DNA of 64,000 bases, taken from the NCBI GenBank assembly GCA_017617235.1, contig JAFZWQ010000008.1, positions 36,694 to 100,693 of the forward strand. Reading direction: 5' to 3'. The notes under the pieces were generated by a model. That model was not told the origin of the DNA. It saw nothing but the letters and a program-made list of their open reading frames with translations, and did not search any database. This document shows, in pieces, positions 1 through 64,000 of this stretch (the first letter of the stretch is position 1; every line of letters begins with the position of its first letter). The position numbers were made by a program, and so were the translations under genes. The stretch is from Bacteroidaceae bacterium (lineage in GTDB: Bacteria; Bacteroidota; Bacteroidia; Bacteroidales; Bacteroidaceae).

Positions 1-292
1 CTTCCGAACCCTGAGATGTACCTGTAACATAGAGTTGCAAACCCGATTTGTTGGTGAAAGTATATCCTTTGGAAGCAGATCCTTCCACTTTCCATAGCTG
101 ATGGCCCTTTCCCATAGGGATGAGAGCCTTACACACCATACCTTCACCATTAGCTCCCACAACAAAGTTACCTTGAGTGAACTTCAGATAATACCAGTAT
201 TCGTTTGAATCATCACTCAATTTGGGAAAGTTTGCTGCCCAAAAGTTCTGACTCAGCACCAGCGATAATAACAGTAAAATGATTTTTTTCAT
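1..292 (-). CDS. Exported protein, 3' end outside window
   Basis: The frame starts at the ATG at 292 and stays open to the window edge, so only about 97 residues are visible. The N-terminus is a clear signal peptide (MKKIILLLLSLVLSQNFWA), followed by an aromatic-rich stretch (NEYWYYLKF) and segments such as GHQLWKVEGS and GYTFTNKSG. Similar short sequences introduce ricin-like or beta-trefoil-like regions in exported Bacteroidales proteins; that comparison is inference. It lies on the same strand as, and 64 bp downstream of, the large exported protein at 357-4031, so the two may be co-transcribed. The function is not recognisable from the visible part. Confidence 0.75.
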   Translation of the reverse strand, partial: MKKIILLLLSLVLSQNFWAANFPKLSDDSNEYWYYLKFTQGNFVVGANGEGMVCKALIPMGKGHQLWKVEGSASKGYTFTNKSGLQLYVTGTSQGSE

Positions 293-356
293 CTCCGCCT
301 AAAGTAATATAATTCGGGCCTTTCCAAAAGAATAGGCCCGAACCGAATACCATTAT

Positions 357-3300
357 TTATTTCACTACTATCTTCACACCATTAACTATGTATATACCAG
401 GTTGTACATTACGTAAATTATTCAGGTTGCCGCTCTTGCTTACCATACGACCATCTATGGTATAAATTTTACCAGTCTTGGCCACCTGTTGCAGAACGGT
501 ACTGATACCATCCTCAATGTTATCGTTAAATTCAATTACCAAATCTGTCTTGTTGGCAAATTCCCCGGCTTCAGGATTAATATCGGTGATGTAAACATTG
601 TTGTCACCTACTTTTGTATCCTTGTCCTTGAAGACGAGAGCTTCTTCTGCATGTCCACTACCCACAGCCAGGAAATTCTCCTGTATAGCCTTGCCATCGA
701 ATGTACCTTTTAGGTAACCATCGGTCTGAGGCTTCTTAACAAGGTTGAAGCTGAAGCTGAAGTCGGAAGGTGCTGCATCGTCAGGTCCATCCTCAGGATA
801 ATATTCACCAGAAGCAACATAAAGGAACGGACGACCTGCAGGAACTTCAGGATCGGTAATCTGACCTAGCGTAATCTTCACATTTTCTTTCTTGTTATCT
901 GCAGGAGTGCGTTCAATGCCAGAAACAGTCCAAAGTTTACCCTGAGTAGGATCCTTAACCGTAATGGGAACAGGGAAGCAACATCCATAAATATTACCTG
1001 AATTGAAGTTCATCTTAAAGTCACCAAAGGTGTAGTTAGCAGCAACGTCTTCCACTTCTTCAACAAAGAAGCTACCACGGCGACCGTCAGCATCAGTCCA
1101 ACCTGCACCTGACTTATTACCCCAAGTACAAAGAACAGTTTGGTTCTGAGCCAAATGCAAAGGACTCATCTCCTTACCCTCAATGGTCTTGACGAAGAAG
1201 GCATTCTGACCATAACCGGAAATTACCTGCGTAAAGAGACCGGGCTGTACACTCAAAGTGGTGTTACTATGAAGGAAGAGACCCGTAGCCTTGTTCTGAA
1301 TGGCATAAGCACTATCGCCAATATTCACGAAGCGGAACAGAGCCATATCCTTATCGTTCAGGAAATCCAAATCTATACCATGCAATATCTGACCAAGAGC
1401 AACCTCATTCTTATCGATAGACTCTATGCGGTTACCCTTCACATCATCACCGTTATCATTCTTACCCAGCACCACAATCTCACGTTTAGCCACAGCAATA
1501 TACTTACCAAAGTTACCTTCATTGTATACGCCCAGGGTAACGGGATAATCAGGATAGGTGTTGTCTATCCAATAGTTGGGATAGTTACCATCTTTTTTCC
1601 AATTATACTTATCATATTCTTCTTCAGTACCGAAACGGATGGTATACCATTTATCTGTTTGAACAGGAATAGCACTTTGCTTGATGTTTTCTACTGCAGC
1701 ATCTATAGCGTCAATCTGAGCCTGACTTCTTTCTGCCGTATAAACACCACCTTCGTCGTAGGCCTTGGCAGCATCAATTACATTTGCCAAATTTTCACCC
1801 GAACTGTTGTCTCTCCAGAAACCAGGATTCGTACCCAGTACAATAATATTATCGGCATCCTTCACTTCCTCAATCTTCTGGCGCAAGGGATTTGGATCTA
1901 CATACATCTTAATAAACGCATCGTAGGCTGTTCTCAACTCGTAATACTGTTCTGCAGTCACTTCTTCGGGATCTATATCCTTCAGTTTTTCAAGTATAGC
2001 CTCCAATGTTGTAGCCACATCGCCCATCATGTGATATTGGCTGGTAGCCGGGTCAATAATTTGTATAGGACTGGGATAAAGCTGGAATTCTGCCAGATGC
2101 CAGTAACGGTTGCCATCGGTATTGGTTTCACCATACAGGCGCAGATATTTTTTGCCCTGAGGATTGAATCCATCTGTAATAACCGTCTCACCAGCTGCAT
2201 TGAACGGGGTATCGAACTCGGCAAGTAATTCCCAATCGGCTGCTTCGGCCTGAGGATCGTCACTGCCATAGAAACTCCAACTTGTCGGATGGTTGGTGGT
2301 ACATACCGTCTTTTGGTCGTAGTTGTATAAACGACGGGTAAACTTCATGCAGATAAGATCATAGGTGGGTTCGTTCAACTCAATCTGCAGATACTGGCGA
2401 TCTGTATTGTTGTTCCAGTTTGTATGCCAATAAGTCAACGGATTACCATCCACCAGATGTGCAATATTGCCTTCCCAATCATGAGGTGCACTCCAAGGTG
2501 AACTCAACTGACTCGCATTTTCAATAAGCGGACTGCTATAAGACTGGTCTTTGGCTATTTCCAGTTTCTCTATGGCATCATCGCAAATAACCTTGAAACT
2601 CTCTACCATTGCCCCATGGTCCTTGAAAGGTGCATAGTCTTCTATGATTTTTAGGGCAACATCTTCATCAACAGGCTCAAATACCCACTCCGAAACCCTG
2701 TAAACATCGTTTTTCCATCCAATTATATCATTTTCTACACCCGTACCATATCCACTAGTGGCAGAGATACCATGACCAAGCGGATGGAACAGACAACCAT
2801 TATCCTGTGTAGATACACGTAAGGTTACACAAGCATTGCCTTCCAGATTTTCTACCAAATCCACAGAAATAAGGTTATTGCTCTCCTTCGACATTGTCAG
2901 ATATGAAAGTGAATTGTCCCATTTATTGAAACGGGCATCTGTAGCACAGTTCACAATATCGAACAAACCATCCACATTTGTTATCTTCCACAACGACGGG
3001 CAGTCACTATCCACATCCTCAGGTGTGCTCCAACGAGCAACAATCTTGTCACCTCTATAAGTACTATACATATATTTATTTACACTTACATCTTCATAGA
3101 TAGGCATTCCATCGTCGTAGAATTCACCTGTGGGAACACTATTTATAAAGGTAAGAGCATGACGCAAGCGATAGTAACCATCTGCCAAGGTAAACGGTAT
3201 TACGGAATCCAGTACGGCCTGATAGCTAGTCTTAATAAGTTCTATCAGTTCTCGTATTTCATCTACATCGTTCATATTATCTGCATCGTCCACAGCTTCC

Positions 3301-4031
3301 ATTGCCTCTACAAAGGCTTCAACCGCTTCAGCTGTATACTGACCAGGTGCTGTTCCAGTATTAGCTTTAAATTCATCTATATACTTTTCGTATTGATAAT
3401 ACAAATCTATAAGTTCGTTTTTGGCTGATGTAACTTCATCAACTAACGTACAAGGATAAAATTGCAGTTCAGCCAAATGCCAGTATGCCTTACCACTGAT
3501 AGTAGCATCGGCATACACACGCAGATATTGATAACCCTGAGGGTCGAAACCAGCGGTATTTATTTCTTCACCAGGTCCATTGTAGGGAGTATCGAATGTA
3601 CCCAGCAATTCCCAATCATCTTCTTGTTCATCAGGATCGTTACTACCATAGATGCTCCATTTGGTTACGTGATCTGCAACACAATAATCCTGAGAGTTGT
3701 ATTTGTGAACACGACGGGTGAACTTCATAGAAATCAGTTCTTCATCGATAGGCTCTATCAGATTTATCTGGACATAGTGTCTGTATTTATTAGTATCACC
3801 ATAGTTCCAGTTGGTGTGCCAATAGGTCTCGATGTCCTCGTCGATTAAGTGTTCCAGATTACCCTCGAAATCATGAGGAGCATTCCATGGGGAACTCAAC
3901 TGCTCTACATCGGTAATCAATGGTTCCGACTCGTCCAGTTCATAATCATACCCAGTTTTGTCTGTTTGGGAAAATGCTGTTGAAACTAACATTCCCATCA
4001 GCAAAATCAAAAGAAATTTTAGCTTTTTCAT
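357..4031 (-). CDS. Large exported protein with two discoidin-like domains and T9SS-type C-terminal tail
   Basis: 1224 residues. The N-terminus is a signal peptide (MKKLKFLLILLMGMLVSTAFS). Two F5/8 type C (discoidin-like) domains are near-copies of each other, at about residues 32-195 and 502-660; both contain QLSSPW.APHD, YWHTNWN, MKFTRR, WELL..FDTP and YWHLAE. Such domains often bind sugars on surfaces. Between and after them are helical linkers and beta-rich regions. The last 40 residues (GKIYTIDGRMVSKSG... NVQPGIYIVNGVKIVVK) have the form of a type IX secretion sorting domain, suggesting export across the outer membrane. No catalytic domain was recognised. The upstream 138 bp are AT-rich with no clear TAnnTTTG box. 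The product is probably a cell-surface adhesin or glycan-associated protein. Confidence 0.85.
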   Translation of the reverse strand: MKKLKFLLILLMGMLVSTAFSQTDKTGYDYELDESEPLITDVEQLSSPWNAPHDFEGNLEHLIDEDIETYWHTNWNYGDTNKYRHYVQINLIEPIDEELISMKFTRRVHKYNSQDYCVADHVTKWSIYGSNDPDEQEDDWELLGTFDTPYNGPGEEINTAGFDPQGYQYLRVYADATISGKAYWHLAELQFYPCTLVDEVTSAKNELIDLYYQYEKYIDEFKANTGTAPGQYTAEAVEAFVEAMEAVDDADNMNDVDEIRELIELIKTSYQAVLDSVIPFTLADGYYRLRHALTFINSVPTGEFYDDGMPIYEDVSVNKYMYSTYRGDKIVARWSTPEDVDSDCPSLWKITNVDGLFDIVNCATDARFNKWDNSLSYLTMSKESNNLISVDLVENLEGNACVTLRVSTQDNGCLFHPLGHGISATSGYGTGVENDIIGWKNDVYRVSEWVFEPVDEDVALKIIEDYAPFKDHGAMVESFKVICDDAIEKLEIAKDQSYSSPLIENASQLSSPWSAPHDWEGNIAHLVDGNPLTYWHTNWNNNTDRQYLQIELNEPTYDLICMKFTRRLYNYDQKTVCTTNHPTSWSFYGSDDPQAEAADWELLAEFDTPFNAAGETVITDGFNPQGKKYLRLYGETNTDGNRYWHLAEFQLYPSPIQIIDPATSQYHMMGDVATTLEAILEKLKDIDPEEVTAEQYYELRTAYDAFIKMYVDPNPLRQKIEEVKDADNIIVLGTNPGFWRDNSSGENLANVIDAAKAYDEGGVYTAERSQAQIDAIDAAVENIKQSAIPVQTDKWYTIRFGTEEEYDKYNWKKDGNYPNYWIDNTYPDYPVTLGVYNEGNFGKYIAVAKREIVVLGKNDNGDDVKGNRIESIDKNEVALGQILHGIDLDFLNDKDMALFRFVNIGDSAYAIQNKATGLFLHSNTTLSVQPGLFTQVISGYGQNAFFVKTIEGKEMSPLHLAQNQTVLCTWGNKSGAGWTDADGRRGSFFVEEVEDVAANYTFGDFKMNFNSGNIYGCCFPVPITVKDPTQGKLWTVSGIERTPADNKKENVKITLGQITDPEVPAGRPFLYVASGEYYPEDGPDDAAPSDFSFSFNLVKKPQTDGYLKGTFDGKAIQENFLAVGSGHAEEALVFKDKDTKVGDNNVYITDINPEAGEFANKTDLVIEFNDNIEDGISTVLQQVAKTGKIYTIDGRMVSKSGNLNNLRNVQPGIYIVNGVKIVVK

Positions 4032-4169
4032 AAGTTTATGTGTTAAATTAGTTAGTATTTCATGTAAATTTACTCACTTTAACGTATACTTATTCATTAA
4101 GTAATTAAAATTTAACTAAAATTATTAATAAATATGTAAATACCTATGAAAACTGAATATAGTTATATG

Positions 4170-5165
4170 TTATAAACCCAATCGGGCGGATATTTCCAGC
4201 ATGCGATTGATGGGTCGGATGGCTTTTTCTGCAATTTGTGGGTCAACCTCTACCTGAGGCCACTCGTATTTCAGACAGTTGTATAGTTTCTGCATCGTCA
4301 CCAACTTCATGTAGTTACATTCGTTGCAGGCACATGTGCTGTCGTTGGGTGGGGCAGGGATGAAGGTCTTTTGTGGACAGCGCTTCTGCATCTCGTGCAG
4401 AATGCCGCTTTCTGTAGCTACAATGAACTCTGTGGCATCGTCCTCGATGGCAAACTTCAACAGGGCTGCCGTACTGCCCACCTTGTCTGCTACCTTCACC
4501 ACTGGTCCCTTGCATTCCGGATGCACCAGTATCTTGGCCTGGGGATGTGCTGCCTTCAGATTGAGTATTTTCTCCAGCGAGAACTTCTCGTGTACATGGC
4601 AGGCACCATTCCACAGCAGCATGCTTCTGCCTGTAATGGAATTGATGTATCCACCCAGGTTCTGGTCGGGTGCAAAGATTATCTTCTCGTCCTTGGGGAA
4701 CGATTCCACAATCTGACGGGCATTGCCGCTGGTCACCACCACATCGGTAACAGCCTTTGTGGCTGCTGTGGTGTTTACATAACTGATAACGGTATGGTCG
4801 GGATGCGACTTCACAAAATCCTCGAAGGCCTGTGCCTCGCAGCTTTCTGCCAGCGAACAGGTGGCATTCAGGTCGGGCACCAGAACAGTCTTATCCGGAC
4901 ACAGTATCTTGTTGGTCTCGCCCATAAAGTGCACACCACACATCACTATGATTTGGGCATCCGTCTTTGCGGCCTGTTGTGCCAAAGCCAGCGAGTCGCC
5001 CACAAAGTCTGCAATATCCTGAATCTCACCATCCACATAGTAGTGAGCCATGATTACGGCATTCTTCTCACTTGCCATACGGCGGATCTCAGCCTTCAGG
5101 TCTGTGCCTTCCGGAATGGGCTCGTCAACATAGCCCTTGTCTTTCCATTCCTGCTTTATCAACAT
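4170..5165 (-). CDS. nadA: Quinolinate synthase
   Basis: 331 residues, full length for the family. It condenses iminoaspartate with dihydroxyacetone phosphate to quinolinate in NAD synthesis, in the cytoplasm, using a [4Fe-4S] cluster. Visible family motifs are AHYYVDGEIQDIADFVGDSL near the N-terminus, the cysteine in NATCSLAESC (about 103), the HPEC motif (about 195) and the C-terminal CACNECNYM; these match the three expected cluster-ligand regions. NadB and NadC are not in the window. A TAACTTTG box on the minus strand (5397-5404) would give an unusually long leader of about 220 nt. Confidence 0.96.
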   Translation of the reverse strand: MLIKQEWKDKGYVDEPIPEGTDLKAEIRRMASEKNAVIMAHYYVDGEIQDIADFVGDSLALAQQAAKTDAQIIVMCGVHFMGETNKILCPDKTVLVPDLNATCSLAESCEAQAFEDFVKSHPDHTVISYVNTTAATKAVTDVVVTSGNARQIVESFPKDEKIIFAPDQNLGGYINSITGRSMLLWNGACHVHEKFSLEKILNLKAAHPQAKILVHPECKGPVVKVADKVGSTAALLKFAIEDDATEFIVATESGILHEMQKRCPQKTFIPAPPNDSTCACNECNYMKLVTMQKLYNCLKYEWPQVEVDPQIAEKAIRPINRMLEISARLGL

Positions 5166-5396
5166 TTCAATATTATTTTATTTTTATTATTTCTTTTATA
5201 TAGAATCTTATAATGATGATGATGGGGTGTCGATAGTGTAGATAACTTTTTGCTTTTTTATTTGGATATTAAGTTATTGTGTTGGGAACAAAAGTTATTG
5301 TATTACTTATTTACATCACTCACGGCCACCTATCGGTTTAATATTGAGTCAGATATTGCTTTATTTCTATTACTTATTAACACGTGTTGATATCTG

Positions 5397-5404
5397 CAAA
5401 GTTA
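5397..5404 (-). promoter_or_regulatory. Candidate -7 box for nadA with long leader
   Basis: TAACTTTG read on the minus strand fits the Bacteroidetes -7 consensus TAnnTTTG. No TTTG lies at the right distance upstream, so the assignment is tentative. The leader to the nadA start would be about 220 nt and contains repeated AATAACTT words, but no riboswitch that I recognise. The 404-bp gap 5166-5569 otherwise holds only the start region of the TrmH-type gene. Confidence 0.35.
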
Positions 5405-5569
5405 GTAATTATTTTCTTTTTTAGTGATGAAAACTCAAGAAAATAATGTGAATATTCAATAATAATTATGGGCCATTGTTAATAATTCGGGAATATGAAT
5501 CCTTTATTGCCATTTTATTTGTACTTTTGCACAGGGTTATCAACACCCTTTGTTAATAACTGTGATGAC

Positions 5570-6121
5570 ATGAGAAAATTAAGGATAACCGAGATGAACC
5601 GCCTCTCTGTCGAGGAGTATCGGGAGAGCCAGAAAACCCCTCTGGTGGTGGTGCTGGACCATGTACGTTCGCTGTATAATGTGGGCAGTGTGTTCCGCAC
5701 AGCCGATGCTTTCCGACTCGGGGGTGTCTGTCTGTGTGGCATCACAGCCCGTCCTCCCCATCCAGAAATCCACAAGACTGCCCTGGGTGCAGAAGATTCT
5801 GTCAGCTGGCAATATTTCGAGCGTACAGAGGACTGTGTAGCGTGGCTCAAGGAACAGGGGTACACCGTTATGGCCATCGAGCAATGCGAAGGAAGCACAC
5901 TCCTTACGGAAATTGAAAATGGAAAATTGAAAATGGAAAATGGGAAGTTGGCGGTGGTGCTGGGAAACGAGGTGAAGGGTGTGCAGCAACAGGTGGTGGA
6001 TATGTGCGACGGCTGTCTGGAAATTCCCCAATACGGCACCAAGCATTCCATGAACGTCTCTGTCACAGCTGGCATCGTCATCTGGGAGTTGTGGAAACAC
6101 CTTACGTCAAACGCAAAATGA
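5570..6121 (+). CDS. TrmH/SpoU-family RNA 2'-O-methyltransferase
   Basis: 183 residues from the ATG at 5570; the frame is open from 5495, but a -7 box (TACTTTTG, 5522-5529) lies inside the upstream extension, so the later start is preferred. SPOUT-fold marks are HVRSLYNVGSVFRTADAF, VVLGNEVKGV and the C-terminal GTKHSMNVSVTAGI, which forms the knotted SAM site. The family methylates ribose 2'-OH in tRNA or rRNA; the exact target cannot be told. An oddity is the run EIENGKLKMENGKL just before VVLGNE, encoded by a TTGAAAATGGAAAATTGAAA-type minirepeat that seems to have been inserted in frame. A 49-aa gene follows after 7 bp. Confidence 0.9.
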   Translation: MRKLRITEMNRLSVEEYRESQKTPLVVVLDHVRSLYNVGSVFRTADAFRLGGVCLCGITARPPHPEIHKTALGAEDSVSWQYFERTEDCVAWLKEQGYTVMAIEQCEGSTLLTEIENGKLKMENGKLAVVLGNEVKGVQQQVVDMCDGCLEIPQYGTKHSMNVSVTAGIVIWELWKHLTSNAK

Positions 6122-6128
6122 ATCAACT

Positions 6129-6278
6129 ATGGCATACACAGAAAGTTACAGTCAGTCAGAAGAATACAGGCGCGATGAACTGATCCGTGCCATAGAACAT
6201 TCCATCAAGAACCTCACCCTCCAGGAACTCGAAGCCCTCTACTACGACATGTCCACCAAGAACTACATCTGGGAGTGA
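6129..6278 (+). CDS. Small acidic protein of 49 residues coupled to the transposase gene
   Basis: ATG at 6129, TGA at 6276-6278; it starts MAYTESYSQSEEYRRDEL and ends DMSTKNYIWE. It is too short for ordinary ORF calling but has normal codon use and tight spacing: 7 bp after the methylase stop, and its end overlaps the GTG start of the transposase gene by 4 nt (GTGA), the usual sign of translational coupling. The predicted structure is mostly helical (RAIEHSIKNLTLQELEALYYD). I do not recognise a family. It could be a regulator or chaperone for the transposase, or belong with the methylase; both are inference. Confidence 0.6.
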   Translation: MAYTESYSQSEEYRRDELIRAIEHSIKNLTLQELEALYYDMSTKNYIWE

Positions 6279-7441
6279 AAAGAGAAATCAAACACAACCA
6301 ACATAGGCGTTCATTTGCACACGACTATCGGGCCATAGGGATATATATGGTGACAATGGTTGTGGAGGGGCGAAAGCGCATATTTGGATATATCGATGGT
6401 TTTGCCAAGGGAAAGGTTGGAACAAACGAAGCGCCACACATGGTGCTATCGGAATTTGGAAAACGGGTATTATTGGAGGAAATTCCTAAGATAAATAACT
6501 TTTATCCAATGGTGGAAGTATGGCGTGTGACAATTATGCCAGACCATATTCATTTGTTGTTGCGAGTAAAAGCAGAATTACCAGAAGGAAAACATTTGGG
6601 AACAATCATTAGGGGCTTTAAGACGGGTTGTTCACGAGCATGGTGGCAATTTGAAGACGAAAAAAAAACCAGCGGAGATACGCAGGGCACAACAGCAGGT
6701 AACAAGAAAGAGCCCACCGTGCCCGAGGTTTCTCCCTCGGAAATATCACCCACTGTGCCCGAGGTTTCTCCCTCGGGAAAAAAGATAGCAAAAGAACAGC
6801 GCCCAGTGCTTTTTGAAGCGGGTTATCACGACCGTATTATCAATCGCCCAGGAATGTTGAATAATATAAAGCGCTATATGGCAGAGAACCCTTTGCGGGC
6901 CTGTATTCGCGAGGAATGTCCAAAACTGATGGAACGGCAACTGCACCTTTTGATTGCAGGACGCGAATATGCGGCTTTCGGAAATCTCTTCCTGTTGAAA
7001 TATCCCCAAAAGGAGCAGGTATTTTTCCACCGTAGGGATAAAGCCACAGGACAACCAACAGAACTTACGGAAACCTATCAACAAGAGCGAGCACAGCTTA
7101 TTCGACTTGCAGAAGAGGGCACTGTGCTTGTAACGCCTGGTATATCCAAGGGTGAAAGCCTTATTGTCAACGATGCACTCGAGAATCATTTGCCACTCAT
7201 CCTTGTTCAAAAGGAACCTATCACTCAATATTGGAAACCGTCACAACGCCGTTTCTATGCATGTGCATCGGGACGACTGCTCATCCTTGCCCCATGGAAA
7301 TTAGATGAAGATTCAGATTATGGACGTTTTCATCGTCTCAACGACCTTGCCAAGGAAATATGTGAGGCAACAGAGACCCGCATCCTTAACTATAACGACC
7401 TAAAAAACCCCACTCCCATCATACCGGGAGCGGGGAAGTAG
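6275..7441 (+). CDS. REP-associated tyrosine transposase (Y1, IS200-like) with long C-terminal extension
   Basis: 388 residues from a GTG start overlapping the upstream 49-aa gene. The N-terminal about 225 residues form a Y1/HUH transposase: the histidine pair is in MPDHIHLLLRV and the candidate catalytic Tyr region is KRYMAENPLRA, as in RAYT proteins. Such enzymes nick single-stranded DNA at REP hairpins. A linker contains a 12-residue tandem repeat (PTVPEVSPS twice) whose DNA forms two hairpins. The C-terminal about 160 residues (LVTPGISKGESLIVNDALE, RFYACASGRLLILAPW) are not part of the minimal transposase and recall a Rossmann-like DprA/SLOG fold, which is speculative. No flanking insertion-sequence ends are visible, so it is more likely a resident REP-handling enzyme than an active IS. 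Confidence 0.85.
   Translation: MKREIKHNQHRRSFAHDYRAIGIYMVTMVVEGRKRIFGYIDGFAKGKVGTNEAPHMVLSEFGKRVLLEEIPKINNFYPMVEVWRVTIMPDHIHLLLRVKAELPEGKHLGTIIRGFKTGCSRAWWQFEDEKKTSGDTQGTTAGNKKEPTVPEVSPSEISPTVPEVSPSGKKIAKEQRPVLFEAGYHDRIINRPGMLNNIKRYMAENPLRACIREECPKLMERQLHLLIAGREYAAFGNLFLLKYPQKEQVFFHRRDKATGQPTELTETYQQERAQLIRLAEEGTVLVTPGISKGESLIVNDALENHLPLILVQKEPITQYWKPSQRRFYACASGRLLILAPWKLDEDSDYGRFHRLNDLAKEICEATETRILNYNDLKNPTPIIPGAGK
6713..6784 (+). repeat. Two tandem 36-bp units with REP-like hairpins inside the transposase gene
   Basis: The unit begins at 6713 and repeats at 6749 (period 36 bp, 12 codons, in frame). Each unit has a hairpin: CCCGAGG (6722-6728) with CCTCGG (6735-6740), and CCCGAGG (6758-6764) with CCTCGGG (6771-6777), each with a TTTCTC loop. 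The second stem is a perfect 7 bp. REP elements recognised by RAYT enzymes are hairpins of this size, so these may be substrate-like copies lodged in the enzyme's own gene. Confidence 0.75.
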
Positions 7442-7458
7442 GGTAGTTTCAGTAAAAC

Positions 7459-8565
7459 TTACCTTGGGTAAATTACAAAACGGTCAGAATCTTCAATCTT
7501 TGCTCCTGTGCCTGGTATAAACCAAACAGGAGGTAAGAAACTCAACCAAAATTTAAAATTAGATCTGTTCAGTCCTCGGACATGAATGTCACCAGAAACT
7601 TTTATTTTTTCGCCTCCTTTATTAATATATAAAGGTCGTATTATTAGTCGTCCTTCTGATCCAGATATATTGGATTTTCTAACTTGAAGAACTTTGCATG
7701 TAACTGGACAACCTATTAGATCTTTATTTGGTGCATTAACAACTGTAAAGAATGGTTTTATATCATTCAGGTTTACATTCGAAGAATTTATGCTAACTAA
7801 TGCCTTTATTGTAATTCCATCATCGGCTTCATTTATATTAGCATCCTCATTCTTTTTTACATCGTTATTATCTTTTTTTTCATCAGATATTTGTGAAGAA
7901 ATAATAGTTATTGGTTTAGGTGGAATAGGTTTAATTATTGGCATCTCTTCGTTAGATAATGCCACAATCTTTCCAAATTCATTCCAAGGAGCCTTTTTCT
8001 TATAAATATCTACAGATTTTGCAGGTACATGTAAAGTAACATCATTGACATAAGAATTTTTGAAAGCAGCTTGATCTGTCATTGGTATTTTTTCCGCATA
8101 GCAATATACATCTGTCAACTCGGAACAATTTTGGAAAGCACCACTACTTATATTATTAACACTATATCCAATTTCAATTTTTTTCAATTTACTGCAATTA
8201 GAAAAAGTTTTGTTTTCAATAGTCGTTACGTAGTTTGGGATGATTATAGAATTCAAATTTTTACATCCGGCGAATGCTTGTTTTCCAATGCTTGTAACAT
8301 CGCTTGGAATCTCTATTGAAGTTAGTTTATTACAATCAGCAAATGCTTTTTCAGCAATTGATGTAACAATATATGTATTCCCCTCGAATTTAATATCATT
8401 GGGTATAACAATATTGCCAGAGTACTTATTAGTTGATGCTATAACTTCTGCAGTTTTACTATTTGTAAAAATATTAAAGTAGATACCATCAAGTTCGGCT
8501 ATTAGTTGACTCCATGCACACATCGGCAAGAATGTCAAAATGAGTAATAAGAGTTTATTCTTCAT
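7459..8565 (-). CDS. BspA-type leucine-rich repeat exported protein
   Basis: 368 residues with a signal peptide (MKNKLLLLILTFLPMCAWS). Residues about 60-200 hold BspA/LRR_5 repeats of about 23 residues (ITSIAEKAFADCNKLTSIEIP, VTSIGKQAFAGCKNLNSIIIP, VTTIENKTFSNCSKLKKIEI), a surface-exposed beta-solenoid seen in Bacteroidales adhesins. A Lys/Asp/Asn-rich linker follows and then a C-terminal beta-rich region without a recognised domain; no clear T9SS tail is seen. The gene is AT-rich compared with its neighbours and sits beside the small exported gene at 8635-9135 on the same strand, so both look like accessory DNA. Confidence 0.85.
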   Translation of the reverse strand: MKNKLLLLILTFLPMCAWSQLIAELDGIYFNIFTNSKTAEVIASTNKYSGNIVIPNDIKFEGNTYIVTSIAEKAFADCNKLTSIEIPSDVTSIGKQAFAGCKNLNSIIIPNYVTTIENKTFSNCSKLKKIEIGYSVNNISSGAFQNCSELTDVYCYAEKIPMTDQAAFKNSYVNDVTLHVPAKSVDIYKKKAPWNEFGKIVALSNEEMPIIKPIPPKPITIISSQISDEKKDNNDVKKNEDANINEADDGITIKALVSINSSNVNLNDIKPFFTVVNAPNKDLIGCPVTCKVLQVRKSNISGSEGRLIIRPLYINKGGEKIKVSGDIHVRGLNRSNFKFWLSFLPPVWFIPGTGAKIEDSDRFVIYPR

Positions 8566-8634
8566 AAAACTGCTTATTTAAGGTTTAACATAATACCTTT
8601 TATCTATCGGAAATATGATAAAAGACACTGCCTC

Positions 8635-9135
8635 TTATAATTCTATTTGATATTCATCTGCTACAGAGAATTGATTATATACAGTTCCAGAAGGAATAAC
8701 TGCATTACCACCTTTTTTTGCCAAATATGCCAAGCATGGTGCGAATAATAGTAATCCGACGCTAAGCCCAACAGCAAGTACCTTAGTATGTTTGTTTTCT
8801 CCCTCCTCGGAAACTGTTCCAGAAAGATGTATTGTCTGGCCGTCCACACTTGTTGTTGAGAGATTCTTTAGTGAGATAGAACCAGGTTTTCCAACTCCTT
8901 TAGCTTTTTTGGTGACAACATTTGCATTAACACGTGTACCTTTTTTGATAAGCACTTTCCCATCCGATCCTTTTACATCAGCATCCACAATGGCATCTAT
9001 TGTTTCATTTGTCTTACTCGATATTTCAGACATTGTGCGGATGTAAACAACCGTTCCTCGTGTGAGGGGAGACGATGCAAAAATTGTGAGATTCAACACG
9101 GCCATTGCCATAAATAAACAACAAATTCTTTTCAT
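8635..9135 (-). CDS. Small exported protein with hydrophobic segment
   Basis: 166 residues: signal peptide (MKRICCLFMAMAVLNLTIFA), then a beta-rich stretch with GTVVYIRTMSEISSKTNETIDAIVDADV and VLIKKGTRVNANVVTKKAKGVGKPG, then a hydrophobic segment (VLAVGLSVGLLLFAPCLAYLA) near the C-terminus. The first part resembles the SAF-like, VirB10/TrbI-like beta folds found in many uncharacterised Bacteroidales periplasmic proteins; the family is not certain. It is the first gene downstream of the non-coding RNA at 9205-9463 on the same strand (70 bp from its terminator), so that RNA may control it by readthrough. Confidence 0.75.
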   Translation of the reverse strand: MKRICCLFMAMAVLNLTIFASSPLTRGTVVYIRTMSEISSKTNETIDAIVDADVKGSDGKVLIKKGTRVNANVVTKKAKGVGKPGSISLKNLSTTSVDGQTIHLSGTVSEEGENKHTKVLAVGLSVGLLLFAPCLAYLAKKGGNAVIPSGTVYNQFSVADEYQIEL

Positions 9136-9204
9136 AATTGTAATGTTTTATTGGTTAATAATAAATAAGGTTAATATAATAATCAGTATTTGGATTGGAC
9201 ACAT

Positions 9205-9238
9205 AAAAAAGACGTGGACAAATTACTTCGTCTACGTC
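9205..9238 (-). terminator. Intrinsic terminator of RNA copy A
   Basis: On the minus strand GACGTAGAC (9230-9238) pairs with GTCCACGTC (9211-9219), with one mismatch, and a run of six T follows (9205-9210). The 5' arm shares GAC with the closing helix P1, so P1 and the terminator compete for those bases. Confidence 0.7.
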
Positions 9239-9463
9239 ATCTGAGGTATTGGGGATAACCTATATTGCTTCAACGAGTAAATGCCCACGCCCGACGGCGT
9301 GAACTATCTACTTCGGTTCTTGCAATATTATCTTCAAATTCCCCAATTGTCAGATGACAAGAATCAAAAGTGGATGTTCATCCTATATGTCCATGTTAAT
9401 CAATCTCAGCCCATAGGCAATTCTGTTTTATGGTTTAGTAGGTTAATAGCTTATTAGCTTAAC
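9205..9463 (-). ncRNA. Structured non-coding RNA, copy A (no family recognised)
   Basis: About 259 nt on the minus strand, from a start inferred about 7 nt after the -7 box to the T-run at 9205-9210. Helices (plus-strand coordinates): P1 9350-9358 with 9236-9244 (9 bp); P2 9340-9346 with 9249-9255; P3 9322-9328 with 9262-9268; P4 7 bp near 9303-9309 with 9277-9283, including one G-U pair valid only in this orientation; P5 GGCGTG 9296-9301 with CACGCC 9286-9291. Copy B at 36014-36260 keeps every helix with different bases, while CCTATGGGCT, GGACATAT, TACCTCAG and GTAGACGAAGTAA are conserved. It has its own promoter and terminator. It could be a 6S-like RNA, an attenuator or part of a mobile module; I cannot decide. 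Confidence 0.75.
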
Positions 9464-9469
9464 TCGCAG

Positions 9470-9500
9470 CAAATATAGTGATAGTTTCCGATACAACAAA
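9470..9500 (-). promoter_or_regulatory. Promoter of RNA copy A
   Basis: On the minus strand TTTG (9497-9500), a 19-bp spacer, then TATATTTG (9470-9477). This is a full match to the Bacteroidetes primary sigma factor consensus TTTG-N19-21-TAnnTTTG and sets the direction of the RNA. Confidence 0.75.
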
Positions 9501-9626
9501 GGTTTTGCCTTGTTTTCTTGCGATGATTGGTGACTAGAAAGCTGGTGAAGGGCAGGGCTACTTTTTTATTTAGGTAGTTTAATGATTCATTTTCAATATG
9601 ATAACGAAAAAAAATTTTGGGGGTGT

Positions 9627-9897
9627 GACAATTCGGACAAATGGACAAGCATTTTTTTTCTCCTTCCCCCAGCCTCGAAGCCTCCTTGATGGGATTTGAA
9701 AACAATAGTTTAAGTAAATAATATTGATTATATATAATATTTTATAAGTATATATTGATTTAATTATTGATGATAATAATTATCGATAATAATATTTATT
9801 CAATAAAATGAATATTCAATAATATATATCCTCTAATATATATAGCCCGCCGCGGAGGGGGTGTGCAAAAATTAATTGTCCATTTGTCCGAATTGTC
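9627..9897. repeat. Perfect 22-bp inverted repeat around an AT-rich core (module A)
   Basis: The arms at 9627-9648 and 9876-9897 are exact reverse complements over 22 bp. Each arm is itself built of spaced half-sites: TTGTCC at 9876, 9884 and 9893 in the right arm, and GGACAA at 9635 and 9643 plus TGACAA at 9626 in the left arm. The core (about 9705-9850) is almost entirely A and T. No protein gene is present. The layout recalls iterons flanking an unwinding element, or paired operator clusters. Module B at 35744-35897 has the same plan with another half-site. Confidence 0.8.
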
Positions 9898-9967
9898 CGG
9901 ATTCTGCAAATCACCCCCTCGCGAACCGTCTCACAATGCCTTATGAGACGCGTCTCAACGCTAGGGG

Positions 9968-10033
9968 CGGAGCGTTACAACGCTAGGCGGGTAGGGATAG
10001 TATCGCTCCGTGGGTAGGGATAGTAACGCTCCG
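9968..10033. repeat. REP-like GC-rich palindromic repeat cluster (module A)
   Basis: CGGAGCGTTAC (9968-9978) and GTAACGCTCCG (10023-10033) are a perfect 11-bp inverted pair. Between them are two near-identical 22-bp units (9989-10010 and 10012-10033) with the core GGGTAGGGATAGTA. The 27 bp at 9981-10007 recur exactly, in reverse complement, at 35364-35390. The gene-free stretch 9136-10146 holds only this, the inverted-repeat module, the RNA, and the start region of the SDR gene. Confidence 0.75.
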
Positions 10034-10146
10034 ATGAGGGTGATGGGAGGCGGGGTTGTGGGGATTGGGATGCAAGTTTTTGGGAATTTGGATACGTTGT
10101 AAGGAGAAAAGTGGTATTTTTGCGGAAAGAAAAAGCAAGGAAAGGT

Positions 10147-10878
10147 ATGAAGACGGAACATGTAGGGTGTGCGAAGCGGGCTGTTGTCATAGGTGCTTCG
10201 TCAGGCATCGGCAGGGAGGTTGCCCGCCTGTTGCTGGAGGAGGGTTGGACGCTGGGTGTTGCTGCCCGCAGGGTGGATTTATTGGAATCCATAGGTGCCG
10301 CTGCCACAGCTGGGATAGATGTGACGCAGGAGGATGCTGCGGAGCAGTTGCGCAGTCTGATAGACAGGTTGGGGGGTATGGATTTGTTCTTCTATGCATC
10401 GGGTATTGGCAAGCAGAACCGTGAGCTGCACGAGGATATTGAGCTGGCCACGATGCAGACGAATGCTGTGGGGTTCACCCGCATGATAGGCGAGGCTTAC
10501 CGCTATTTTGCTGAACGGGGTGAGGGGCACATTGCTGCCATCACATCGATAGCCGGAACCATGGGTTTGGGGCCTGCTCCTGCCTATTCTGCCACGAAAG
10601 CCATGCAGAACGTCTATCTGCAGTCGCTGGAACAGCAGGCAAATGCCCGTGGGTTGAGGATTCGTTTTACAGACATCCGTCCGGGTTTTGTGGACACAGC
10701 CCTGCTGAGTGGCGATTTCCACTATCCCATGATGCTCAGGCCTGAACGGGTGGCCAGGGAGATAGTGAAAGCCATAAAAGCGAGGAAGCACATCAGGGTG
10801 ATAGACTGGCGCTATCGCCTGCTGACGGCCCTGTGGCGCAGGATTCCCAATTGCATCTGGCGAAAAATTAAATTGTAG
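10147..10878 (+). CDS. Short-chain dehydrogenase/reductase
   Basis: 243 residues from the ATG at 10147. A GTG frame opens at 10111, but a TATTTTTG box (10115-10122) lies within it and AAAGGT precedes the ATG, so 10147 is preferred. It is a classical SDR with a Rossmann nucleotide site VVIGASSGIGREVARLL at the N-terminus, the catalytic Ser region AAITSIAGTMG and the YSATKAM catalytic Tyr-Lys pair. The substrate cannot be read from sequence. The protein is cytoplasmic with no signal peptide. The downstream DUF4294 gene converges on it with only 5 bp between them. Confidence 0.9.
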   Translation: MKTEHVGCAKRAVVIGASSGIGREVARLLLEEGWTLGVAARRVDLLESIGAAATAGIDVTQEDAAEQLRSLIDRLGGMDLFFYASGIGKQNRELHEDIELATMQTNAVGFTRMIGEAYRYFAERGEGHIAAITSIAGTMGLGPAPAYSATKAMQNVYLQSLEQQANARGLRIRFTDIRPGFVDTALLSGDFHYPMMLRPERVAREIVKAIKARKHIRVIDWRYRLLTALWRRIPNCIWRKIKL

Positions 10879-10883
10879 GGGGA

Positions 10884-11522
10884 TTACAGCACACCTGCCT
10901 CGACCTGGCGCACAACACGTTCTGTGAGTTTGTCGTCGCCCTCTGGGTCGTATTCCTTCTTCAGGCTGGCTTTGAAGGTCCAGGCGAATATCTGGTAGAA
11001 GGCAGCCCGTGCAGGTCCCATAAAGGCTTTAATTACCTCGTAACCCGACTGGTTGCACTCGCGGTCTATGAGTTTGATGAGCAGCTTGCCCTGTGAATAG
11101 GTCAGCTTCTTCATCTCAGGCTTGTAAGTCTTCATGATGTCCTTCTCCACCTGTTTGATGTGCTCGCTCTTTGCCTTCTTGTCAGGCAGTTTTTCCAGCA
11201 CCTCGTAGGTTTCCTTGATGAGGACATTCACCTCCTGAGCCAATGGCAAGACGCGCTTTACGTTGTAAACCAGACGGTTGTACTGCAACTGCTGTTTGCG
11301 GCTCTTGAAACGCAGGGGCTTGTAGATGGGCAGTTCGGGCATGAGGATGGTCCAGATGGTGTCGCCATCGTAGATATAGTCCTTTCCGGCCCAGTACCAG
11401 GTTTGTCTGCGGGCACTCTTGAACTCCTCGCCCTTGAAGTCCTGGATTTCCAGACCCTCGTCCTCCACATTCTGCGCCACACACAGGGTGGGAAGGAGCA
11501 GCAGTAATATGATAATGCGCAT
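10884..11522 (-). CDS. DUF4294 family exported protein
   Basis: 212 residues from the ATG at 11522. The frame is open to 11546, but a minus-strand TATCTTTG box (11534-11541) overlaps that extension, leaving a very short leader for the 11522 start. A signal peptide (MRIIILLLLLPTLCVAQ) is followed by the DUF4294 region: RLVYNVKRVLPLAQEVN, MKKLTYSQGKLLIKLIDRECNQSGYEVIKAFMG and the C-terminal FKASLKKEYDPEGDD. The family is widespread in Bacteroidetes and of unknown function, probably periplasmic. The regular helices rich in Lys and Glu suggest a helical bundle. Confidence 0.88.
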   Translation of the reverse strand: MRIIILLLLLPTLCVAQNVEDEGLEIQDFKGEEFKSARRQTWYWAGKDYIYDGDTIWTILMPELPIYKPLRFKSRKQQLQYNRLVYNVKRVLPLAQEVNVLIKETYEVLEKLPDKKAKSEHIKQVEKDIMKTYKPEMKKLTYSQGKLLIKLIDRECNQSGYEVIKAFMGPARAAFYQIFAWTFKASLKKEYDPEGDDKLTERVVRQVEAGVL

Positions 11523-11609
11523 CTTCACGGCAGCAAAGATACGCATTATTTTTATTATGGGGTAATGATGAAAAATCTTTTAAGAAAGATTAAATATCAG
11601 CAACATTTA

Positions 11610-12557
11610 TTATACAAGATGACGGATGATATCCTCGCGATTGCCAGGCAGATAGTCGATGACGGGGATTTCAATCATCGTGTAGCAACCGGGCTGCTGC
11701 TTCATGCTGGCACGAGCCACGTTCACCAGCACCTGTGCCGTCAGGGCAGGGTTGTTAATCTTCATGTTGAACTCGAACAGCTGGTTGTGGGTCTGTCCGC
11801 TGACACCCTTGCGCACCAAGTTCACACCATGACCAACATCGTTCAGGGCATCCACGCTGTCCACCTGGAACACGTGGGTCTCGTCGTTGGCAAAGTAGGG
11901 GTCGGCCTTGATGGCAGCAGTAACCTCGTCCAGATTAGCACCTTCCTCCAGCTCTACATACACCATGCGGCGATGTATGCCCTGGCCCACGGGAATGGTC
12001 ATCGAGAGAGCATCCTTGACACCAGCCTTGGAGCGTACACATACGCTGTGACCCATCGAGCGGCCAGGTCCGAAATTGGTGTAGCTGATGCCCTTGGGAG
12101 CCAGACTCTCCATCAGCGTGCGCACAACACTGTCGCTTCCTGGGTCCCAACCGGCAGAAATGATGCTGACGGCATTGCCTGCCTTTGCTGCCTTATCGAG
12201 CGAGCGGCGCAGGTCCACAATCTTGGTGTGGATGTCAAATGAATCAACGGTGTTAATGCCCTTTGCCAGATACTGGAGCGCATATTCCTCGACACTGCGG
12301 GTGGGAGTAGCCAGAATTGCCACATCCACCTTGCCCAGCTCGTCGATGTCCTTCACCACCTTGAAGCCTTCCAGCTCCTTGGGCAGATTCTCTGCACCCT
12401 TGCGACGTACAACGCCTGCAATCTCCATATCAGGAGCTTCCAACAATGCCTGAAGGGCGTACTTTCCAATATTGCCATATCCCACGATGGCCACGCGAAT
12501 CGCGGCCCCATTCCCTTGCCCTTCCCGAGGGAAGGGAGTAATTACTTTTGCTTCCAT
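11610..12557 (-). CDS. ddh: meso-Diaminopimelate dehydrogenase
   Basis: 315 residues. It converts tetrahydrodipicolinate, ammonia and NADPH to meso-diaminopimelate in one step, for lysine and peptidoglycan synthesis. The nucleotide site is IRVAIVGYGNIGKYALQAL; other family marks are LATPTRSVEEYA, SAGWDPGSDS, FGPGRSMGHSV and KAGVKDALSMT. The first about 20 residues (MEAKVITPFPREGQGNGAA) precede the position where related enzymes usually begin; they are encoded by a CCCTTCCC-GA-GGGAAGGG palindrome, so a REP-like sequence appears to have lengthened the N-terminus. An alternative internal start is possible but no ATG lies near IRVAIVG. Confidence 0.95.
   Translation of the reverse strand: MEAKVITPFPREGQGNGAAIRVAIVGYGNIGKYALQALLEAPDMEIAGVVRRKGAENLPKELEGFKVVKDIDELGKVDVAILATPTRSVEEYALQYLAKGINTVDSFDIHTKIVDLRRSLDKAAKAGNAVSIISAGWDPGSDSVVRTLMESLAPKGISYTNFGPGRSMGHSVCVRSKAGVKDALSMTIPVGQGIHRRMVYVELEEGANLDEVTAAIKADPYFANDETHVFQVDSVDALNDVGHGVNLVRKGVSGQTHNQLFEFNMKINNPALTAQVLVNVARASMKQQPGCYTMIEIPVIDYLPGNREDIIRHLV
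12519..12536. repeat. 18-bp palindrome in the 5' end of ddh
   Basis: CCCTTCCC, GA, GGGAAGGG: perfect 8-bp arms. It encodes the PREGQG part of the ddh N-terminal extension and resembles the intergenic palindrome at 12617-12634, differing by one transition in each arm. Confidence 0.7.
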
Positions 12558-12616
12558 AGTTATATACCTTATTTATATTATAATATTACGTTTTTATCTT
12601 AGTGTCAGTATATACG

Positions 12617-12634
12617 CCCTCCCCGAGGGGAGGG
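12617..12634. repeat. 18-bp palindrome between the peptidase gene and ddh
   Basis: CCCTCCCC, GA, GGGGAGGG: perfect 8-bp arms, followed by ATTGGGGTAGGGGC, which contains a GTAG tetranucleotide as REP elements often do. It lies just downstream of the peptidase stop and could also stabilise or end that transcript. Confidence 0.65.
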
Positions 12635-12650
12635 ATTGGGGTAGGGGCTT

Positions 12651-14045
12651 TCAATCTTCCATCTGGAACATCGGGTCCCAGGCAGGCAGGCGAACGGGCT
12701 TCTGCTTCAGCATGTCCAGTACCGACTGGGGGCAGTATTTGCGGTTCACCACCACACGGAACATGTACTCGCGGAACCACTCGTCTGTCATAATCATGTG
12801 ACCCTGGAAACCACTCTTCTCGCCCCACGAGTTCTCCACCTTCCATTTGGTGGGACGACCGTCCTTGTCCAAGTCAACAGCCACAAGGGTCATGGCATGA
12901 CTCGAGCCAGAGTCGCGTGTCTGGATGCGCTGCTTCTTGTTCATGCCAAAGGTGGTGCCAAAGAGGTCGGCATAGTTGAAGTTCTTCAGGTCGAGCAGGC
13001 CTGTCTGGCGATCCAGCTGCTTGCCCACATCGCACGAGAAGTACATGGGCACACTGTCCTTGAGCGAGGCAATGGCTATGGGTGCCAGATCCTCGATGTC
13101 CAGGTTCACATACAGCCAGTTGTGTCCATCATAGACGTGACGGTCCATGTCAATCTCATATACCTTATTATATGGGCGGCTGGGGTCGTTCATCAACATC
13201 ACATAGTCTGCGTTCAGGTCTTCCTCTGGGGCACAAACTTCCTTGTAGAACGACAGGGGAGTGTATTGCTTGGGTTCGCTCAGGTACTTGCCATTCTTGT
13301 CTTTCGGAGCCCATGTGAACTGCTTGACAGGTTCGCCATAGGCAATTACCAGCATGCGATAGACGGTCTTCATCTCCTGCACCTTGTAGGCCTCGAGCTG
13401 TTTGACGGAGGCACCTGCCTCACTCTTCTCGCGCAGGTTGATGGCTATCTCACGCAACTTGCGGCGCAGATGACTGTCGAACTCGCTGGTGTTGTTGGCA
13501 ATGTAGGTTTCCGGCATCACGTCCTTGGGCACTAGTCCATACTTCGTTACCAGGTCGGCAACACCTGTATAGGTTCCTCCATCGCTCAGGGGATTGCCCA
13601 TCAGCCACTGCACCTGCTGGGAATCGATGGCTTCCTTGCGGGTGTCTATAATGCCCTGCAGGAACAGGTTAGCCTTCTCCAGTTGGTCGTAGAAAAAGAG
13701 GTAAACGTGACTGAAAATGAAGTTTTCTATCTTCAGGTTCTTCATGGCACGCTGGCGCAGGACATTGGTGCCTGTGAACAACCAGCAACGACCAGAGCTC
13801 TGCTGGTCTGTGATGCCTGTGTTCTTTACCTCCACAGAAAACCACGTATCTTTGGCTTGGGGGTTGTTTTGCTGCAACGTCATCTTGCTGATGGTGCTCG
13901 ACTGGATGGCATTGCGCAATGCACGTTCGGCAGGTGTAGCCTCTGCCTGGTTCTCCAATTGCTTCAAGACTTCGGGGGTGATGGCTTGCTGAGCCATTGC
14001 AAAACTGCAGCAAAAAAGGCCGAAAATAAATGTTTTTCCTTTCAT
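12651..14045 (-). CDS. Exported C1-family cysteine peptidase (bleomycin hydrolase/PepC type)
   Basis: 464 residues from the ATG at 14045. The frame is open to 14066, but a minus-strand TAACTTTG box (14064-14071) overlaps that extension. A signal peptide (MKGKTFIFGLFCCSFAMAQQ) sets it apart from cytoplasmic PepC and points to the periplasm or outside. The papain-like triad is visible: Cys in QQSSGRCWLFTG, His in SGSSHAMTLVAVD and Asn in VENSWGEKSG. The family trims peptides as an aminopeptidase and forms hexamers. The last codons (MED and stop) coincide with a TTGAAAGATTG-type minirepeat word at 12648-12664. Confidence 0.93.
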   Translation of the reverse strand: MKGKTFIFGLFCCSFAMAQQAITPEVLKQLENQAEATPAERALRNAIQSSTISKMTLQQNNPQAKDTWFSVEVKNTGITDQQSSGRCWLFTGTNVLRQRAMKNLKIENFIFSHVYLFFYDQLEKANLFLQGIIDTRKEAIDSQQVQWLMGNPLSDGGTYTGVADLVTKYGLVPKDVMPETYIANNTSEFDSHLRRKLREIAINLREKSEAGASVKQLEAYKVQEMKTVYRMLVIAYGEPVKQFTWAPKDKNGKYLSEPKQYTPLSFYKEVCAPEEDLNADYVMLMNDPSRPYNKVYEIDMDRHVYDGHNWLYVNLDIEDLAPIAIASLKDSVPMYFSCDVGKQLDRQTGLLDLKNFNYADLFGTTFGMNKKQRIQTRDSGSSHAMTLVAVDLDKDGRPTKWKVENSWGEKSGFQGHMIMTDEWFREYMFRVVVNRKYCPQSVLDMLKQKPVRLPAWDPMFQMED

Positions 14046-14138
14046 ATTGTCATTATTTGTCTGCAAAGTTAATACATTTTGCCAACATACTTATCAAAAT
14101 GAAAGATAAATATGCCCTTTATACCCTAATTTCCTCAA

Positions 14139-14831
14139 TTATGAGTATATTTTGCCGAAAAGGGAATGGAAATTCTGGTGCATTTGGGTAACGAGCTGTT
14201 CGAGGGACAGCTGACGGAGTTGGGCCACTTGGGCATAGAGTTCACTTATGGGAACTTGGGTTTCCTCGTCGGTTTCCAGCAGTAGGCGTTCCATGGGGCA
14301 AGCCAGCAGGGCTGCTTCGTTGAAATGGAATCCGAAACTGAAGTAGAAGTTGTGGGGCAGTAATTGCTGGAGTTGCTGGGCGTTTCCACGATACCCGTGC
14401 CAAATCCATGGTTGACGGGCCTTGAGTTCACGACGTATGTGCAGCACATCGTCTATGGCTCGGACACAATGCAGGAAAAGGGGTTTCTGGAGTTGCTCGC
14501 TCAGTTCTACCTCCTCGCGAAACACCTGCAGCTGCAAGTCGTATGGGGTAGAGCACACTTTATCAAGTCCACTTTCGCCAACGGCTAATAGAGAATGAGA
14601 GAATGAGTAATCGCGAAGCGCTTGCGTAGAGAAACGGAGCAAGAAATTGAGAGAATGAGAAATGTCTTCTTCCCCTTGGGCATGATCTGATAGGAGTCTC
14701 CAGGGATGACGACCACGGGTGTCTGTGCCATCCTGAATCACACGTTCGCCCCTCAGCGAGGGATGATGTGCGTGAAAATCAATATAATTTTCAATTTTCA
14801 ATCTTCTAATCGACGAAGTCGCTTGATTCAT
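14139..14831 (-). CDS. TatD-family metal-dependent hydrolase
   Basis: 230 residues. TatD proteins are TIM-barrel metal-dependent nucleases. Visible are the N-terminal metal site YIDFHAHHP, VGESGLDK, LFLHCVRA, the WHGYRG region and LLLETDEE. The fragment before the first beta strand (SIRRLKIENYI) is encoded by a TTGAAAATTGAAAAT minirepeat, and the loop DISHSLNFLLRFSTQALRDYSFSHSL before VGESGLD is encoded by GAGAATGAGA-type repeats (14591-14661), so both look like low-complexity insertions. The gene follows yidD by 10 bp, ending the hemD-rnpA-yidD run. Confidence 0.88.
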   Translation of the reverse strand: MNQATSSIRRLKIENYIDFHAHHPSLRGERVIQDGTDTRGRHPWRLLSDHAQGEEDISHSLNFLLRFSTQALRDYSFSHSLLAVGESGLDKVCSTPYDLQLQVFREEVELSEQLQKPLFLHCVRAIDDVLHIRRELKARQPWIWHGYRGNAQQLQQLLPHNFYFSFGFHFNEAALLACPMERLLLETDEETQVPISELYAQVAQLRQLSLEQLVTQMHQNFHSLFGKIYS

Positions 14832-14841
14832 TCAAGAATCT

Positions 14842-15084
14842 TCAAGGAACCGGATCATAGCCACTACCACCCCAAGGATGGCAACGCAGGATGCGACGAA
14901 TGGCCAGATAGAGTCCGCGGATGGGACCATGTTTTTGGATAGCCTCTACAGCATACTGGCTACAGGTGGGAGTGAAACGGCACACAGGGGGTGACAGCGG
15001 AGATATGAAGCGCTGGTAGAAACGGATGGGAGCAATAAGCAAACTGCCTACTGTCTTACTGATGAAAGAGACGATGTTTCTCAT
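14842..15084 (-). CDS. yidD: Membrane protein insertion efficiency factor
   Basis: 80 residues, usual length. The family motif is complete: [53 protein letters not shown]. It is a small amphipathic protein at the inner membrane that assists YidC-dependent insertion. Its start overlaps the rnpA stop by 4 nt, the usual rnpA-yidD coupling. Confidence 0.97.
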
Positions 15085-15470
15085 GCTTCTAAATTTTCAC
15101 TGATGCGCTGGAGCAAGTTCTTGACACGTGACTCGATAGTGCAGAAATCGCTGAGTTCATCGCTTATCCAGATGAAGGCCAGGTCCAGACTCTTGCCCTG
15201 CATGGAAGGAGCATCGAGCAGAATCTGTTTGTTGAGCCTATAGGCCTCGCGGATGAGGCGTTTGATGCGATTGCGGTCTACAGCATGTTTGAAGTGACGC
15301 TTGGAAACGGTAATGAGGAGCTGCGTGGGCTGCTCCTCATCCTTTTTCCTGAAAACCACTCGCAGGGGATAGGCTGAAATGGCCCGGCTACCTGCAAACA
15401 GTGTTTCTATTCGTTTTTTGCTACACAGTCGCTCGGCTTTCCTGAAAGTGTGCCGCGACTGGTTTGTCAT
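15081..15470 (-). CDS. rnpA: Ribonuclease P protein component
   Basis: 129 residues. It is the basic protein subunit that helps the RNase P RNA remove 5' leaders from tRNA precursors. The RNR signature is seen in [22 protein letters not shown]. It overlaps hemD upstream (4 nt) and yidD downstream (4 nt), so the three are translated as a coupled set. The rpmH gene usually beside rnpA in other phyla is absent, as is normal in Bacteroidales. Confidence 0.96.
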
Positions 15471-16210
15471 CCCTGGTTCTCCTTAATATAGTCGGCCAAG
15501 GCACTGGTGATGCTGGCGTATTTGGGGGTGGGAGCTTCCAGCTGGATGGTCAGACCTGCATCCTTGGCTGCCTGTGCCGTGTGTACGCCAAAGGTGCCAA
15601 TTGCCATCTTGTCCTGCTTGAAGTTGGGGAAGTTCTTCATCAGGGCATTGATGCCACTGGGGCTGAAGAAGATGAGCATATCATAGTCGAAAGGCTCGTC
15701 GTTGGTGAAATCATTGCTCACCGTGCGGTACATAACGCCTTGGGTGTATTGCAACTTCTTGCTTTCGAGCAGCTCTTCTATCTCGGTGCTGTGTACATCG
15801 CTTGTAGGCACAAAGTATTTCTCATTCTTGTGCTTTACCATCGTGGGCAACAAGTCGTTGATTTTTCCTGTCGTACCAAAGAATACCTTGCGCTTGCGGT
15901 ATTGTACATACTTCTGGATATAGAGTGCCACGGTTTCCGTGATGCAGAAGTATTTCATGTCTTCGGGAATAATGACACGCATCTCCTTGCAAAGATTGAA
16001 GAAGTGGTCGATGGCGTGACGGGAAGTGAAGATGATGGCCGTATGGTCCAGGATGTTGATTTTCTGAGCGCGGAATTCGCGAGGGGTCAGGCTTTCCACT
16101 TTAATAAAGGGGCGGAAAACAATCTCTACGCCATATTTCCTCTCAATGTCAAAGTAGGGCGACTTGTCAGAGGATGGCTTTGGCTGCGATACCAGAATCT
16201 TCTTTACCAT
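15467..16210 (-). CDS. hemD: Uroporphyrinogen-III synthase
   Basis: 247 residues. It cyclises hydroxymethylbilane to uroporphyrinogen III in tetrapyrrole synthesis. The fold is two weakly conserved domains; recognisable pieces are KILVSQPKP, AIIFTSRHAIDHFF, FFGTTGKINDLLP, LIFFSPSGINALM and GTFGVHTAQAAKDAGL. It stands between a DUF4271 gene and rnpA, the standard Bacteroidales order. No other heme genes are in the window. Confidence 0.92.
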   Translation of the reverse strand: MVKKILVSQPKPSSDKSPYFDIERKYGVEIVFRPFIKVESLTPREFRAQKINILDHTAIIFTSRHAIDHFFNLCKEMRVIIPEDMKYFCITETVALYIQKYVQYRKRKVFFGTTGKINDLLPTMVKHKNEKYFVPTSDVHSTEIEELLESKKLQYTQGVMYRTVSNDFTNDEPFDYDMLIFFSPSGINALMKNFPNFKQDKMAIGTFGVHTAQAAKDAGLTIQLEAPTPKYASITSALADYIKENQG

Positions 16211-16226
16211 TATTGTACTAATTGTC

Positions 16227-17069
16227 CTAATATTTTACTACCAAATTTTCGGTAACGATGGCCAGCAACTTCCATAAGGCGAGTAGAGGCATCAATTCCA
16301 AGGCGCAAAGGTACGCAAAAAGATGGAATATGCCATGCTTTTTCGAAAAAAAGATGCTGTAGGCCTTAAAAGAAAGTATAATTTTAAAAATTAGCAGGAT
16401 AAAAAGGAAAATCCAGATGGTTTTTGCGAAAGGTAAATGGAAATAGATGAAAGTGAGCAAAAGTGGGAAAAAGTGCAATGCTTCGACAAAAATGAGATAA
16501 GAAGCGCTGTCGTGCCACAATTTTTGTTGAGATTTCGGAAAGAATATCCAATTGATGAAATTGGTGATTATCTGCTTTGTGAAAAGCATGACCATGCAAC
16601 TTACTATATAGGTGCCCAACAGCCAATGGGGCGACAGCTGGTCCAGGAAGGTGTGGAAACGGTACTGGGCATAGGAAAACATGGCCAGTCCGCCCATGAA
16701 GGACATGATGAAGATGATGAGTATGCGGGCTTGCACCTCGTATCCTGTTTCTATGGCAAAGAGGCCTGTATGTTCGCGAGGGGCTGCAAAGAAATCCTTG
16801 GTTTGTTGCCTCAGCTGCTTCCGTGTCTTGTTGAAGGCGAAGACCAGAATGGCCATACAGATGATGAGGCTGAAGGATACCACATCGTCGCGCCAAAGTT
16901 GATAGGGCAGGGGCTCTGCACTCTCGCCCCAGGTGCGATAGGGAAGTTCCGTATGTAGCAGGTTGTTATCGGAGAAGTAGCCCGAGTATTGCTTGGGATG
17001 GAATCCGCTCAATGCCGATGTGCTGTCGGCACTCGCTTCCAATGTATCTATAATCAAATCTTCTCCCAA
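16227..17069 (-). CDS. DUF4271 multi-pass membrane protein
   Basis: 280 residues. After about 60 polar residues it has several hydrophobic helices (VVSFSLIICMAILVFAF, ARILIIFIMSFMGGLAMF, WLLGTYIVSCMVMLF, FVEALHFFPLLLTFIYF, IWIFLFILLIFKIIL, LFAYLCALELMPLLALW). It lies 16 bp upstream of hemD on the same strand, the arrangement typical of this family. The function is unknown; a role near heme synthesis or envelope biogenesis is only suggested by position. Confidence 0.88.
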   Translation of the reverse strand: MGEDLIIDTLEASADSTSALSGFHPKQYSGYFSDNNLLHTELPYRTWGESAEPLPYQLWRDDVVSFSLIICMAILVFAFNKTRKQLRQQTKDFFAAPREHTGLFAIETGYEVQARILIIFIMSFMGGLAMFSYAQYRFHTFLDQLSPHWLLGTYIVSCMVMLFTKQIITNFINWIFFPKSQQKLWHDSASYLIFVEALHFFPLLLTFIYFHLPFAKTIWIFLFILLIFKIILSFKAYSIFFSKKHGIFHLFAYLCALELMPLLALWKLLAIVTENLVVKY

Positions 17070-17087
17070 CTCTCTTACTTCTTACCT

Positions 17088-17675
17088 CTATATCTTGGCA
17101 AACCGTCTTATGCTTTCATCGATGAGAGGCGTTGTGAATACCATGTCGATAGCTTCCTCGGCTGTGGTGGCTACTCGCCAGATGTCGCGATGTGCATCCC
17201 GCATGAAATTCTCCTGCATGGAGCGTTCCAGGTGTTTGAGCAGATAGTCGTAGTATCCATCAATGTTCATGATGATGATAGGCTTCAGGTAAACCCCCAG
17301 TTGTTTCAGGGTGATGATTTCAAACAGTTCGTCCAAAGTTCCACATCCGCCAGGCAGCACAATGGCTGCGTCCGTCATGTCGTTGATGGTTTGCTTGCGG
17401 CTTTCCATATCCTGGGTCTCGATGATTTGCGTGAGTCCAGTATGGTGCCAGTTCTGTTCAATCATAAACGAGGGAATGACACCTATCACCTTACCACCTA
17501 CCTCGAGGGCAGCATCGCTGGCAGCCTGCATCAGTCCCATGTTGCCAGCACCGTTTACTTGGGTGACGCCTCTGAGTGCTAAGCCGCGTCCCAGTTGGCG
17601 AGCCACTTCGTAATAGATGGGCTTGATTTTGGTGCTCGATGCACAATATACAGCTACGCTCTTTATGTCGTTCAT
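17088..17675 (-). CDS. LOG family Rossmann-fold protein
   Basis: 195 residues from the ATG at 17675; the longer frame needs a TTG at 17693 within a minirepeat. The PGGCGTLDE motif and the upstream ESRKQTINDMTDA arrangement mark LOG/TIGR00730 proteins, which release a free base from nucleoside monophosphates (cytokinin-type phosphoribohydrolases); the role in bacteria of this group is not settled. The protein is cytoplasmic. The upstream gap to metK is filled by the minirepeat array at 17681-17733. Confidence 0.88.
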   Translation of the reverse strand: MNDIKSVAVYCASSTKIKPIYYEVARQLGRGLALRGVTQVNGAGNMGLMQAASDAALEVGGKVIGVIPSFMIEQNWHHTGLTQIIETQDMESRKQTINDMTDAAIVLPGGCGTLDELFEIITLKQLGVYLKPIIIMNIDGYYDYLLKHLERSMQENFMRDAHRDIWRVATTAEEAIDMVFTTPLIDESIRRFAKI

Positions 17676-17680
17676 GTTGC

Positions 17681-17733
17681 TTTCAATCTTCAACTTTCAA
17701 TCTTCAATTTTCAATCTTCAATCTTCAATCTTG
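17681..17733. repeat. Minirepeat array between the LOG gene and metK
   Basis: Seven or so tandem TTCAATCTT / TTCAATTTT / TTCAACTTT words. On the coding (minus) strand they read AAGATTGAAGATTGA, so they supply the last codons (KIED) and the stop of metK. The same family occurs at 5911-5953, 14786-14813, 41981-42033, 58014-58048 and 58372-58436. Confidence 0.8.
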
Positions 17734-18980
17734 AAAGCTTCCTTGATGCGTTCTACATAGTCGAGTTTTTCCCAGGTGAAGAGCTCTACTTCCATGGTTT
17801 TCGTCTCATTGTAGAGTGAGGTGTAGGTCTTCTTCACTACCTGTGGTTCGCGGCCCATGTGTCCGTAGGCAGCTGTCTCCTCATAGATGGGATTGCGCAG
17901 TTTCAGTCGCTGTTCAATGGCATAGGGACGCAGGTCGAACAGTTCGCTGATTTTCTGGGCAATCTCGCCGTCTGTCATTTTGACGTGACTGCGTCCGTAG
18001 GTATCCACAAAGATGCTTACGGGTTCTGCCACACCAATGGCATAGCTGATTTGTACCAGCATTTCGTCTGCCACACCGGCTGCCACCATGTTTTTGGCAA
18101 TATGGCGTGCGGCATAGGCTGCAGAGCGGTCAACCTTAGAAGGGTCTTTGCCAGAGAATGCACCACCACCGTGTGCACCCTTGCCTCCGTAGGTATCCAC
18201 GATAATCTTGCGACCCGTCAGTCCTGTGTCACCATGAGGACCTCCAATGACGAACTTACCCGTGGGATTCACGTGATAGGTTATCTCGTCGTTGAAGAGG
18301 CTAAGCACCTGTGGACTCTTGATGGTTGCTTTCACACGTGGAATAAGGATATTGATGACATCCTCGCGGATTTGCTGCTGCATAGCTTCATCGCTGGCAA
18401 ATTCATCGTGCTGGGTGCTGACTACAATAGTGTCGATGCGCTGGGGACGGTTCTGGTCATCGTATTCAATGGTCACCTGACTTTTGGCATCCGGACGCAG
18501 GTAGGTCATTACCTTGCCTTCGCGACGGATGTCTGCCAATACACGCAGCAACCTATGTGCCAAGTCTAGGCTTAACGGCATGTAGTTCTCTGTTTCGTTG
18601 GTGGCATAGCCAAACATCATGCCTTGGTCGCCAGCACCTTGATTCTCACGGTCTGCACGATCCACACCACGATTAATGTCATCGCTCTGTTCGTGAATGG
18701 CAGAGAGCACACCACACGAGTTTCCTTCAAACATGTAATCGCTCTTGGTGTATCCAATGCGGTTGATAACTTCGCGGGCAATGCGCTGGAGGTCAACGTA
18801 TGCCTGAGATTTCACCTCGCCAGCCATGATGACTTGACCTGTGGTAACGAGTGTTTCGCAAGCTACCTTTGATTCAGGGTCAAATGCCAGCAATTTGTCC
18901 AATACGGCATCGGAAATCTGATCGGCCACCTTATCGGGATGACCCTCGGAAACGGATTCTGAAGTAAATAAATAACCCAT
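17718..18980 (-). CDS. metK: S-adenosylmethionine synthase
   Basis: 420 residues from the ATG at 18980; the frame extends only to a TTG at 18986. It makes SAM from methionine and ATP. Family motifs are [23 protein letters not shown] (ATP-binding hexapeptide region), [40 protein letters not shown]. It is about 40 residues longer than the E. coli enzyme, typical of Bacteroidetes. The C-terminal FKIED and the stop come from the neighbouring minirepeat. Between the start and tRNA-Leu is a leader with a GATGAAC-GGACT-GTTCATC hairpin (19040-19058); I do not recognise a known SAM riboswitch there. Confidence 0.96.
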
Positions 18981-19129
18981 AGTCAATTCTTTATTATATT
19001 AATAATTCACGATGGGAAAGAGTCAGGCTTGGAATGCATGATGAACAGTCCGTTCATCGTTTTAGCATTTTTTATTGTGGTTGCAAGCAGCCCAAATCTG
19101 TCCACATTCTTTCTTTTATCTTTGCAATA

Positions 19130-19168
19130 CTGAAAAACGGAGATTGATTGCTCGCCCTCCGTTTTCAG
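19130..19168. terminator. Terminator hairpin after tRNA-Leu
   Basis: CTGAAAAACGGAG (19130-19142) pairs with CTCCGTTTTCAG (19157-19168). On the minus strand it directly follows the tRNA and ends in a T-rich arm, so it probably ends the tRNA transcript before metK. Confidence 0.7.
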
Positions 19169-19250
19169 TACCCAGAGCCGGGGTCGAACCGGCACGGGTT
19201 GCCCCACTGGTGTTTGAGACCAGCGCGTCTACCGATTCCGCCATCTGGGC
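19169..19250 (-). tRNA. tRNA-Leu (anticodon CAA)
   Basis: 82 nt on the minus strand. The acceptor arms GCCCAGA and TCTGGGT pair with a terminal G-U; the anticodon stem CTGGT/ACCAG encloses the loop CTCAAAC with anticodon CAA, reading UUG. The TPsiC arm has GGTTCGACCCC. The long variable arm of a class II tRNA is present (GTGGGGCAACCCGT region). CCA is not encoded. Its own promoter lies just upstream. Confidence 0.95.
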
Positions 19251-19263
19251 TTCTTTGCGGGTG

Positions 19264-19295
19264 CAAAGTTAGTGCAAATTGAGTGAATAACCAAA
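19264..19295 (-). promoter_or_regulatory. Promoter of tRNA-Leu
   Basis: On the minus strand TTTG (19292-19295), 20-bp spacer, TAACTTTG (19264-19271), just upstream of the tRNA. The rest of the gap up to 19580 holds the promoter and operator-like sites of the S24 gene and nothing else that I recognise. Confidence 0.65.
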
Positions 19296-19487
19296 TTTTT
19301 ATTTGAGTTTTTCCGAAATGTAGCCTAAGTTCGAGGCTCAAAGTGACTCAAAGTTAGGTCATTTCTGCGACACAGCCAAACTTTTCCCTGTTTTTTTAGT
19401 TTTTCGACCTTAGATTGATGCCAAGATAGAGTAGTTGATGCCGTCGCATTGAACGGATGTGGTTTCCTTGTATTACTAAATATGAAA

Positions 19488-19553
19488 TATCAAATGAAAA
19501 TATAAATTATTTGATAAAATATTTGGTAATATATAAAATAATTGATAACTTTG
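19488..19553 (+). promoter_or_regulatory. Promoter and operator-like sites of the S24 repressor gene
   Basis: TTTG (19522-19525), 20-bp spacer, TAACTTTG (19546-19553) form a complete promoter. Just upstream TATCAAAT (19488-19495) and ATTTGATA (19509-19516) are an 8-bp inverted pair, and related words ATTTGGTA (19521) and ATTGATA (19541) overlap the promoter. This fits self-repression by the downstream HTH protein, which is inference. Confidence 0.55.
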
Positions 19554-19580
19554 CATCAGAAAACTAATAAAACGACGCAA

Positions 19581-20222
19581 ATGGACGCAAGAGAAATACT
19601 GAAAACCCTCATCCGCGAGTATGGTGGCACACAGAAGGTGTTTGCCTCGATAATTGGTACCACACAGCCCACCATAGCGAACTGGATGGCGCAAAACCAA
19701 ATTCCTGAGGGTGGCATTGCCAAGATTTGCCGTGCATTGCCTGATGTCTCTTTCGAATGGCTTACAGGACAGGAGGATACACCCCGTAGCGGCTATCAGG
19801 ATGAATCAGCAGCCGATGCAATGCCGATGGTGGGAAAGCCTTATTATAATCGTATGCCAGCTAGTGCAGGTCAGTTGACGATGGGCGACAATAATGTTAC
19901 CACTGAGCGTATTTATATTCCAGGAATCCAAGTGTCAGCTTATTTCCCTGTAGTGGGCAATTCGATGGATCCAACCATACAGAGTGGTGACATCGTGGGC
20001 ATTCGTCAGTTGGACAATCTGAGTCGCATACGTCCTAATGACATATACCTTATTTTTACGCGCGATAACGAGCGTATGCTCAAGCGCATCAAGGGTGTCA
20101 ACGGTAACGACCCCTATCTGACGCTCTATAGTGATAATCCAGCTTACGACCCCTTTCCTGTGCTGAAGGAACAGATTCTAATAGTCTATAAGGTCGTTTG
20201 TATTATTAGATCTTTGGAATAA
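19581..20222 (+). CDS. HTH transcriptional regulator with S24 peptidase domain
   Basis: 213 residues from the ATG at 19581; the frame opens at 19542, but the promoter -7 box overlaps that part. The N-terminal helix-turn-helix (YGGTQKVFASIIGTTQPTIANWM) is followed by a linker and a LexA/CI-type S24 domain with the Ser in VVGNSMDPTIQSGD and the Lys in ERMLKRIKG. Proteins of this layout are repressors that may self-cleave on DNA damage. There is no visible Ala-Gly or Cys-Gly cleavage site that I can assign with confidence. It could be a phage-type remnant or a resident stress regulator. A 47-aa membrane peptide and an LtaS-like gene follow. Confidence 0.88.
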   Translation: MDAREILKTLIREYGGTQKVFASIIGTTQPTIANWMAQNQIPEGGIAKICRALPDVSFEWLTGQEDTPRSGYQDESAADAMPMVGKPYYNRMPASAGQLTMGDNNVTTERIYIPGIQVSAYFPVVGNSMDPTIQSGDIVGIRQLDNLSRIRPNDIYLIFTRDNERMLKRIKGVNGNDPYLTLYSDNPAYDPFPVLKEQILIVYKVVCIIRSLE

Positions 20223-20241
20223 CCGATAAAAACAATATACT

Positions 20242-20385
20242 ATGGAAAAAATCATTAGACTCATGACCAATGGTCGAACTATCCATGAACAGACAAAGTT
20301 GGTAGAACAGATGAACGAGTTGGCAGAATACATCGGTGTTGCCCTTGCCTGCACGACTGTCCTTGCCGCCATGACTATCTTTTAG
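20242..20385 (+). CDS. Small membrane peptide, 47 residues
   Basis: ATG at 20242, TAG at 20383-20385, 19 bp after the S24 gene stop. It starts MEKIIRLMTNGRTIHEQTK and ends with a hydrophobic helix (YIGVALACTTVLAAMTIF). No family is recognised. Its spacing suggests co-transcription with the repressor. The length and the single C-terminal membrane helix would fit a toxin-like or regulatory small protein, which is inference. Confidence 0.5.
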   Translation: MEKIIRLMTNGRTIHEQTKLVEQMNELAEYIGVALACTTVLAAMTIF

Positions 20386-20394
20386 GTGAGTTTA

Positions 20395-20501
20395 TTTGAA
20401 ATTTCGCTCACTTAATCGTATCTTTAACCTTTGGTTTAAAATACTCACGTTTGGAAAACTGCAAACATTTTTGCGTTTTCGCTCACTTAATCGTATCTTT
20501 G
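20395..20501 (+). promoter_or_regulatory. Duplicated promoter upstream of the LtaS-like gene
   Basis: A 24-bp sequence (20402-20425) recurs exactly at 20477-20500, 75 bp apart. Each copy ends in a -7 box, TATCTTTA (20419-20426) and TATCTTTG (20494-20501), and each has TTTG 20 bp upstream (20395-20398; 20470-20473). The second copy matches the consensus fully and is probably the active one; the first has lost the final G. Confidence 0.65.
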
Positions 20502-20521
20502 CAGGCGAAAACTGCAATGAA

Positions 20522-22330
20522 ATGAAACAACGCGTTCTTTTTCTGATTCGCTACTATATACTCAGTGTAGCTCTCTTTCTGGTAGCTAAGGTGGTGTTTA
20601 TGCTGACCAATTGTGCCAGTCATCCCTTTCGGGCGGGCGACCTCTTCGATGTACTTGCTCATGGATTCACCCTTGACCTTTCCACAGCGCTATATTTTCT
20701 TATTATACCCCTGTTAATCACCATTGTCAGCATATGGTATACAGGACGTGGACTCACTTGGGCCTATCGCCTATGGGCTGTTGTTACGGCGATAGCTTTT
20801 TCGCTGGCCTTTGCAGCCGACACAGCCCTTTATCCTCATTGGGGTTATAAACTGGATGCTTCGTGCCTTCAATATTTGGCTTCTCCCGCCGCCGCAGCGG
20901 CGAGTGTGCCAACATGGCAACTTATAATGGGCCTTATAGGTCTTATAGCTCTTATGGGCTTTATCGGATGGGGTTATTGGAAACTGTGGCAACCCCTGAA
21001 ACGTCTGAAACGTCGTTGGCCTTATGCCTGTCTCTGTATTTTGAGTATTCCCCTGATATTCATTGGTATTAGAGGAGGTGTGGACAAGTCTACCACCAAC
21101 ATCGGACAGGTTTACTATTCACAAAATGCTTTTTTGAATCATTCGGCTGTGAACCCTGTTTTCAGCTTTCTTTCTTCGTTTGAAGGTTCTATGCGCAGCG
21201 ATGTGCATTATGAATTTTTCAATAGCGAGCGGTGCGACAGCCTTTTAGTTGGTGTTTTCGACACCCTTAGCATACAGCCCGATACCCTGTTGCGTACTCA
21301 GCGTCCCAACATTGTTTTGGTAATGTTGGAAAGTGCTGGTGGACAGTTTACCAAGATAGGTGGGCGCGATGATATCATGCCGAACTTTAATCGCCTTTGT
21401 GATGAAGGTATCTATTTTTCTGAGTGCTATGCTAATTCGTTCCGTACAGACCGTGCTACAGTCAGTATTTGGGGTGGTTGGCCCGCCTTTCCTACAATCT
21501 CTTTACAGAAGATTCCTGCTAAGAACCAGTCATTACCCGGTATTGCCCGTTCGCTGTGTGAGGCTGGGTACGATAGTCATTACTATTATGGTGGAGATAT
21601 AAATTTCACTAAGAAAGGAAGCTATCTTGTCAACGCTGGTTTTGAACGTTTTACATGGATGGAAGATTTCACCCGTCAGGAGCGTAAAACAGCTCAGTGG
21701 GGTGTCTGCGACAGTATTGTTTTTACTCGCATTCTGCAAGAGATTCGTGGGTGGTCGGAAAATGAAAAAACGCCCCATCTCATCGGTTATAATACCCTTT
21801 CGAGTCACGAGCCTTGGGATGTTCCCATACAGGTGCTTGATGATAAGGTAGAGAATGCTTTCTACTATTTGGATCAGTGCATTAATCATTTTGTCACAGA
21901 ACTACGCAGAATGCCACAATGGGACAATCTGCTCTTGATTTTTATACCTGACCATGGTGTGGTGCACAATGGGTTGGATGAAAATTCGCAGTTGAAAATG
22001 CATATTCCCATCTTGTGGATAGGTGGTGCTGTACGTCAGCCTCGTGTGGTGGATGTGGTATGCAATCAGAGCGATCAGGCTGCGACCCTGTTAGGACAAT
22101 TGGGACTGCCCCATGGGAAGTTCCGATTTAGTCGTGACGTTTTCTCGCAGAACTATACACAACCCTTTGCTTATCACACCTTTAATAACGGATTTTCTAT
22201 GGTGGACAGCACACGTTTTGTGGTTTATGATTTAACCAGTAACCAGACTGTCGTGGGTAACGCTCCTGACCTTATTGAACGGGGTAAAGCTATTCTGCAG
22301 ATTACTAGCGAAGATTTGAATCTACGGTAA
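20522..22330 (+). CDS. LTA synthase-like sulfatase-fold membrane enzyme
   Basis: 602 residues from the ATG at 20522; the 126-nt upstream open frame contains the duplicated promoter and is not coding. Five or so N-terminal membrane helices (YYILSVALFLVAKVVFML, STALYFLIIPLLITIVSIW, AVVTAIAFSLAFAADTALY, WQLIMGLIGLIALMGFIGW, YACLCILSIPLIFIGI) precede a periplasmic alkaline-phosphatase-fold domain with NIVLVMLESAGG, the nucleophile Thr region FRTDRATVS and the metal site FIPDHGVVH. Such enzymes transfer phosphoglycerol or phosphoethanolamine to envelope glycans. It is not a formylglycine sulfatase (no CxPxR). The substrate is unknown. Confidence 0.88.
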   Translation: MKQRVLFLIRYYILSVALFLVAKVVFMLTNCASHPFRAGDLFDVLAHGFTLDLSTALYFLIIPLLITIVSIWYTGRGLTWAYRLWAVVTAIAFSLAFAADTALYPHWGYKLDASCLQYLASPAAAAASVPTWQLIMGLIGLIALMGFIGWGYWKLWQPLKRLKRRWPYACLCILSIPLIFIGIRGGVDKSTTNIGQVYYSQNAFLNHSAVNPVFSFLSSFEGSMRSDVHYEFFNSERCDSLLVGVFDTLSIQPDTLLRTQRPNIVLVMLESAGGQFTKIGGRDDIMPNFNRLCDEGIYFSECYANSFRTDRATVSIWGGWPAFPTISLQKIPAKNQSLPGIARSLCEAGYDSHYYYGGDINFTKKGSYLVNAGFERFTWMEDFTRQERKTAQWGVCDSIVFTRILQEIRGWSENEKTPHLIGYNTLSSHEPWDVPIQVLDDKVENAFYYLDQCINHFVTELRRMPQWDNLLLIFIPDHGVVHNGLDENSQLKMHIPILWIGGAVRQPRVVDVVCNQSDQAATLLGQLGLPHGKFRFSRDVFSQNYTQPFAYHTFNNGFSMVDSTRFVVYDLTSNQTVVGNAPDLIERGKAILQITSEDLNLR

Positions 22331-22468
22331 TTTCGTAAAATTCATTACTAACACCTGTCGTTTTAGGTTCTCTTTTTCTGGAAATTGCAAATATATTTGG
22401 CCTATGGCCTTATTTTGTCACGACTCAGCAAAAGAAAATCATTTCCTTTTGCGTTCGCTGCTCCAAAA

Positions 22469-22500
22469 TTTGCATTTCCGCTTAATTTACACTATCTTTG
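22469..22500 (+). promoter_or_regulatory. Promoter of leuS
   Basis: TTTG (22469-22472), 20-bp spacer, TATCTTTG (22493-22500), 27 bp before the leuS ATG. Confidence 0.7.
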
Positions 22501-22527
22501 CGCGAAAATTACAACCATCTAAAAACA

Positions 22528-25380
22528 ATGGCAAAAGAATACAACTTTAGAGAGATTGAAAAGAAGTGGCATCAGCGTTGGATAGAACAGCAGACTTATC
22601 ACGTCACAGAAGACGCCACACGTCCCAAGTTCTACGTACTGAATATGTTCCCTTATCCCAGCGGTGCGGGACTGCACGTTGGTCACCCTTTAGGCTATAT
22701 AGCCAGTGACATATATGCCCGTTACAAGCGTTTGCAGGGCTTTAATGTATTGAACCCCATGGGCTATGATGCCTATGGTCTTCCTGCGGAGCAGTATGCC
22801 ATCAAGACGGGACAACACCCTGAGAAGACAACATTTGCCAACATCGACCGCTATCGCGAGCAGTTGGACAAGATAGGTTTCAGTTTCGACTGGGATCGAG
22901 AGGTACGTACCTGTACCCCCAATTACTACAAGTGGACGCAATGGGCGTTCCAGAAGATGTACAACTCGTACTTCGACGAGGAACTGCAGAAGGCACAGCC
23001 CATTGAGAAACTCATTGAGAAGTTCAAGGCAGAAGGCACATGGCCTGCCGATGAGAAAGAACAAAGTGAACTGCTGATGCAATACCGTCTGGCTTATCTG
23101 GGCGAAACCATGGTGAACTGGTGTCCTGCCTTGGGCACCGTACTGGCCAATGACGAGGTGGTAAATGGCGTCAGCGAGCGTGGCGGTTATCCCGTAGAAC
23201 AGAAGAAAATGCGCCAATGGTGTCTGCGTGTCAGCGCCTATAGCCAGCGTTTGCTGGACGGTCTGGAGACCATTCAGTGGAGCGAGAGCATCAAGGAGAC
23301 ACAGAAGAACTGGATTGGACGCAGCGAGGGTACTGAGGTAGAGATTAAAGTGCTAGACAGCGATGTCGATTTTACCATCTTCACAACTCGTGCCGACACC
23401 ATGTTTGGTGTAACCTTCTTTGTTCTGGCTCCTGAAAGTGAGTTGGTGGACAAGGTGACCACTCCCGACCAGCGTGCTGCTGTTGACGAATACATCAAAT
23501 ATGTTAAGAGCCGCACCGAGCGTGAGCGTATGATTGACCACACCGTAACAGGTGTTTTCAGTGGTGCCTACGGTATCAACCCTATCACTGGCGACAAGTG
23601 TCCCATCTATGTGGCAGAATACGTGTTGGCAGGTTACGGAACAGGTGCCATCATGGCGGTTCCTGCTCATGATAGTCGTGACTATGCTTTTGCCAAGCAC
23701 TTCAATTTGCCCATCATTCCATTGGTGGAGGGTGCCGATGTTAGTGAGGAGAGCTACGATGCCAAGGAAGGTATTGTGATGAACTCACCCATCAGTCCAG
23801 ATAAGAGTGTGAACTATGATGGAGAGAGCCTGAACTTGAATGGTAAGACCATCAAGGAGGCCATTGCTGAGACCAAACGTTTTGTAAAGGCTCACAACCT
23901 GGGTCGTGTGAAGGTGAATTACCGTCTGCGTGATGCTATCTTCAGTCGTCAGCGCTATTGGGGTGAACCCTTCCCCGTATACTACAAGAACGGTATTCCA
24001 CAGATGATTCCTGAAGAGTGCCTGCCCATTGAGTTGCCACAGGTCGACAAATTCCTTCCTACCGAGACTGGCGAGCCTCCATTGGGTAATGCCACCAAGT
24101 GGGCTTGGGATGAAAAGAACAAGAAGATTGTGGAGAACAGTCTCATCGACGAGAAGAACATCTTCCCCATCGAGTTATACACCATGCCTGGCTTTGCGGG
24201 ATCAAGTGCTTACTATCTGCGTTATATGGACCCCCACAACAATGAAGCTTTGGTAAGTGAGAATGCAGCTTCCTATTGGCAGAATGTAGACTTGTACGTG
24301 GGAGGTAGCGAGCATGCTACGGGTCACTTGATTTACAGCCGTTTCTGGAACAAGTTCCTTTTCGACTTGGGCGTTAGCAAGAAGGATGAGCCCTTCCAGA
24401 AACTCATCAATCAGGGCATGATTCAGGGTTGGTCAAGTTTCGTATATCGTCTAAGAAACACCAACAAGTTTGTCAGCTTCGACCTTTTGGAAGAGAAGTA
24501 CGACGATGCCAAAAAGAAGAACCTGTACTACTATCAGGGAACGGAAGCTGACCCTGTATATGCTGATATCAGTATGGTCAATGGTAATGTGTTGGATGTA
24601 GAGAAGATACGTCAGTGGACACCCGAGTTCCGCGATGGTGAGTTTATCCTGAACCAGAACGGCCAGTACATTGTCAGCCAGGCTATTGAGAAGATGTCTA
24701 AGTCTAAGTATAACGTGGTGAATCCCGATGATATCTGCGAGAATTATGGTGCCGATACGTTGCGTCTGTACGAAATGTTCCTGGGTCCCATCGAGCAGTC
24801 TAAGCCTTGGGATGTAGCAGGTATCGATGGCTGTTTCCGTTTCCTGAAGAAGTTCTGGGGTCTTGCTCAGAATATTCTGAATAACCAGAGTACTCAGAAT
24901 AATCCGACTGCAGAAGAGATGAAGGCTCTGCATAAGCTTATCAAGAAGGTAACTGCCGACATCGAGGAGTTCTCGTACAATACCAGCATCTCTGCCTTCA
25001 TGGTAGCTGTGAACGAACTGTCACAGTTGAAGTGTGCAAACCGTACTATTCTGGAACAGATGGTTGTATTGATAGCCCCCTTCTGTCCCCACATTGCTGA
25101 GGATTTGTGGGAGGCTTTGGGACATCAAACCTCTGTTTGCGATGCCCATTGGCCTGTTTTCGACGAGAAATATCTGGTGGAATCAATGGTGAAGATGCCT
25201 GTGCAGTTCAACGGCAAAGTGCGCTTCACGCTGGAACTGCCTGTTGATATGCCTAAAGAGGATGTTGAAAAGGCTGCCCTTGAAAGTCCCGATGCTGCTA
25301 AATACCTCGAAGGTCAGCAGATCGTTAAGACCGTTGTGGTGCCTGGTCGCATTATCAATATTGTAATCAAACCTCTCTAA
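22528..25380 (+). CDS. leuS: Leucyl-tRNA synthetase
   Basis: 950 residues from the ATG at 22528; the ORF opens at 22498 within the -7 box, so the later start is chosen. It is a class I synthetase: HIGH-like HVGH in [16 protein letters not shown] and KMSKS in [14 protein letters not shown]. The CP1 editing domain (about residues 230-430) shows [18 protein letters not shown] and [18 protein letters not shown] long insert common in Bacteroidetes is present before the editing domain ([18 protein letters not shown]). It starts a long plus-strand run of core genes. Confidence 0.97.
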
Positions 25381-25401
25381 TTAATACTATGCTCTAATAC
25401 T

Positions 25402-26295
25402 ATGGCACAAACTAAAATTATCCACAAAGTATGGGATTTCCTGAAGGATTTCCTTTATCTGAATTTGGGTATGGCAATCTACATGGCTGGCTGGACCGTG
25501 TTCCTCTTGCCATATCACATTCCCACTGGCGGATGGGTCGGCGTATGCTCCATTCTCTACTATGCAACGGGTTTTCCCATGACTTATGCTGTGTTGATAG
25601 GTAATGGCATTCTGCTCTCTTTTGCTTTGTGGCAACTGGGCTGGAAATTTACCTTAAAGACGGGTTATGCTGTAGTTTCGATGGCTTTCTTCCTGGAAAT
25701 TGGACAGCGAATGATGACTGGAGACGATGGTCAGTTTATCCAGATTCTGGGACCAAACGAATCCACAATGGCCTGTGTGTTAGGTGCTCTCATTAATGGT
25801 GTGGGAGTAGGCCTTTGTTTTCTCTCTGGTGGCGTTACAGGTGGTTGGGATATCGTGGCAGCCATTGTGAATAAGTACAAACCCATCTCATTCGGCCGCG
25901 TACTGCTTTATCTCGATTTGTTGGTCATAGGCTCCTGTTATTTCATTTTCCACGACTGGCGCATGATGGTATTCGGATACGTTACCTTGTTTGTTTATAC
26001 CTATGCTGCCGATATGATTATCAACTCGGCAAAACAGGATGTCCAGCTCATCATCATGACATCGAAGGGAGAGTTGTTGGCTCGCATTATACGTGAACAC
26101 ACGGGGCACACCATGACCCAGTTGAATGGTGAAGGATGCTACAGCCATGCTCCCATAAACGTAATGTTGCTGATGGTGCATCGTCACGAACAAATCAGTG
26201 TCTTACGCCTGATACAGGAGGTTGACCCAATGGCTTTCGTTTCGTCGAGCCGTGTTGAGGGCGTTTACGGATTAGGCTTCAATAGAATTAAATGA
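25402..26295 (+). CDS. YitT family membrane protein, first of two
   Basis: 297 residues, 21 bp after leuS. The N-terminal half has five or six membrane helices of the DUF161 type (LGMAIYMAGWTVFLLPYHIPTGG, ACVLGALINGVGVGLCFLSGGVTGGWDIVA), and the C-terminal half is the soluble DUF2179 domain (IIREHTGHTMTQLNGEGCYS, VDPMAFVSSSRVEGVYGLGF). The function is unknown; some members are linked to small-molecule transport. The paralogue directly follows. Confidence 0.9.
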   Translation: MAQTKIIHKVWDFLKDFLYLNLGMAIYMAGWTVFLLPYHIPTGGWVGVCSILYYATGFPMTYAVLIGNGILLSFALWQLGWKFTLKTGYAVVSMAFFLEIGQRMMTGDDGQFIQILGPNESTMACVLGALINGVGVGLCFLSGGVTGGWDIVAAIVNKYKPISFGRVLLYLDLLVIGSCYFIFHDWRMMVFGYVTLFVYTYAADMIINSAKQDVQLIIMTSKGELLARIIREHTGHTMTQLNGEGCYSHAPINVMLLMVHRHEQISVLRLIQEVDPMAFVSSSRVEGVYGLGFNRIK

Positions 26296-26320
26296 TAGAA
26301 AGAGATTAGGAGAAATTGCG

Positions 26321-27205
26321 ATGATTAAGGACCTGATATTCTCTTACTTTAAAATATTCATTGGACTTATTGTTTTTTCAATAGGCTATACCTGCTTCAT
26401 GCTTCCTTATCATATTATGAGTGGTGGCGTGGCAGGTATTTCTGCTTTGATATTCTATGCAACGGGCTTCCATGCCAGTTTTTCCTACCTCATTATCAAT
26501 GTTGCGCTGGTGCTTATGGCACTATACACGTTGGGTTGGCGTTTTTGTTTGCGTACTGTTATTGCCACTATTGCAGTTTCCTTCAGTATCGACCTTATAC
26601 AGAGCTATATCACGGAAGTCGGACCAGATGGAACAGAGCAACTGATGCGTATGGTGGGTGACCAAAAATTTATGGCATGTGTCATTGGTGGAATGTTGGA
26701 AGGACTGGGATTGGCTATTGTCTTCCTGGCCGGCGGCAGTACAGGTGGTACAGACATTATCGCCTTGACGGTAACGAAATACCGTAACATCTCCCTGGGG
26801 CGTGTAATGCTTTATATGGACATCTTCGTAGTGGGATTGTCTTATTTGCTTTTCCGTGACATCGAGACACTGGTGGCCTGTTACATCACCCTCTTTATCA
26901 GTATAAACGTAATAGACTACGTGGTAAACGGCGCACGCCAAAGTGTACAGTTTACCATCATTTCGGAAAAGTATAGCGAGATAGCACAAGCCATTAGCGA
27001 CCAAGTAGAACGTGGTGTTACTATTCTTGATGGAGAGGGTTGGTATAGCAAAGAAAAACGTAGCGTGCTGATTGTCATGGCTAAGAAGCAAGAAAGCCGC
27101 TTGATATTCCAACTTATCCGCGTCATCGACCCTAAGGCTTTTGTGACCATGAGCAATGTTGAAGGTGTCTTTGGTGAAGGGTTCGATAAGATTAAGAAAG
27201 GCTAA
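26321..27205 (+). CDS. YitT family membrane protein, second of two
   Basis: 294 residues, 25 bp downstream of its paralogue with the same layout: helices (YFKIFIGLIVFSIGYTCFMLP, MACVIGGMLEGLGLAIVFLAGGSTGG) then a DUF2179 domain (SDQVERGVTILDGEGWYS, IDPKAFVTMSNVEGVFGEGFDKIKKG). The two proteins are clearly a tandem duplication that has diverged. Genes downstream start within 20 bp, so it is in the same operon. Confidence 0.9.
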   Translation: MIKDLIFSYFKIFIGLIVFSIGYTCFMLPYHIMSGGVAGISALIFYATGFHASFSYLIINVALVLMALYTLGWRFCLRTVIATIAVSFSIDLIQSYITEVGPDGTEQLMRMVGDQKFMACVIGGMLEGLGLAIVFLAGGSTGGTDIIALTVTKYRNISLGRVMLYMDIFVVGLSYLLFRDIETLVACYITLFISINVIDYVVNGARQSVQFTIISEKYSEIAQAISDQVERGVTILDGEGWYSKEKRSVLIVMAKKQESRLIFQLIRVIDPKAFVTMSNVEGVFGEGFDKIKKG

Positions 27206-27224
27206 AGGCGAAAGACAAAAGGAA

Positions 27225-30134
27225 ATGGAAAAGGAGAGACCTGTTCTGATAATGGCAACCAACAACGAGCACAAGTTGCGCGAAATACGCCAGATATTGT
27301 CCGATAGTTACGAGGTAAAGGGGCTTGCAGATATTGGTTGTCATGAGGATATTCCTGAGACGGCCGACACGCTGGAGGGCAATGCCTTGCAAAAGGCCCG
27401 GTACGTTCACGACCATTATGGAGTGGATTGCTTTGCCGATGATACAGGTCTTGAAGTGGAGGCTCTGGATGGTGCACCTGGAATTTATACGGCTCGTTTT
27501 GGATATCTGAATGGATATGGAGATAGTCACGATTCAGATGCCAACATACGCTGTTTGCTCGATAAGTTACAGGACACCCCCAATCGCAGGGCCCGTTTCC
27601 GTACAGCTATTGCTTTGATTAGAAAAGGTGAGGAACATCTATTCGAAGGAATTGTTGAAGGAGAAATCCTAAAGGAAAAGACAGGGACAGATGGCTTTGG
27701 CTACGACCCCATCTTTGCTCCGATAGAAGCCGGTGTAAGTTTTGCCCAGATGGGACCACAGGAGAAGAACCACATCAGTCATCGTGGTCGTGCCACCCAG
27801 AAACTGGCTGCCTTTTTGCGTACAGCTCTTATGCTTCTCCTACTCCTGATGTTTTTGCCAATCCGTGCTCAGAAGATAGGCGAATGGCAGGTGTATCCAT
27901 CCTATTGCATCGCCTCAAAAAATATAGCAGTGGGGCAGACCGTATATGCCTTGTCTATTGCCCAAGAACAGGTCTATACCGATCCCTGGCAGACCTATAA
28001 TCTTTTGCGCTACGACAACGAGGATACTTCAGTTAAGACCTACAATAGCTTAGAAGACCTTAGTGACCAGTCTATCAGTCATATCGCGTATAGTCGGGAG
28101 TCAAAACGACTCATTATCGTGTATGACAATGGCAACATCGACCTGATGGATTTGGAAGATAATGTCCAAAACATAGCCAGCCTGAAAAACAGTTCATTGA
28201 ACGGCAAGAGCGTGAATTATATAGCTGTGGAGGGCTGTATGGCCTATCTGTGTACGGGCTTTGGCTATATCACAGTGGATATGGCAGAAGGTGTTATTCG
28301 CGATACGTATCGTTTGGATGTAAATGTCCAGGCCCTTGTTATCCATAATGATAAGGTATATTTAGGTACGGACGATGGATTGTATTGTTCTACAAGTGAA
28401 AACAAACATCTGCTTCAGAATTGGACCAAGCTTTCTACATCCAATGTTTATCGGCAGATGGTGGTTTTCGATGATGCCATCTTTGTTTTGGATAACACGG
28501 GGATATCTCGTTTCCAGGAAAGCGACAACACTTTCGTCGATGTTCGCAAAGATAAGAGCATAAAATTCCTGACGCTGGCAGATGGTAAGATGGTTTGTGC
28601 CAATCCGTCCAACATTTATTTGTACACCAATGCTTCGCAGTTCAAACGTATTGAAATGGAAAACCAATGGCAGGACCTTTCTTATAGTTCTGGAATATAT
28701 TGGGCCAGTGTAGGAACAGAAGGTCTAAAGGGTTATAAATTAGCCGATGGAGCCTTTGCGGAGACTGTAGGAAAAATCCAGCCGAATAGTCCAGTACGTA
28801 GTTTGGCCTATCGCATGCAGTTTGTAGGCGACCGTCTGCTAGTGGCAGGTGGTATCAACAGTCCTTATCCCATCTATCGGCCTGCAACTGCCATGTATTT
28901 CGAGGATGGGAAATGGACGAACTTTGATGAGGAAACACCCGCTCAGCAATATCCCAACCTGCATCATTGGAACACATCCAATTTGGTGCAAGACCCTGAT
29001 GACCCTACACACCATTTTGCCAGTCCTTATCGTACAGGACTTTACGAATACCGAGATGGGAAATTTGTAAAGCTCTACAACTGCGATAACAGTCCCTTGC
29101 GACAAATTAAAAATTACGGTTTGAACTATGTGGGTTGCACTTGTCTGCAATACGATGGCGAGGGTAATCTGTGGATGACCAACCAGCAGACGGATACCAT
29201 TGTGCGCATCTTGCAACCTTCGGGCCGTTGGCTTTCCCTGTATTATAGCGAGATAAAGGAAACGGAAACCCCAGAGGATTATCTGTTCACTACCAGCGGA
29301 GTGAACTTCTTGTTGAATCGTCGTATGGAGGGACGTGGTTTCTTTGGTTTCCACACCAATGGCACATTGAATACGGTACGCGACGATAAACATCTTTTGC
29401 GTAGTACCATTATCAACCAGGATGGTACGAGTTACAGTCCCGACCAGTTCTATTGTATGACAGAGGACTTGGATGGACGTGTGTGGTGTGGTACACAGAT
29501 GGGTTTGTTTGTCATCAATGATCCTACAACTTTTTTCGATAAAGACTTCACCTTTGAACAAATCAAGATAGCCCGTAACGATGGCAGTGGTCTGGCCGAT
29601 TATCTGCTCTCGGGCGTAGCTGTGACCTGCATAGCTGTCGATGGTGCTAATCGTAAGTGGATAGGAACCAACTACAATGGTCTGTATCTGGTCAGTGCTG
29701 ATGGACAGGAAATGATTCACCACTTCCAGGCTGCCGATTCTCCACTGCTTTCCGATAATATCCAGTGTTTGGCAATACATCCAACAACGGGACGCGTCAT
29801 GATAGGAACAGATGTAGGCTTGTGCTCGTATGTCAGTGATGCGACGGAGGCCGAGGAGGAATTAAATGGAGACAGTGTCGTGGCCTATCCCAATCCTGTA
29901 CGACCAGGCTATACGGGACCCATTGCAGTACGTGGGCTCACTCAGGACAGCGAGGTGAAGATATGCAGTTCTACAGGGCAGCTCGTGTGGAGTGGGGTGT
30001 CCAACGGTGGCACTTTTACCTGGGATGGTACAAACAAGCGCGGAAAACGTGTATCCAGTGGTGTATATCAGGTTATTGCCAATACTCGTGAGGGCAAAAA
30101 AGCTGTAGTATGCCGCATCATTGTCATTAAATAA
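27225..30134 (+). CDS. rdgB: Fused frame: RdgB-type XTP/dITP pyrophosphatase followed by PorZ-like T9SS protein
   Basis: 969 residues from the ATG at 27225 (19 bp after the YitT stop). Residues 1-202 are a complete RdgB/HAM1 protein: LIMATNNEHKLREIRQIL, FADDTGLEVEALDGAPGIYTARFG, TDGFGYDPIFAP and the end ISHRGRATQKLAAFL. It hydrolyses non-canonical purine triphosphates such as dITP and XTP in the cytoplasm. No stop codon follows; the frame runs into RTALMLLLLLMFLPIRAQ, a signal peptide, and then a beta-propeller protein. In most relatives these are separate adjacent genes. Either the stop was lost and both products come from one polypeptide with an internal signal, or an internal start at 27831 makes the second protein. 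A sequencing error is possible. Confidence 0.85.
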   Translation: MEKERPVLIMATNNEHKLREIRQILSDSYEVKGLADIGCHEDIPETADTLEGNALQKARYVHDHYGVDCFADDTGLEVEALDGAPGIYTARFGYLNGYGDSHDSDANIRCLLDKLQDTPNRRARFRTAIALIRKGEEHLFEGIVEGEILKEKTGTDGFGYDPIFAPIEAGVSFAQMGPQEKNHISHRGRATQKLAAFLRTALMLLLLLMFLPIRAQKIGEWQVYPSYCIASKNIAVGQTVYALSIAQEQVYTDPWQTYNLLRYDNEDTSVKTYNSLEDLSDQSISHIAYSRESKRLIIVYDNGNIDLMDLEDNVQNIASLKNSSLNGKSVNYIAVEGCMAYLCTGFGYITVDMAEGVIRDTYRLDVNVQALVIHNDKVYLGTDDGLYCSTSENKHLLQNWTKLSTSNVYRQMVVFDDAIFVLDNTGISRFQESDNTFVDVRKDKSIKFLTLADGKMVCANPSNIYLYTNASQFKRIEMENQWQDLSYSSGIYWASVGTEGLKGYKLADGAFAETVGKIQPNSPVRSLAYRMQFVGDRLLVAGGINSPYPIYRPATAMYFEDGKWTNFDEETPAQQYPNLHHWNTSNLVQDPDDPTHHFASPYRTGLYEYRDGKFVKLYNCDNSPLRQIKNYGLNYVGCTCLQYDGEGNLWMTNQQTDTIVRILQPSGRWLSLYYSEIKETETPEDYLFTTSGVNFLLNRRMEGRGFFGFHTNGTLNTVRDDKHLLRSTIINQDGTSYSPDQFYCMTEDLDGRVWCGTQMGLFVINDPTTFFDKDFTFEQIKIARNDGSGLADYLLSGVAVTCIAVDGANRKWIGTNYNGLYLVSADGQEMIHHFQAADSPLLSDNIQCLAIHPTTGRVMIGTDVGLCSYVSDATEAEEELNGDSVVAYPNPVRPGYTGPIAVRGLTQDSEVKICSSTGQLVWSGVSNGGTFTWDGTNKRGKRVSSGVYQVIANTREGKKAVVCRIIVIK
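27831..30134 (+). CDS. porZ: PorZ-like exported beta-propeller protein (second half of the fused frame, possible internal start)
   Basis: 767 residues if started at the ATG at 27831, where a signal peptide (MLLLLLMFLPIRA) begins. It contains two seven-bladed-type propeller regions with two-component-regulator-propeller motifs (GDGNLWMTNQQTD-like blades, LDGRVWCGTQMGLFVI, GANRKWIGTNYNGLYLV) and a C-terminal T9SS-type domain (VVAYPNPVRPGYTGPIAVRGL to KAVVCRIIVIK). This matches PorZ, the surface component of the type IX system that delivers anionic LPS to sortase-cleaved cargo. No ribosome-binding site is obvious before 27831, so translation may depend on the upstream rdgB part. Confidence 0.6.
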   Translation: MLLLLLMFLPIRAQKIGEWQVYPSYCIASKNIAVGQTVYALSIAQEQVYTDPWQTYNLLRYDNEDTSVKTYNSLEDLSDQSISHIAYSRESKRLIIVYDNGNIDLMDLEDNVQNIASLKNSSLNGKSVNYIAVEGCMAYLCTGFGYITVDMAEGVIRDTYRLDVNVQALVIHNDKVYLGTDDGLYCSTSENKHLLQNWTKLSTSNVYRQMVVFDDAIFVLDNTGISRFQESDNTFVDVRKDKSIKFLTLADGKMVCANPSNIYLYTNASQFKRIEMENQWQDLSYSSGIYWASVGTEGLKGYKLADGAFAETVGKIQPNSPVRSLAYRMQFVGDRLLVAGGINSPYPIYRPATAMYFEDGKWTNFDEETPAQQYPNLHHWNTSNLVQDPDDPTHHFASPYRTGLYEYRDGKFVKLYNCDNSPLRQIKNYGLNYVGCTCLQYDGEGNLWMTNQQTDTIVRILQPSGRWLSLYYSEIKETETPEDYLFTTSGVNFLLNRRMEGRGFFGFHTNGTLNTVRDDKHLLRSTIINQDGTSYSPDQFYCMTEDLDGRVWCGTQMGLFVINDPTTFFDKDFTFEQIKIARNDGSGLADYLLSGVAVTCIAVDGANRKWIGTNYNGLYLVSADGQEMIHHFQAADSPLLSDNIQCLAIHPTTGRVMIGTDVGLCSYVSDATEAEEELNGDSVVAYPNPVRPGYTGPIAVRGLTQDSEVKICSSTGQLVWSGVSNGGTFTWDGTNKRGKRVSSGVYQVIANTREGKKAVVCRIIVIK

Positions 30135-30142
30135 AACATAAA

Positions 30143-30174
30143 TTTGCATATATTACAGGTTTATCGTAACTTTG
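30143..30174 (+). promoter_or_regulatory. Promoter of aroQ
   Basis: TTTG (30143-30146), 20-bp spacer, TAACTTTG (30167-30174), 30 bp before the aroQ ATG. Confidence 0.7.
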
Positions 30175-30204
30175 CTTGCGTATTAACCATAAACAGTACG
30201 TACT

Positions 30205-30627
30205 ATGAGAAGAATCCTTATTATGAATGGCCCGAATCTCAATTTGCTGGGGAAACGGGAAACAGAGATTTATGGAGTGCACGACTTCAAGAGTTATCTG
30301 GAGCAGTTGCGTGAGCGTTATCCCAACGTTCGCCTCGATTTCTTCCAGAGCAACATGGAGGGTGCACTGATTGATAAGTTGCACGAGGCTGGTTTTGGTA
30401 AGGTCGACGGCATCATCCTGAATGCAGGTGCTTACACACACACCAGCATTGCTATCTTGGATGCCATCAAAGCCATCAGCACTCCTGTTGTCGAGGTTCA
30501 CATTTCCAATGTTTTTGCTCGCGAGGCATTCCGCCACAAGAGCATGATCAGCGAAGCCTGCAAGGGTGTTGTAACTGGTTTTGGCCTCGATTCCTATCGT
30601 GTGGCTCTCGAGGGTCTGCTCGGATAA
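30205..30627 (+). CDS. aroQ: Type II 3-dehydroquinate dehydratase
   Basis: 140 residues, usual length. It dehydrates 3-dehydroquinate to 3-dehydroshikimate in aromatic synthesis as a dodecamer. Motifs are NGPNLNLLGKRE with the catalytic Tyr in EIYG, DFFQSNMEGALID, ILNAGAYTHTSIAILDAI and VEVHISN. It has its own promoter and is followed after 15 bp by an O-methyltransferase gene. Confidence 0.97.
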   Translation: MRRILIMNGPNLNLLGKRETEIYGVHDFKSYLEQLRERYPNVRLDFFQSNMEGALIDKLHEAGFGKVDGIILNAGAYTHTSIAILDAIKAISTPVVEVHISNVFAREAFRHKSMISEACKGVVTGFGLDSYRVALEGLLG

Positions 30628-30642
30628 AACGCTACGCCTCTT

Positions 30643-31278
30643 TTGGAGTTAGACGAATATATCTGCGCCCATATCGACCCAGAAGGAGATTATCTCCATC
30701 GGCTTTGGCGTGACACACAACTCCGTCTGTCCTATGGTCAGATGGCCAGTGGTCATGTACAAGGTCGTTTGTTGAAGATGCTCACTCGCATGATACGTCC
30801 TCGGGTGGCGGTTGAACTGGGTACATTTAGCGGGTATTCGGCATTGTGTATTGCCGAGGGCTTAGACGAAGGAGCCGTGCTTCACACTTTCGAGGTGTAC
30901 GACGAGCAGGAGGATTTCACACGTCCCTGGATAGAGGGTTCTGCCTATGCCGACAAGATACAGTTGCACATTGGCGATGCCTTGACTTTGGTGCCCGAAC
31001 TCAATCTTTCCGATATAGATATGGCCTTTATTGATGCCGATAAGCGTTGCTATACAGCGTTCTATGAGATGCTGTTGCCGCGAATGCGAAAGGGAGGTTT
31101 CATCCTAGCAGACAATACTTTGTGGTATGGTCATGTGGTAGAGAGTGATACGCGCCAGAGCGACCTGCAGACGTTAGGCATAAAGGCTTTCAACGACATG
31201 CTGGCGAAGGACAATCGTGTAGAGAAGGTCATAGTGCCTGTTCGCGACGGCCTTACTTTGATTAGGGTGAAGGATTAA
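30643..31278 (+). CDS. Class I SAM-dependent O-methyltransferase (COMT-like)
   Basis: 211 residues from a TTG at 30643; no ATG lies nearer, and relatives begin with the same LDEYI stretch, so the TTG start is likely. The SAM site is VELGTFSGYSALCIAEGL; the metal-binding and acidic region is MAFIDADKRCYTAFYE and the C-terminal DNTLWYGHV motif is present. It belongs to the family 3 divalent-metal catechol-type methylases; the substrate is unknown. It is in tight array with aroQ and rbfA. Confidence 0.9.
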   Translation: MELDEYICAHIDPEGDYLHRLWRDTQLRLSYGQMASGHVQGRLLKMLTRMIRPRVAVELGTFSGYSALCIAEGLDEGAVLHTFEVYDEQEDFTRPWIEGSAYADKIQLHIGDALTLVPELNLSDIDMAFIDADKRCYTAFYEMLLPRMRKGGFILADNTLWYGHVVESDTRQSDLQTLGIKAFNDMLAKDNRVEKVIVPVRDGLTLIRVKD

Positions 31279-31307
31279 GTGTTAACGGTAAATAGTAAAT
31301 TAGTTAG

Positions 31308-31649
31308 ATGGATACAACAAGACAAAATAAGGTTGGACGACTGATACAAAAGGAACTCAGCGAAATATTCATGGCCGAGACACGTCGTATGCACGGTGTT
31401 TTGGTGAGTGTAAGCGCTTGTCGCATCAGTCCCGATATGAGTATATGTCGGGTTTACCTCAGTATCTTCCCCAGTGAACGTTCCGAGGAAATCATAAATA
31501 ACATTACTGCCAACCAGAAACAGGTGCGTTTCGAGTTAGGAAACCGTATGCGACATCAGTTGCGCATAATCCCTGAATTAAAGTTCTTTATTGACGATTC
31601 TCTCGACTATGCCCAGCATATCGACGAACTTTTGGGGGTAAAGGATTAA
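31308..31649 (+). CDS. rbfA: 30S ribosome-binding factor A
   Basis: 113 residues with a KH-like fold: RQNKVGRLIQKELSEIF at the start, VLVSVSACRISPDMSICRVYLSIF and VRFELGNRMRHQLRIIPELKFFIDDSLDYAQHIDELL. It helps late maturation of 16S rRNA. It is followed after 13 bp by a LolE-like permease gene, the usual Bacteroidales neighbour. Confidence 0.95.
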   Translation: MDTTRQNKVGRLIQKELSEIFMAETRRMHGVLVSVSACRISPDMSICRVYLSIFPSERSEEIINNITANQKQVRFELGNRMRHQLRIIPELKFFIDDSLDYAQHIDELLGVKD

Positions 31650-31662
31650 ATACTGTGGAATT

Positions 31663-32886
31663 GTGAATTACAGGTTGTTTATTGCCTGGCGTTATCTGTT
31701 CTCTCGAAAGAGTCACCACGCCATTAACATCATCTCGGGCATCTCTGCCTGTGGTGTTGCTATTGCTGCAATGGCCATGGTGTGTACGCTTAGCGTGTTC
31801 AATGGTTTCCAGGGATTGGTGTCCGACCTGTTCACAGATTTCGACCCGGAATTAAAGATAGTCCTATCCCAGGGACGAATCCTGTCTGCCAACGATACTG
31901 CCGTTAAGCAATTGCGCCAGCGAAAGGATGTGGAGGCGTTGACACTATGTCTCGAGGACCAGGCTCTGGTGGTGCGCGACGGCAAGCAGATTGTCGTCAC
32001 GGTGAAGGGTGTCGATGATACTTTTTCCCAACAGATGAACCTTCCGCACTTGCTCTATCCTGAGATGGATGGGGATGTAACTCTGCATGCCGATGTGCTC
32101 GAATATGCCATTCCGGGCATACAGTTGGCCATGCAGTTGGGATTGCGTCCTGATTTCGAGCCGTCGCTCTTGCTTTATGCCCCCAAACGTGGCGAGCGGG
32201 TGAATATGGCTAATCCCATGGGCAGTTTCAATGCCGACGAACTGATGAGTACGGGCTATGTATTCCAGGTCAAGCAGGCAAAGTACGATGCCAACTATGT
32301 GATTACCTCCTTGGATTTTGCCCAGCGTTTGTTCGACCAGCAGGGACGCATCAGCCAGATAGAGTTGAAGCTGAAACCTGGCACCAGCATGCGTCAGGCC
32401 AAACGTGATATATCCAAACAGTTGGGCGACCGCTTTCAGGTCTTGGACCGCTACGAACAGCAGGAAGATGTGTTCCGCATCATGAAGATAGAGAAACTCA
32501 TTGCCTATCTCTTCCTTACCTTTATTCTGCTCGTTGCCAGCTTCAATATCGTGGGTTCCCTGACTATGCTCATGATAGACAAACGCGACGATATTCAGAC
32601 CTTGCGCAATCTGGGTGCTACACCTGGCGATGTGCGTCGTGTCTTCATCCTGGAAGGAAACTTGATAAGCCTGTTGGGCGCGCTGCTTGGCATACTCATT
32701 GGTGTGGGCCTGTGCTGGATGCAACAGCAATACGGATTAATCTCCATGGGGCGCAGCGAGGGTTCCTTCATTGTCGAGGCCTATCCTGTTTTGGTGCGCT
32801 TGTGGGATATCTTGCTTGTTTTCGTCACGGTGCTTCTGGTTAGTGCCTTGGTAGTGTGGTATCCCGTCCGTCGTCAGATACAATGA
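31663..32886 (+). CDS. LolC/LolE-type ABC transporter permease
   Basis: 407 residues from a GTG start. An N-terminal membrane helix (HHAINIISGISACGVAIAAMAMVCTLSVFNGF) is followed by a large periplasmic MacB-like region and three C-terminal helices (LIAYLFLTFILLVASFNIVGSLTML, LISLLGALLGILIGVGLCWM, LWDILLVFVTVLLVSALVVWY) with the MIDKRDDIQTLRNLGA coupling helix of FtsX-fold permeases. It probably releases lipoproteins from the inner membrane. The matching ATPase is not in the window. The stop overlaps the start of the next gene by 4 nt. Confidence 0.9.
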   Translation: MNYRLFIAWRYLFSRKSHHAINIISGISACGVAIAAMAMVCTLSVFNGFQGLVSDLFTDFDPELKIVLSQGRILSANDTAVKQLRQRKDVEALTLCLEDQALVVRDGKQIVVTVKGVDDTFSQQMNLPHLLYPEMDGDVTLHADVLEYAIPGIQLAMQLGLRPDFEPSLLLYAPKRGERVNMANPMGSFNADELMSTGYVFQVKQAKYDANYVITSLDFAQRLFDQQGRISQIELKLKPGTSMRQAKRDISKQLGDRFQVLDRYEQQEDVFRIMKIEKLIAYLFLTFILLVASFNIVGSLTMLMIDKRDDIQTLRNLGATPGDVRRVFILEGNLISLLGALLGILIGVGLCWMQQQYGLISMGRSEGSFIVEAYPVLVRLWDILLVFVTVLLVSALVVWYPVRRQIQ

Positions 32887-34022
32887 TTGCCTCTCCTTTT
32901 GCCCGTCCTCTCTATGTGATGCTGAAGCCCGTGGGGGCGCATTGCAACCTGGCTTGTGCATATTGCTACTATCTCGACAAACAGCAACTTTATGCCCAAG
33001 TTCCCCAACATTTGATGAGCGAAAAGCTGCTCGAGGAATTCATCCGTCAGTACATCGCTGCACAAACGATGGACGAGGTGCTTTTTACCTGGCATGGGGG
33101 CGAGGCGCTCATGCGTCCCCTCTCATTTTATCGCAAGGCCATTGAACTGCAGAAAAAATATGCCGACGGCAAGGTCATCTCTAATTGCATCCAAACCAAC
33201 GGCACCTTGATTACGGAGGAATGGGCGCGTTTCCTGCACGACGAACAATGGCTGGTGGGTGTCAGCATCGATGGGCCTCAGGAATACCACGACCACTATC
33301 GCCGTAACCGTCAGGGGCGGCCTTCTTGGGTGAAGGTGCGTAAGGGCATCGACCTGCTCAACCGCTTCCATGTAGAATGGAATGCAATGGCTGTGGTCAA
33401 CGACCTGAATGGTGACGACCCTGTTGGTTTCTATCGTTTCTTCCGCGACGACTTGCAATGCCGTTTCCTTCAGTTTACTCCTATCGTCGAGCGCATGCCC
33501 GATGGCAGTCCTGCTCCCTTCAATGTTCGTCCCCGTCAGTGGGGCGAATTTCTCTGTGGCCTCTTCGATGAATGGGTGCGGAACGATGTGGGGGAGATGT
33601 TTGTGCAGCTCTTCGATGCCACTTTGGCCAACTGGGTGGGTGTGACACCTGGTGTGTGCTCGATGGCTCGCGGTTGCGGACATGCGGCTGTGATGGAGTG
33701 GAATGGCGACGTGTATTCCTGCGACCACTTTGTCTTTCCCCAGTATAAGTTGGGCAATATTCTCGAGACACCGCTTGTAGAGATGATGTACAGTTCCCGT
33801 CAAAACGAGTTTGGGCGGGCAAAGTACGAAAGCCTCAGCCCCACGTGCCGCCAATGCCCCTGGCTTTTTGCTTGCAATGGCGAATGTCCCAAGAACCGCT
33901 GGAGCCTGGATGCCGACAACACCACACCAACCAACTATCTGTGCGAGGGCTATCGGATGTTCTTCCAACATGTCGCCCCTTGGATGGAGGATATGAAAAA
34001 TAATTTCACAATGGATAATTGA
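32883..34022 (+). CDS. Anaerobic sulfatase-maturating enzyme (radical SAM)
   Basis: 379 residues from the ATG at 32883, overlapping the permease stop (ATGA). Radical SAM site CNLACAYCYYLDK, the TWHGGEALMR motif, and a SPASM region with CSMARGC, YSCDHF and CRQCPWLFACNGECPKNR that holds two auxiliary clusters. It oxidises the active-site Cys or Ser of sulfatases to formylglycine. No formylglycine-type sulfatase is in the window, so its clients are elsewhere. Together with the next gene it matches the mdsB-mdsC pair described with the mucin-desulfating sulfatase of Prevotella. The stop lies in a GACAATTGACAATT minirepeat. Confidence 0.92.
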   Translation: MIASPFARPLYVMLKPVGAHCNLACAYCYYLDKQQLYAQVPQHLMSEKLLEEFIRQYIAAQTMDEVLFTWHGGEALMRPLSFYRKAIELQKKYADGKVISNCIQTNGTLITEEWARFLHDEQWLVGVSIDGPQEYHDHYRRNRQGRPSWVKVRKGIDLLNRFHVEWNAMAVVNDLNGDDPVGFYRFFRDDLQCRFLQFTPIVERMPDGSPAPFNVRPRQWGEFLCGLFDEWVRNDVGEMFVQLFDATLANWVGVTPGVCSMARGCGHAAVMEWNGDVYSCDHFVFPQYKLGNILETPLVEMMYSSRQNEFGRAKYESLSPTCRQCPWLFACNGECPKNRWSLDADNTTPTNYLCEGYRMFFQHVAPWMEDMKNNFTMDN

Positions 34023-34076
34023 CAATTGACAATTATTTCTTATATTTGTCCTCGTAAACCTTAAAACCTTAATATT

Positions 34077-35177
34077 ATGGAACAGAATCAACTGAAACTT
34101 ATTGTATCACAGTTCGACGTTAAGGGAACCGTGCAGGAAATCAAGCCCCTGGGCGCAGGCCTCATCAACGATACCTTCAAGGTGGTTACGGCTGAGGCCG
34201 ATGAACCCGACTATGTGCTGCAGCGCGTCAACGAAAACGTCTTCCCCGATGTAGATATGGTCATGCGTAACATAGGTGCCGTTACCGACCACATCCGCAA
34301 GAAACTGGAGGCTGCCGGCGAGGACGACATCGAGCGCAAGGTGCTTCGCTTCATCCCTGCCAAAGCCGATGGTAAGCTCTATGCCGTAGTCGATGGTAAA
34401 TACTGGCGCCTGATGGTCTTCATCCCCAATGCCATCACCAAGCAGGCCGTTGACCCCGAATCCAGCCGCGATGCCGGTCGTGCCTTTGGTCGTTTCCAGG
34501 CCATGCTGGCAGACATCCCCGTCCAGTTGGGCGAAACCATCAAGGATTTCCACAACATGGAATTCCGTCTCGAACAGTTGCGCGAGGTGGTCAGCAAAGA
34601 CCCCGTAGGCCGTGTTTCCGAACCTCAGGTTCAGCTCCTGTTGCAGGAAATCGATGCCCGTGCCTATGACATGTGCAAGGCAGAGCGCATGGGACGCGAG
34701 GGAACATTGCCCAAACGTGTTTGCCATTGCGATACCAAGGTCAACAACATGATGTTTAACGACAAGAACGAGGTGCTCTGCGTCATCGACCTGGATACCG
34801 TAATGCCCAACTTCATCTTCTCCGACTATGGCGACTTCCTGCGTACAGGTGCCAACTTCGTGGCAGAGGATTGTGCCGATATGACGGCCGTTGGCTTCAA
34901 CATGGAAATCTTCAAGGCCTTCACCGAAGGATATCTGGAGAGCGCCCGCTCCTTCCTGCTTCCCGTCGAGATAGAGAATCTGCCCTATGCAACAGCCCTG
35001 TTCCCCTACATGCAGTGCGTGCGCTTCCTGTGGGACTACCTGTCGGGCGACAAGTACTGGAAGTGCCAGTATGCCGAACACAACTTCGTGCGTGCCAACA
35101 ACCAGTTCCACCTGCTGAAGAGCATCGAGGCCCACTATCCCGAAATGCAGGCCTTCATCCAGCACTGCCTCCAATAA
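34077..35177 (+). CDS. Aminoglycoside phosphotransferase-fold sugar kinase (MdsC/NahK-like)
   Basis: 366 residues, 54 bp after the sulfatase maturase. The kinase fold of APH/NahK type is shown by PLGAGLINDTFKV (nucleotide loop), the Brenner motif HCDTKVNNMMF and the DFG-equivalent VIDLDTV. Relatives phosphorylate N-acetylhexosamines at C1 or are annotated as mucin desulfatase MdsC. The context (sulfatase maturase upstream; fucosidase, sialate esterase and beta-galactosidase further on) fits use of N-acetylglucosamine or N-acetylgalactosamine freed from mucin; substrate specificity is inference. A strong terminator follows. Confidence 0.88.
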   Translation: MEQNQLKLIVSQFDVKGTVQEIKPLGAGLINDTFKVVTAEADEPDYVLQRVNENVFPDVDMVMRNIGAVTDHIRKKLEAAGEDDIERKVLRFIPAKADGKLYAVVDGKYWRLMVFIPNAITKQAVDPESSRDAGRAFGRFQAMLADIPVQLGETIKDFHNMEFRLEQLREVVSKDPVGRVSEPQVQLLLQEIDARAYDMCKAERMGREGTLPKRVCHCDTKVNNMMFNDKNEVLCVIDLDTVMPNFIFSDYGDFLRTGANFVAEDCADMTAVGFNMEIFKAFTEGYLESARSFLLPVEIENLPYATALFPYMQCVRFLWDYLSGDKYWKCQYAEHNFVRANNQFHLLKSIEAHYPEMQAFIQHCLQ

Positions 35178-35212
35178 ACCCTCCAGCGCATCCTTATTGC
35201 AAATCCATAAAC

Positions 35213-35249
35213 AACGCCTCCCCAGTACACTGCCCAGGGAGGCGTTTTT
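35213..35249 (+). terminator. Intrinsic terminator after the mdsC-like gene
   Basis: AACGCCTCCC (35213-35222) pairs with GGGAGGCGTT (35237-35246), perfect 10 bp, followed by TTT. It ends the plus-strand run that begins at leuS. Confidence 0.85.
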
Positions 35250-35363
35250 GTGAGTCAACGTATTTCAGGCAGAAAGATAATACGTCGCTCCAAGTGAGTT
35301 GGCACATGAACTCCGTCGGAGCGTCACATCCCTCCGCTTGACACACAATTGTGTGACAAGGGA

Positions 35364-35436
35364 AGCGATACTATCCCTACCCGCCTAGCGATGCATCGTT
35401 ACCCGCCTAGCGACGCAACGCTCCGTCGGTAGCGTT
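35364..35436. repeat. REP-like GC-rich repeat cluster (module B)
   Basis: The 27 bp at 35364-35390 are an exact reverse complement of 9981-10007. ACCCGCCTAGCG recurs at 35379 and 35401 (period 22 bp), followed by CAACGCTCCGTCGGTAGCG. Just upstream lies a 14-bp palindrome CACACAATTGTGTG (35342-35355). This is a dispersed family, here in inverted orientation to module A. Confidence 0.75.
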
Positions 35437-35613
35437 GGGACGTAGTACTGAGATGCTCGAAATCTCAGACGAAAACGCAGAAAACTGAATCCTGTATGCT
35501 GTTTTCTGTATCCAATATGTGTTTTTCCTTGTATAATGTGTTTTTTCCGCAACAGCTTGATGTGCGCCAAATACAGGAAAAAACATCAGAACAAGGGGGC
35601 CTCGCATCTTTTT

Positions 35614-35706
35614 TTAGGCCTTTAAGAGCAAAAAATGTATCCATTTTTGCCCCTTTCCGAGGTTCTGTATAACGGGTGCAGTCGCTTTATCGATATCGTA
35701 TCTCAT
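35614..35706 (-). other. Possible remnant coding region on the minus strand
   Basis: A 30-codon frame begins MRYDIDKATAPVIQNLGKGQ and ends at a TAA within TAAAAAAAGATG; another open frame starts right after (35407-35607). A slip on the A7 run would join the first frame to downstream codons. I do not recognise a family; it could be a decayed gene or part of the repeat module. Apart from this and the repeats, 35250-35740 shows nothing I can name. Confidence 0.2.
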
Positions 35707-35743
35707 TGTTTTACAGCCTTTTAGATGAAAATAGAATTGTTTG

Positions 35744-35897
35744 AGCGTTCCAGTTCCAGTTGTTCCAATTGTTTTTTGGAGGTACCATCACCCTTTATTA
35801 TACTATATAACTAATTATATATTAATTATTTATAATATATTTAAAGGGATGCTGTATACTTAAATTATTTAATTGGAACTGGAACAATTGGAACGCT
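35744..35897. repeat. Inverted triple half-site arms around an AT-rich core (module B)
   Basis: The left arm (35744-35770) has GTTCCA at 35747, 35753 and 35762; the right arm (35871-35897) has the complement TGGAAC at 35874, 35880 and 35889. Both arms end AGC...AATT. The core (about 35794-35855) is nearly pure A and T with TATATA words. It has the same plan as module A (9627-9897) but another half-site sequence. Confidence 0.75.
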
Positions 35898-35976
35898 TAG
35901 GCCATAATCACTCATCTACTTTTCATAAATGTGTTTGGTAACTATAGTAACCTCCCACACATTTTTCAATTTTCAT

Positions 35977-36007
35977 TTTGCATTTCACTTACTTATTCGT
36001 ATCTTTG
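35977..36007 (+). promoter_or_regulatory. Promoter of RNA copy B
   Basis: TTTG (35977-35980), 19-bp spacer, TATCTTTG (36000-36007). Same spacing as the promoter of copy A. Confidence 0.75.
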
Positions 36008-36013
36008 CCGTGT

Positions 36014-36260
36014 GACGATTGCAAATGATGTTAAATTAAACTGAAATTACCGCCTATGGGCTAAGATAACATAAAAGGACATATTGGAAGAAGCGTCCGC
36101 TTTAGTTCTTGTTTCTGAAATTCGCCAAAATAAAGAGACAATCAAGAGTAAAAGTACGGATGCTCACGCCGATGGCGTGGGCTTTTACTCGGATATGATT
36201 GTCGGGTGTTTGGCGATACCTCAGAAACGTAGACGAAGTAACAAGTCCACGTTTTCTTTT
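36014..36260 (+). ncRNA. Structured non-coding RNA, copy B (no family recognised)
   Basis: About 247 nt, from a start inferred about 7 nt after the -7 box to the T-rich tract at 36251-36260. Helices: P1 GTTTCTGA 36111-36118 with TCAGAAAC 36221-36228; P2 TCGCCAAA 36122-36129 with TTTGGCGA 36209-36216; P3 GACAATCA 36137-36144 with TGATTGTC 36196-36203; P4 GAGTAAAAG 36146-36154 with CTTTTACTC 36182-36190; P5 CACGCC 36165-36170 with GGCGTG 36174-36179. All are perfect. Compared with copy A, P1, P2 and P3 differ on both strands but stay paired. It lies 44 bp before an AT-rich gene cluster on the same strand. A 72-codon frame across it is not credible as protein. Confidence 0.75.
36225..36260 (+). 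terminator. Intrinsic terminator of RNA copy B
   Basis: AAACGTAGAC (36225-36234) pairs with GTCCACGTTT (36245-36254) with one mismatch, and TTCTTTT follows. AAAC is shared with the 3' strand of P1, so the closing helix and the terminator are partly exclusive, as in attenuators. Confidence 0.7.
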
Positions 36261-36303
36261 ATGTTCAGTCTAATCATTATATGTGATAAAAAAAAATTTT
36301 AAT

Positions 36304-37029
36304 ATGATTATAGAACCTCGGTTATATTACGATACGGTTTCAAAAGTATTCTCCATAGATTCCACACATAATAGTGTAGAACTATTTAAGGCACATTATC
36401 GAGAAAACCTAAAATGTGGAAGAAACGAATTTATACAAGATCAATATAGAGTAATAATACAAACGAACTTCTATCCTAAAGCCCTTCAGAGGCAATATAT
36501 TTATGTAAATATATACATCAATGATATTCTGATTCTCCCTCTATCATTGGCGTATAGGCCTAATGTCAGGTGGTGGTGTTATAATTTAATTGAAAACATA
36601 TACTTTTCCGAATATAAAACACATAGTGGGAATGTCTCCATATATCCTAAAGAGCCATCAACAATTGTCAAACAAGGAGACAATATCAACTGGGAGGAAA
36701 TACTCCTAATAGTTTGTGAAATATGTAATAACTATAAAGAGTGGATCTCTAACGAAGTTAGCTCCTTTGTAGATAAAGTAGAGAAACTTTCACATTTAGA
36801 TTGGAGAATTTGTTCTATGGCGATATCTATGATACGTATCTATGATGAACTTGTTCCGGAGATTATTCCAATGTATCAACCTTTATTAGATTGCAAAGTA
36901 TTGGATGCTATGAATGCTTTTTGGAAATATGTAAAACAAGACAAAGCATCCAATACCGAGATGAAACAATTGATGGAAAAAGGTGAAGTTATATGGCATT
37001 ATATTCAGAACTATAAACTTAAAAACTAG
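36304..37029 (+). CDS. Hypothetical protein of the AT-rich accessory cluster
   Basis: 241 residues from the ATG at 36304; a GTG at 36283 would add seven residues in an A-rich stretch. No signal peptide or membrane helix. It is rich in aromatic residues and Ile (QRQYIYVNIYINDILILPLSLAYRPNVRWWCYNLIENIYF), with a helical C-terminal half (WEEILLIVCEICNNYKEWISNEVSSFVDKVEKLSHLDW). I do not recognise a family. Base composition is far more AT-rich than the core genes, which suggests transfer. It is the first gene after RNA copy B. Confidence 0.7.
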   Translation: MIIEPRLYYDTVSKVFSIDSTHNSVELFKAHYRENLKCGRNEFIQDQYRVIIQTNFYPKALQRQYIYVNIYINDILILPLSLAYRPNVRWWCYNLIENIYFSEYKTHSGNVSIYPKEPSTIVKQGDNINWEEILLIVCEICNNYKEWISNEVSSFVDKVEKLSHLDWRICSMAISMIRIYDELVPEIIPMYQPLLDCKVLDAMNAFWKYVKQDKASNTEMKQLMEKGEVIWHYIQNYKLKN

Positions 37030-37038
37030 TTATAAAAT

Positions 37039-37482
37039 ATGGAAAAAAAAGTCTTTATAGAAGAAAGTACCCCTAAAGAGAAAAAGGAACTAACACCCAT
37101 GGAAAAACTTCAAGAGTCTAAATCAAATCTCATGTTGATTTCAATTTCATGTGGCATTTTTGTAGGTCTTAGTTCCCTAATTGTATACAATGCAGGATGC
37201 AAGGAGAGTGAAGTAGGAATATTTATTATATTCAACATAATCACGACAGTCATACTTTCATTAGTTTGGTATTTCCATCTATGTAAATATATAGATATTT
37301 ATGTACCACTCAATGTGAATTCAGATCCACGAAGTAATGCCATAAACATCATCACCAAAGCTATAATGTTGCTTATTTTTATTGGAGTTACATTATTTAT
37401 ATGTAAGAAATGGCATGAATCAGGTGAGTCCGTAAAGAAAGAGATTGTTTCAAATCGCTCTTATAGGTATTATAGGTATTGA
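37039..37482 (+). CDS. Hypothetical membrane protein with two helices
   Basis: 147 residues, 9 bp after the previous gene. A charged N-terminus (MEKKVFIEESTPKEKKELTPMEK) is followed by hydrophobic helices (LMLISISCGIFVGLSSLIVYNAG, GIFIIFNIITTVILSLVWYFHL) and a third near the C-terminus (IITKAIMLLIFIGVTLFIC). No known domain. AT-rich like its neighbours, and probably co-transcribed. Confidence 0.7.
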   Translation: MEKKVFIEESTPKEKKELTPMEKLQESKSNLMLISISCGIFVGLSSLIVYNAGCKESEVGIFIIFNIITTVILSLVWYFHLCKYIDIYVPLNVNSDPRSNAINIITKAIMLLIFIGVTLFICKKWHESGESVKKEIVSNRSYRYYRY

Positions 37483-37566
37483 AATTGATGAATCGGACTA
37501 TTACTTATATTCATTTAAAATAACTTATTATGGCAAAAACATTTATATGGTATGATATAGAGGGTT

Positions 37567-37740
37567 ATGAACACAAATAAAGAGGTCAAAAATCTAAGTG
37601 CATATCTCTATGCGGCTTTAGCTGTCCTATTTCAGCCATTCTTCAGGGTTGCCTTAGGTAGAACGATATGGAATGCAGTGGATGTTCTCATAGCAATCAT
37701 TTTATTTTACTTCATTGTGGAAGGATTCAAAAAGAAATAA
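37567..37740 (+). CDS. Small DUF6804-like membrane protein
   Basis: 57 residues: MNTNKEVKNLSAYLYAALAV, then FQPFFRVALGRTIWNAVDVL and a C-terminal helix ending VEGFKKK. The PFF..ALGR.IWN.VDV pattern resembles the small DUF6804 membrane family; the match is from memory. A 16-codon frame (37530-37580, MAKTFIWYDIEGYEHK) overlaps its start by 14 nt and may be a leader peptide. The stop directly abuts the ATG of the next gene, which indicates coupling. Confidence 0.6.
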   Translation: MNTNKEVKNLSAYLYAALAVLFQPFFRVALGRTIWNAVDVLIAIILFYFIVEGFKKK

Positions 37741-38190
37741 ATGAAGACAGACAGTTTTATTGAATTAGCAAAAGACGTTCTTGACTTTCTTTCCCCAAAA
37801 GGGAAACTGAGCAGAAAGGGTTTTATCTGCATATTTATCTGTGCAATTGTTTCTGTAGAACTATTCAGATTCCTATCGATTTATCTATGCAAACCCTTCG
37901 AATACAGGATAATGTTGTCCATTAATATTACTGAAACATTTGGACAAATTGGACTATTAACAGGTTTTTTTCCATTGACAGCATTAATGCTATATGACGG
38001 AACGGATGCGGCTGCAGTATGGGGATATGATGTGGGGTATGGATTTCTTGTTGAGGCCATAATCGCAGATGTACTTTATATATTGTATATCTTTCAATGT
38101 ATAAAGCGTTGTCACGATATAGGTCGCGGTTGGTGGTGGTGCTTTATCCCTCTATTTAATCCCTGGTGGTTACTGTTTAAGAAAGTATGA
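37741..38190 (+). CDS. DUF805-like membrane protein
   Basis: 149 residues beginning on the base after the previous stop. Membrane helices lie at about 28-50, 65-85 and 105-125, and the C-terminal CIKRCHDIGRGWWWCFIPLFNPWWLLFKK has the R-x-HD-x-G and FNPW-type marks of DUF805 proteins. The function is unknown; such proteins are often found in accessory or defence-associated clusters. AT-rich. Confidence 0.75.
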   Translation: MKTDSFIELAKDVLDFLSPKGKLSRKGFICIFICAIVSVELFRFLSIYLCKPFEYRIMLSINITETFGQIGLLTGFFPLTALMLYDGTDAAAVWGYDVGYGFLVEAIIADVLYILYIFQCIKRCHDIGRGWWWCFIPLFNPWWLLFKKV

Positions 38191-38209
38191 AGTCAAATAA
38201 GAACGAACG

Positions 38210-38833
38210 ATGAAACTATCAATTCTTATTCCAATTATTTGTTTGACATTTATTTCATGTAATAAGACGGATAATGGGAATGTAAATCACAGTTCCAGTC
38301 AACCCTATCAAGAAGATAGAGTAGAGGTATCCATATTTGATGACACGGCACATGTTAATTTAGATACATTGATAGGATGCTTTGATGGCAATAAAATGGA
38401 CACACTCATTTGTGAGGGTATAGATAGTTGTACGGTTAGACTATACAGCACATCTGGCAAAATCAAGCCTCTGCAAATAGATAATGTTTTTGGAGTATTT
38501 GTACTGCCCGAGGGAGATTTAGATGGTAATGGAACAGATGACTTTGGTATCAGGACAGAGGGCTTTATGGGGAATTGGCGTGACTATAGCGTATATACGT
38601 TAGGTCAAGATGGCAACTGGAAATACTTGATACCTCCTATAATAGTTTATGCCAAGGATTTTTACGAAATTCTATCTATGGGTAAAGATGTTGTTAATCA
38701 ATCAAAACAGAAAGGATATGTTGATGTCCGTTTCAGTAGTTGGCGCAATGACGAAATCTATATTGTAGATACCATCATTAAGGTTAATCCTCAACCTTTG
38801 AATAAACTTGAAGAAATAGGTGTAATTTATTAG
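38210..38833 (+). CDS. Hypothetical lipoprotein
   Basis: 207 residues with a lipoprotein signal, MKLSILIPIICLTFISC (Cys17). The mature part contains LPEGDLDGNGTDDFGIRTEGFMG, which resembles a calcium-binding integrin-like or FG-GAP-type loop, and YSVYTLGQDGNWKYLIPP. It is probably anchored in the outer membrane or periplasm. It ends the AT-rich cluster; the fucosidase gene on the other strand begins another functional region. Confidence 0.72.
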   Translation: MKLSILIPIICLTFISCNKTDNGNVNHSSSQPYQEDRVEVSIFDDTAHVNLDTLIGCFDGNKMDTLICEGIDSCTVRLYSTSGKIKPLQIDNVFGVFVLPEGDLDGNGTDDFGIRTEGFMGNWRDYSVYTLGQDGNWKYLIPPIIVYAKDFYEILSMGKDVVNQSKQKGYVDVRFSSWRNDEIYIVDTIIKVNPQPLNKLEEIGVIY

Positions 38834-38914
38834 TTCGCAATTCCAGGACACAGGAACAGGTAAGTGTCTCATGGGAAGAGCGATTCAAAATTATGGCAAA
38901 GATAATTTTTGAGA

Positions 38915-40324
38915 TTAGTTGCTGATGGCATAGACGCCAAACTCGGCAATCGAGACCTCGCCCTTGTGGCGCAGGACGGTGATACGCACCTTCTCGGCTT
39001 TTACAGCTGGGAAGGTGTGCTGTTTCAGGCGACAGGTCTGGGCCTTGCCCTCGAATAGGGTGGTCCATTTGCCGCCCTTCAGATAGTCCAAGCGGTATTC
39101 CTCGATGGCACCGGCTTTACCTTCCAGAATGGTGACGCGATGGAAGGCGCGGTTCTTGGGAACGGAAACTTCCCACCAAGGTTGCTCCACCAACGAATGA
39201 GCCACCCAACAAGATGAGAAGTTATCGTCGTTAGCAAAGTCACCGATGTCGTAGTCGTAGCTCCAGCTGTACTCGGCAGGCTGGTGTTTGGCGATGTTGG
39301 GCTCGATGATGGGTGCTTCCTGAGCAGGGATGGGCTGCGTGGGACCCTGGTTCTTCCACAGGCTGCCAATCTGGCGGAGTGCCTCCAGCGCATTATCGTC
39401 CATCAGGCCTTCGCGATTGGGAGCCACGTTCAGGATGAAGTTGCAATAGGCGTTGTTATAGGGTTCCACATTCTCCTTCACCAGCCAATTCACGTCCTTC
39501 AGTTGGTCGGTGGGCATACTCTCCTTCCAGAACCAGGTGCGCTGGATGGACAGGCATGCGAGGGCAGGCAGTTGGTTTTCCGAGGTGCTGATTTTCTGTC
39601 CGGCTCCCTGCTCGTAGGACTTGATGTCGGTATAGAACAGGCCTTCCCTGGGATATTTGGCTGCATTCAGATCCATCACCAGACAGTTGGGCTGTAGGCT
39701 CTTCACATGACGATAGATTTCGCAGAAGGGAATGTCGTCGTAGCTGATGCGCGACCAGGGGGCATCCCATCCGTCGATGATGAGGGCTGTAATCTCGCCG
39801 TAATTCGTCAGGAGTTCCGTCAGTTGCGCCTTAATCATCGCCGTCTGTTTCTTGGTGTTGATGAAGCCAGGACGTATGCGGTGGTGCGTATCCAGGATGC
39901 TGTAGTAGAGCATCACCTTTAGCCCCTCGGCACGGAAGGCATCGACATATTCGCGCACCACATCCTTGTGGACAGGCGAGTTCATGCTGTTGTAATCCGT
40001 TGTCTTCGTGTCCCAGATGCAGAAGCCGCTATGGTGTTTGGTGGTGAGACAACCGTAGGACATGTTGGCACTCTTGGCAGCCCGTGCCCACTGGCGGCAG
40101 TCGAGTTTCGTGGGGTTGAAAGCTGCGACTGGCATATCGGGGTCGGGCCAATCCTCTGGCGCGAAGGTGGGGATGTTGAAGTGGATGAACATGCCGAAGC
40201 GCAGGTCCACGAACTCCTGCTGCAACTGCTGCAAACTCTTCTCCTCGGCCTGCACCAGATTACCGGCAAGAAGTAAGGCCAGTACGACAACGAAACTGCG
40301 TTTCCCGAATAATCCCTTCAACAT
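38915..40324 (-). CDS. GH29-type alpha-L-fucosidase, exported
   Basis: 469 residues with a signal peptide (FVVVLALLLAGNLVQA). The catalytic barrel shows FGMFIHFNIPTF, YGCLTTKHHSGFCIWDTKTTDY, GLKVMLYYSILD and EITALIIDGWDAPW, where the Asp of IIDGWD is the expected nucleophile. The C-terminal about 130 residues are an F5/8 or CBM32-like domain (WEVSVPKNRAFHRVTILEG, AEKVRITVLRHKGEVSIAEFGVY). It removes fucose from mucin or plant glycans. It has its own promoter, back to back with that of the polymerase gene. Confidence 0.92.
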   Translation of the reverse strand: MLKGLFGKRSFVVVLALLLAGNLVQAEEKSLQQLQQEFVDLRFGMFIHFNIPTFAPEDWPDPDMPVAAFNPTKLDCRQWARAAKSANMSYGCLTTKHHSGFCIWDTKTTDYNSMNSPVHKDVVREYVDAFRAEGLKVMLYYSILDTHHRIRPGFINTKKQTAMIKAQLTELLTNYGEITALIIDGWDAPWSRISYDDIPFCEIYRHVKSLQPNCLVMDLNAAKYPREGLFYTDIKSYEQGAGQKISTSENQLPALACLSIQRTWFWKESMPTDQLKDVNWLVKENVEPYNNAYCNFILNVAPNREGLMDDNALEALRQIGSLWKNQGPTQPIPAQEAPIIEPNIAKHQPAEYSWSYDYDIGDFANDDNFSSCWVAHSLVEQPWWEVSVPKNRAFHRVTILEGKAGAIEEYRLDYLKGGKWTTLFEGKAQTCRLKQHTFPAVKAEKVRITVLRHKGEVSIAEFGVYAISN

Positions 40325-40346
40325 AGCTTTTCCTGTTTTGTTTTTG

Positions 40347-40378
40347 CAAAGGTAGCCTATTTCCTCAAATCACACAAA
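40347..40378 (-). promoter_or_regulatory. Promoter of the fucosidase gene
   Basis: Minus strand: TTTG (40375-40378), 20-bp spacer, TACCTTTG (40347-40354). Confidence 0.65.
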
Positions 40379-40420
40379 TTTGTGTACCATAAAATATGTT
40401 GACTTTTTACGACAAATGTT

Positions 40421-40451
40421 TTTGCAGTTAGTGAGATATGTTTTATTTTTG
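40421..40451 (+). promoter_or_regulatory. Promoter of the Y-family polymerase gene
   Basis: TTTG (40421-40424), 19-bp spacer, TATTTTTG (40444-40451), 21 bp before the ATG at 40473. No LexA-like operator is evident. Confidence 0.65.
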
Positions 40452-40472
40452 CAGCAGGAATACATCTATAAT

Positions 40473-41981
40473 ATGTCGAGTGCCGTCCGTACATACATCG
40501 CCATTGACCTGAAATCGTTCTACGCCTCGGTGGAGTGCGTGGACAGAGGGTTGAATCCACTGAATACCAATCTGGTGGTGGCAGACAAAAGCCGTACGGA
40601 CAAAACCATTTGCCTAGCCGTATCGCCATCGTTGAAGGCCTATGGAATAAGCGGACGGGCACGATTGTTCGAGGTGGTACAGCGGGTACGGGAAGTGAAT
40701 TACCAGCGGAAGCAAAATGCCGGATGGCGATTCACGGGCAAATCTGTCTTCGATGCGGAACTGAAAGCACATCCCGACTGGGAACTGGACTACATTGTGG
40801 CCCCACCACGCATGGCGCACTACATCGAGGTGAGTACACAAGTGTATCGGACCTACCTGAAATATATTGCACCAGAAGACATCCATGTTTACAGCATCGA
40901 CGAAGTGTTCATGGACGTGACAGCATACCTGGGGATGTACAAAATGACGGCCCACGAACTGGCCATCCGCATGATGCATGATGTGCTTATATACACAGGA
41001 ATTACGGCAACAGCAGGAATCGGCACAAACATGTACTTGGCGAAAGTGGCGATGGACATTGTGGCAAAACACGTACCCGCAGACAAAGACGGGGTGCGCA
41101 TTGCTGAACTGGACGAGATGAGCTATCGCCAGAAACTATGGGACCACCAACCGCTGACAGACTTCTGGCGTGTGGGAAGGGGCATTGCCGCGAAATTGGC
41201 AGAATACGGCATCACCACCATGGGACAGATAGCCAAGAAATCGCTGCAGAGCGAAGGTTTCTTCTACAACCTGTTTGGGGTGAACGCAGAACTGCTCATC
41301 GACCATGCCTGGGGATGGGAACCATGTACCATAGATTATGTGAAAGCATACCGTCCGGAAACGAACTCGTTCAGCAGTGGACAGGTGTTGCAAGAACCCT
41401 ATGAATGGAAGAAGGCAAAAGTGGTGGTGCAAGAAATGGCAGACGCCATGTCCCTGAATCTGTTCGATAAGGGATTGATAACAGACCAATTGGTGATGAC
41501 CATAAACTACGACACCCAGAACCTGACCGACCCCGAACGCAAAGCACGTTATACGGGTGCCGTGACACGAGACTATTATGGTCGCGAAGTGCCGAAACAT
41601 GCACACGGAACGGAACGACTGGGACAGCCCACTTCATCCTCGAAGCAAATTGTGGATGCTGCCGTGCGTCTGTACGAACGCATCACCAATCCCGACCTGC
41701 TCGTCCGTCGCATCACATTGGTAACGAACCACGTAGTACCAGAGTCGCAGGTGAGAGAGGAAGCGACACCCATACAGCTGGACCTCTTCACGGATTACGA
41801 AGCCGAAGAACGCAAACGCAAGCAGAAAGAGCAGATTCGCGAGAAAGAACGCAGTCTGCAGTCTGCACAACTGGCCATCAAAAAACGCTTCGGCAAGAAT
41901 GCAATCCTGCGTGGCACCAGCTATGAAGAAGGGGCAACGGCAAAGGAAAGGAACGCACAAATAGGAGGACATAAGGCGTAG
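40473..41981 (+). CDS. Y-family DNA polymerase (UmuC/DinB-like)
   Basis: 502 residues from the ATG at 40473; the upstream 31 codons contain the promoter. Palm motifs IAIDLKSFYASVECVDRG and VYSIDEVFMDVTAY hold the metal-binding acidic residues. A finger-region insert with basic residues (QRKQNAGWRFTGKSVFDAELK) and a C-terminal charged tail (YEAEERKRKQKEQIREKERS) are present. QLDLFTDY near the end is a clamp-binding-like motif. It performs error-prone synthesis across lesions. It is most like the UvrX/ImpB-type polymerases that pair with small YolD-like proteins; one follows at 42040. Confidence 0.93.
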   Translation: MSSAVRTYIAIDLKSFYASVECVDRGLNPLNTNLVVADKSRTDKTICLAVSPSLKAYGISGRARLFEVVQRVREVNYQRKQNAGWRFTGKSVFDAELKAHPDWELDYIVAPPRMAHYIEVSTQVYRTYLKYIAPEDIHVYSIDEVFMDVTAYLGMYKMTAHELAIRMMHDVLIYTGITATAGIGTNMYLAKVAMDIVAKHVPADKDGVRIAELDEMSYRQKLWDHQPLTDFWRVGRGIAAKLAEYGITTMGQIAKKSLQSEGFFYNLFGVNAELLIDHAWGWEPCTIDYVKAYRPETNSFSSGQVLQEPYEWKKAKVVVQEMADAMSLNLFDKGLITDQLVMTINYDTQNLTDPERKARYTGAVTRDYYGREVPKHAHGTERLGQPTSSSKQIVDAAVRLYERITNPDLLVRRITLVTNHVVPESQVREEATPIQLDLFTDYEAEERKRKQKEQIREKERSLQSAQLAIKKRFGKNAILRGTSYEEGATAKERNAQIGGHKA

Positions 41982-42033
41982 TTGAAAATTGAAGATTGAA
42001 AATTGAAGATTGAAGATTGAAGATTGAAGATTG
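41981..42033. repeat. Minirepeat array between the polymerase and its small partner
   Basis: Tandem TTGAAAATTGAAGATTGAA words (about six units of 9 bp) starting on the last base of the polymerase stop and ending 6 bp before the next ATG. Same family as the array at 17681-17733, in the other orientation. Confidence 0.8.
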
Positions 42034-42039
42034 GGAAGT

Positions 42040-42198
42040 ATGGGAAATTACGACGATATAATTGATTTGCCACATTACGAGCCGAAGCATCATCCAAGGA
42101 TGTCGATGATGGCGCGGGCTGCACAGTTCGCCCCCTTTGCAGCACTAACAGGCCACGATGCCGCCATCAGCAAAACGGCAAAGGACGCTCTTTCATAG
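42040..42198 (+). CDS. Small YolD-like partner of the Y-family polymerase
   Basis: 52 residues ([20 protein letters not shown] at the start; [20 protein letters not shown] later). The [14 protein letters not shown] motif is characteristic of short proteins encoded just after UvrX/ImpB-type polymerases, related to YolD in Firmicutes, as I recall it. It lies 58 bp after the polymerase stop, with a minirepeat in between. It may regulate or hold the polymerase; the role is unknown. Confidence 0.75.
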
Positions 42199-42207
42199 TC
42201 CTTGTAT

Positions 42208-44811
42208 TCAACCCTTCACGATGCGCTTGATGTCGTTCAGTTTGTTGAGGGCCTCAAGGGGAGTAAGGTTATTGACGTCGAGATTCAGAATTTCGTCGCG
42301 TACCTGAGCCAGGACTGGATCGTCGAGCTGGAAGAAATTCATTTGCACATTGTCCTGCACCTTGGTTAGCTGTATGCTGCCGCCCACCTCGCTGTTCTTA
42401 GTGGCTTCGAGCTGTTTCAGCACCTGGTCGGCCCGCTTCACAATGCTCGATGGCATACCTGCCAACTTGGCCACATGGATACCAAACGAGTGCTCAGAAC
42501 CGCCACGTTCCAACTTGCGCAAGAAAATGACCTTGCCGTCAATTTCGCGCACGCTGACATTGAAGTTCTTGATGCGACTATAAGTGTTCTGCATTTCGTT
42601 CAGTTCGTGGTAGTGGGTAGCGAAGAGGGTACGGGCATGGGCTCGCTGGTTCTCGTGGATATATTCGACGATAGCCCAGGCTATGGAGATTCCGTCGTAG
42701 GTAGAGGTGCCACGTCCCAGTTCATCGAAAATGACCAGTGAACGGGGCGACAGGTTGTTCAAGATGTTCGAGGCCTCGCTCATCTCCACCATGAAGGTAC
42801 TCTCGCCCATCGAGATGTTATCGCTGGCTCCCACACGGGTGAAAATCTTGTCCACCATACCGATGCGGGCCCGTTCGGCTGGTACGAAACAACCTATTTG
42901 TGCCATCAGGGTGATGAGAGCCGTCTGGCGTAGCAGGGCACTCTTACCAGCCATATTGGGACCAGTGATGATGATGATTTGCTGTGTCTCGTTGTCCAGG
43001 AACACATCGTTGGGGATGTAGCGTTCGCCCACAGGCATCTGGGTTTCGATGACGGGGTGACGACCCTGATGGATATCAATAATGTAGGAATCGTCCACTA
43101 CGGGACGGATGTAGTTGTGTTCGCGGGCTGACAGGGCAAAGGACAGCAGGCAATCGAGTCGTGCAACCAGATTGGCGTCGATTTGTATCTGCGGGGTATA
43201 TTCGGCCAGTGCCACGACAAGTTCGTTGTAAAGGCGTGTTTCCAAGGCCAAAATCTTGTCCTCGGCACCCAGTATCTTTTCTTCGTATTCCTTCAGTTCC
43301 TGCGTGATGTAACGTTCGGCCTGGGCCAGCGTTTGTTTTCTCACCCATTCCTGTGGCACCTTGTCCTTGAACGTATTCCGGACTTCCAGGTAATAGCCGA
43401 AGACATTATTGTAACCTATCTTCAGGCTGCTGATGCCTGTGCGTTCTGCTTCCTGTTGCTGGAGCTGGATGAGATAGTTTTTGCCGCCATAGGCAATACT
43501 GCGCAGTTCATCGAGTTCTGCATTCACTCCGCTGGCAATCACATTGCCTTTGTTCACCAATAGAGGTGGGTCGGGCTGAATCTCGCGAGCAATACGTTCG
43601 CGGATGTTGGCACAGGGACTCAACTGTTCGCCTATCTGACGGATAGTGGGGTCGTCGGCCTGTTCGCAGGCGCTCTTGATATGCTCTACAGCTTGCAGGG
43701 CATTCTTCAGCTGCACCACATCACGAGGCGATACACGCCCCACACTGACCTTGGAAATGATACGTTCCAAGTCGTTGATGGGATGCAGGTTTTCTTCGAT
43801 AAAATCGCGGAAATCTGGCTCACGGAAGTAATAGTCCACCACATCCAGTCGCTGTTCTATCAAGCGTACATCCTTCAGCGGGAAGGTTATCCAACGACGC
43901 AGCATACGAGCTCCCATGGGAGTGATGGTCTGGTCGATGACATCGCAAAGCGACTTTCCCTCTTCGCTCATCGAGCCCAACAGCTCCAAAGAACGCATCG
44001 TGAACTTGTCGAGACGCACGAAACGCTCCTCTTCGATGCGACGAAGCGAAGTAATGTGACGAATCTGTACGTGCTGGGTAATCTCAAGGTATTGCAGGAT
44101 GGCGCCACTGGCCACTATGCCGCTCTTCAGGTGTTCCACACCAAAGCCCTTCAGGTTCTTCACTTCAAAGTGCTTTGTCAGTTTCTTTGTGGCAAATTGT
44201 TCGGTGAACACCCAGTCGTCCATCTCGTAAATGCAATGACGGGTACCGAATGAACCCTCGAACTGTGGACGCCTTCCCCGTTCGAAAAGAACTTCTTTGG
44301 GGGCGAAATTATCGATTAGTTTATCGATGTATTCAGGAGTTCCTTCGGCTGTGAGGAATTCGCCTGTGCTGATATCGAGGAAGGCCACACCACACGTGGC
44401 TTTACCAAAGTGAACAGCACAAAGGAAGTTGTTCTCCTTGTAGTTGAGCACATTGTCGCTCATGGCAACACCTGGGGTCACCAGTTCCGTGATGCCACGT
44501 TTTACCAGCTTTTTCGTTAACTTCGGGTCTTCCAACTGGTCGCAGATGGCCACTCGCCTACCTGCACGGATGAGTTTCGGCAAATAGGTGTCTAACGCAT
44601 GATGGGGAAAACCCGCCATCTCTGTCGGATTCTCACCTCCATTGTTTCGTTTAGTCAGGGTAATTCCCAAAATGGCCGATGCCTCGACTGCATCCTGACA
44701 GTAGGTCTCGTAGAAATCGCCGCAGCGGAACAGCAGTATTGCATCGGGATGCTTCGCCTTTAGGTCGAAGAACTGCTTCATCATCGGTGTCAAGCCCTCT
44801 GTCTTAGCCAT
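42208..44811 (-). CDS. mutS: DNA mismatch repair ATPase MutS
   Basis: 867 residues, standard length. The N-terminal mismatch-binding domain has [14 protein letters not shown] (the FxE-type wedge motif is F-Y-E here). The C-terminal ATPase has Walker [44 protein letters not shown] and ATHYHELNE. It recognises mispairs and recruits MutL. The gene is convergent with the small polymerase partner (9 bp between stops). Confidence 0.98.
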
Positions 44812-44870
44812 ATTTGTTAATTGTCGTATCTAAAAAATTACTAAACGGTTACAAAGATACAAAAATATTG

Positions 44871-44901
44871 TTTGAATAATATAAATAAATCATTACTTTT
44901 G
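44871..44901 (+). promoter_or_regulatory. Promoter of the sialate O-acetylesterase gene
   Basis: TTTG (44871-44874), 19-bp spacer, TACTTTTG (44894-44901), 24 bp before the ATG at 44926. Confidence 0.65.
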
Positions 44902-44925
44902 TACTGGTTTTATGCGAACAATACT

Positions 44926-47010
44926 ATGAAAAGAACTTTTTTATCGGTAGCTATTGGCATTTTCGCTATTGCTGCACAGGCAGAGGTGACGCTGCCAGGT
45001 TGGATGACATCGAACATTGTGCTCCAACAACAAACCGTTATGCACTTGCAGGCTACGGCCAAGAAAGGTGCAACAGTGAAGATTACGACTTCGTGGGATA
45101 ACCAAACCACAAAGGTGCAGGCCGACAAACAGACGGGAGCCTTTACCTTTGACCTGCGTGTGCCCAAAGCCGGCGGTCCCTACACGTTGACATTCAACGA
45201 CGGCAAACAACCCCTCGTGCTCGAAAACGTGATGGCTGGCGAAGTGTGGTTCTGCAGCGGACAGTCGAACATGGAAATGCCTGTGAAGGGATGGGGTAAG
45301 GTAAAGAACTATGAACAGGAGGTGGCCAATGCCAATCATCCGATGGTTCGCCTGTTCCAAGTGAAGAAAACGGTGGCTCACACGCCACAGACCCAAGTGT
45401 CCCTTGGACACACGAAGGGCTGGGCAGTTTGTACGCCGGAGATGGTTGAGGAATTCTCGGCTGCAGCTTATTTCTTTGCTCGCGAAGTATCACAGAAACT
45501 GGGCATTGCCGTAGGTGTAGTGAACAGTTCGTGGGGTGGAACGCCTGCCGAAAGTTGGGTTAGCCACGAACAGTTGCGCAAGGTTACTGGTTTCGAGGAT
45601 TATTTGAAACGTATCGAGGAAACGGGTTACGACGAAGCCAAGCTGAACACCGTGTTCCAAGAGGAACATGCCGCATGGCAGAAACGCGTATTCGGAGACG
45701 ACAAAGGCCTCGTTGATGCCGACTACAATCGTGCCTGCTGGGCAGCTGCTGACTTTGATGACAGCCAATGGAAGACGATGAAGCAGCCCGTTCGCTGGAG
45801 TACAAACGAACTGGCCTCGTGGGACGGACTGGTGTGGTTCCGTCGTACCATTGATATCCCTGCCGACTGGGCAGGAAAGGACATTAAGATTTCTCTGGGA
45901 GAAATCGACGATCGCGACATTACCTATTGGAATGGCGAGCGTGTGGGTTCTAACAATAGTTGGAGTACCAAGCGCCTATACACCATTCCTGGTCGGTTGG
46001 TCAAGTCTGGTCGGAATGTCGTTACCGTGCGTGTTTACGATACAGGTGGCGAAGGAGGTTTCATGGGGCAGGCCGATGCCATGAAGGTACAAAACGGCAA
46101 TAACAATCTTTCGTTGGCAGGCGAATGGAAATACCAGAAGAGCATGTCGAACCAAGCAATCAACAATTATAAGGGAGTCGAACCCCGTGGTCCCCGCGAT
46201 GCTTGGTTCCCCAGCAATCTGTACAACGCTATGGTGGCTCCATTCTTGGATATGCCCATCCGTGGTTTCATCTGGTACCAAGGTTGTTCCAACGTGGGAC
46301 GCGCTACACAGTACGAAAGTCTCTTCCAGACCCTGATTCTCGACTGGCAGGAGCGTTTCAACCGCACAGCCCAAGTAACTTCTTATCCCAAGCCAGAACC
46401 CCAGCAAGGTGAGCGTCGTCGTGGTTTCTTCTCGCAGCAGGAAACGAAAGCATTGCCTTTCTATTTCGTACAGTTGGCCAACTACTTGGCTCGCAAGGAT
46501 GTGCAAACCGATTCGGAATGGGCATTCCTGCGCGAGGCACAACGCAAGTCCCTGCAGTTGGACGGTGTGGGTATGATGGTGAACATCGACATTGGCGAAG
46601 CTGGTGACATTCATCCGAAGAACAAGCAGGAAGTAGGTCGTCGTCTGGCTCTATTGGCGTTGAATCGTACATACGGCAAGGAAGAGCCTTGTGCCGCTCC
46701 CGAATTCTACCAGATGCGTGTACAGGATGGCAAGGCCATGCTTACGTTCCGTCCCGTTTGGGGCAGCGATGTGCTGGCACAGAATGCCGACATCAAAGGC
46801 TTCATCGTGGCAGGTCCCGACCATCAATGGCATGTGGCCAAGGCACGTACAGAAGGTGAGCGCTTTATGAGCCGTGTGGTCGTGGAATGCCCTGAAGTGC
46901 CTTACCCCATAGCCGTGCGCTATGCCTGGGCTGACAACCCCGAGTGCAACTTACAAACACAGTCAGGCCTTCCTGTCGGTCCCTTCCGCACGGACGACTG
47001 GGCTGAATAA
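44926..47010 (+). CDS. Exported sialate O-acetylesterase (SASA family)
   Basis: 694 residues from the ATG at 44926 (promoter overlaps the longer frame). Signal peptide MKRTFLSVAIGIFAIAAQA. The SGNH-like esterase domain has the nucleophile in WFCSGQSNMEMPVKGW and further blocks GVVNSSWGGTPAESW, GFIWYQGCSNVGRATQYESLF and DIGEAGDIHPKNKQEVGRRLA (catalytic His). A GH2-like jelly-roll insert (WFRRTIDIPADWAGKDIKISLGEIDD) sits in the middle, usual for this family. It removes acetyl groups from sialic acid or from other sugars such as xylan; with the fucosidase it fits mucin glycan use. A terminator follows. Confidence 0.92.
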   Translation: MKRTFLSVAIGIFAIAAQAEVTLPGWMTSNIVLQQQTVMHLQATAKKGATVKITTSWDNQTTKVQADKQTGAFTFDLRVPKAGGPYTLTFNDGKQPLVLENVMAGEVWFCSGQSNMEMPVKGWGKVKNYEQEVANANHPMVRLFQVKKTVAHTPQTQVSLGHTKGWAVCTPEMVEEFSAAAYFFAREVSQKLGIAVGVVNSSWGGTPAESWVSHEQLRKVTGFEDYLKRIEETGYDEAKLNTVFQEEHAAWQKRVFGDDKGLVDADYNRACWAAADFDDSQWKTMKQPVRWSTNELASWDGLVWFRRTIDIPADWAGKDIKISLGEIDDRDITYWNGERVGSNNSWSTKRLYTIPGRLVKSGRNVVTVRVYDTGGEGGFMGQADAMKVQNGNNNLSLAGEWKYQKSMSNQAINNYKGVEPRGPRDAWFPSNLYNAMVAPFLDMPIRGFIWYQGCSNVGRATQYESLFQTLILDWQERFNRTAQVTSYPKPEPQQGERRRGFFSQQETKALPFYFVQLANYLARKDVQTDSEWAFLREAQRKSLQLDGVGMMVNIDIGEAGDIHPKNKQEVGRRLALLALNRTYGKEEPCAAPEFYQMRVQDGKAMLTFRPVWGSDVLAQNADIKGFIVAGPDHQWHVAKARTEGERFMSRVVVECPEVPYPIAVRYAWADNPECNLQTQSGLPVGPFRTDDWAE

Positions 47011-47028
47011 ACGAAATCCATAAATGCA

Positions 47029-47060
47029 AAACGCCAGACAGTTTCCTGCCTGGCGTTTGT
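47029..47060 (+). terminator. Intrinsic terminator after the esterase gene
   Basis: AAACGCCAG-A-CAG pairs with CTG-C-CTGGCGTTT around a TTTC loop, followed by GTTTTG. Confidence 0.8.
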
Positions 47061-47076
47061 TTTGTATATAATGCTA

Positions 47077-48642
47077 TTACTTTATCTCTAAACCTTGAAT
47101 GGTATAGCGCTTGCCATTGGGCGTTATGATGTATATACGCCCGTTTTCCATCACTTTGCGAGGTGTTATGGGCTGTGATATTTCTATTGTATTGAAACCT
47201 GCGGGTATAGTTGTGTACTCATAGAGCCAAGGCAGATACTGACCATCTTTTAGAGTTGACCAGTTGGTCATTGTAAATTCTGGTGTGTCATTATATAATG
47301 TGCCATACAGATAGTATCCTGTCTGGCTCAATATTTTGAACGTTCCATCACCCTGAAGGGCTGCCGTGTATTTATGAGCCGTATTCTTGTCCGTTGTGGC
47401 TGCGACTGTGGTATAGTAGGTATTACCCGACTTTAATGTCTGATAAGCATAGCGGCCATTGCTGTCCTTGATATAGTATTTCCCATCTCCTGTATCCTCA
47501 AAAGTAAATGCATTCGTCATATCCTCCAGCGTTATTACCCCATCGTCTTCCATTACTTGTTGGGTGTACAGATAAGAGTAGTCCTTGTTTGAAGGTACTG
47601 GTTTGGCAATATGCAGTTCGTTGTTGAGGGGAGCAGCAATCAGATATTGGCCACCTCCCTTTACGGCCGTAGCCTTTGCAAAAGAATAGGTTGGCACATC
47701 GATGTGCTTCAGGTCGAGGGTTACTAGGTATGGGTCGTGGTCGGAATAGGAATAATACTTGCTACCGGTAGAGCAGGGATTAGCTATATGCAAGCATTTG
47801 GCGACAGTGACCTGCTGCGCCATTGTCTCGTTGGCCATAACGTGGTCAATCAGCGTATTGTTGGGCTCCCAGCAATGTGAATAAACGGGCTGGATGTTGT
47901 ATTTCAGCAGCTGTTCTTCATAACCGGCCCTGACCAGCATCTGCATACTCTCTTCATCCATTTCGGCATTCAGGTCGCCCATAATCAGAATGTCGCGGTC
48001 TTTGGCTTCTGCCAGTCCTTTTAGCAAAGCGGCAGCATTTGCTATTCGTTTGTTGATATCATCTTCAACGTTTTCACTCGTGCTGGCCTTAAAATGGTTC
48101 ATGCTCAATGTGAAACTCTCGCCAGAAGCCTTGCTCTTGAAGGTTTGCATACGCATTTGGTAGGGATAAACCCAAGTATAGCCTACAGCCGTTGACACGT
48201 TTTCCCCAACAAGTTCTATCGTCGCTGTATTGTATATGAATCCGGACTTGATGGCACCACTGGCATTTTCAGGGTCATTGAGGTCATAACTCAGTCCGTC
48301 GGCAACAGGTTGATAGTTCTTGCCTGTTTTTGTACTCATACTCTGTGCCAGCAGTTCCAATACTTCCGCACAACATTCCACTTCATTGAAGGCATAGATA
48401 TCTGCCCTATATGGTGACAAGGCATCGGTGATGGCATTCAGTTTTGCCGTACGTCCTTCCACATCGTTATAGTTGCTGATGGGAATACCATTATTCAAAG
48501 TTCTCCCACGGTCGAGCGAATAGAAGAAATTTTGCACATTCTGTCCGCAGACTTTCAGTTCGTCGGCATAAAGGCTGACGCTAAAGAAACTGAGCATCCA
48601 GCCAATCAATGTCAAGAAAAGGATTTTCTGATAAGTTCTCAT
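47077..48642 (-). CDS. Exported endonuclease/exonuclease/phosphatase-fold protein with T9SS-type tail
   Basis: 521 residues with a signal peptide (FLTLIGWMLSFFSVSLYA). The EEP fold is seen in QNVQNFFYSLDR, IYAFNEVECCAEVLELL, SMNHFKAS, ILIMGDLNAEMDEES and YSDHDPYLVTLDL, giving a complete set of catalytic acidic and His residues. After about residue 320 the protein has a beta-rich region (FTFEDTGDGKYYIKDSNGRYAYQ) and a short C-terminal sorting-like tail (NGRIYIITPNGKRYTIQGLEIK). It may be a secreted DNase or phosphodiesterase; the substrate is unknown. It is 30 bp downstream of lgt on the same strand. Confidence 0.88.
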   Translation of the reverse strand: MRTYQKILFLTLIGWMLSFFSVSLYADELKVCGQNVQNFFYSLDRGRTLNNGIPISNYNDVEGRTAKLNAITDALSPYRADIYAFNEVECCAEVLELLAQSMSTKTGKNYQPVADGLSYDLNDPENASGAIKSGFIYNTATIELVGENVSTAVGYTWVYPYQMRMQTFKSKASGESFTLSMNHFKASTSENVEDDINKRIANAAALLKGLAEAKDRDILIMGDLNAEMDEESMQMLVRAGYEEQLLKYNIQPVYSHCWEPNNTLIDHVMANETMAQQVTVAKCLHIANPCSTGSKYYSYSDHDPYLVTLDLKHIDVPTYSFAKATAVKGGGQYLIAAPLNNELHIAKPVPSNKDYSYLYTQQVMEDDGVITLEDMTNAFTFEDTGDGKYYIKDSNGRYAYQTLKSGNTYYTTVAATTDKNTAHKYTAALQGDGTFKILSQTGYYLYGTLYNDTPEFTMTNWSTLKDGQYLPWLYEYTTIPAGFNTIEISQPITPRKVMENGRIYIITPNGKRYTIQGLEIK

Positions 48643-48672
48643 GTCACAATACGATATAAGGTTACTATGATG

Positions 48673-49506
48673 TTATTTCTGTTTACTGCTGCGAATCATG
48701 GAATAGACACCAAGTAAGATGAAAGGAACACTGAGCAACTGTCCCATGTTGAAGAGCATACCGTTCTCGAAGTCCACTTGGTTCTCCTTGGTGTACTCGA
48801 TGAAGATTCGGGCTGTGAAGATGAGTGTAAGGCAGAGACCGAAGAAGAACCCTGTGCCTACTTTTTCTGGATTGCGGCGGTAAAAGTACCAATGTATAAG
48901 GAAGAAGAGAGCATAACAAAGGGCTTCGTAGAGCTGTCCCGGATGACGAGGTAATTGGTCGACACGTTCGAAGATGAAGGCCCAAGGTACATCTGTGGGG
49001 CGACCGATGATTTCAGAGTTCATGAGGTTTCCCATGCGGATGGCACAAGCACAGATGGGGGTGACGATGGCTATATTGTCAAGTACCATCATCAGTTTCA
49101 GACCTGTCTTGCGGACAAAGAGCCAAAGGGCAATCATCAGGCCCAAAGTGCCGCCGTGACTGGCCAGCCCCTCGTATCCAGTGAAGTGCCATGAGCCGTC
49201 GGCACCGAACTTGGCTGGGACAACCATTTCCAGCATGTGGGTTGGGGAACTGAGGAAATAGTTCGGCTCATAGAACAAACAATGCCCTAATCGAGCACCG
49301 ATGATGATACCGAAGAAACAATAGAATACCAGGGGATCGAACTTCTCTTCAGGTACTCTTTGTTCCTTATAAAGCTTATGTTCTAAAAGGTACACCGTGA
49401 ACAAGCCTATGGCCCAGCACAGGGAATACCACCGCACACCGAATGCACCAATGTGGAAGGCAAATATGTCCGGGTTCCAATGTATGAATAGGAGTAGGGA
49501 GTCCAT
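48673..49506 (-). CDS. lgt: Prolipoprotein diacylglyceryl transferase
   Basis: 277 residues, inner-membrane enzyme. It moves the diacylglyceryl group of phosphatidylglycerol to the lipobox Cys of prolipoproteins. Motifs are VRWYSLCWAIGLF, GARLGHCLFYEPNYF with the essential His, and the Lgt signature IRMGNLMNSEIIGRPTDVPWAF. It has seven membrane helices. It lies 5 bp after a lipoprotein gene on the same strand, a plausible operon. Confidence 0.96.
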   Translation of the reverse strand: MDSLLLFIHWNPDIFAFHIGAFGVRWYSLCWAIGLFTVYLLEHKLYKEQRVPEEKFDPLVFYCFFGIIIGARLGHCLFYEPNYFLSSPTHMLEMVVPAKFGADGSWHFTGYEGLASHGGTLGLMIALWLFVRKTGLKLMMVLDNIAIVTPICACAIRMGNLMNSEIIGRPTDVPWAFIFERVDQLPRHPGQLYEALCYALFFLIHWYFYRRNPEKVGTGFFFGLCLTLIFTARIFIEYTKENQVDFENGMLFNMGQLLSVPFILLGVYSMIRSSKQK

Positions 49507-49511
49507 AATGT

Positions 49512-52001
49512 TTATTGTTTAGCTTTTTCAAAACCTATTTCTATATTTATGCTATTACGGGGGTCGTCACGTACTTCGCGGACGGTACCCGTTTCCTTGA
49601 AGCTGTAGTTGGTCAGACCGCCTTCGACGGTGCCCTCGAACTCTACATCGCCGAAGTAAGCAGACTCCTTGAATGGGATGTTAGATGCCGAGTAGGAGTA
49701 AGTTTGTTGGCTATTTTCTGTATGCAGGGAGGTGTCTGTGATGTTCACTTTAAGGTTGTCTATCCTGCTGTTCGTGAAATCGTCGCTTGCATTGATGATG
49801 TCGAACGAGAAAGAGGCATTCTTCAGGTAGGTATCATAGAGAATCTTCTTTTCAAAGCTGCCTTCGATATGGATGTTGTTGCCCGTTCTCTCTGTCTTGA
49901 TAAGGTCTTTATCGGAGAGTATTATTCTCTGCAAGTCCATTGTATATGTGTACAGACTGGCTACCATTCCCTCTTCCCAATCGTTGTAAATGTAGTAGTT
50001 TGGGGATATGGTCACGAACCAGGCATTGCCCAGCTTGGCGCTCTCCTTGGCTTCCTGCCTGATGACGATTGCCGTGGTGGTGAGGTCTTCCATCTTGGGG
50101 TTGGGGACGTTGCATCCGTAGGCTATCACCTTTCCCGTGCGAGGTGCGCCTGTGGTGTTGGGGGCAACGGTGATGTTGAAGACCATCTGGTCGAGATTTA
50201 CATCCAGAGTCACCCAGCCTTCAGCCGAGTCGTCGAGGTAGCCGTCGAGGTACTTGAAGCCTTCGCAGGTGATGGAAGTGCTTTTTGTGCCGCCGTCGGC
50301 TCCGAATTCCAAGGTATTGGGCGTAGCCTTGATGATGCCCGAGCCAGGCTGCTGTGTGGCTTTGATGGTGATGAACTTCAGCACCTTGCCCTGCTTGTTG
50401 GTAGCCTTGACGATAATCTTTCCCGTGCGAGGCTCGCCTGTGGTGTTGGCTTGGGCAGTGATGGTGAACTCATCGCTCAGGGGTACGGGATTGGCTTCGA
50501 GCCAATAGGCATCGTCAACACTGGTGGTCACTCCATAGTAGAGGTAGTTGGTGGTGAGTTTGATGCGTTGTGTGCCGCCCTCAGCAGGGAAGTCAAACGT
50601 GGAGGGCGAGAAGTCGATGTATCCGTCCTTCGGTTCGTCGAGTTCCTCTTCAACATCTATGGTCACCTCTTCCTCGTCAGCACCCATTTCCGTAGTCTTG
50701 CGGTGACCGTTCTTGTCGGCAATGGTTACCTTCTTCTTCTTTTTCTTGTCCGTCTTCACCTTGAACGAGCCGTCCTTCTCCTTTACCACACCGATGCGGG
50801 CCTTGCCGTCTTCGCCAACCACGATGGCGACGTCAACAGACTGTCCTTCTTGGGTTTTGATGGTGATTTGGGTATAACCAACAGCATCAAGGTAGTCTTC
50901 AGTAGAGAGTGTCAACAGCTCGTTGGGTTCGTTGAGCAGTATGTTGGCAAACTCCTGACCGAGGAAGTCGCCCGGTGTGTCCCACATGTCTATGGTAGCA
51001 TCCCATTTACCTCCGTCTATGTTGTTTATGATTTTGTCGTTGTAGTTGATGAGGTTCGAGGCCCATTGTGTGACAAGCCGTTGTGCCTCTTCTTGAGTCA
51101 GCGTGCCGTTGACGGTGTGCTTAACCACGTCCTCCGTAGCCTCGTAGGTGTTGTAGAGGTCCTTACCCATCGTCATGCTTCCTGCCATACCTCCCGGGGC
51201 AGCATCGATAACCACGCTAATGCCCTTCTCGATGAGCATTGCGGCGGTCTTTGTCATGTTGCCGGTGGGCGAGAAACCCAGTTCGCGTGCGTTAAGGCCG
51301 AAGTTCTCGGCATCGCCGTGATAGAGGTCTTGGAATATCTGGTTCGATTTGGCATCGAGTTTTCCCTGACTGAAGTCTGCCCAGAACTGGCGGGCATTGG
51401 TGTAGCCTTGCCTTCGTTTGGGATTTACTTGGTTAAAGAGGTGCTGCAGCTTATTGTCGTCATTCTGCCAGCCTGACTGCTGAATGACGGCAAGCACGCT
51501 TTTGCGTCCCACTTCCTGACTCTTCTTCAATCCGAGGATGAAGCTGAATGTGTCGCTCAGGAAACCGCGAGTCTGTCCAGAGGTATTGACGGTCTCCAAC
51601 ACCCCTGTCTCTTGCAGTCGGTTGATGGCTTCGTCGTATTGGTCGGCTTTTTCCGTGATGCCGGCAGCAATGTCGTAGAAGTCGTACATCGACGTCGTGT
51701 TGTTGTCAATCTCTTCTGGTGTGGCTACGAAGGGCTCATCGGTAGCAAAGTCGTTGGAGACGATGTTCCAAAAGGCCAGTCGCATGGCATAGACGGCACA
51801 CGAATAGTCAATCATGGTCTCCAGGTCTGCAACGAACTGGGGCGAATTATCGTAGTGTTGGATGCGCGTCGGGTTCTGCACATCCTCTGTCTCCAGTCCC
51901 TTAAGCTCTTCGTCGCTATTGCTGCACGCCGTATTGACCGCCAAACCAAGCAGAATGCCCACAATGGCTATCAGGCTCCATAGTTTGTTCTGTGTTTTCA
52001 T
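49512..52001 (-). CDS. BACON-domain lipoprotein
   Basis: 829 residues. Lipoprotein signal MKTQNKLWSLIAIVGILLGL with Cys26 in VNTAC. The N-terminal about 450 residues are helical with no recognised domain (YSCAVYAMRLAFWNIV, AAMLIEKGISVVIDAAPGGMAGS). There follow a Lys-rich hinge (KVKTDKKKKKKV) and two BACON-type Ig-like domains at about 455-550 and 555-650 (IDFSPSTFDFPAEGGTQRIK, IKATPNTLEFGADGGTKS, both with ANTTGEPRTGK-like ends). BACON domains occur in Bacteroidales surface glycan-binding proteins. The gene lies just before lgt, which may act on it. Confidence 0.85.
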   Translation of the reverse strand: MKTQNKLWSLIAIVGILLGLAVNTACSNSDEELKGLETEDVQNPTRIQHYDNSPQFVADLETMIDYSCAVYAMRLAFWNIVSNDFATDEPFVATPEEIDNNTTSMYDFYDIAAGITEKADQYDEAINRLQETGVLETVNTSGQTRGFLSDTFSFILGLKKSQEVGRKSVLAVIQQSGWQNDDNKLQHLFNQVNPKRRQGYTNARQFWADFSQGKLDAKSNQIFQDLYHGDAENFGLNARELGFSPTGNMTKTAAMLIEKGISVVIDAAPGGMAGSMTMGKDLYNTYEATEDVVKHTVNGTLTQEEAQRLVTQWASNLINYNDKIINNIDGGKWDATIDMWDTPGDFLGQEFANILLNEPNELLTLSTEDYLDAVGYTQITIKTQEGQSVDVAIVVGEDGKARIGVVKEKDGSFKVKTDKKKKKKVTIADKNGHRKTTEMGADEEEVTIDVEEELDEPKDGYIDFSPSTFDFPAEGGTQRIKLTTNYLYYGVTTSVDDAYWLEANPVPLSDEFTITAQANTTGEPRTGKIIVKATNKQGKVLKFITIKATQQPGSGIIKATPNTLEFGADGGTKSTSITCEGFKYLDGYLDDSAEGWVTLDVNLDQMVFNITVAPNTTGAPRTGKVIAYGCNVPNPKMEDLTTTAIVIRQEAKESAKLGNAWFVTISPNYYIYNDWEEGMVASLYTYTMDLQRIILSDKDLIKTERTGNNIHIEGSFEKKILYDTYLKNASFSFDIINASDDFTNSRIDNLKVNITDTSLHTENSQQTYSYSASNIPFKESAYFGDVEFEGTVEGGLTNYSFKETGTVREVRDDPRNSINIEIGFEKAKQ

Positions 52002-52022
52002 AGGCAGGGATTTATTGGGGCT

Positions 52023-53126
52023 CTACACGTTGAAGCGGAAATGCATGATGTCACCGTCTTGTACTTCGTATTCTTTACCCTCGACACCCATCTTTCCCGC
52101 TTCACGAACGGCAGCTTCGCTACCATATTTAATATAGTCGTCGTACTTGATAACTTCGGCACGGATAAAGCCTTTTTCGAAGTCGGTGTGAATGACGCCT
52201 GCACACTGTGGGGCCTTCCAACCACGGCGGAAGGTCCAGGCTTTCACCTCCATCTCGCCTGCCGTGATGAAGGTCTGCAGGTTCAGGAGCGAATAGATGG
52301 CCTTGATAAGACGGTTGCAACCGCTTTCCGTCAGGCCCATATCCTCCAGGAACATCTGTTTCTCCTCGTAGGTTTCCAGTTCAGCAATGTCGGCTTCCGT
52401 CTGTGCTGAGATAATAAGCATCTGGGCATCCTCGTCCTTGATAGCCTCAGCCACATGACGGGTATATTCATTGCCATCCTTGGCACTTTGGTCATCGACA
52501 TTGCAGACATACAGCACGGGTTTCGTAGTCAGCAGGAACAAACTCTTGGCGGCTGCCACCTCATCCTCCGTCTCGAACGAAACGGTGCGTGCGCTTTTGC
52601 CCTGTTGCAGAGCTGCCTTGTAGGCTTCCAATACACCAAGTTCTATTTTTGCCTGTTTGTCGCCACCCACGCGAGCCTGTTTCTCCACCTTCTGCATACG
52701 ACTTTCGATGGTTTCCAGATCCTTCAGTTGCAGTTCCATATCGATGATTTCCTTGTCGCGAACAGGGTCAACACTACCATCAACATGTACGATGTTGGCA
52801 TCGTCGAAGCAACGCAGCACATGGATAATAGCGTCGCATTCGCGGATGTTGGCCAGGAACTGGTTGCCCAGGCCTTCGCCCTTCGAGGCGCCTTTCACAA
52901 GTCCAGCTATATCTACTATGTCGCACACGGCAGGCACGATGCGACCTGGATGGACAAGTTCTGCAAGTTTGGTCAGTCGTTCGTCAGGAACGCTCACCTG
53001 CCCCATCTGGGCATCAATGGTACAAAATGGGAAATTGGCTGCCTGCGCCTTTGCACTCGACAGGCAGTTAAAGAGAGTGGATTTGCCCACGTTGGGCAGT
53101 CCTACGATACCAGCTTTCAATGACAT
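52023..53126 (-). CDS. ychF: Redox-regulated ATPase YchF (Obg family)
   Basis: 367 residues. The G1 motif is GIVGLPNVGKSTLFNCL, with DIVDIAGLVKGASKGEGLGNQFL and a C-terminal TGS-like domain (FITAGEMEVKAWTFRRGWKAPQCAGVIHTDFEKGFIRAEVI). The family hydrolyses ATP rather than GTP and binds ribosomes. A minus-strand TACCTTTG box (53207-53214) lies 81 bp upstream. Confidence 0.96.
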   Translation of the reverse strand: MSLKAGIVGLPNVGKSTLFNCLSSAKAQAANFPFCTIDAQMGQVSVPDERLTKLAELVHPGRIVPAVCDIVDIAGLVKGASKGEGLGNQFLANIRECDAIIHVLRCFDDANIVHVDGSVDPVRDKEIIDMELQLKDLETIESRMQKVEKQARVGGDKQAKIELGVLEAYKAALQQGKSARTVSFETEDEVAAAKSLFLLTTKPVLYVCNVDDQSAKDGNEYTRHVAEAIKDEDAQMLIISAQTEADIAELETYEEKQMFLEDMGLTESGCNRLIKAIYSLLNLQTFITAGEMEVKAWTFRRGWKAPQCAGVIHTDFEKGFIRAEVIKYDDYIKYGSEAAVREAGKMGVEGKEYEVQDGDIMHFRFNV

Positions 53127-53256
53127 ATGGTTTATTTATGATTTAACAATTTCTTAAACTAGTTAAGCGACAAAGCCGTATTCTATTTACGATTTATTTC
53201 GCGGTGCAAAGGTACAAACAATTTTTTACTTTTTCACTCTTCACTCTTCACTTCTT

Positions 53257-53718
53257 TTATATATTCATGCCATAGGCATTTTTAACTTCGCTCATAACGA
53301 AGATGCTTTCCAGCGAAGCCAGCGATTCCAGAACACCAAGTTTATTCAATACAAACTGTTGGTATTCCTTCATATCTGATGTTCGTATCTTCAGCAGGTA
53401 GTCGTAGGTACCAGAGGTATTGTAACACTCCGTCACCTCGGGGATATGTCGGATGCGACGTTCGAAATCGTCGGCAATCTCGCGATTAATCTGCTTCAGC
53501 TTCACTTTGCAGAAGACCAACAAATCCTTTCCCAACTGCTCTGGGTTCAATATGGCTACATACTTCTTTATATATCCATTGCGTTCCAGTCGTTTCTGGC
53601 GTTCGAAGACGGGTGTTGGGGTCAGGTGAACGGCATCGGCCAGTTCCTTTGTGGTTAGCTTCGCATTCTTCTGAAGTGTGCGAAGTATCTGATAATCAAT
53701 CTCATCCGGTGTGTACAT
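53257..53718 (-). CDS. Lrp/AsnC family transcriptional regulator
   Basis: 153 residues. N-terminal winged helix (IDYQILRTLQKNAKLTTKELADAVHLTPTPVFERQKRLERNGYI) and C-terminal RAM ligand domain (FERRIRHIPEVTECYNTSGTYDYLLKIRTSDMKEYQQFV). It is divergent from metY with 188 bp between, so it probably controls sulfur amino acid genes in response to an amino acid; that link is inference. Confidence 0.93.
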   Translation of the reverse strand: MYTPDEIDYQILRTLQKNAKLTTKELADAVHLTPTPVFERQKRLERNGYIKKYVAILNPEQLGKDLLVFCKVKLKQINREIADDFERRIRHIPEVTECYNTSGTYDYLLKIRTSDMKEYQQFVLNKLGVLESLASLESIFVMSEVKNAYGMNI

Positions 53719-53818
53719 AGAATATTATTCTTTTGAAGGGTTGTTTTATGGCTATTTGCGGAAATTTTTATTGTTATGGCACACAAATTTAAGAATATCT
53801 TCTGGAATATGCAAAAGA

Positions 53819-53851
53819 TTTGGAGGATATTTCTAAAAGTACGTAACTTTG
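53819..53851 (+). promoter_or_regulatory. Promoter of metY
   Basis: TTTG (53819-53822), 21-bp spacer, TAACTTTG (53844-53851), in the divergent region with the Lrp gene. Confidence 0.65.
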
Positions 53852-53906
53852 CAGTGCAAAACCAAACAAAATTCGTTGAAACGTTAACTAAATATTAAAT
53901 AGGATT

Positions 53907-55193
53907 ATGGCACAGAACAGAAATTACAGATTCGAGACTTTACAACTTCATGTTGGACAGGAACAGGCCGACCCCACGACGGATTCACGTGCAGTTCCCA
54001 TCTATCAGACCACCAGTTACGTATTCCGTAACTCACAGCATGCAGCAGACCGTTTTGGTCTTCGCGATGCAGGTAACATATATGGTCGCCTGACAAACTC
54101 TACGCAAGGCGTCTTCGAAGATCGTGTGGCAGCATTGGAAGGCGGTGTTGCAGGTTTGGCTGTTGCTTCTGGTGCAGCTGCCATTACTTACGCCTTGCAA
54201 AATATTGCACAAGCCGGTGACCACATCGTTGCTGCAGATAACCTGTATGGTGGTTCATTTAACCTGATTACCCATACGTTAAAGACGCAGGGTATCGACA
54301 ATACTATCGTGAACGTTAACGATTTGGAAGCCCTAGAGGCAGCCATCCGTCCCAACACGAAGGTGGTGTATGCCGAAACATTCGGCAATCCCAACTCGGA
54401 TGTATTGGATATCGAGGGCGTTGCAGCTGTGGCTCATCGTCATGGGTTGCCCCTCATCGTCGACAATACGTTCGGTACTCCCTACCTGATTCGTCCGTTG
54501 GAGCACGGAGCAGATATCGTGGTTCACTCGGCTACGAAGTTTCTGGGTGGCCACGGAAGTTCGCTGGGGGGTGTCATCGTAGATGGCGGAAAGTTTGACT
54601 GGAAAGCAAACCCCGATAAGTTCCCAACACTTGCCAAGGCAGAGCCTTCGTATCACGGAGCAGTATTTGCCGATGTAGCTGGTGCAGCGGCTTTCGTGAC
54701 TCGCATCCGTGCCGTCATCCTGCGCGATACGGGTGCTGCCATTTCGCCCTTCAATGCCTGGATTCTCTTGCAGGGTGTAGAAACATTGAGTCTGCGCGTT
54801 GAACGGCACATCGAGAATACGCTGAAGGTTGTTGAGTTCCTGAAGAATCATCCGAAGGTGGCTAAGGTAAATCATCCTTCGCTGGGGAGTCATCACGACC
54901 ACAAACTATACCAAAAATACTTCCCAAATGGCGGCGGCAGCATCTTTACCTTCGAAATCAAAGGCGGACAAGAAGAAGCTTGGCAATTCATAGACAAACT
55001 ACAAATTTTCTCGTTATTAGCGAACGTAGCCGATGTGAAGAGCCTCGTAATCCACCCCTACACCACAACGCATTCTCAACTCTCGCCCGAGGAATTGGCT
55101 GAGCAGCACATTACGCCTGCCACCATCCGACTCAGCATCGGTACCGAACATATCGACGATATCCTGGAAGATTTAGCACAAGCGCTGAACTAA
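53907..55193 (+). CDS. metY: O-acetylhomoserine sulfhydrylase
   Basis: 428 residues of the Cys/Met metabolism PLP family. It makes homocysteine from O-acetylhomoserine and sulfide. The PLP lysine is in VVHSATKFLGGHGS; other motifs are YGRLTNSTQGVFEDRVAALEGG, ADNLYGGSFNLITHT and LPLIVDNTFGTPYLIRPLEHGAD. The length, and DVKSLVIHPYTTTHSQL near the end, fit MetY rather than MetB. The downstream cysK suggests a sulfur-assimilation pair. Confidence 0.95.
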   Translation: MAQNRNYRFETLQLHVGQEQADPTTDSRAVPIYQTTSYVFRNSQHAADRFGLRDAGNIYGRLTNSTQGVFEDRVAALEGGVAGLAVASGAAAITYALQNIAQAGDHIVAADNLYGGSFNLITHTLKTQGIDNTIVNVNDLEALEAAIRPNTKVVYAETFGNPNSDVLDIEGVAAVAHRHGLPLIVDNTFGTPYLIRPLEHGADIVVHSATKFLGGHGSSLGGVIVDGGKFDWKANPDKFPTLAKAEPSYHGAVFADVAGAAAFVTRIRAVILRDTGAAISPFNAWILLQGVETLSLRVERHIENTLKVVEFLKNHPKVAKVNHPSLGSHHDHKLYQKYFPNGGGSIFTFEIKGGQEEAWQFIDKLQIFSLLANVADVKSLVIHPYTTTHSQLSPEELAEQHITPATIRLSIGTEHIDDILEDLAQALN

Positions 55194-55280
55194 TAATGAA
55201 AAATAAAAAGTGAAAAATTAAAAATTGTTTGTAACTTTGCAAATCAATAAATTGTTTAAATCCTAAAATCATTAAATATT

Positions 55281-56228
55281 ATGGCACAGATTGCAAAACA
55301 GTTGACCGATCTTATCGGCAACACTCCCTTACTCCAATTGAACAAGTATTCTAACGCAAAGGGCATAGATACCCCCGTTATAGCCAAAGTTGAGTATTTC
55401 AATCCAGGAGGTAGCGTAAAAGATCGTATCGCATTGGCAATGATTGAAGATGCCGAAGCTAAGGGAATCCTGAAGCCAGGAGCTACCATCATCGAACCCA
55501 CTAGCGGAAATACAGGTGTAGGTCTGGCTTTGGTAAGCGCCGTTCGTGGCTACCATCTCATTCTGACGATGCCCGACACCATGAGCGTAGAGCGCCGCAA
55601 CCTGGTAAAGGCTTATGGTGCTGAGGTTCGTCTGACTCCTGGAAAGGATGGAATGCCTGGTGCTATCCGCGAGGCGGAGGCCCTGCGTGCTAGCATACCT
55701 GGTGCTGTCATTCTGCAACAGTTCGAGAACCAGGCTAACCCTACCAAACACTATCTGACGACTGGTGAGGAAATATGGAACCAAACCGACGGACTGGTAG
55801 ATATCTTCGTAGCCGGAGTGGGCACAGGCGGTACGGTCTCAGGTGTAGGAAAGCGCTTGAAGGAACATAATCCTAATGTGAAGGTAATCGCCGTAGAACC
55901 CAAATCGAGCCCCGTTCTGAATGGTGGTCAGAGTGGTCCTCACAAGATTCAGGGTATTGGAGCCGGTTTCGTTCCCAAGACCTATGATGCTAAAGTTATA
56001 GACGAAGTATTTGACGTAGAGAATGACGATGCCATCCGTACAGGTCGCGAAGTAGCTCAGTCAGAAGGTCTGCTGGTAGGTATCTCTGCAGGTGCGGCCC
56101 TCTACGCAGCTATCCAGGTTGCCAAGCGTCCGGAAAACAAGGGTAAGCGTATTGTAGCCCTTTTGCCCGATACAGGCGAACGCTACCTTAGCACCGTACT
56201 GTACGCCTTCGAGGAATATCCTCTGTAA
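55281..56228 (+). CDS. cysK: Cysteine synthase A
   Basis: 315 residues. It makes cysteine from O-acetylserine and sulfide. The PLP lysine is in NPGGSVKDRIALAMI; the substrate loop is TSGNTGVGLALV, the phosphate-binding loop GVGTGGTVSGVGK, and VGISAGAALYAA is near the C-terminus. It has a TAACTTTG box at 55232-55239. Its likely terminator lies inside the 3' end of the convergent beta-galactosidase gene. Confidence 0.97.
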   Translation: MAQIAKQLTDLIGNTPLLQLNKYSNAKGIDTPVIAKVEYFNPGGSVKDRIALAMIEDAEAKGILKPGATIIEPTSGNTGVGLALVSAVRGYHLILTMPDTMSVERRNLVKAYGAEVRLTPGKDGMPGAIREAEALRASIPGAVILQQFENQANPTKHYLTTGEEIWNQTDGLVDIFVAGVGTGGTVSGVGKRLKEHNPNVKVIAVEPKSSPVLNGGQSGPHKIQGIGAGFVPKTYDAKVIDEVFDVENDDAIRTGREVAQSEGLLVGISAGAALYAAIQVAKRPENKGKRIVALLPDTGERYLSTVLYAFEEYPL

Positions 56229-56232
56229 ACCA

Positions 56233-58731
56233 TTAATATCTAAATTTCAAGTTCACCGTCAGGTCTTGACCTTGTAAAAAAGGCGACGAGGTTCTGACGG
56301 TGAACTGTTTTTCTTCATCATTAGGTTGAATATAGGCTACCAAACGTCCACCGAAGGTGCGCAGTTTGTTGCGTTGTTGGCGGCTGGTGATAGTAGCGTC
56401 GGCAATATTTCCATGTTCCATGCCCAACAGTTTGGCACCTCGAACCATGAGTGTCACTTCGTTGTCGGCCGTGGGAACCAGATGTCCCTGTTCATCCACC
56501 ACTTCCACAAATACGTGGGCTATGGTGTCGGTGGTAACTTTCAGCGCATAGGGCTTTCCAGCCGTCGTAATTTCATAGGAAGCGCCATTGTCAGCTTCGC
56601 AGCGCAGAGTGCCTGGTTCATAATCGATGTCCCAATACAAGATATCTGTCTCTGTGTCGCGCTGGGGCTGTCCGCCTACCTCTTTGCCGTTGAGCAGCAG
56701 ACGGGCTGTTTTGCCATTGGTATAGCACACGACCCGCACATTCTCACCCTTCTCCCAGTTCCACACGGCAGTTGCATAGGGGTGGGGCCGCTGGTTCATC
56801 CGTCCTCTGTTGCCGTTGCGCCCCATGCGTCCGAACTGACGGTAACTGCCGATATAGCAAACAGGTTTTTCGCTCCACAGGGCTGCGCGATACCAGCCTA
56901 ACGGTTTACGTTGTCCGGCCAGATCCAACAGCCCAGCCGATGAACCGCGAGCCGGCCACTGGCCGCTTTCGCCCAGATAGTCGATGCCCGTCCAAAGGAA
57001 CTGACCGAAGATGTGTTCGTTGTCTGTTACCGCCTTCCACGCGGCCAGGTCGTGACGGTTCTCCGAGCCGTAGATGATGCGCTCAGGATAAGTCTTGTGA
57101 TCCTCGCCATAGCGACTCTCGGTATAATTATAACCTACTACATCAACAGCCGAGGGATAGGCAGTAGCGTTGGACATCACAACACCTGCCAGCGCTCCCG
57201 TCGTGGGTCGTGAAGGGTCTATGTCTTTCATAATTTTAGCTAGCCGCTGCGCAATGATGCCGATGCGTTCGGCATTCGGCTGTTCAGGCTTGTAGCCTCC
57301 ATACACGGGTTGCGTGAATTCCGTTCCGTCGCCGTCCAGCACAGGGTGTGAATAGGGGTCATTGGGATAATCCACTTCGTTGCCGATGCTCCACAGGAAG
57401 ATACTGGGGTGGCAACGGTCGCGTCGCACCATATCCGCCACATCGCGGTCTATCCAGTCGTTGAAATAGGTATAGGTACCCTGATACTCAGGCGCGCCGG
57501 CGTTCCAACCCTTCATCCATTTACGTTTGGGGAACTCCCATTCGTCACTGGCTTCGTCCATCACCAGCAGACCCAGTTCATCGCACAGGTCGTACAACTC
57601 AGGTGCATGGGGATTATGACTCAGACGGATGGCATTCACGCCAATGGCCTTCAGTTCCAACAGTCGGCGGCGCCATACCTCGGCGGGAACGGCGGTTCCC
57701 AGCACGCCAGCATCATCGTGCACGCAGACGCCCTTCACCTTCATCCATTTGCCGTTGAGGGCGAAACCCTTGTCGGGTGAGAAGTCAAGCGTGCGTAGGC
57801 CCACGCGTACTATAGAGGTATCATTATCTTCAGCCTTTGGGGCATTGAGGATGGTCTTCAGAGTGTAGAGGTAAGGCCGTTCCAGTGTCCATCGCTGTGG
57901 GTCCTTCACCGTCAGTTTTACCGTCTTCTTCTCCTGTGAACCGATGGCCGTCTTGGTCGTGGCCACCACCTTGCCCTCGCTGTTAAGGAGTTGCACAGTG
58001 GTCTTCAACTGTGAATTTTCAATTTTCAATTGTCCATTGTCAATTGTCTCTACATCCACTTCCAGTTCTGCCTTCTTCGCGTTGATGTTGCTCAGCCTGT
58101 AGGCTGTTCCCCATTGTGCCAGATGTACTTGTGGCGCACGGATCAGCCACACGTTACGGTAGATGCCCGAACCTGTGTACCAACGAGAATCGAATTCCTG
58201 GCTGTGATCCACACGCACAGCGATGACATTCTCGCCTTGCTCCAGATAGGGAGTCATATCATAGAGAAACGAGGCGAAGCCGCTGGGACGCTTACCCAAG
58301 AGATGCCCGTTCAGATAGACCTCCGAGTAGTTATAAACACCCTCGAAGTAAATATAAAGTGAAGATTGAGGATTGAAGATTGAAGATTGGCTTTGCAAAG
58401 TCCCATTGTCTATTTCCCATTTCCCATTTTCCAACTTAAGATGTAGCCTGTACCAAGCCACGCCTCCAGGCAGATAACCTTGGCACGACCCTTTGTCGGG
58501 CGACATCGGCAACTCAACGCCCCAGTCGTGAGGCAGGTCCACTTTGCGCCATTGTGAATCATCGAAATCCTTTGCCTTCATGTTGGGTTGTTCGGCGATG
58601 TTCCAAGCAGCGTCTATGCGCAGGAAGATCCAACCCTTATTGATTTTCTCGGTATGTCCGAACGACACCTGTGCTTGTGCCAATTCTGTTATCGACAGCA
58701 ATGCGATAAGTACTATTATCAGTTTTTTCAT
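56233..58731 (-). CDS. GH2 beta-galactosidase, exported
   Basis: 832 residues with a signal peptide (KKLIIVLIALLSITELAQA). Jelly-roll sugar-binding domain (WRKVDLPHDWGVELP, YIYFEGVYNYSEVYLNGHLLGKR), Ig-like domain, then the TIM barrel with KGVCVHDDAGVLG, IRLSHNPHAPELYDLCDELGLLVMDEA, acid/base Glu in FLWSIGNEVDY and nucleophile Glu in IYGSENRH. It releases terminal galactose, probably from mucin or plant glycans. Two in-frame low-complexity inserts (about residues 98-120 and 228-242) are encoded by the TTGAAGATTG/TTGAAAATTG minirepeat family. Confidence 0.94.
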   Translation of the reverse strand: MKKLIIVLIALLSITELAQAQVSFGHTEKINKGWIFLRIDAAWNIAEQPNMKAKDFDDSQWRKVDLPHDWGVELPMSPDKGSCQGYLPGGVAWYRLHLKLENGKWEIDNGTLQSQSSIFNPQSSLYIYFEGVYNYSEVYLNGHLLGKRPSGFASFLYDMTPYLEQGENVIAVRVDHSQEFDSRWYTGSGIYRNVWLIRAPQVHLAQWGTAYRLSNINAKKAELEVDVETIDNGQLKIENSQLKTTVQLLNSEGKVVATTKTAIGSQEKKTVKLTVKDPQRWTLERPYLYTLKTILNAPKAEDNDTSIVRVGLRTLDFSPDKGFALNGKWMKVKGVCVHDDAGVLGTAVPAEVWRRRLLELKAIGVNAIRLSHNPHAPELYDLCDELGLLVMDEASDEWEFPKRKWMKGWNAGAPEYQGTYTYFNDWIDRDVADMVRRDRCHPSIFLWSIGNEVDYPNDPYSHPVLDGDGTEFTQPVYGGYKPEQPNAERIGIIAQRLAKIMKDIDPSRPTTGALAGVVMSNATAYPSAVDVVGYNYTESRYGEDHKTYPERIIYGSENRHDLAAWKAVTDNEHIFGQFLWTGIDYLGESGQWPARGSSAGLLDLAGQRKPLGWYRAALWSEKPVCYIGSYRQFGRMGRNGNRGRMNQRPHPYATAVWNWEKGENVRVVCYTNGKTARLLLNGKEVGGQPQRDTETDILYWDIDYEPGTLRCEADNGASYEITTAGKPYALKVTTDTIAHVFVEVVDEQGHLVPTADNEVTLMVRGAKLLGMEHGNIADATITSRQQRNKLRTFGGRLVAYIQPNDEEKQFTVRTSSPFLQGQDLTVNLKFRY
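56251..56316 (+). terminator. Candidate cysK terminator inside the convergent gene
   Basis: GTTCACCGTCAG (56251-56262) pairs perfectly with CTGACGGTGAAC (56294-56305) and TGTTTTTCTTC follows on the plus strand. It overlaps the last codons of the GH2 gene on the other strand. Confidence 0.55.
58014..58048. repeat. Minirepeat inside the GH2 gene, site 1
   Basis: TTTTCAATTTTCAATTGTCC-type words. Read in the gene frame they encode IDNGQLKIENSQLK in the Ig-like part of the enzyme. Confidence 0.75.
58372..58436. repeat. Minirepeat inside the GH2 gene, site 2
   Basis: TTGAAGATTGAAGATTGG followed by TTTCCCATTTCCCATTTTCC words. In frame they encode LENGKWEIDNGTLQSQSSIF in the N-terminal jelly-roll domain, between two beta strands. 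Confidence 0.75.
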
Positions 58732-58755
58732 GGTATAGATTATCCTTAAGAAACT

Positions 58756-60870
58756 TTAAAAGCGGACAAGGGAGGATTTTCCAGATTGACGGACAATGCA
58801 AGTCCCTCGTTGAGGAGCATCGGACAATCGTATGCCAGAAAGAGTGTAATACGATGTATCGCCATCTGCACAGGAATTCTGGACTGTCGGCTGGTGAACG
58901 TTGGTTAATTGTTCTGTGGAGAGGGTACTGAACTGGAATCTGTCAATGCTATAGGCTTTACTATCCGAGGTAGAATAGCGGAAACGCAGGAACATATGAT
59001 GGCAGCCAATGGTAGGCGAAATGTCTGCAGACATCGTGAGCCACGTGTTGGATGCTTCGATATCCTTGAGTTCAATAGTGCCTGCTGGCGTCCCTTCCAT
59101 TTTGTCGAAATAGATTTCTATGCTACCCGTTGTGGCTCCCTTGGGGAAACTGGCTACAAGGGTCAGACTACGTGCTGTCTCTTCACCAAAGTCCACGTTG
59201 TCGTACTTCGCCCAATAGTTATTGGCTACCTGCACGATGGGTGTTCCCTCTGATACACTTTCGTTTGTTACGATGAGACCACAATGATAGTCGAATCCTT
59301 CGGCCTGCAAGGTATCAAACCCTTGTTTTACAACATTGCCCAATACAGCATTTACAGCTGCCGAAGCCGCTGTAGAACATCCAAAGGGATTGGTCGTGGA
59401 TTGCAAAGTAGCCTTCTTCATCCACCCTGTTCCCATTAGTCCCTGTTCGTTTCGGTTACAATAGGCTAGCAGTGCATTGCGCATCATCCATTCTTGATAT
59501 GTGGGTTGTTTCAGGTCCAACACGAAGCGTCGCACATAACGCATCAAAATACCTTTGAATCCGCATAAATCGCCATTCGTTTCGTCCTGACACACCTTAA
59601 TGATGCCATATGAATTGCATAAGTTGTTTTTGGTATAACTGGCGATTTTACGCGCATCGCTCAGGTATTGTACGTCGCCATAGTGCATATATAATAGGCA
59701 GGCGGCACCCAACATGGTTCCTTGGTTGTAGGTTGAGGCCCATTCATTCTGGTCCTTTATGGTCTGCGTCGTAGGATCCCACACCACATTATCCCAGACC
59801 TTACCGCTGGCCATATTCTGCGTCAAATATTCGCGTTGAGCGGCATAGATGTCTCGTGCCTTCTCAAAATACTCCTCGCCACATCCACTCATTCCCAGAT
59901 AGCAGGCAGCCACTTCCGTGGGTCCTTGTATGCACGAATTCGTACTGTATCGGTCACCCGTTTGTTCTGCCCATCGCATCATGCGCGTAAATGGAATGTA
60001 GGCACGCTGGTAGATACGGTCGAAATTTGCTTTCGCAGCGTTGGTGTAGGTGGATTTCTTTGTAAGCCACCCCAGTCGGGCAACGGCAATAATTTGCCAC
60101 ATAACGTCATCGTTATAATCATATCCGTACCAATTATACCCACTGGCTCCACCTGTCCAGTTCGAACCTACCTTGCTATTAAAATAGGAATAAACCTGCT
60201 TGGCAGCTGTTAGGTAACGTTCGTAACCTGTCGATTCATATGCATCCAGCAATACCTCCAACTGTTCTGCTTCGCCCCATCCACCGTTGCTGAACGTGCG
60301 ATAGTTTCCACCTTTTTCCTGCAGGTGCTGTTTCAGGTAGTCATCCATCATCTGGTCACGCATAAAGGTATTGAATGTCGTTTGTGCATCGACCGTTTCA
60401 AACACCCACAGTTGTCCTTGGTTCAAGCTGTCAGGTTTAGCCCATGTGGGTAATTCTCCGTCCTCCCCCGTTGACACACTGAGGCACACCGTCTTTGTAT
60501 TGGACAGGATGCGGTAGAGGCCAGCAGTCTCATCCACAACCTCAAAAGCTAGTCGGGCACTGGTGCGCGACGTATTGGTGCTGAACGTTGCTCCAACAGC
60601 TTTCGACTTAGGGGCTGCAAACAATTCGCTGTACACATTTTGCAGGACATACTGTCCATTGGACGAGGTCGTCAGCCGCCATTGTTGCGAAGGGACGTTG
60701 GTTTCCGTCCACAACACTATGTCAGTGTCGGATTCGCGTTGTGAATCCTTTATGAACAGCGATTTTGTGGGAAAGCGTTTAGAAACAATACGATAGGTCT
60801 GCTCTGTTTTCAAAGCATGTGCAGCCAATGCAGCCAGACTTGCAAAAGCAATCAGGAACGTTCTTTTCAT
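58756..60870 (-). CDS. GH76-type alpha-1,6-mannanase-like protein, exported
   Basis: 704 residues with a signal peptide (MKRTFLIAFASLAALAAHA). Residues about 25-155 are ricin/beta-trefoil-like (LWTETNVPSQQWRLTTSSNGQYVLQN). The central alpha/alpha barrel has the GH76 marker YDYNDDVMWQIIAVARL with the paired catalytic Asp, plus GWGEAEQLEVLLDAYESTG and NEWASTYNQGTMLGAACLLY. The C-terminal part is a CBM6-like jelly roll (AGTIELKDIEASNTWLTMSADIS) and a short tail resembling a sorting signal. It would cut alpha-1,6-mannan, as in fungal cell walls; the assignment rests on motifs only. Confidence 0.85.
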   Translation of the reverse strand: MKRTFLIAFASLAALAAHALKTEQTYRIVSKRFPTKSLFIKDSQRESDTDIVLWTETNVPSQQWRLTTSSNGQYVLQNVYSELFAAPKSKAVGATFSTNTSRTSARLAFEVVDETAGLYRILSNTKTVCLSVSTGEDGELPTWAKPDSLNQGQLWVFETVDAQTTFNTFMRDQMMDDYLKQHLQEKGGNYRTFSNGGWGEAEQLEVLLDAYESTGYERYLTAAKQVYSYFNSKVGSNWTGGASGYNWYGYDYNDDVMWQIIAVARLGWLTKKSTYTNAAKANFDRIYQRAYIPFTRMMRWAEQTGDRYSTNSCIQGPTEVAACYLGMSGCGEEYFEKARDIYAAQREYLTQNMASGKVWDNVVWDPTTQTIKDQNEWASTYNQGTMLGAACLLYMHYGDVQYLSDARKIASYTKNNLCNSYGIIKVCQDETNGDLCGFKGILMRYVRRFVLDLKQPTYQEWMMRNALLAYCNRNEQGLMGTGWMKKATLQSTTNPFGCSTAASAAVNAVLGNVVKQGFDTLQAEGFDYHCGLIVTNESVSEGTPIVQVANNYWAKYDNVDFGEETARSLTLVASFPKGATTGSIEIYFDKMEGTPAGTIELKDIEASNTWLTMSADISPTIGCHHMFLRFRYSTSDSKAYSIDRFQFSTLSTEQLTNVHQPTVQNSCADGDTSYYTLSGIRLSDAPQRGTCIVRQSGKSSLVRF

Positions 60871-60972
60871 ACCATATTAATATATAACTGCATACAAAGA
60901 TACGAAAATCTTTTGGAATTTCATATCTATAACTTGCAGATATTTGCTACTTTAGCAGTTTCCCTTTTGTAC

Positions 60973-61752
60973 TTAGCCCTCCAAAGCTTCGAATAATTTG
61001 TCGAGGGCTGTAGCGACATTGCCATGAGTCTGCAACAGTTGGACAAACTTTGAACCGATGATGGCACCGGCGGCATTGTTTTGGGCTGCATCAAGTGTCT
61101 GTTTGTTGCTGATGCCGAAGCCAATCATGCGGGGATTGCGGAGGTTCATGCCGTTGATGCGACGGAAGTACTCCTGCTTGGCATCGTCGAACGACTTCTG
61201 GGCACCAGTGATGGCGGCAGATGATACCATATAGATAAAGCCGTCGGTATTGTTGTCGATAAAGCGGATACGCTCTTCGCTGGTCTCAGGTGTGATGAGC
61301 ATGATGATGCGCAGGTCGTATTTGTCGGCAATGGGTTTCACGATCTTCTGATAGTCATCAAAGGGTAAGTCTGGGATAATCATGCCACTGACGCCACTCT
61401 CAACACAACTCTGGCAGAAGGCCTCGATGCCGTAGTGAAGGATGGGGTTGAGATAGCCCATAAGGATGAGGGGAATCTGTACATCGTCTTTGAAGGCTCT
61501 GAGTTGGGTGAAGAGGGTCTTCAAGTTCATTCCGTTCTTCAGAGCCTGTGTGGCAGCGCTCTGGATGACGGGGCCATCCGCCAACGGATCACTAAAGGGT
61601 ATGCCGACCTCGATGAAGTCGATGCCTCGGCGTTGCATGGTTAGTATCACATCGCCCGTTCCTTCGAGTGTCGGACAGCCGGCACAGAAGTAGAGCGACA
61701 GAAATTTCTTGTCTTGTGGCCTTTCGGCAAATAATTTATTAATCTTATTCAT
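60973..61752 (-). CDS. trpA: Tryptophan synthase alpha chain
   Basis: 259 residues. It cleaves indole-3-glycerol phosphate to indole and glyceraldehyde 3-phosphate. The catalytic Glu and Asp are in [31 protein letters not shown] and [13 protein letters not shown] are also typical. The start overlaps the trpF stop by 4 nt. It ends the minus-strand run trpD-trpC-trpF-trpA. Confidence 0.97.
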
Positions 61753-62366
61753 AATCGTATCTGTTTAATGAATTCTTTTAATTTTTCTACATCTTTGACG
61801 GCTGGGTAGAGTTCGAAGCGGGAGTTGAGGTCAATGCCTATGCACTTGGGATGATTAAACGCTTTAACTCGTTCTGCATCATCGGAGCCGATACCACCGC
61901 TGAGCAGGAACGGTGTTTTGCCGGTGTAGGACTTGAGTACGCTCCAGTCGAACTTCTCGCCATTGCCACCAACCATCTTGCCCTTAGTGTCGAAGAGAAA
62001 GTAATCGACAATCCCTTCGTAGGGCTTCGTTGCTTCAAGGTCGGCGGTAGTGGCGATGTTGAAGGCCTTGATTGTGGCGATACTATCGCCACATACAGAA
62101 CTAAGCTGGCGGATGTAGTCTGGCGATTCGTGGCCATGTAGTTGGATAGCGTCAAGGGCGTAATCTTGCACTTTCTGCATGATTTCTTCAATGCTGGCAT
62201 CGACAAAAACACCGACACGCTTGCATTGTGTGGGCAGATAGGCGGGGCGTTCGCTGACGTAACGACTGGACTTAGGCCAGAAGATAAAGCCCATCAAGTC
62301 GATGCCGAGAGCCTCGACCTCGCGGATATTCTCCGCCTCACGCATACCACAGACCTTTACTATCAT
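61749..62366 (-). CDS. trpF: Phosphoribosylanthranilate isomerase
   Basis: 205 residues from the ATG at 62366. The open frame runs to 62597, but the upstream part overlaps trpC and has no family similarity. Catalytic Cys in [12 protein letters not shown], and Asp in [34 protein letters not shown] near the end. It overlaps trpC and trpA by 4 nt each (ATGA), a coupled trio. Confidence 0.96.
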
Positions 62367-63151
62367 AGCTTCGAGATGAATTCGTTTAATGCCTTGCCAG
62401 GGTCGGCGGTCTTCATGAAGTTCTCGCCGATGAGGAAACCACGGAAGCCGGCTTGGCGCAAGGCTTTCACTGTCTCGGGGTTCGAGATGCCGCTTTCGCT
62501 GACCTTCACGGCATCCTTGGGCAGGAGTGCGGCCAGGCGGAAGGAGTTCTGGACGTCGGTGACGAAGGAGCCGAGGTTGCGGTTGTTGATGCCGCACATG
62601 TCGGGTTCCAGTTCAGCATATTCCAGTTCAGGTTCGCTATGCATCTCGAGCAACACCTCCAGACCCAGGTTATGGGCGGTGGTGAGCAGCGACTTGCACT
62701 CCTGTTTCGACAGGTCGGCGGCAATCAGCAGCACGGCACTGGCGCCACAGAGACGGGCCTGGAAAAGCTGGTACTCGTCGATGACGAAGTTCTTGTAGAG
62801 GATGGGTATCTGCACGCCAGCATGACGAGCCGTCTTGATAAACTCGTCGCGGCCGCCAAAATACTTCTCATCGGTGAGGATGCTCAGGGCGGCGGCACCA
62901 TTCTGCTGATAGCTCAGGGGGATGATATCGGCCTGTCCGTCTTCCTTGATCCAGCCTTTCGAGGGCGACTTGCGCTTGAATTCGGCGATGATGCCGGAAT
63001 CAGAAGCCGTCAGGGCTTGCGACATCGAGGCTACGCTGAAGTCGAGCAGCGGCTCTACGCGACGATGAATCTCCCGTTCGCTGAGCTCTGCCTTGAAGCG
63101 CTCTACCTCGACGCGCTTGTGCGCTACGATTTCTTGTAGGATATCTTGCAT
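62363..63151 (-). CDS. trpC: Indole-3-glycerol phosphate synthase
   Basis: 262 residues. It closes the indole ring from CdRP. Catalytic Lys region IIAEFKRKSPSKGWI; DEKYFGGRDEFIKTAR, ILYKNFVIDEYQLFQA, CGINNRNLGSF and VSESGI complete the motif set. It is separated from trpD by 37 bp containing an 18-bp palindrome. Confidence 0.97.
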   Translation of the reverse strand: MQDILQEIVAHKRVEVERFKAELSEREIHRRVEPLLDFSVASMSQALTASDSGIIAEFKRKSPSKGWIKEDGQADIIPLSYQQNGAAALSILTDEKYFGGRDEFIKTARHAGVQIPILYKNFVIDEYQLFQARLCGASAVLLIAADLSKQECKSLLTTAHNLGLEVLLEMHSEPELEYAELEPDMCGINNRNLGSFVTDVQNSFRLAALLPKDAVKVSESGISNPETVKALRQAGFRGFLIGENFMKTADPGKALNEFISKL

Positions 63152-63159
63152 AATTTTAT

Positions 63160-63177
63160 CGTTATAACGTTATAACG
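63160..63177. repeat. 18-bp perfect palindrome between trpD and trpC
   Basis: CGTTATAACGTTATAACG reads the same on both strands and consists of two GTTATAAC units. It lies in the 37-bp gap between trpD and trpC and leaves little room for other signals. Confidence 0.7.
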
Positions 63178-63188
63178 TGATTTCGTTA

Positions 63189-64000
63189 TTACGAATTCAG
63201 TTCCACGAACTTCTTGAACGTACGCAGGGCAGCACCGCTGTCGATAGATTCGCGGGCGATGGCGATGCACTCCTCGATGCTCTTTTCGCCCTTCTCGAGG
63301 ACTTGGATGCCGAAGGCGGCGTTGGCCAGAACGATGTTCTTCTGGGCGGGGAGGGCGCGGTTCTCGAGGACACTGTCGAAGATGGCTGCGGCCTCTTCCT
63401 CGGTAGCACCGCCGACGAGCTCCTCGGGTTTGGCAATGTCGAAGCCAAGATCCTGGGGCTTGAAGATGCGCTCGTAGTTCTTCGTGGTCACCTTGAAGTC
63501 GCCCGTCAGCGAAATCTCGTCGTAGCCGTCGATGGAGTTCACGATGCCGTAGTCGATGCCGATCTTCTGGTACACCTGGTTGTAGAGGCGCATCTGGTCG
63601 AGGTTGGCAACGCCGAGCAGCTGACACTTCGGCTGGCTGGGATTGACCAGCGGACCAAGCAGATTGAAGATGGTGGGGAACTGGAGGGCCTTGCGGATGG
63701 GGCCGACGAACTTCATGGCCTTGGCGAAGAGCTGGGCGTGCAGATAGACGATGCCAGCCTCGTCGAGCGAGCGGTTCAGACGGTCGATATCGTCGGTGAA
63801 TTTGATGCCGTGGTGCTGGATGACGTTTGAAGCGCCTGATACGGAAGTTGCTGCGTAGTTACCGTGTTTAGCCACCTTGTAGCCTGCACCAGCAATCACA
63901 AAGCAGCTAGTGGTCGAGATGTTAAAGGTGTTCTTACGATCGCCACCAGTACCTACCACGTCGATATAACGGTCTGCATTCAGGATGGCAGGCACGCCCG
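63189..64000 (-). CDS. trpD: Anthranilate phosphoribosyltransferase, 5' end outside window
   Basis: About 270 residues are visible, ending FKKFVELNS; the frame is still open at the window end, so the N-terminal roughly 60-70 residues are missing. It joins anthranilate and PRPP. Motifs are the PRPP-binding DVVGTGGDRKNTFNISTTS, KHGNYAATSVSGASNVI and LHAQLFAKAMKFVGPIRKAL. In Bacteroidales the genes upstream are usually trpG, trpE and trpB. Confidence 0.96.
   Translation of the reverse strand, partial: GVPAILNADRYIDVVGTGGDRKNTFNISTTSCFVIAGAGYKVAKHGNYAATSVSGASNVIQHHGIKFTDDIDRLNRSLDEAGIVYLHAQLFAKAMKFVGPIRKALQFPTIFNLLGPLVNPSQPKCQLLGVANLDQMRLYNQVYQKIGIDYGIVNSIDGYDEISLTGDFKVTTKNYERIFKPQDLGFDIAKPEELVGGATEEEAAAIFDSVLENRALPAQKNIVLANAAFGIQVLEKGEKSIEECIAIARESIDSGAALRTFKKFVELNS

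Follow-up and report, generated by a model that had tools for sequence, protein, structure and literature searches.

What kind of RNA is encoded at 9205-9463 of the stretch of DNA analysed here, i.e., 64,000 nucleotides from a Bacteroidaceae bacterium (hereafter the window)? To our knowledge, the cis-acting RNA regulators described from the Bacteroidota, a dominant phylum of the animal gut, are few. A sequence-only reading had described a two-copy structured RNA with a promoter, a rod of helices whose arms change together while pairing is kept, and a 3' terminator hairpin. It recognised no named family, left a divergent 6S-like RNA as an alternative, and proposed a covariance-model search and a test of covariation. 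Its core, i.e., that an RNA structure is maintained by selection on base pairing and matches no named family, was supported; the 6S-like alternative was not.

The two copies in the window (A and B) lie where that reading had placed them and align over the whole element; the letters of the P1, P2 and P3 arms are also as it gave them. Copy A is on the minus strand (core 9204-9392) and copy B on the plus strand (core 36077-36260), and the two are homologous structured RNAs whose differences include compensatory ones. Both fold better than shuffled sequences (z = -5.17 for copy A and -4.29 for copy B), with 0 of 200 shuffles as good in each case. From the fold and the letters, the rod of copy A contains P1 (5' arm GTCATCTGA at 9350-9358; 3' arm 9236-9244), P2 (5' arm TTGGGGA, 9340-9346), P3 (5' arm ATATTGC, 9322-9328; 3' arm 9262-9268) and P5 (9296-9304 with 9283-9291). 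The corresponding arms in copy B are P1, 36111-36118 with 36221-36228; P2, 36122-36129 with 36209-36216; P3, 36137-36144 with 36196-36203; and P5, 36162-36170 with 36174-36182; the 5' arm of P4 is GAGTAAAA (36146-36153). The swap tests described below also bear on P2 in both copies and on P5 in copy A.

Relatives of the element proved to be numerous. A nucleotide search gave matches in 26 of 61 genomes, including the source genome, which carries copies at other loci, including five with 84-92% identity to copy B. A covariance model, R1, was built from 35 copies, among them copy A (137.5 bits) and copy B (211.1 bits), with three broken copies (L042, L015 and L049) excluded from the alignment. 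One of these (L015 5433-5479, on contig 20 of the source genome) retains a minimal open reading frame (ORF) and the 5' part of the element, the rod being replaced by a simple, strong hairpin (GAAGAAGCGACC...GGTCGCTTCTTC). With the source genome included each time, R1 found the element at E ≤ 1e-3 in 106 of the 139 genomes searched from the genus. At E ≤ 1e-4 it did so in 143 of the 393 searched from the order, which represent 88 of 207 genera, and in 45 of 395 from the phylum (three from the same order, 37 from other orders of the class and five from outside the class); the E-values are rough, and the order and phylum counts may be low because only six candidates per genome were scored. In five genomes chosen for having several matches, R1 found 8 (the source genome), 17, 20, 10 and 13, so that "two-copy" understates the number.

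An exact 19-base pattern was found in at least 120 stretches of named records, of which 80 were examined as loci. Besides many uncultured Bacteroidales, the pattern matches listed included Bacteroides timonensis, B. acidifaciens, B. cutis, Phocaeicola massiliensis, Butyricimonas synergistica DSM 23225, Coprobacter secundus 177 and Leyella lascolaii. R1 matched 73 of the 80 listed loci at the pattern, several of them weakly; seven of the 80, including B. acidifaciens, had no R1 match at E ≤ 0.01. Read by eye, the B. acidifaciens variant (L167 6330-6550) has P2, the GGU/ACC module described below and a long complementarity between strands 3 and 4 with quite different letters, together with a poor U-run. 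Seven IMG/VR contigs (L329-L335) carry the element, with the exact pattern in seven stretches and an ORF start no more than 70 nt after each; a blastn search of plasmids with copy B gave no match. For the tests below, the match set was reduced from 191 to 188 by removing two reverse-strand shadow matches (in set A3) and one duplicate core. A pattern-selected set (A4, 76 rows) lost two stray rows and five repeated cores, and the 69 rows left were used only for the tally of ORF against leader fold and for a final letter check (AGGAGG).

The apparent novelty was examined at the level of databases and the literature. At gathering score, a scan of the whole window with Rfam 15 gave only a SAM-II riboswitch (56.9 bits) and an adjoining tRNA gene, both on the minus strand (19052-19111 and 19169-19250), and nothing at the element. 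Permissive scans of both copy stretches picked up nothing beyond weak hits to unrelated families, the best with an E of 0.28. There was no Rfam match at the element in either window copy, in eight pattern loci or in the nine loci scanned from other orders, in agreement with the earlier reading, which knew of no named family that it matches. A search with 6S-Flavo (RF01685) found nothing in the source genome, nor in any of the 14 control genomes. Within the parts covered of the papers in a literature search that included PMC2864571, PMC7366714 and PMC9723704, no paper was recognised as describing the family; in the parts of PMC11109978 and PMC8632094 available to the search, five Bacteroidota names were looked for and found in 0 places. 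According to the part of PMC9723704 covered, its supplement gives 64 structured 5' regions in Flavobacterium psychrophilum, and the leader family may overlap with these. Both copies are members of a large and apparently uncatalogued family of switch-like leaders present in many Bacteroidota.

The claim of paired-base covariation was borne out by 100 order-wide R1 matches (set A5), in which 47 of 51 rod pairs had changes on both sides with pairing kept, and 88.9% of rod cells were paired. The rod scored 0.577 for covariation, whereas shuffles gave 0.167 (0 of 500 reached the observed value) and sliding the partners gave 0.078 at most. Fitting the alignment to the model structure makes it lean towards that structure, and it is the slid-partner controls that bear on this bias. 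Less general was the last helix (helix 8), the local 3' hairpin that had been taken as the terminator, in which just 46.3% of cells were paired. We therefore rejected it as a general terminator; it may matter in some copies, and it does prefer its own partner over swapped ones (z = -8.5), which counts against the attenuator reading developed below. The strong stem ahead of the U-run is instead a long-range pairing between two segments that we term strands 3 and 4.

This long-range stem belongs to a second set of pairings, involving four strands. Strand 1 is in the 5' hairpin region (copy A, 9370-9379; copy B, AGCGTCCG at 36092-36099), strand 2 comprises the bulge and the start of the P5 5' arm (9301-9311; CGGATGCT at 36157-36164), strand 3 contains the P5 3' arm (9277-9291; 36175-36189) and strand 4 is the last stretch ahead of the U-run (9211-9229; 36237-36252). 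The positions of strand 2, and of strand 1 in copy A, were read from the letters; for strand 1 in copy B a spacing count was also used. The pairings 1:2, 2:3 and 3:4 are mutually exclusive, and 2:3 is part of the rod. The 3:4 duplex has 15 pairs in each window copy (-20.9 kcal/mol in A and -19.4 kcal/mol in B) and is followed by a U-run (9205-9210 in A; 36252-36260 in B). Over the 188 copies it has 14 pairs on average (minimum, 7).

Each strand was tested, in fixed windows, for pairing with its own partner versus the partners of other copies, using the 188 unique copies and 2000 permutations. Own partners were better for 1:2 (-10.20 versus -8.30 kcal/mol; z = -13.6), 2:3 (-9.51 versus -9.18 kcal/mol; z = -4.6) and 3:4 (-16.48 versus -14.73 kcal/mol; z = -15.4), with 0 of 2000 permutations as good in each case. 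The control pairs 1:3, 2:4 and 1:4 gave z values of +0.8, -0.9 and +1.8; these statistics ignore the kinship of the copies, which the control pairs share. A 1:4 pairing (5' AAGCGU with 3' ACGCUUUU) had been suspected at first and was not clearly supported; with a shorter strand-4 window its z value was -2.0 (55 of 2000 permutations). Reading the letters by eye, we also saw that in L019, L040 and L041 a change of strand 2 from GCUC to GUUC is accompanied by changes in both strand 1 and strand 3.

A U-run (at least four T in the next six nt) directly follows 3:4 in 186 of 188 copies, compared with 13% of background 6-mers, but because the R1 model ends in a U-run, the matches lean towards having one. 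When the RNA is cut before strand 3, the minimum free energy (MFE) structure has 1:2 in 187 of 188 copies. The full-length MFE structure, folded freely, has P5 without 3:4 in 180 of 188, and the 3:4 state is less stable than the 2:3 state by a mean of 13.0 kcal/mol (SD, 6.2). Since 2:3 is thermodynamically favoured, termination or switching, if it works, must be kinetic or driven by a factor.

An ATG ORF of at least 60 amino acids (or running off the locus), scored within 250 nt after the element, was present after 174 of 184 copies at a median distance of 57 nt. Under a stricter rule (at least 100 amino acids within 120 nt), 131 of 161 copies had such an ORF downstream on the same strand, and 3 of 161 had one in divergent orientation. 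Of 187 copies, 109 have a TAnnTTTG promoter box in the 110 nt upstream, with 12.1 expected from shuffles; the 60 nt that follow the element contain the box in 3 of 188 (shuffles, 5.7). The -7 box is TATATTTG at 9470-9477 in copy A and TATCTTTG at 36000-36007 in copy B. Copy A precedes a minus-strand gene for 166 amino acids (8635-9135), whose ATG is 70 nt past the element and whose N-terminus passes our signal rule. The gene after copy B (36304-37029, plus strand, 241 amino acids; the ORF list alternatively starts it at GTG 36283) encodes a protein with no Pfam match and no export-like N-terminus by this rule. This protein is 33% identical in alignment to one encoded after a related element in L016. 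In one locus (L029), two elements about 1.4 kb apart (4485-4670 and 5867-6055) each lie ahead of their own gene.

The downstream genes share a type of N-terminus. By a crude, home-made rule (an early K or R followed by a hydrophobic stretch, using Kyte-Doolittle values; not SignalP), 138 of 174 downstream ORFs, including open ones running off the locus, had an export-signal-like N-terminus, compared with 63 of 189 other ORFs from 40 of the loci; lipobox-like sequences were found in 33 of 174 and 13 of 189, respectively. Pfam, run on 150 of 156 downstream proteins, each cut at 400 amino acids, gave 157 families, led by LRR_5 (14), LRR_8 (11), Por_Secre_tail (6), Lcl_C (4) and Dockerin_1 (4); among the 25 listed, those from rank 12 onward had two proteins each, and no shared pathway was evident among the 150. 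In four loci from another order (L336, L337, L341 and L343), the element is about 220 nt ahead of genes whose N-termini, read by eye, resemble TonB-dependent receptors. On this sequence evidence, the element is the 5' leader of many different genes, most of them encoding export-like N-termini.

Between promoter and element, many copies have a minimal ORF, which is ATG GGC TGA in copy A (9406-9414) and ATG GGC TAA in copy B (36056-36064); other forms include ATGTAA, ATGTAG, ATGACATAA, ATGGGCTAA and ATGAACAGATAA. The 55 nt ahead of the element hold an ATG, zero to three codons and a stop in 126 of 186 copies (72 of 87 in set A3 and 54 of 99 in A5), compared with 35.8 in shuffles (maximum, 52) and 22 in the preceding 55 nt. 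An ATG between -50 and -7 occurs in 145 of 188 copies (93.9 in shuffles), and in 121 of these 145 the 3'-most ATG has a stop no more than two codons later in frame 0, compared with 16 and 26 for frames 1 and 2; with redundancy removed, the figures were 43 of 55 versus 6 and 9. The distance from ATG to strand 1 is narrowly distributed (median, 35 nt; quartiles, 33-37; 130 copies) and exceeds a ribosome footprint, and we rejected the idea that a ribosome on the ORF directly covers strand 1. The absence of the ORF from 60 of 186 copies counts against the attenuator reading. In 47 of the 94 copies without it, the leader downstream of the promoter box folds at -6 kcal/mol or lower. The ORF and this 5' hairpin are not strict alternatives: among 257 copies, the ORF alone is present in 128, the hairpin alone in 47, both in 35 and neither in 47. 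Bacteroidota are said to use few Shine-Dalgarno sites, so that AGGAGG is unusual there; it occurs no more than 80 nt upstream in seven of the 257 copies, all without a minimal ORF (L272, L280, L288, L298, L299, L315 and L317). In all nine copies examined from other orders, the element lies just 7-13 nt past the closest promoter box, with no ATG in the gap. Since the minimal ORF is missing from many copies, including these nine, it would be an added input and not the core switch.

A more constant feature is the GGU/ACC module around the P2 3' arm (9245-9260 in copy A; 36205-36220 in copy B). In a directed search, 185 of 188 copies had this arm flanked by a GGN and an NCC able to pair (GGT/ACC in 159, GGT/GCC in 13, GGC/GCC in 9 and others in 4), and a swapped-stem test, serving as the control for this search, showed that a copy's own stem pairs better than swapped ones (z = -11.0). 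The pair encloses 8-10 nt in 171 of the 185. The pairing might represent either an alternative hairpin or a pseudoknot spanning P2, and the conserved GGU/P2/ACC module is a candidate for the core sensor or for a protein site.

Taken as a whole, these features point to a cis-acting transcription attenuator in 5' mRNA leaders, chiefly of genes for exported proteins, and we consider this the probable explanation. By its sequence, the leader can fold either as the rod P1-P5, with 2:3, or as 1:2 plus 3:4 ahead of the U-run. In the latter fold 3:4 would act as a terminator and the gene would be off; in the former, the rod would act through 2:3 as an antiterminator, and the gene would be on. During transcription 1:2 could form first, favouring 3:4, and some input would then decide between the two folds, the candidates being the start-stop ORF and the GGU/ACC module. 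We tentatively suggest a ribosome on the start-stop ORF as the likeliest extra input in the approximately two thirds of copies that have one. A broader idea, i.e., a phylum-wide switch gating the surface proteome of Bacteroidota, in which, in Bacteroidales, the translation state is read and opening of the attenuator depends on a ribosome that starts and stops on this ORF while hardly elongating, is speculative and rather doubtful.

The GGU/ACC module would also suit a small-molecule riboswitch, with the rod and GGU/P2/ACC as aptamer and either 3:4 or the local hairpin as expression platform. Its near-constant pairing and preference for its own stem, an enclosed length such as a pseudoknot across P2 would need, and the existence of the core without the minimal ORF in other orders all agree with this. 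Riboswitch targets usually, though not strictly, belong to one pathway, whereas the genes here have no evident pathway in common, and we regard a riboswitch as unlikely. The leader might instead protect the mRNA or set its translation, the U-run not causing termination. The leader folds in half of the ORF-less copies, and the AGGAGG sequences in seven, could protect the 5' end, but a static stabiliser has no obvious use for three exclusive pairings or for a 3:4 stem that ends at a U-run in nearly every copy, and this explanation seems to us more improbable still.

A free-standing small RNA, 6S-like or base-pairing and with its own terminator, would account for the promoter box, the U-run and the rod shape. 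However, same-strand start codons follow the element with hardly any promoter box in between, and several copies per genome lie ahead of unrelated genes. 6S RNA is an independent gene and not an mRNA leader; here, most copies lead a same-strand ORF, and each of the five genomes counted has 8-20 matches. On the grounds of position and copy number we rejected the 6S-like alternative, and a free-standing RNA of any kind is very improbable. The least probable explanation is a MITE-like mobile DNA element carrying a promoter, with the palindromes as features of DNA. The closely similar copies elsewhere in the source genome are what it would produce, but transposition alone explains neither compensatory stem changes nor a fixed orientation relative to genes. 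Spread by copying is, in any case, compatible with an attenuator.

If the attenuator reading is correct, a device used several times per genome would form a common layer of control over the cell surface, with targets that include BspA-type LRR proteins, lipoprotein-like proteins and proteins with a T9SS sorting tail, and the start-stop ORF in the leader would represent a novel type of translational input. The closest comparison is with trp-type attenuators. In the trp leader, regions 2:3 and 3:4 act as antiterminator and terminator, and the present family has the same elements, i.e., a leader ORF, strands 1-4 with 1:2, 2:3 and 3:4 (mutually exclusive by the swap test), a U-run after 3:4 (in 186 of 188 copies, a count favoured by the end of the model) and a gene downstream. 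In contrast to trp-type leaders, the ORF is an ATG with zero to three varied codons, is optional and lies some 35 nt ahead of strand 1; strands 2 and 3 are inside a long, covarying rod, 3:4 closes a long loop; and the targets share an export-like N-terminus, not a pathway. Because a leader peptide with a run of regulatory codons was not found (zero to three varied codons; no ORF in 60 of 186 copies), we do not file the family as trp-type despite its topology.

Among motifs found computationally in the same phylum, Bacteroidales-1 (RF01693), Bacteroides-1 (RF01694) and Flavo-1 (RF01705), listed in Table 1 of Weinberg 2010 (PMC2864571), did not match the element copies in the stretches scanned. 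JUMPstart/ops with RfaH, and UpxY/LoaP antitermination, likewise involve leaders before surface or export genes and act on elongation, whereas the present element would be a four-strand RNA switch. Start-stop upstream ORFs in plants and the bar minigenes of phage lambda resemble the minimal ORF in having an AUG followed by a stop at once or after one codon; what differs here is that the leader of a bacterial mRNA carries the ORF, whose distance from an attenuator-like RNA varies little.
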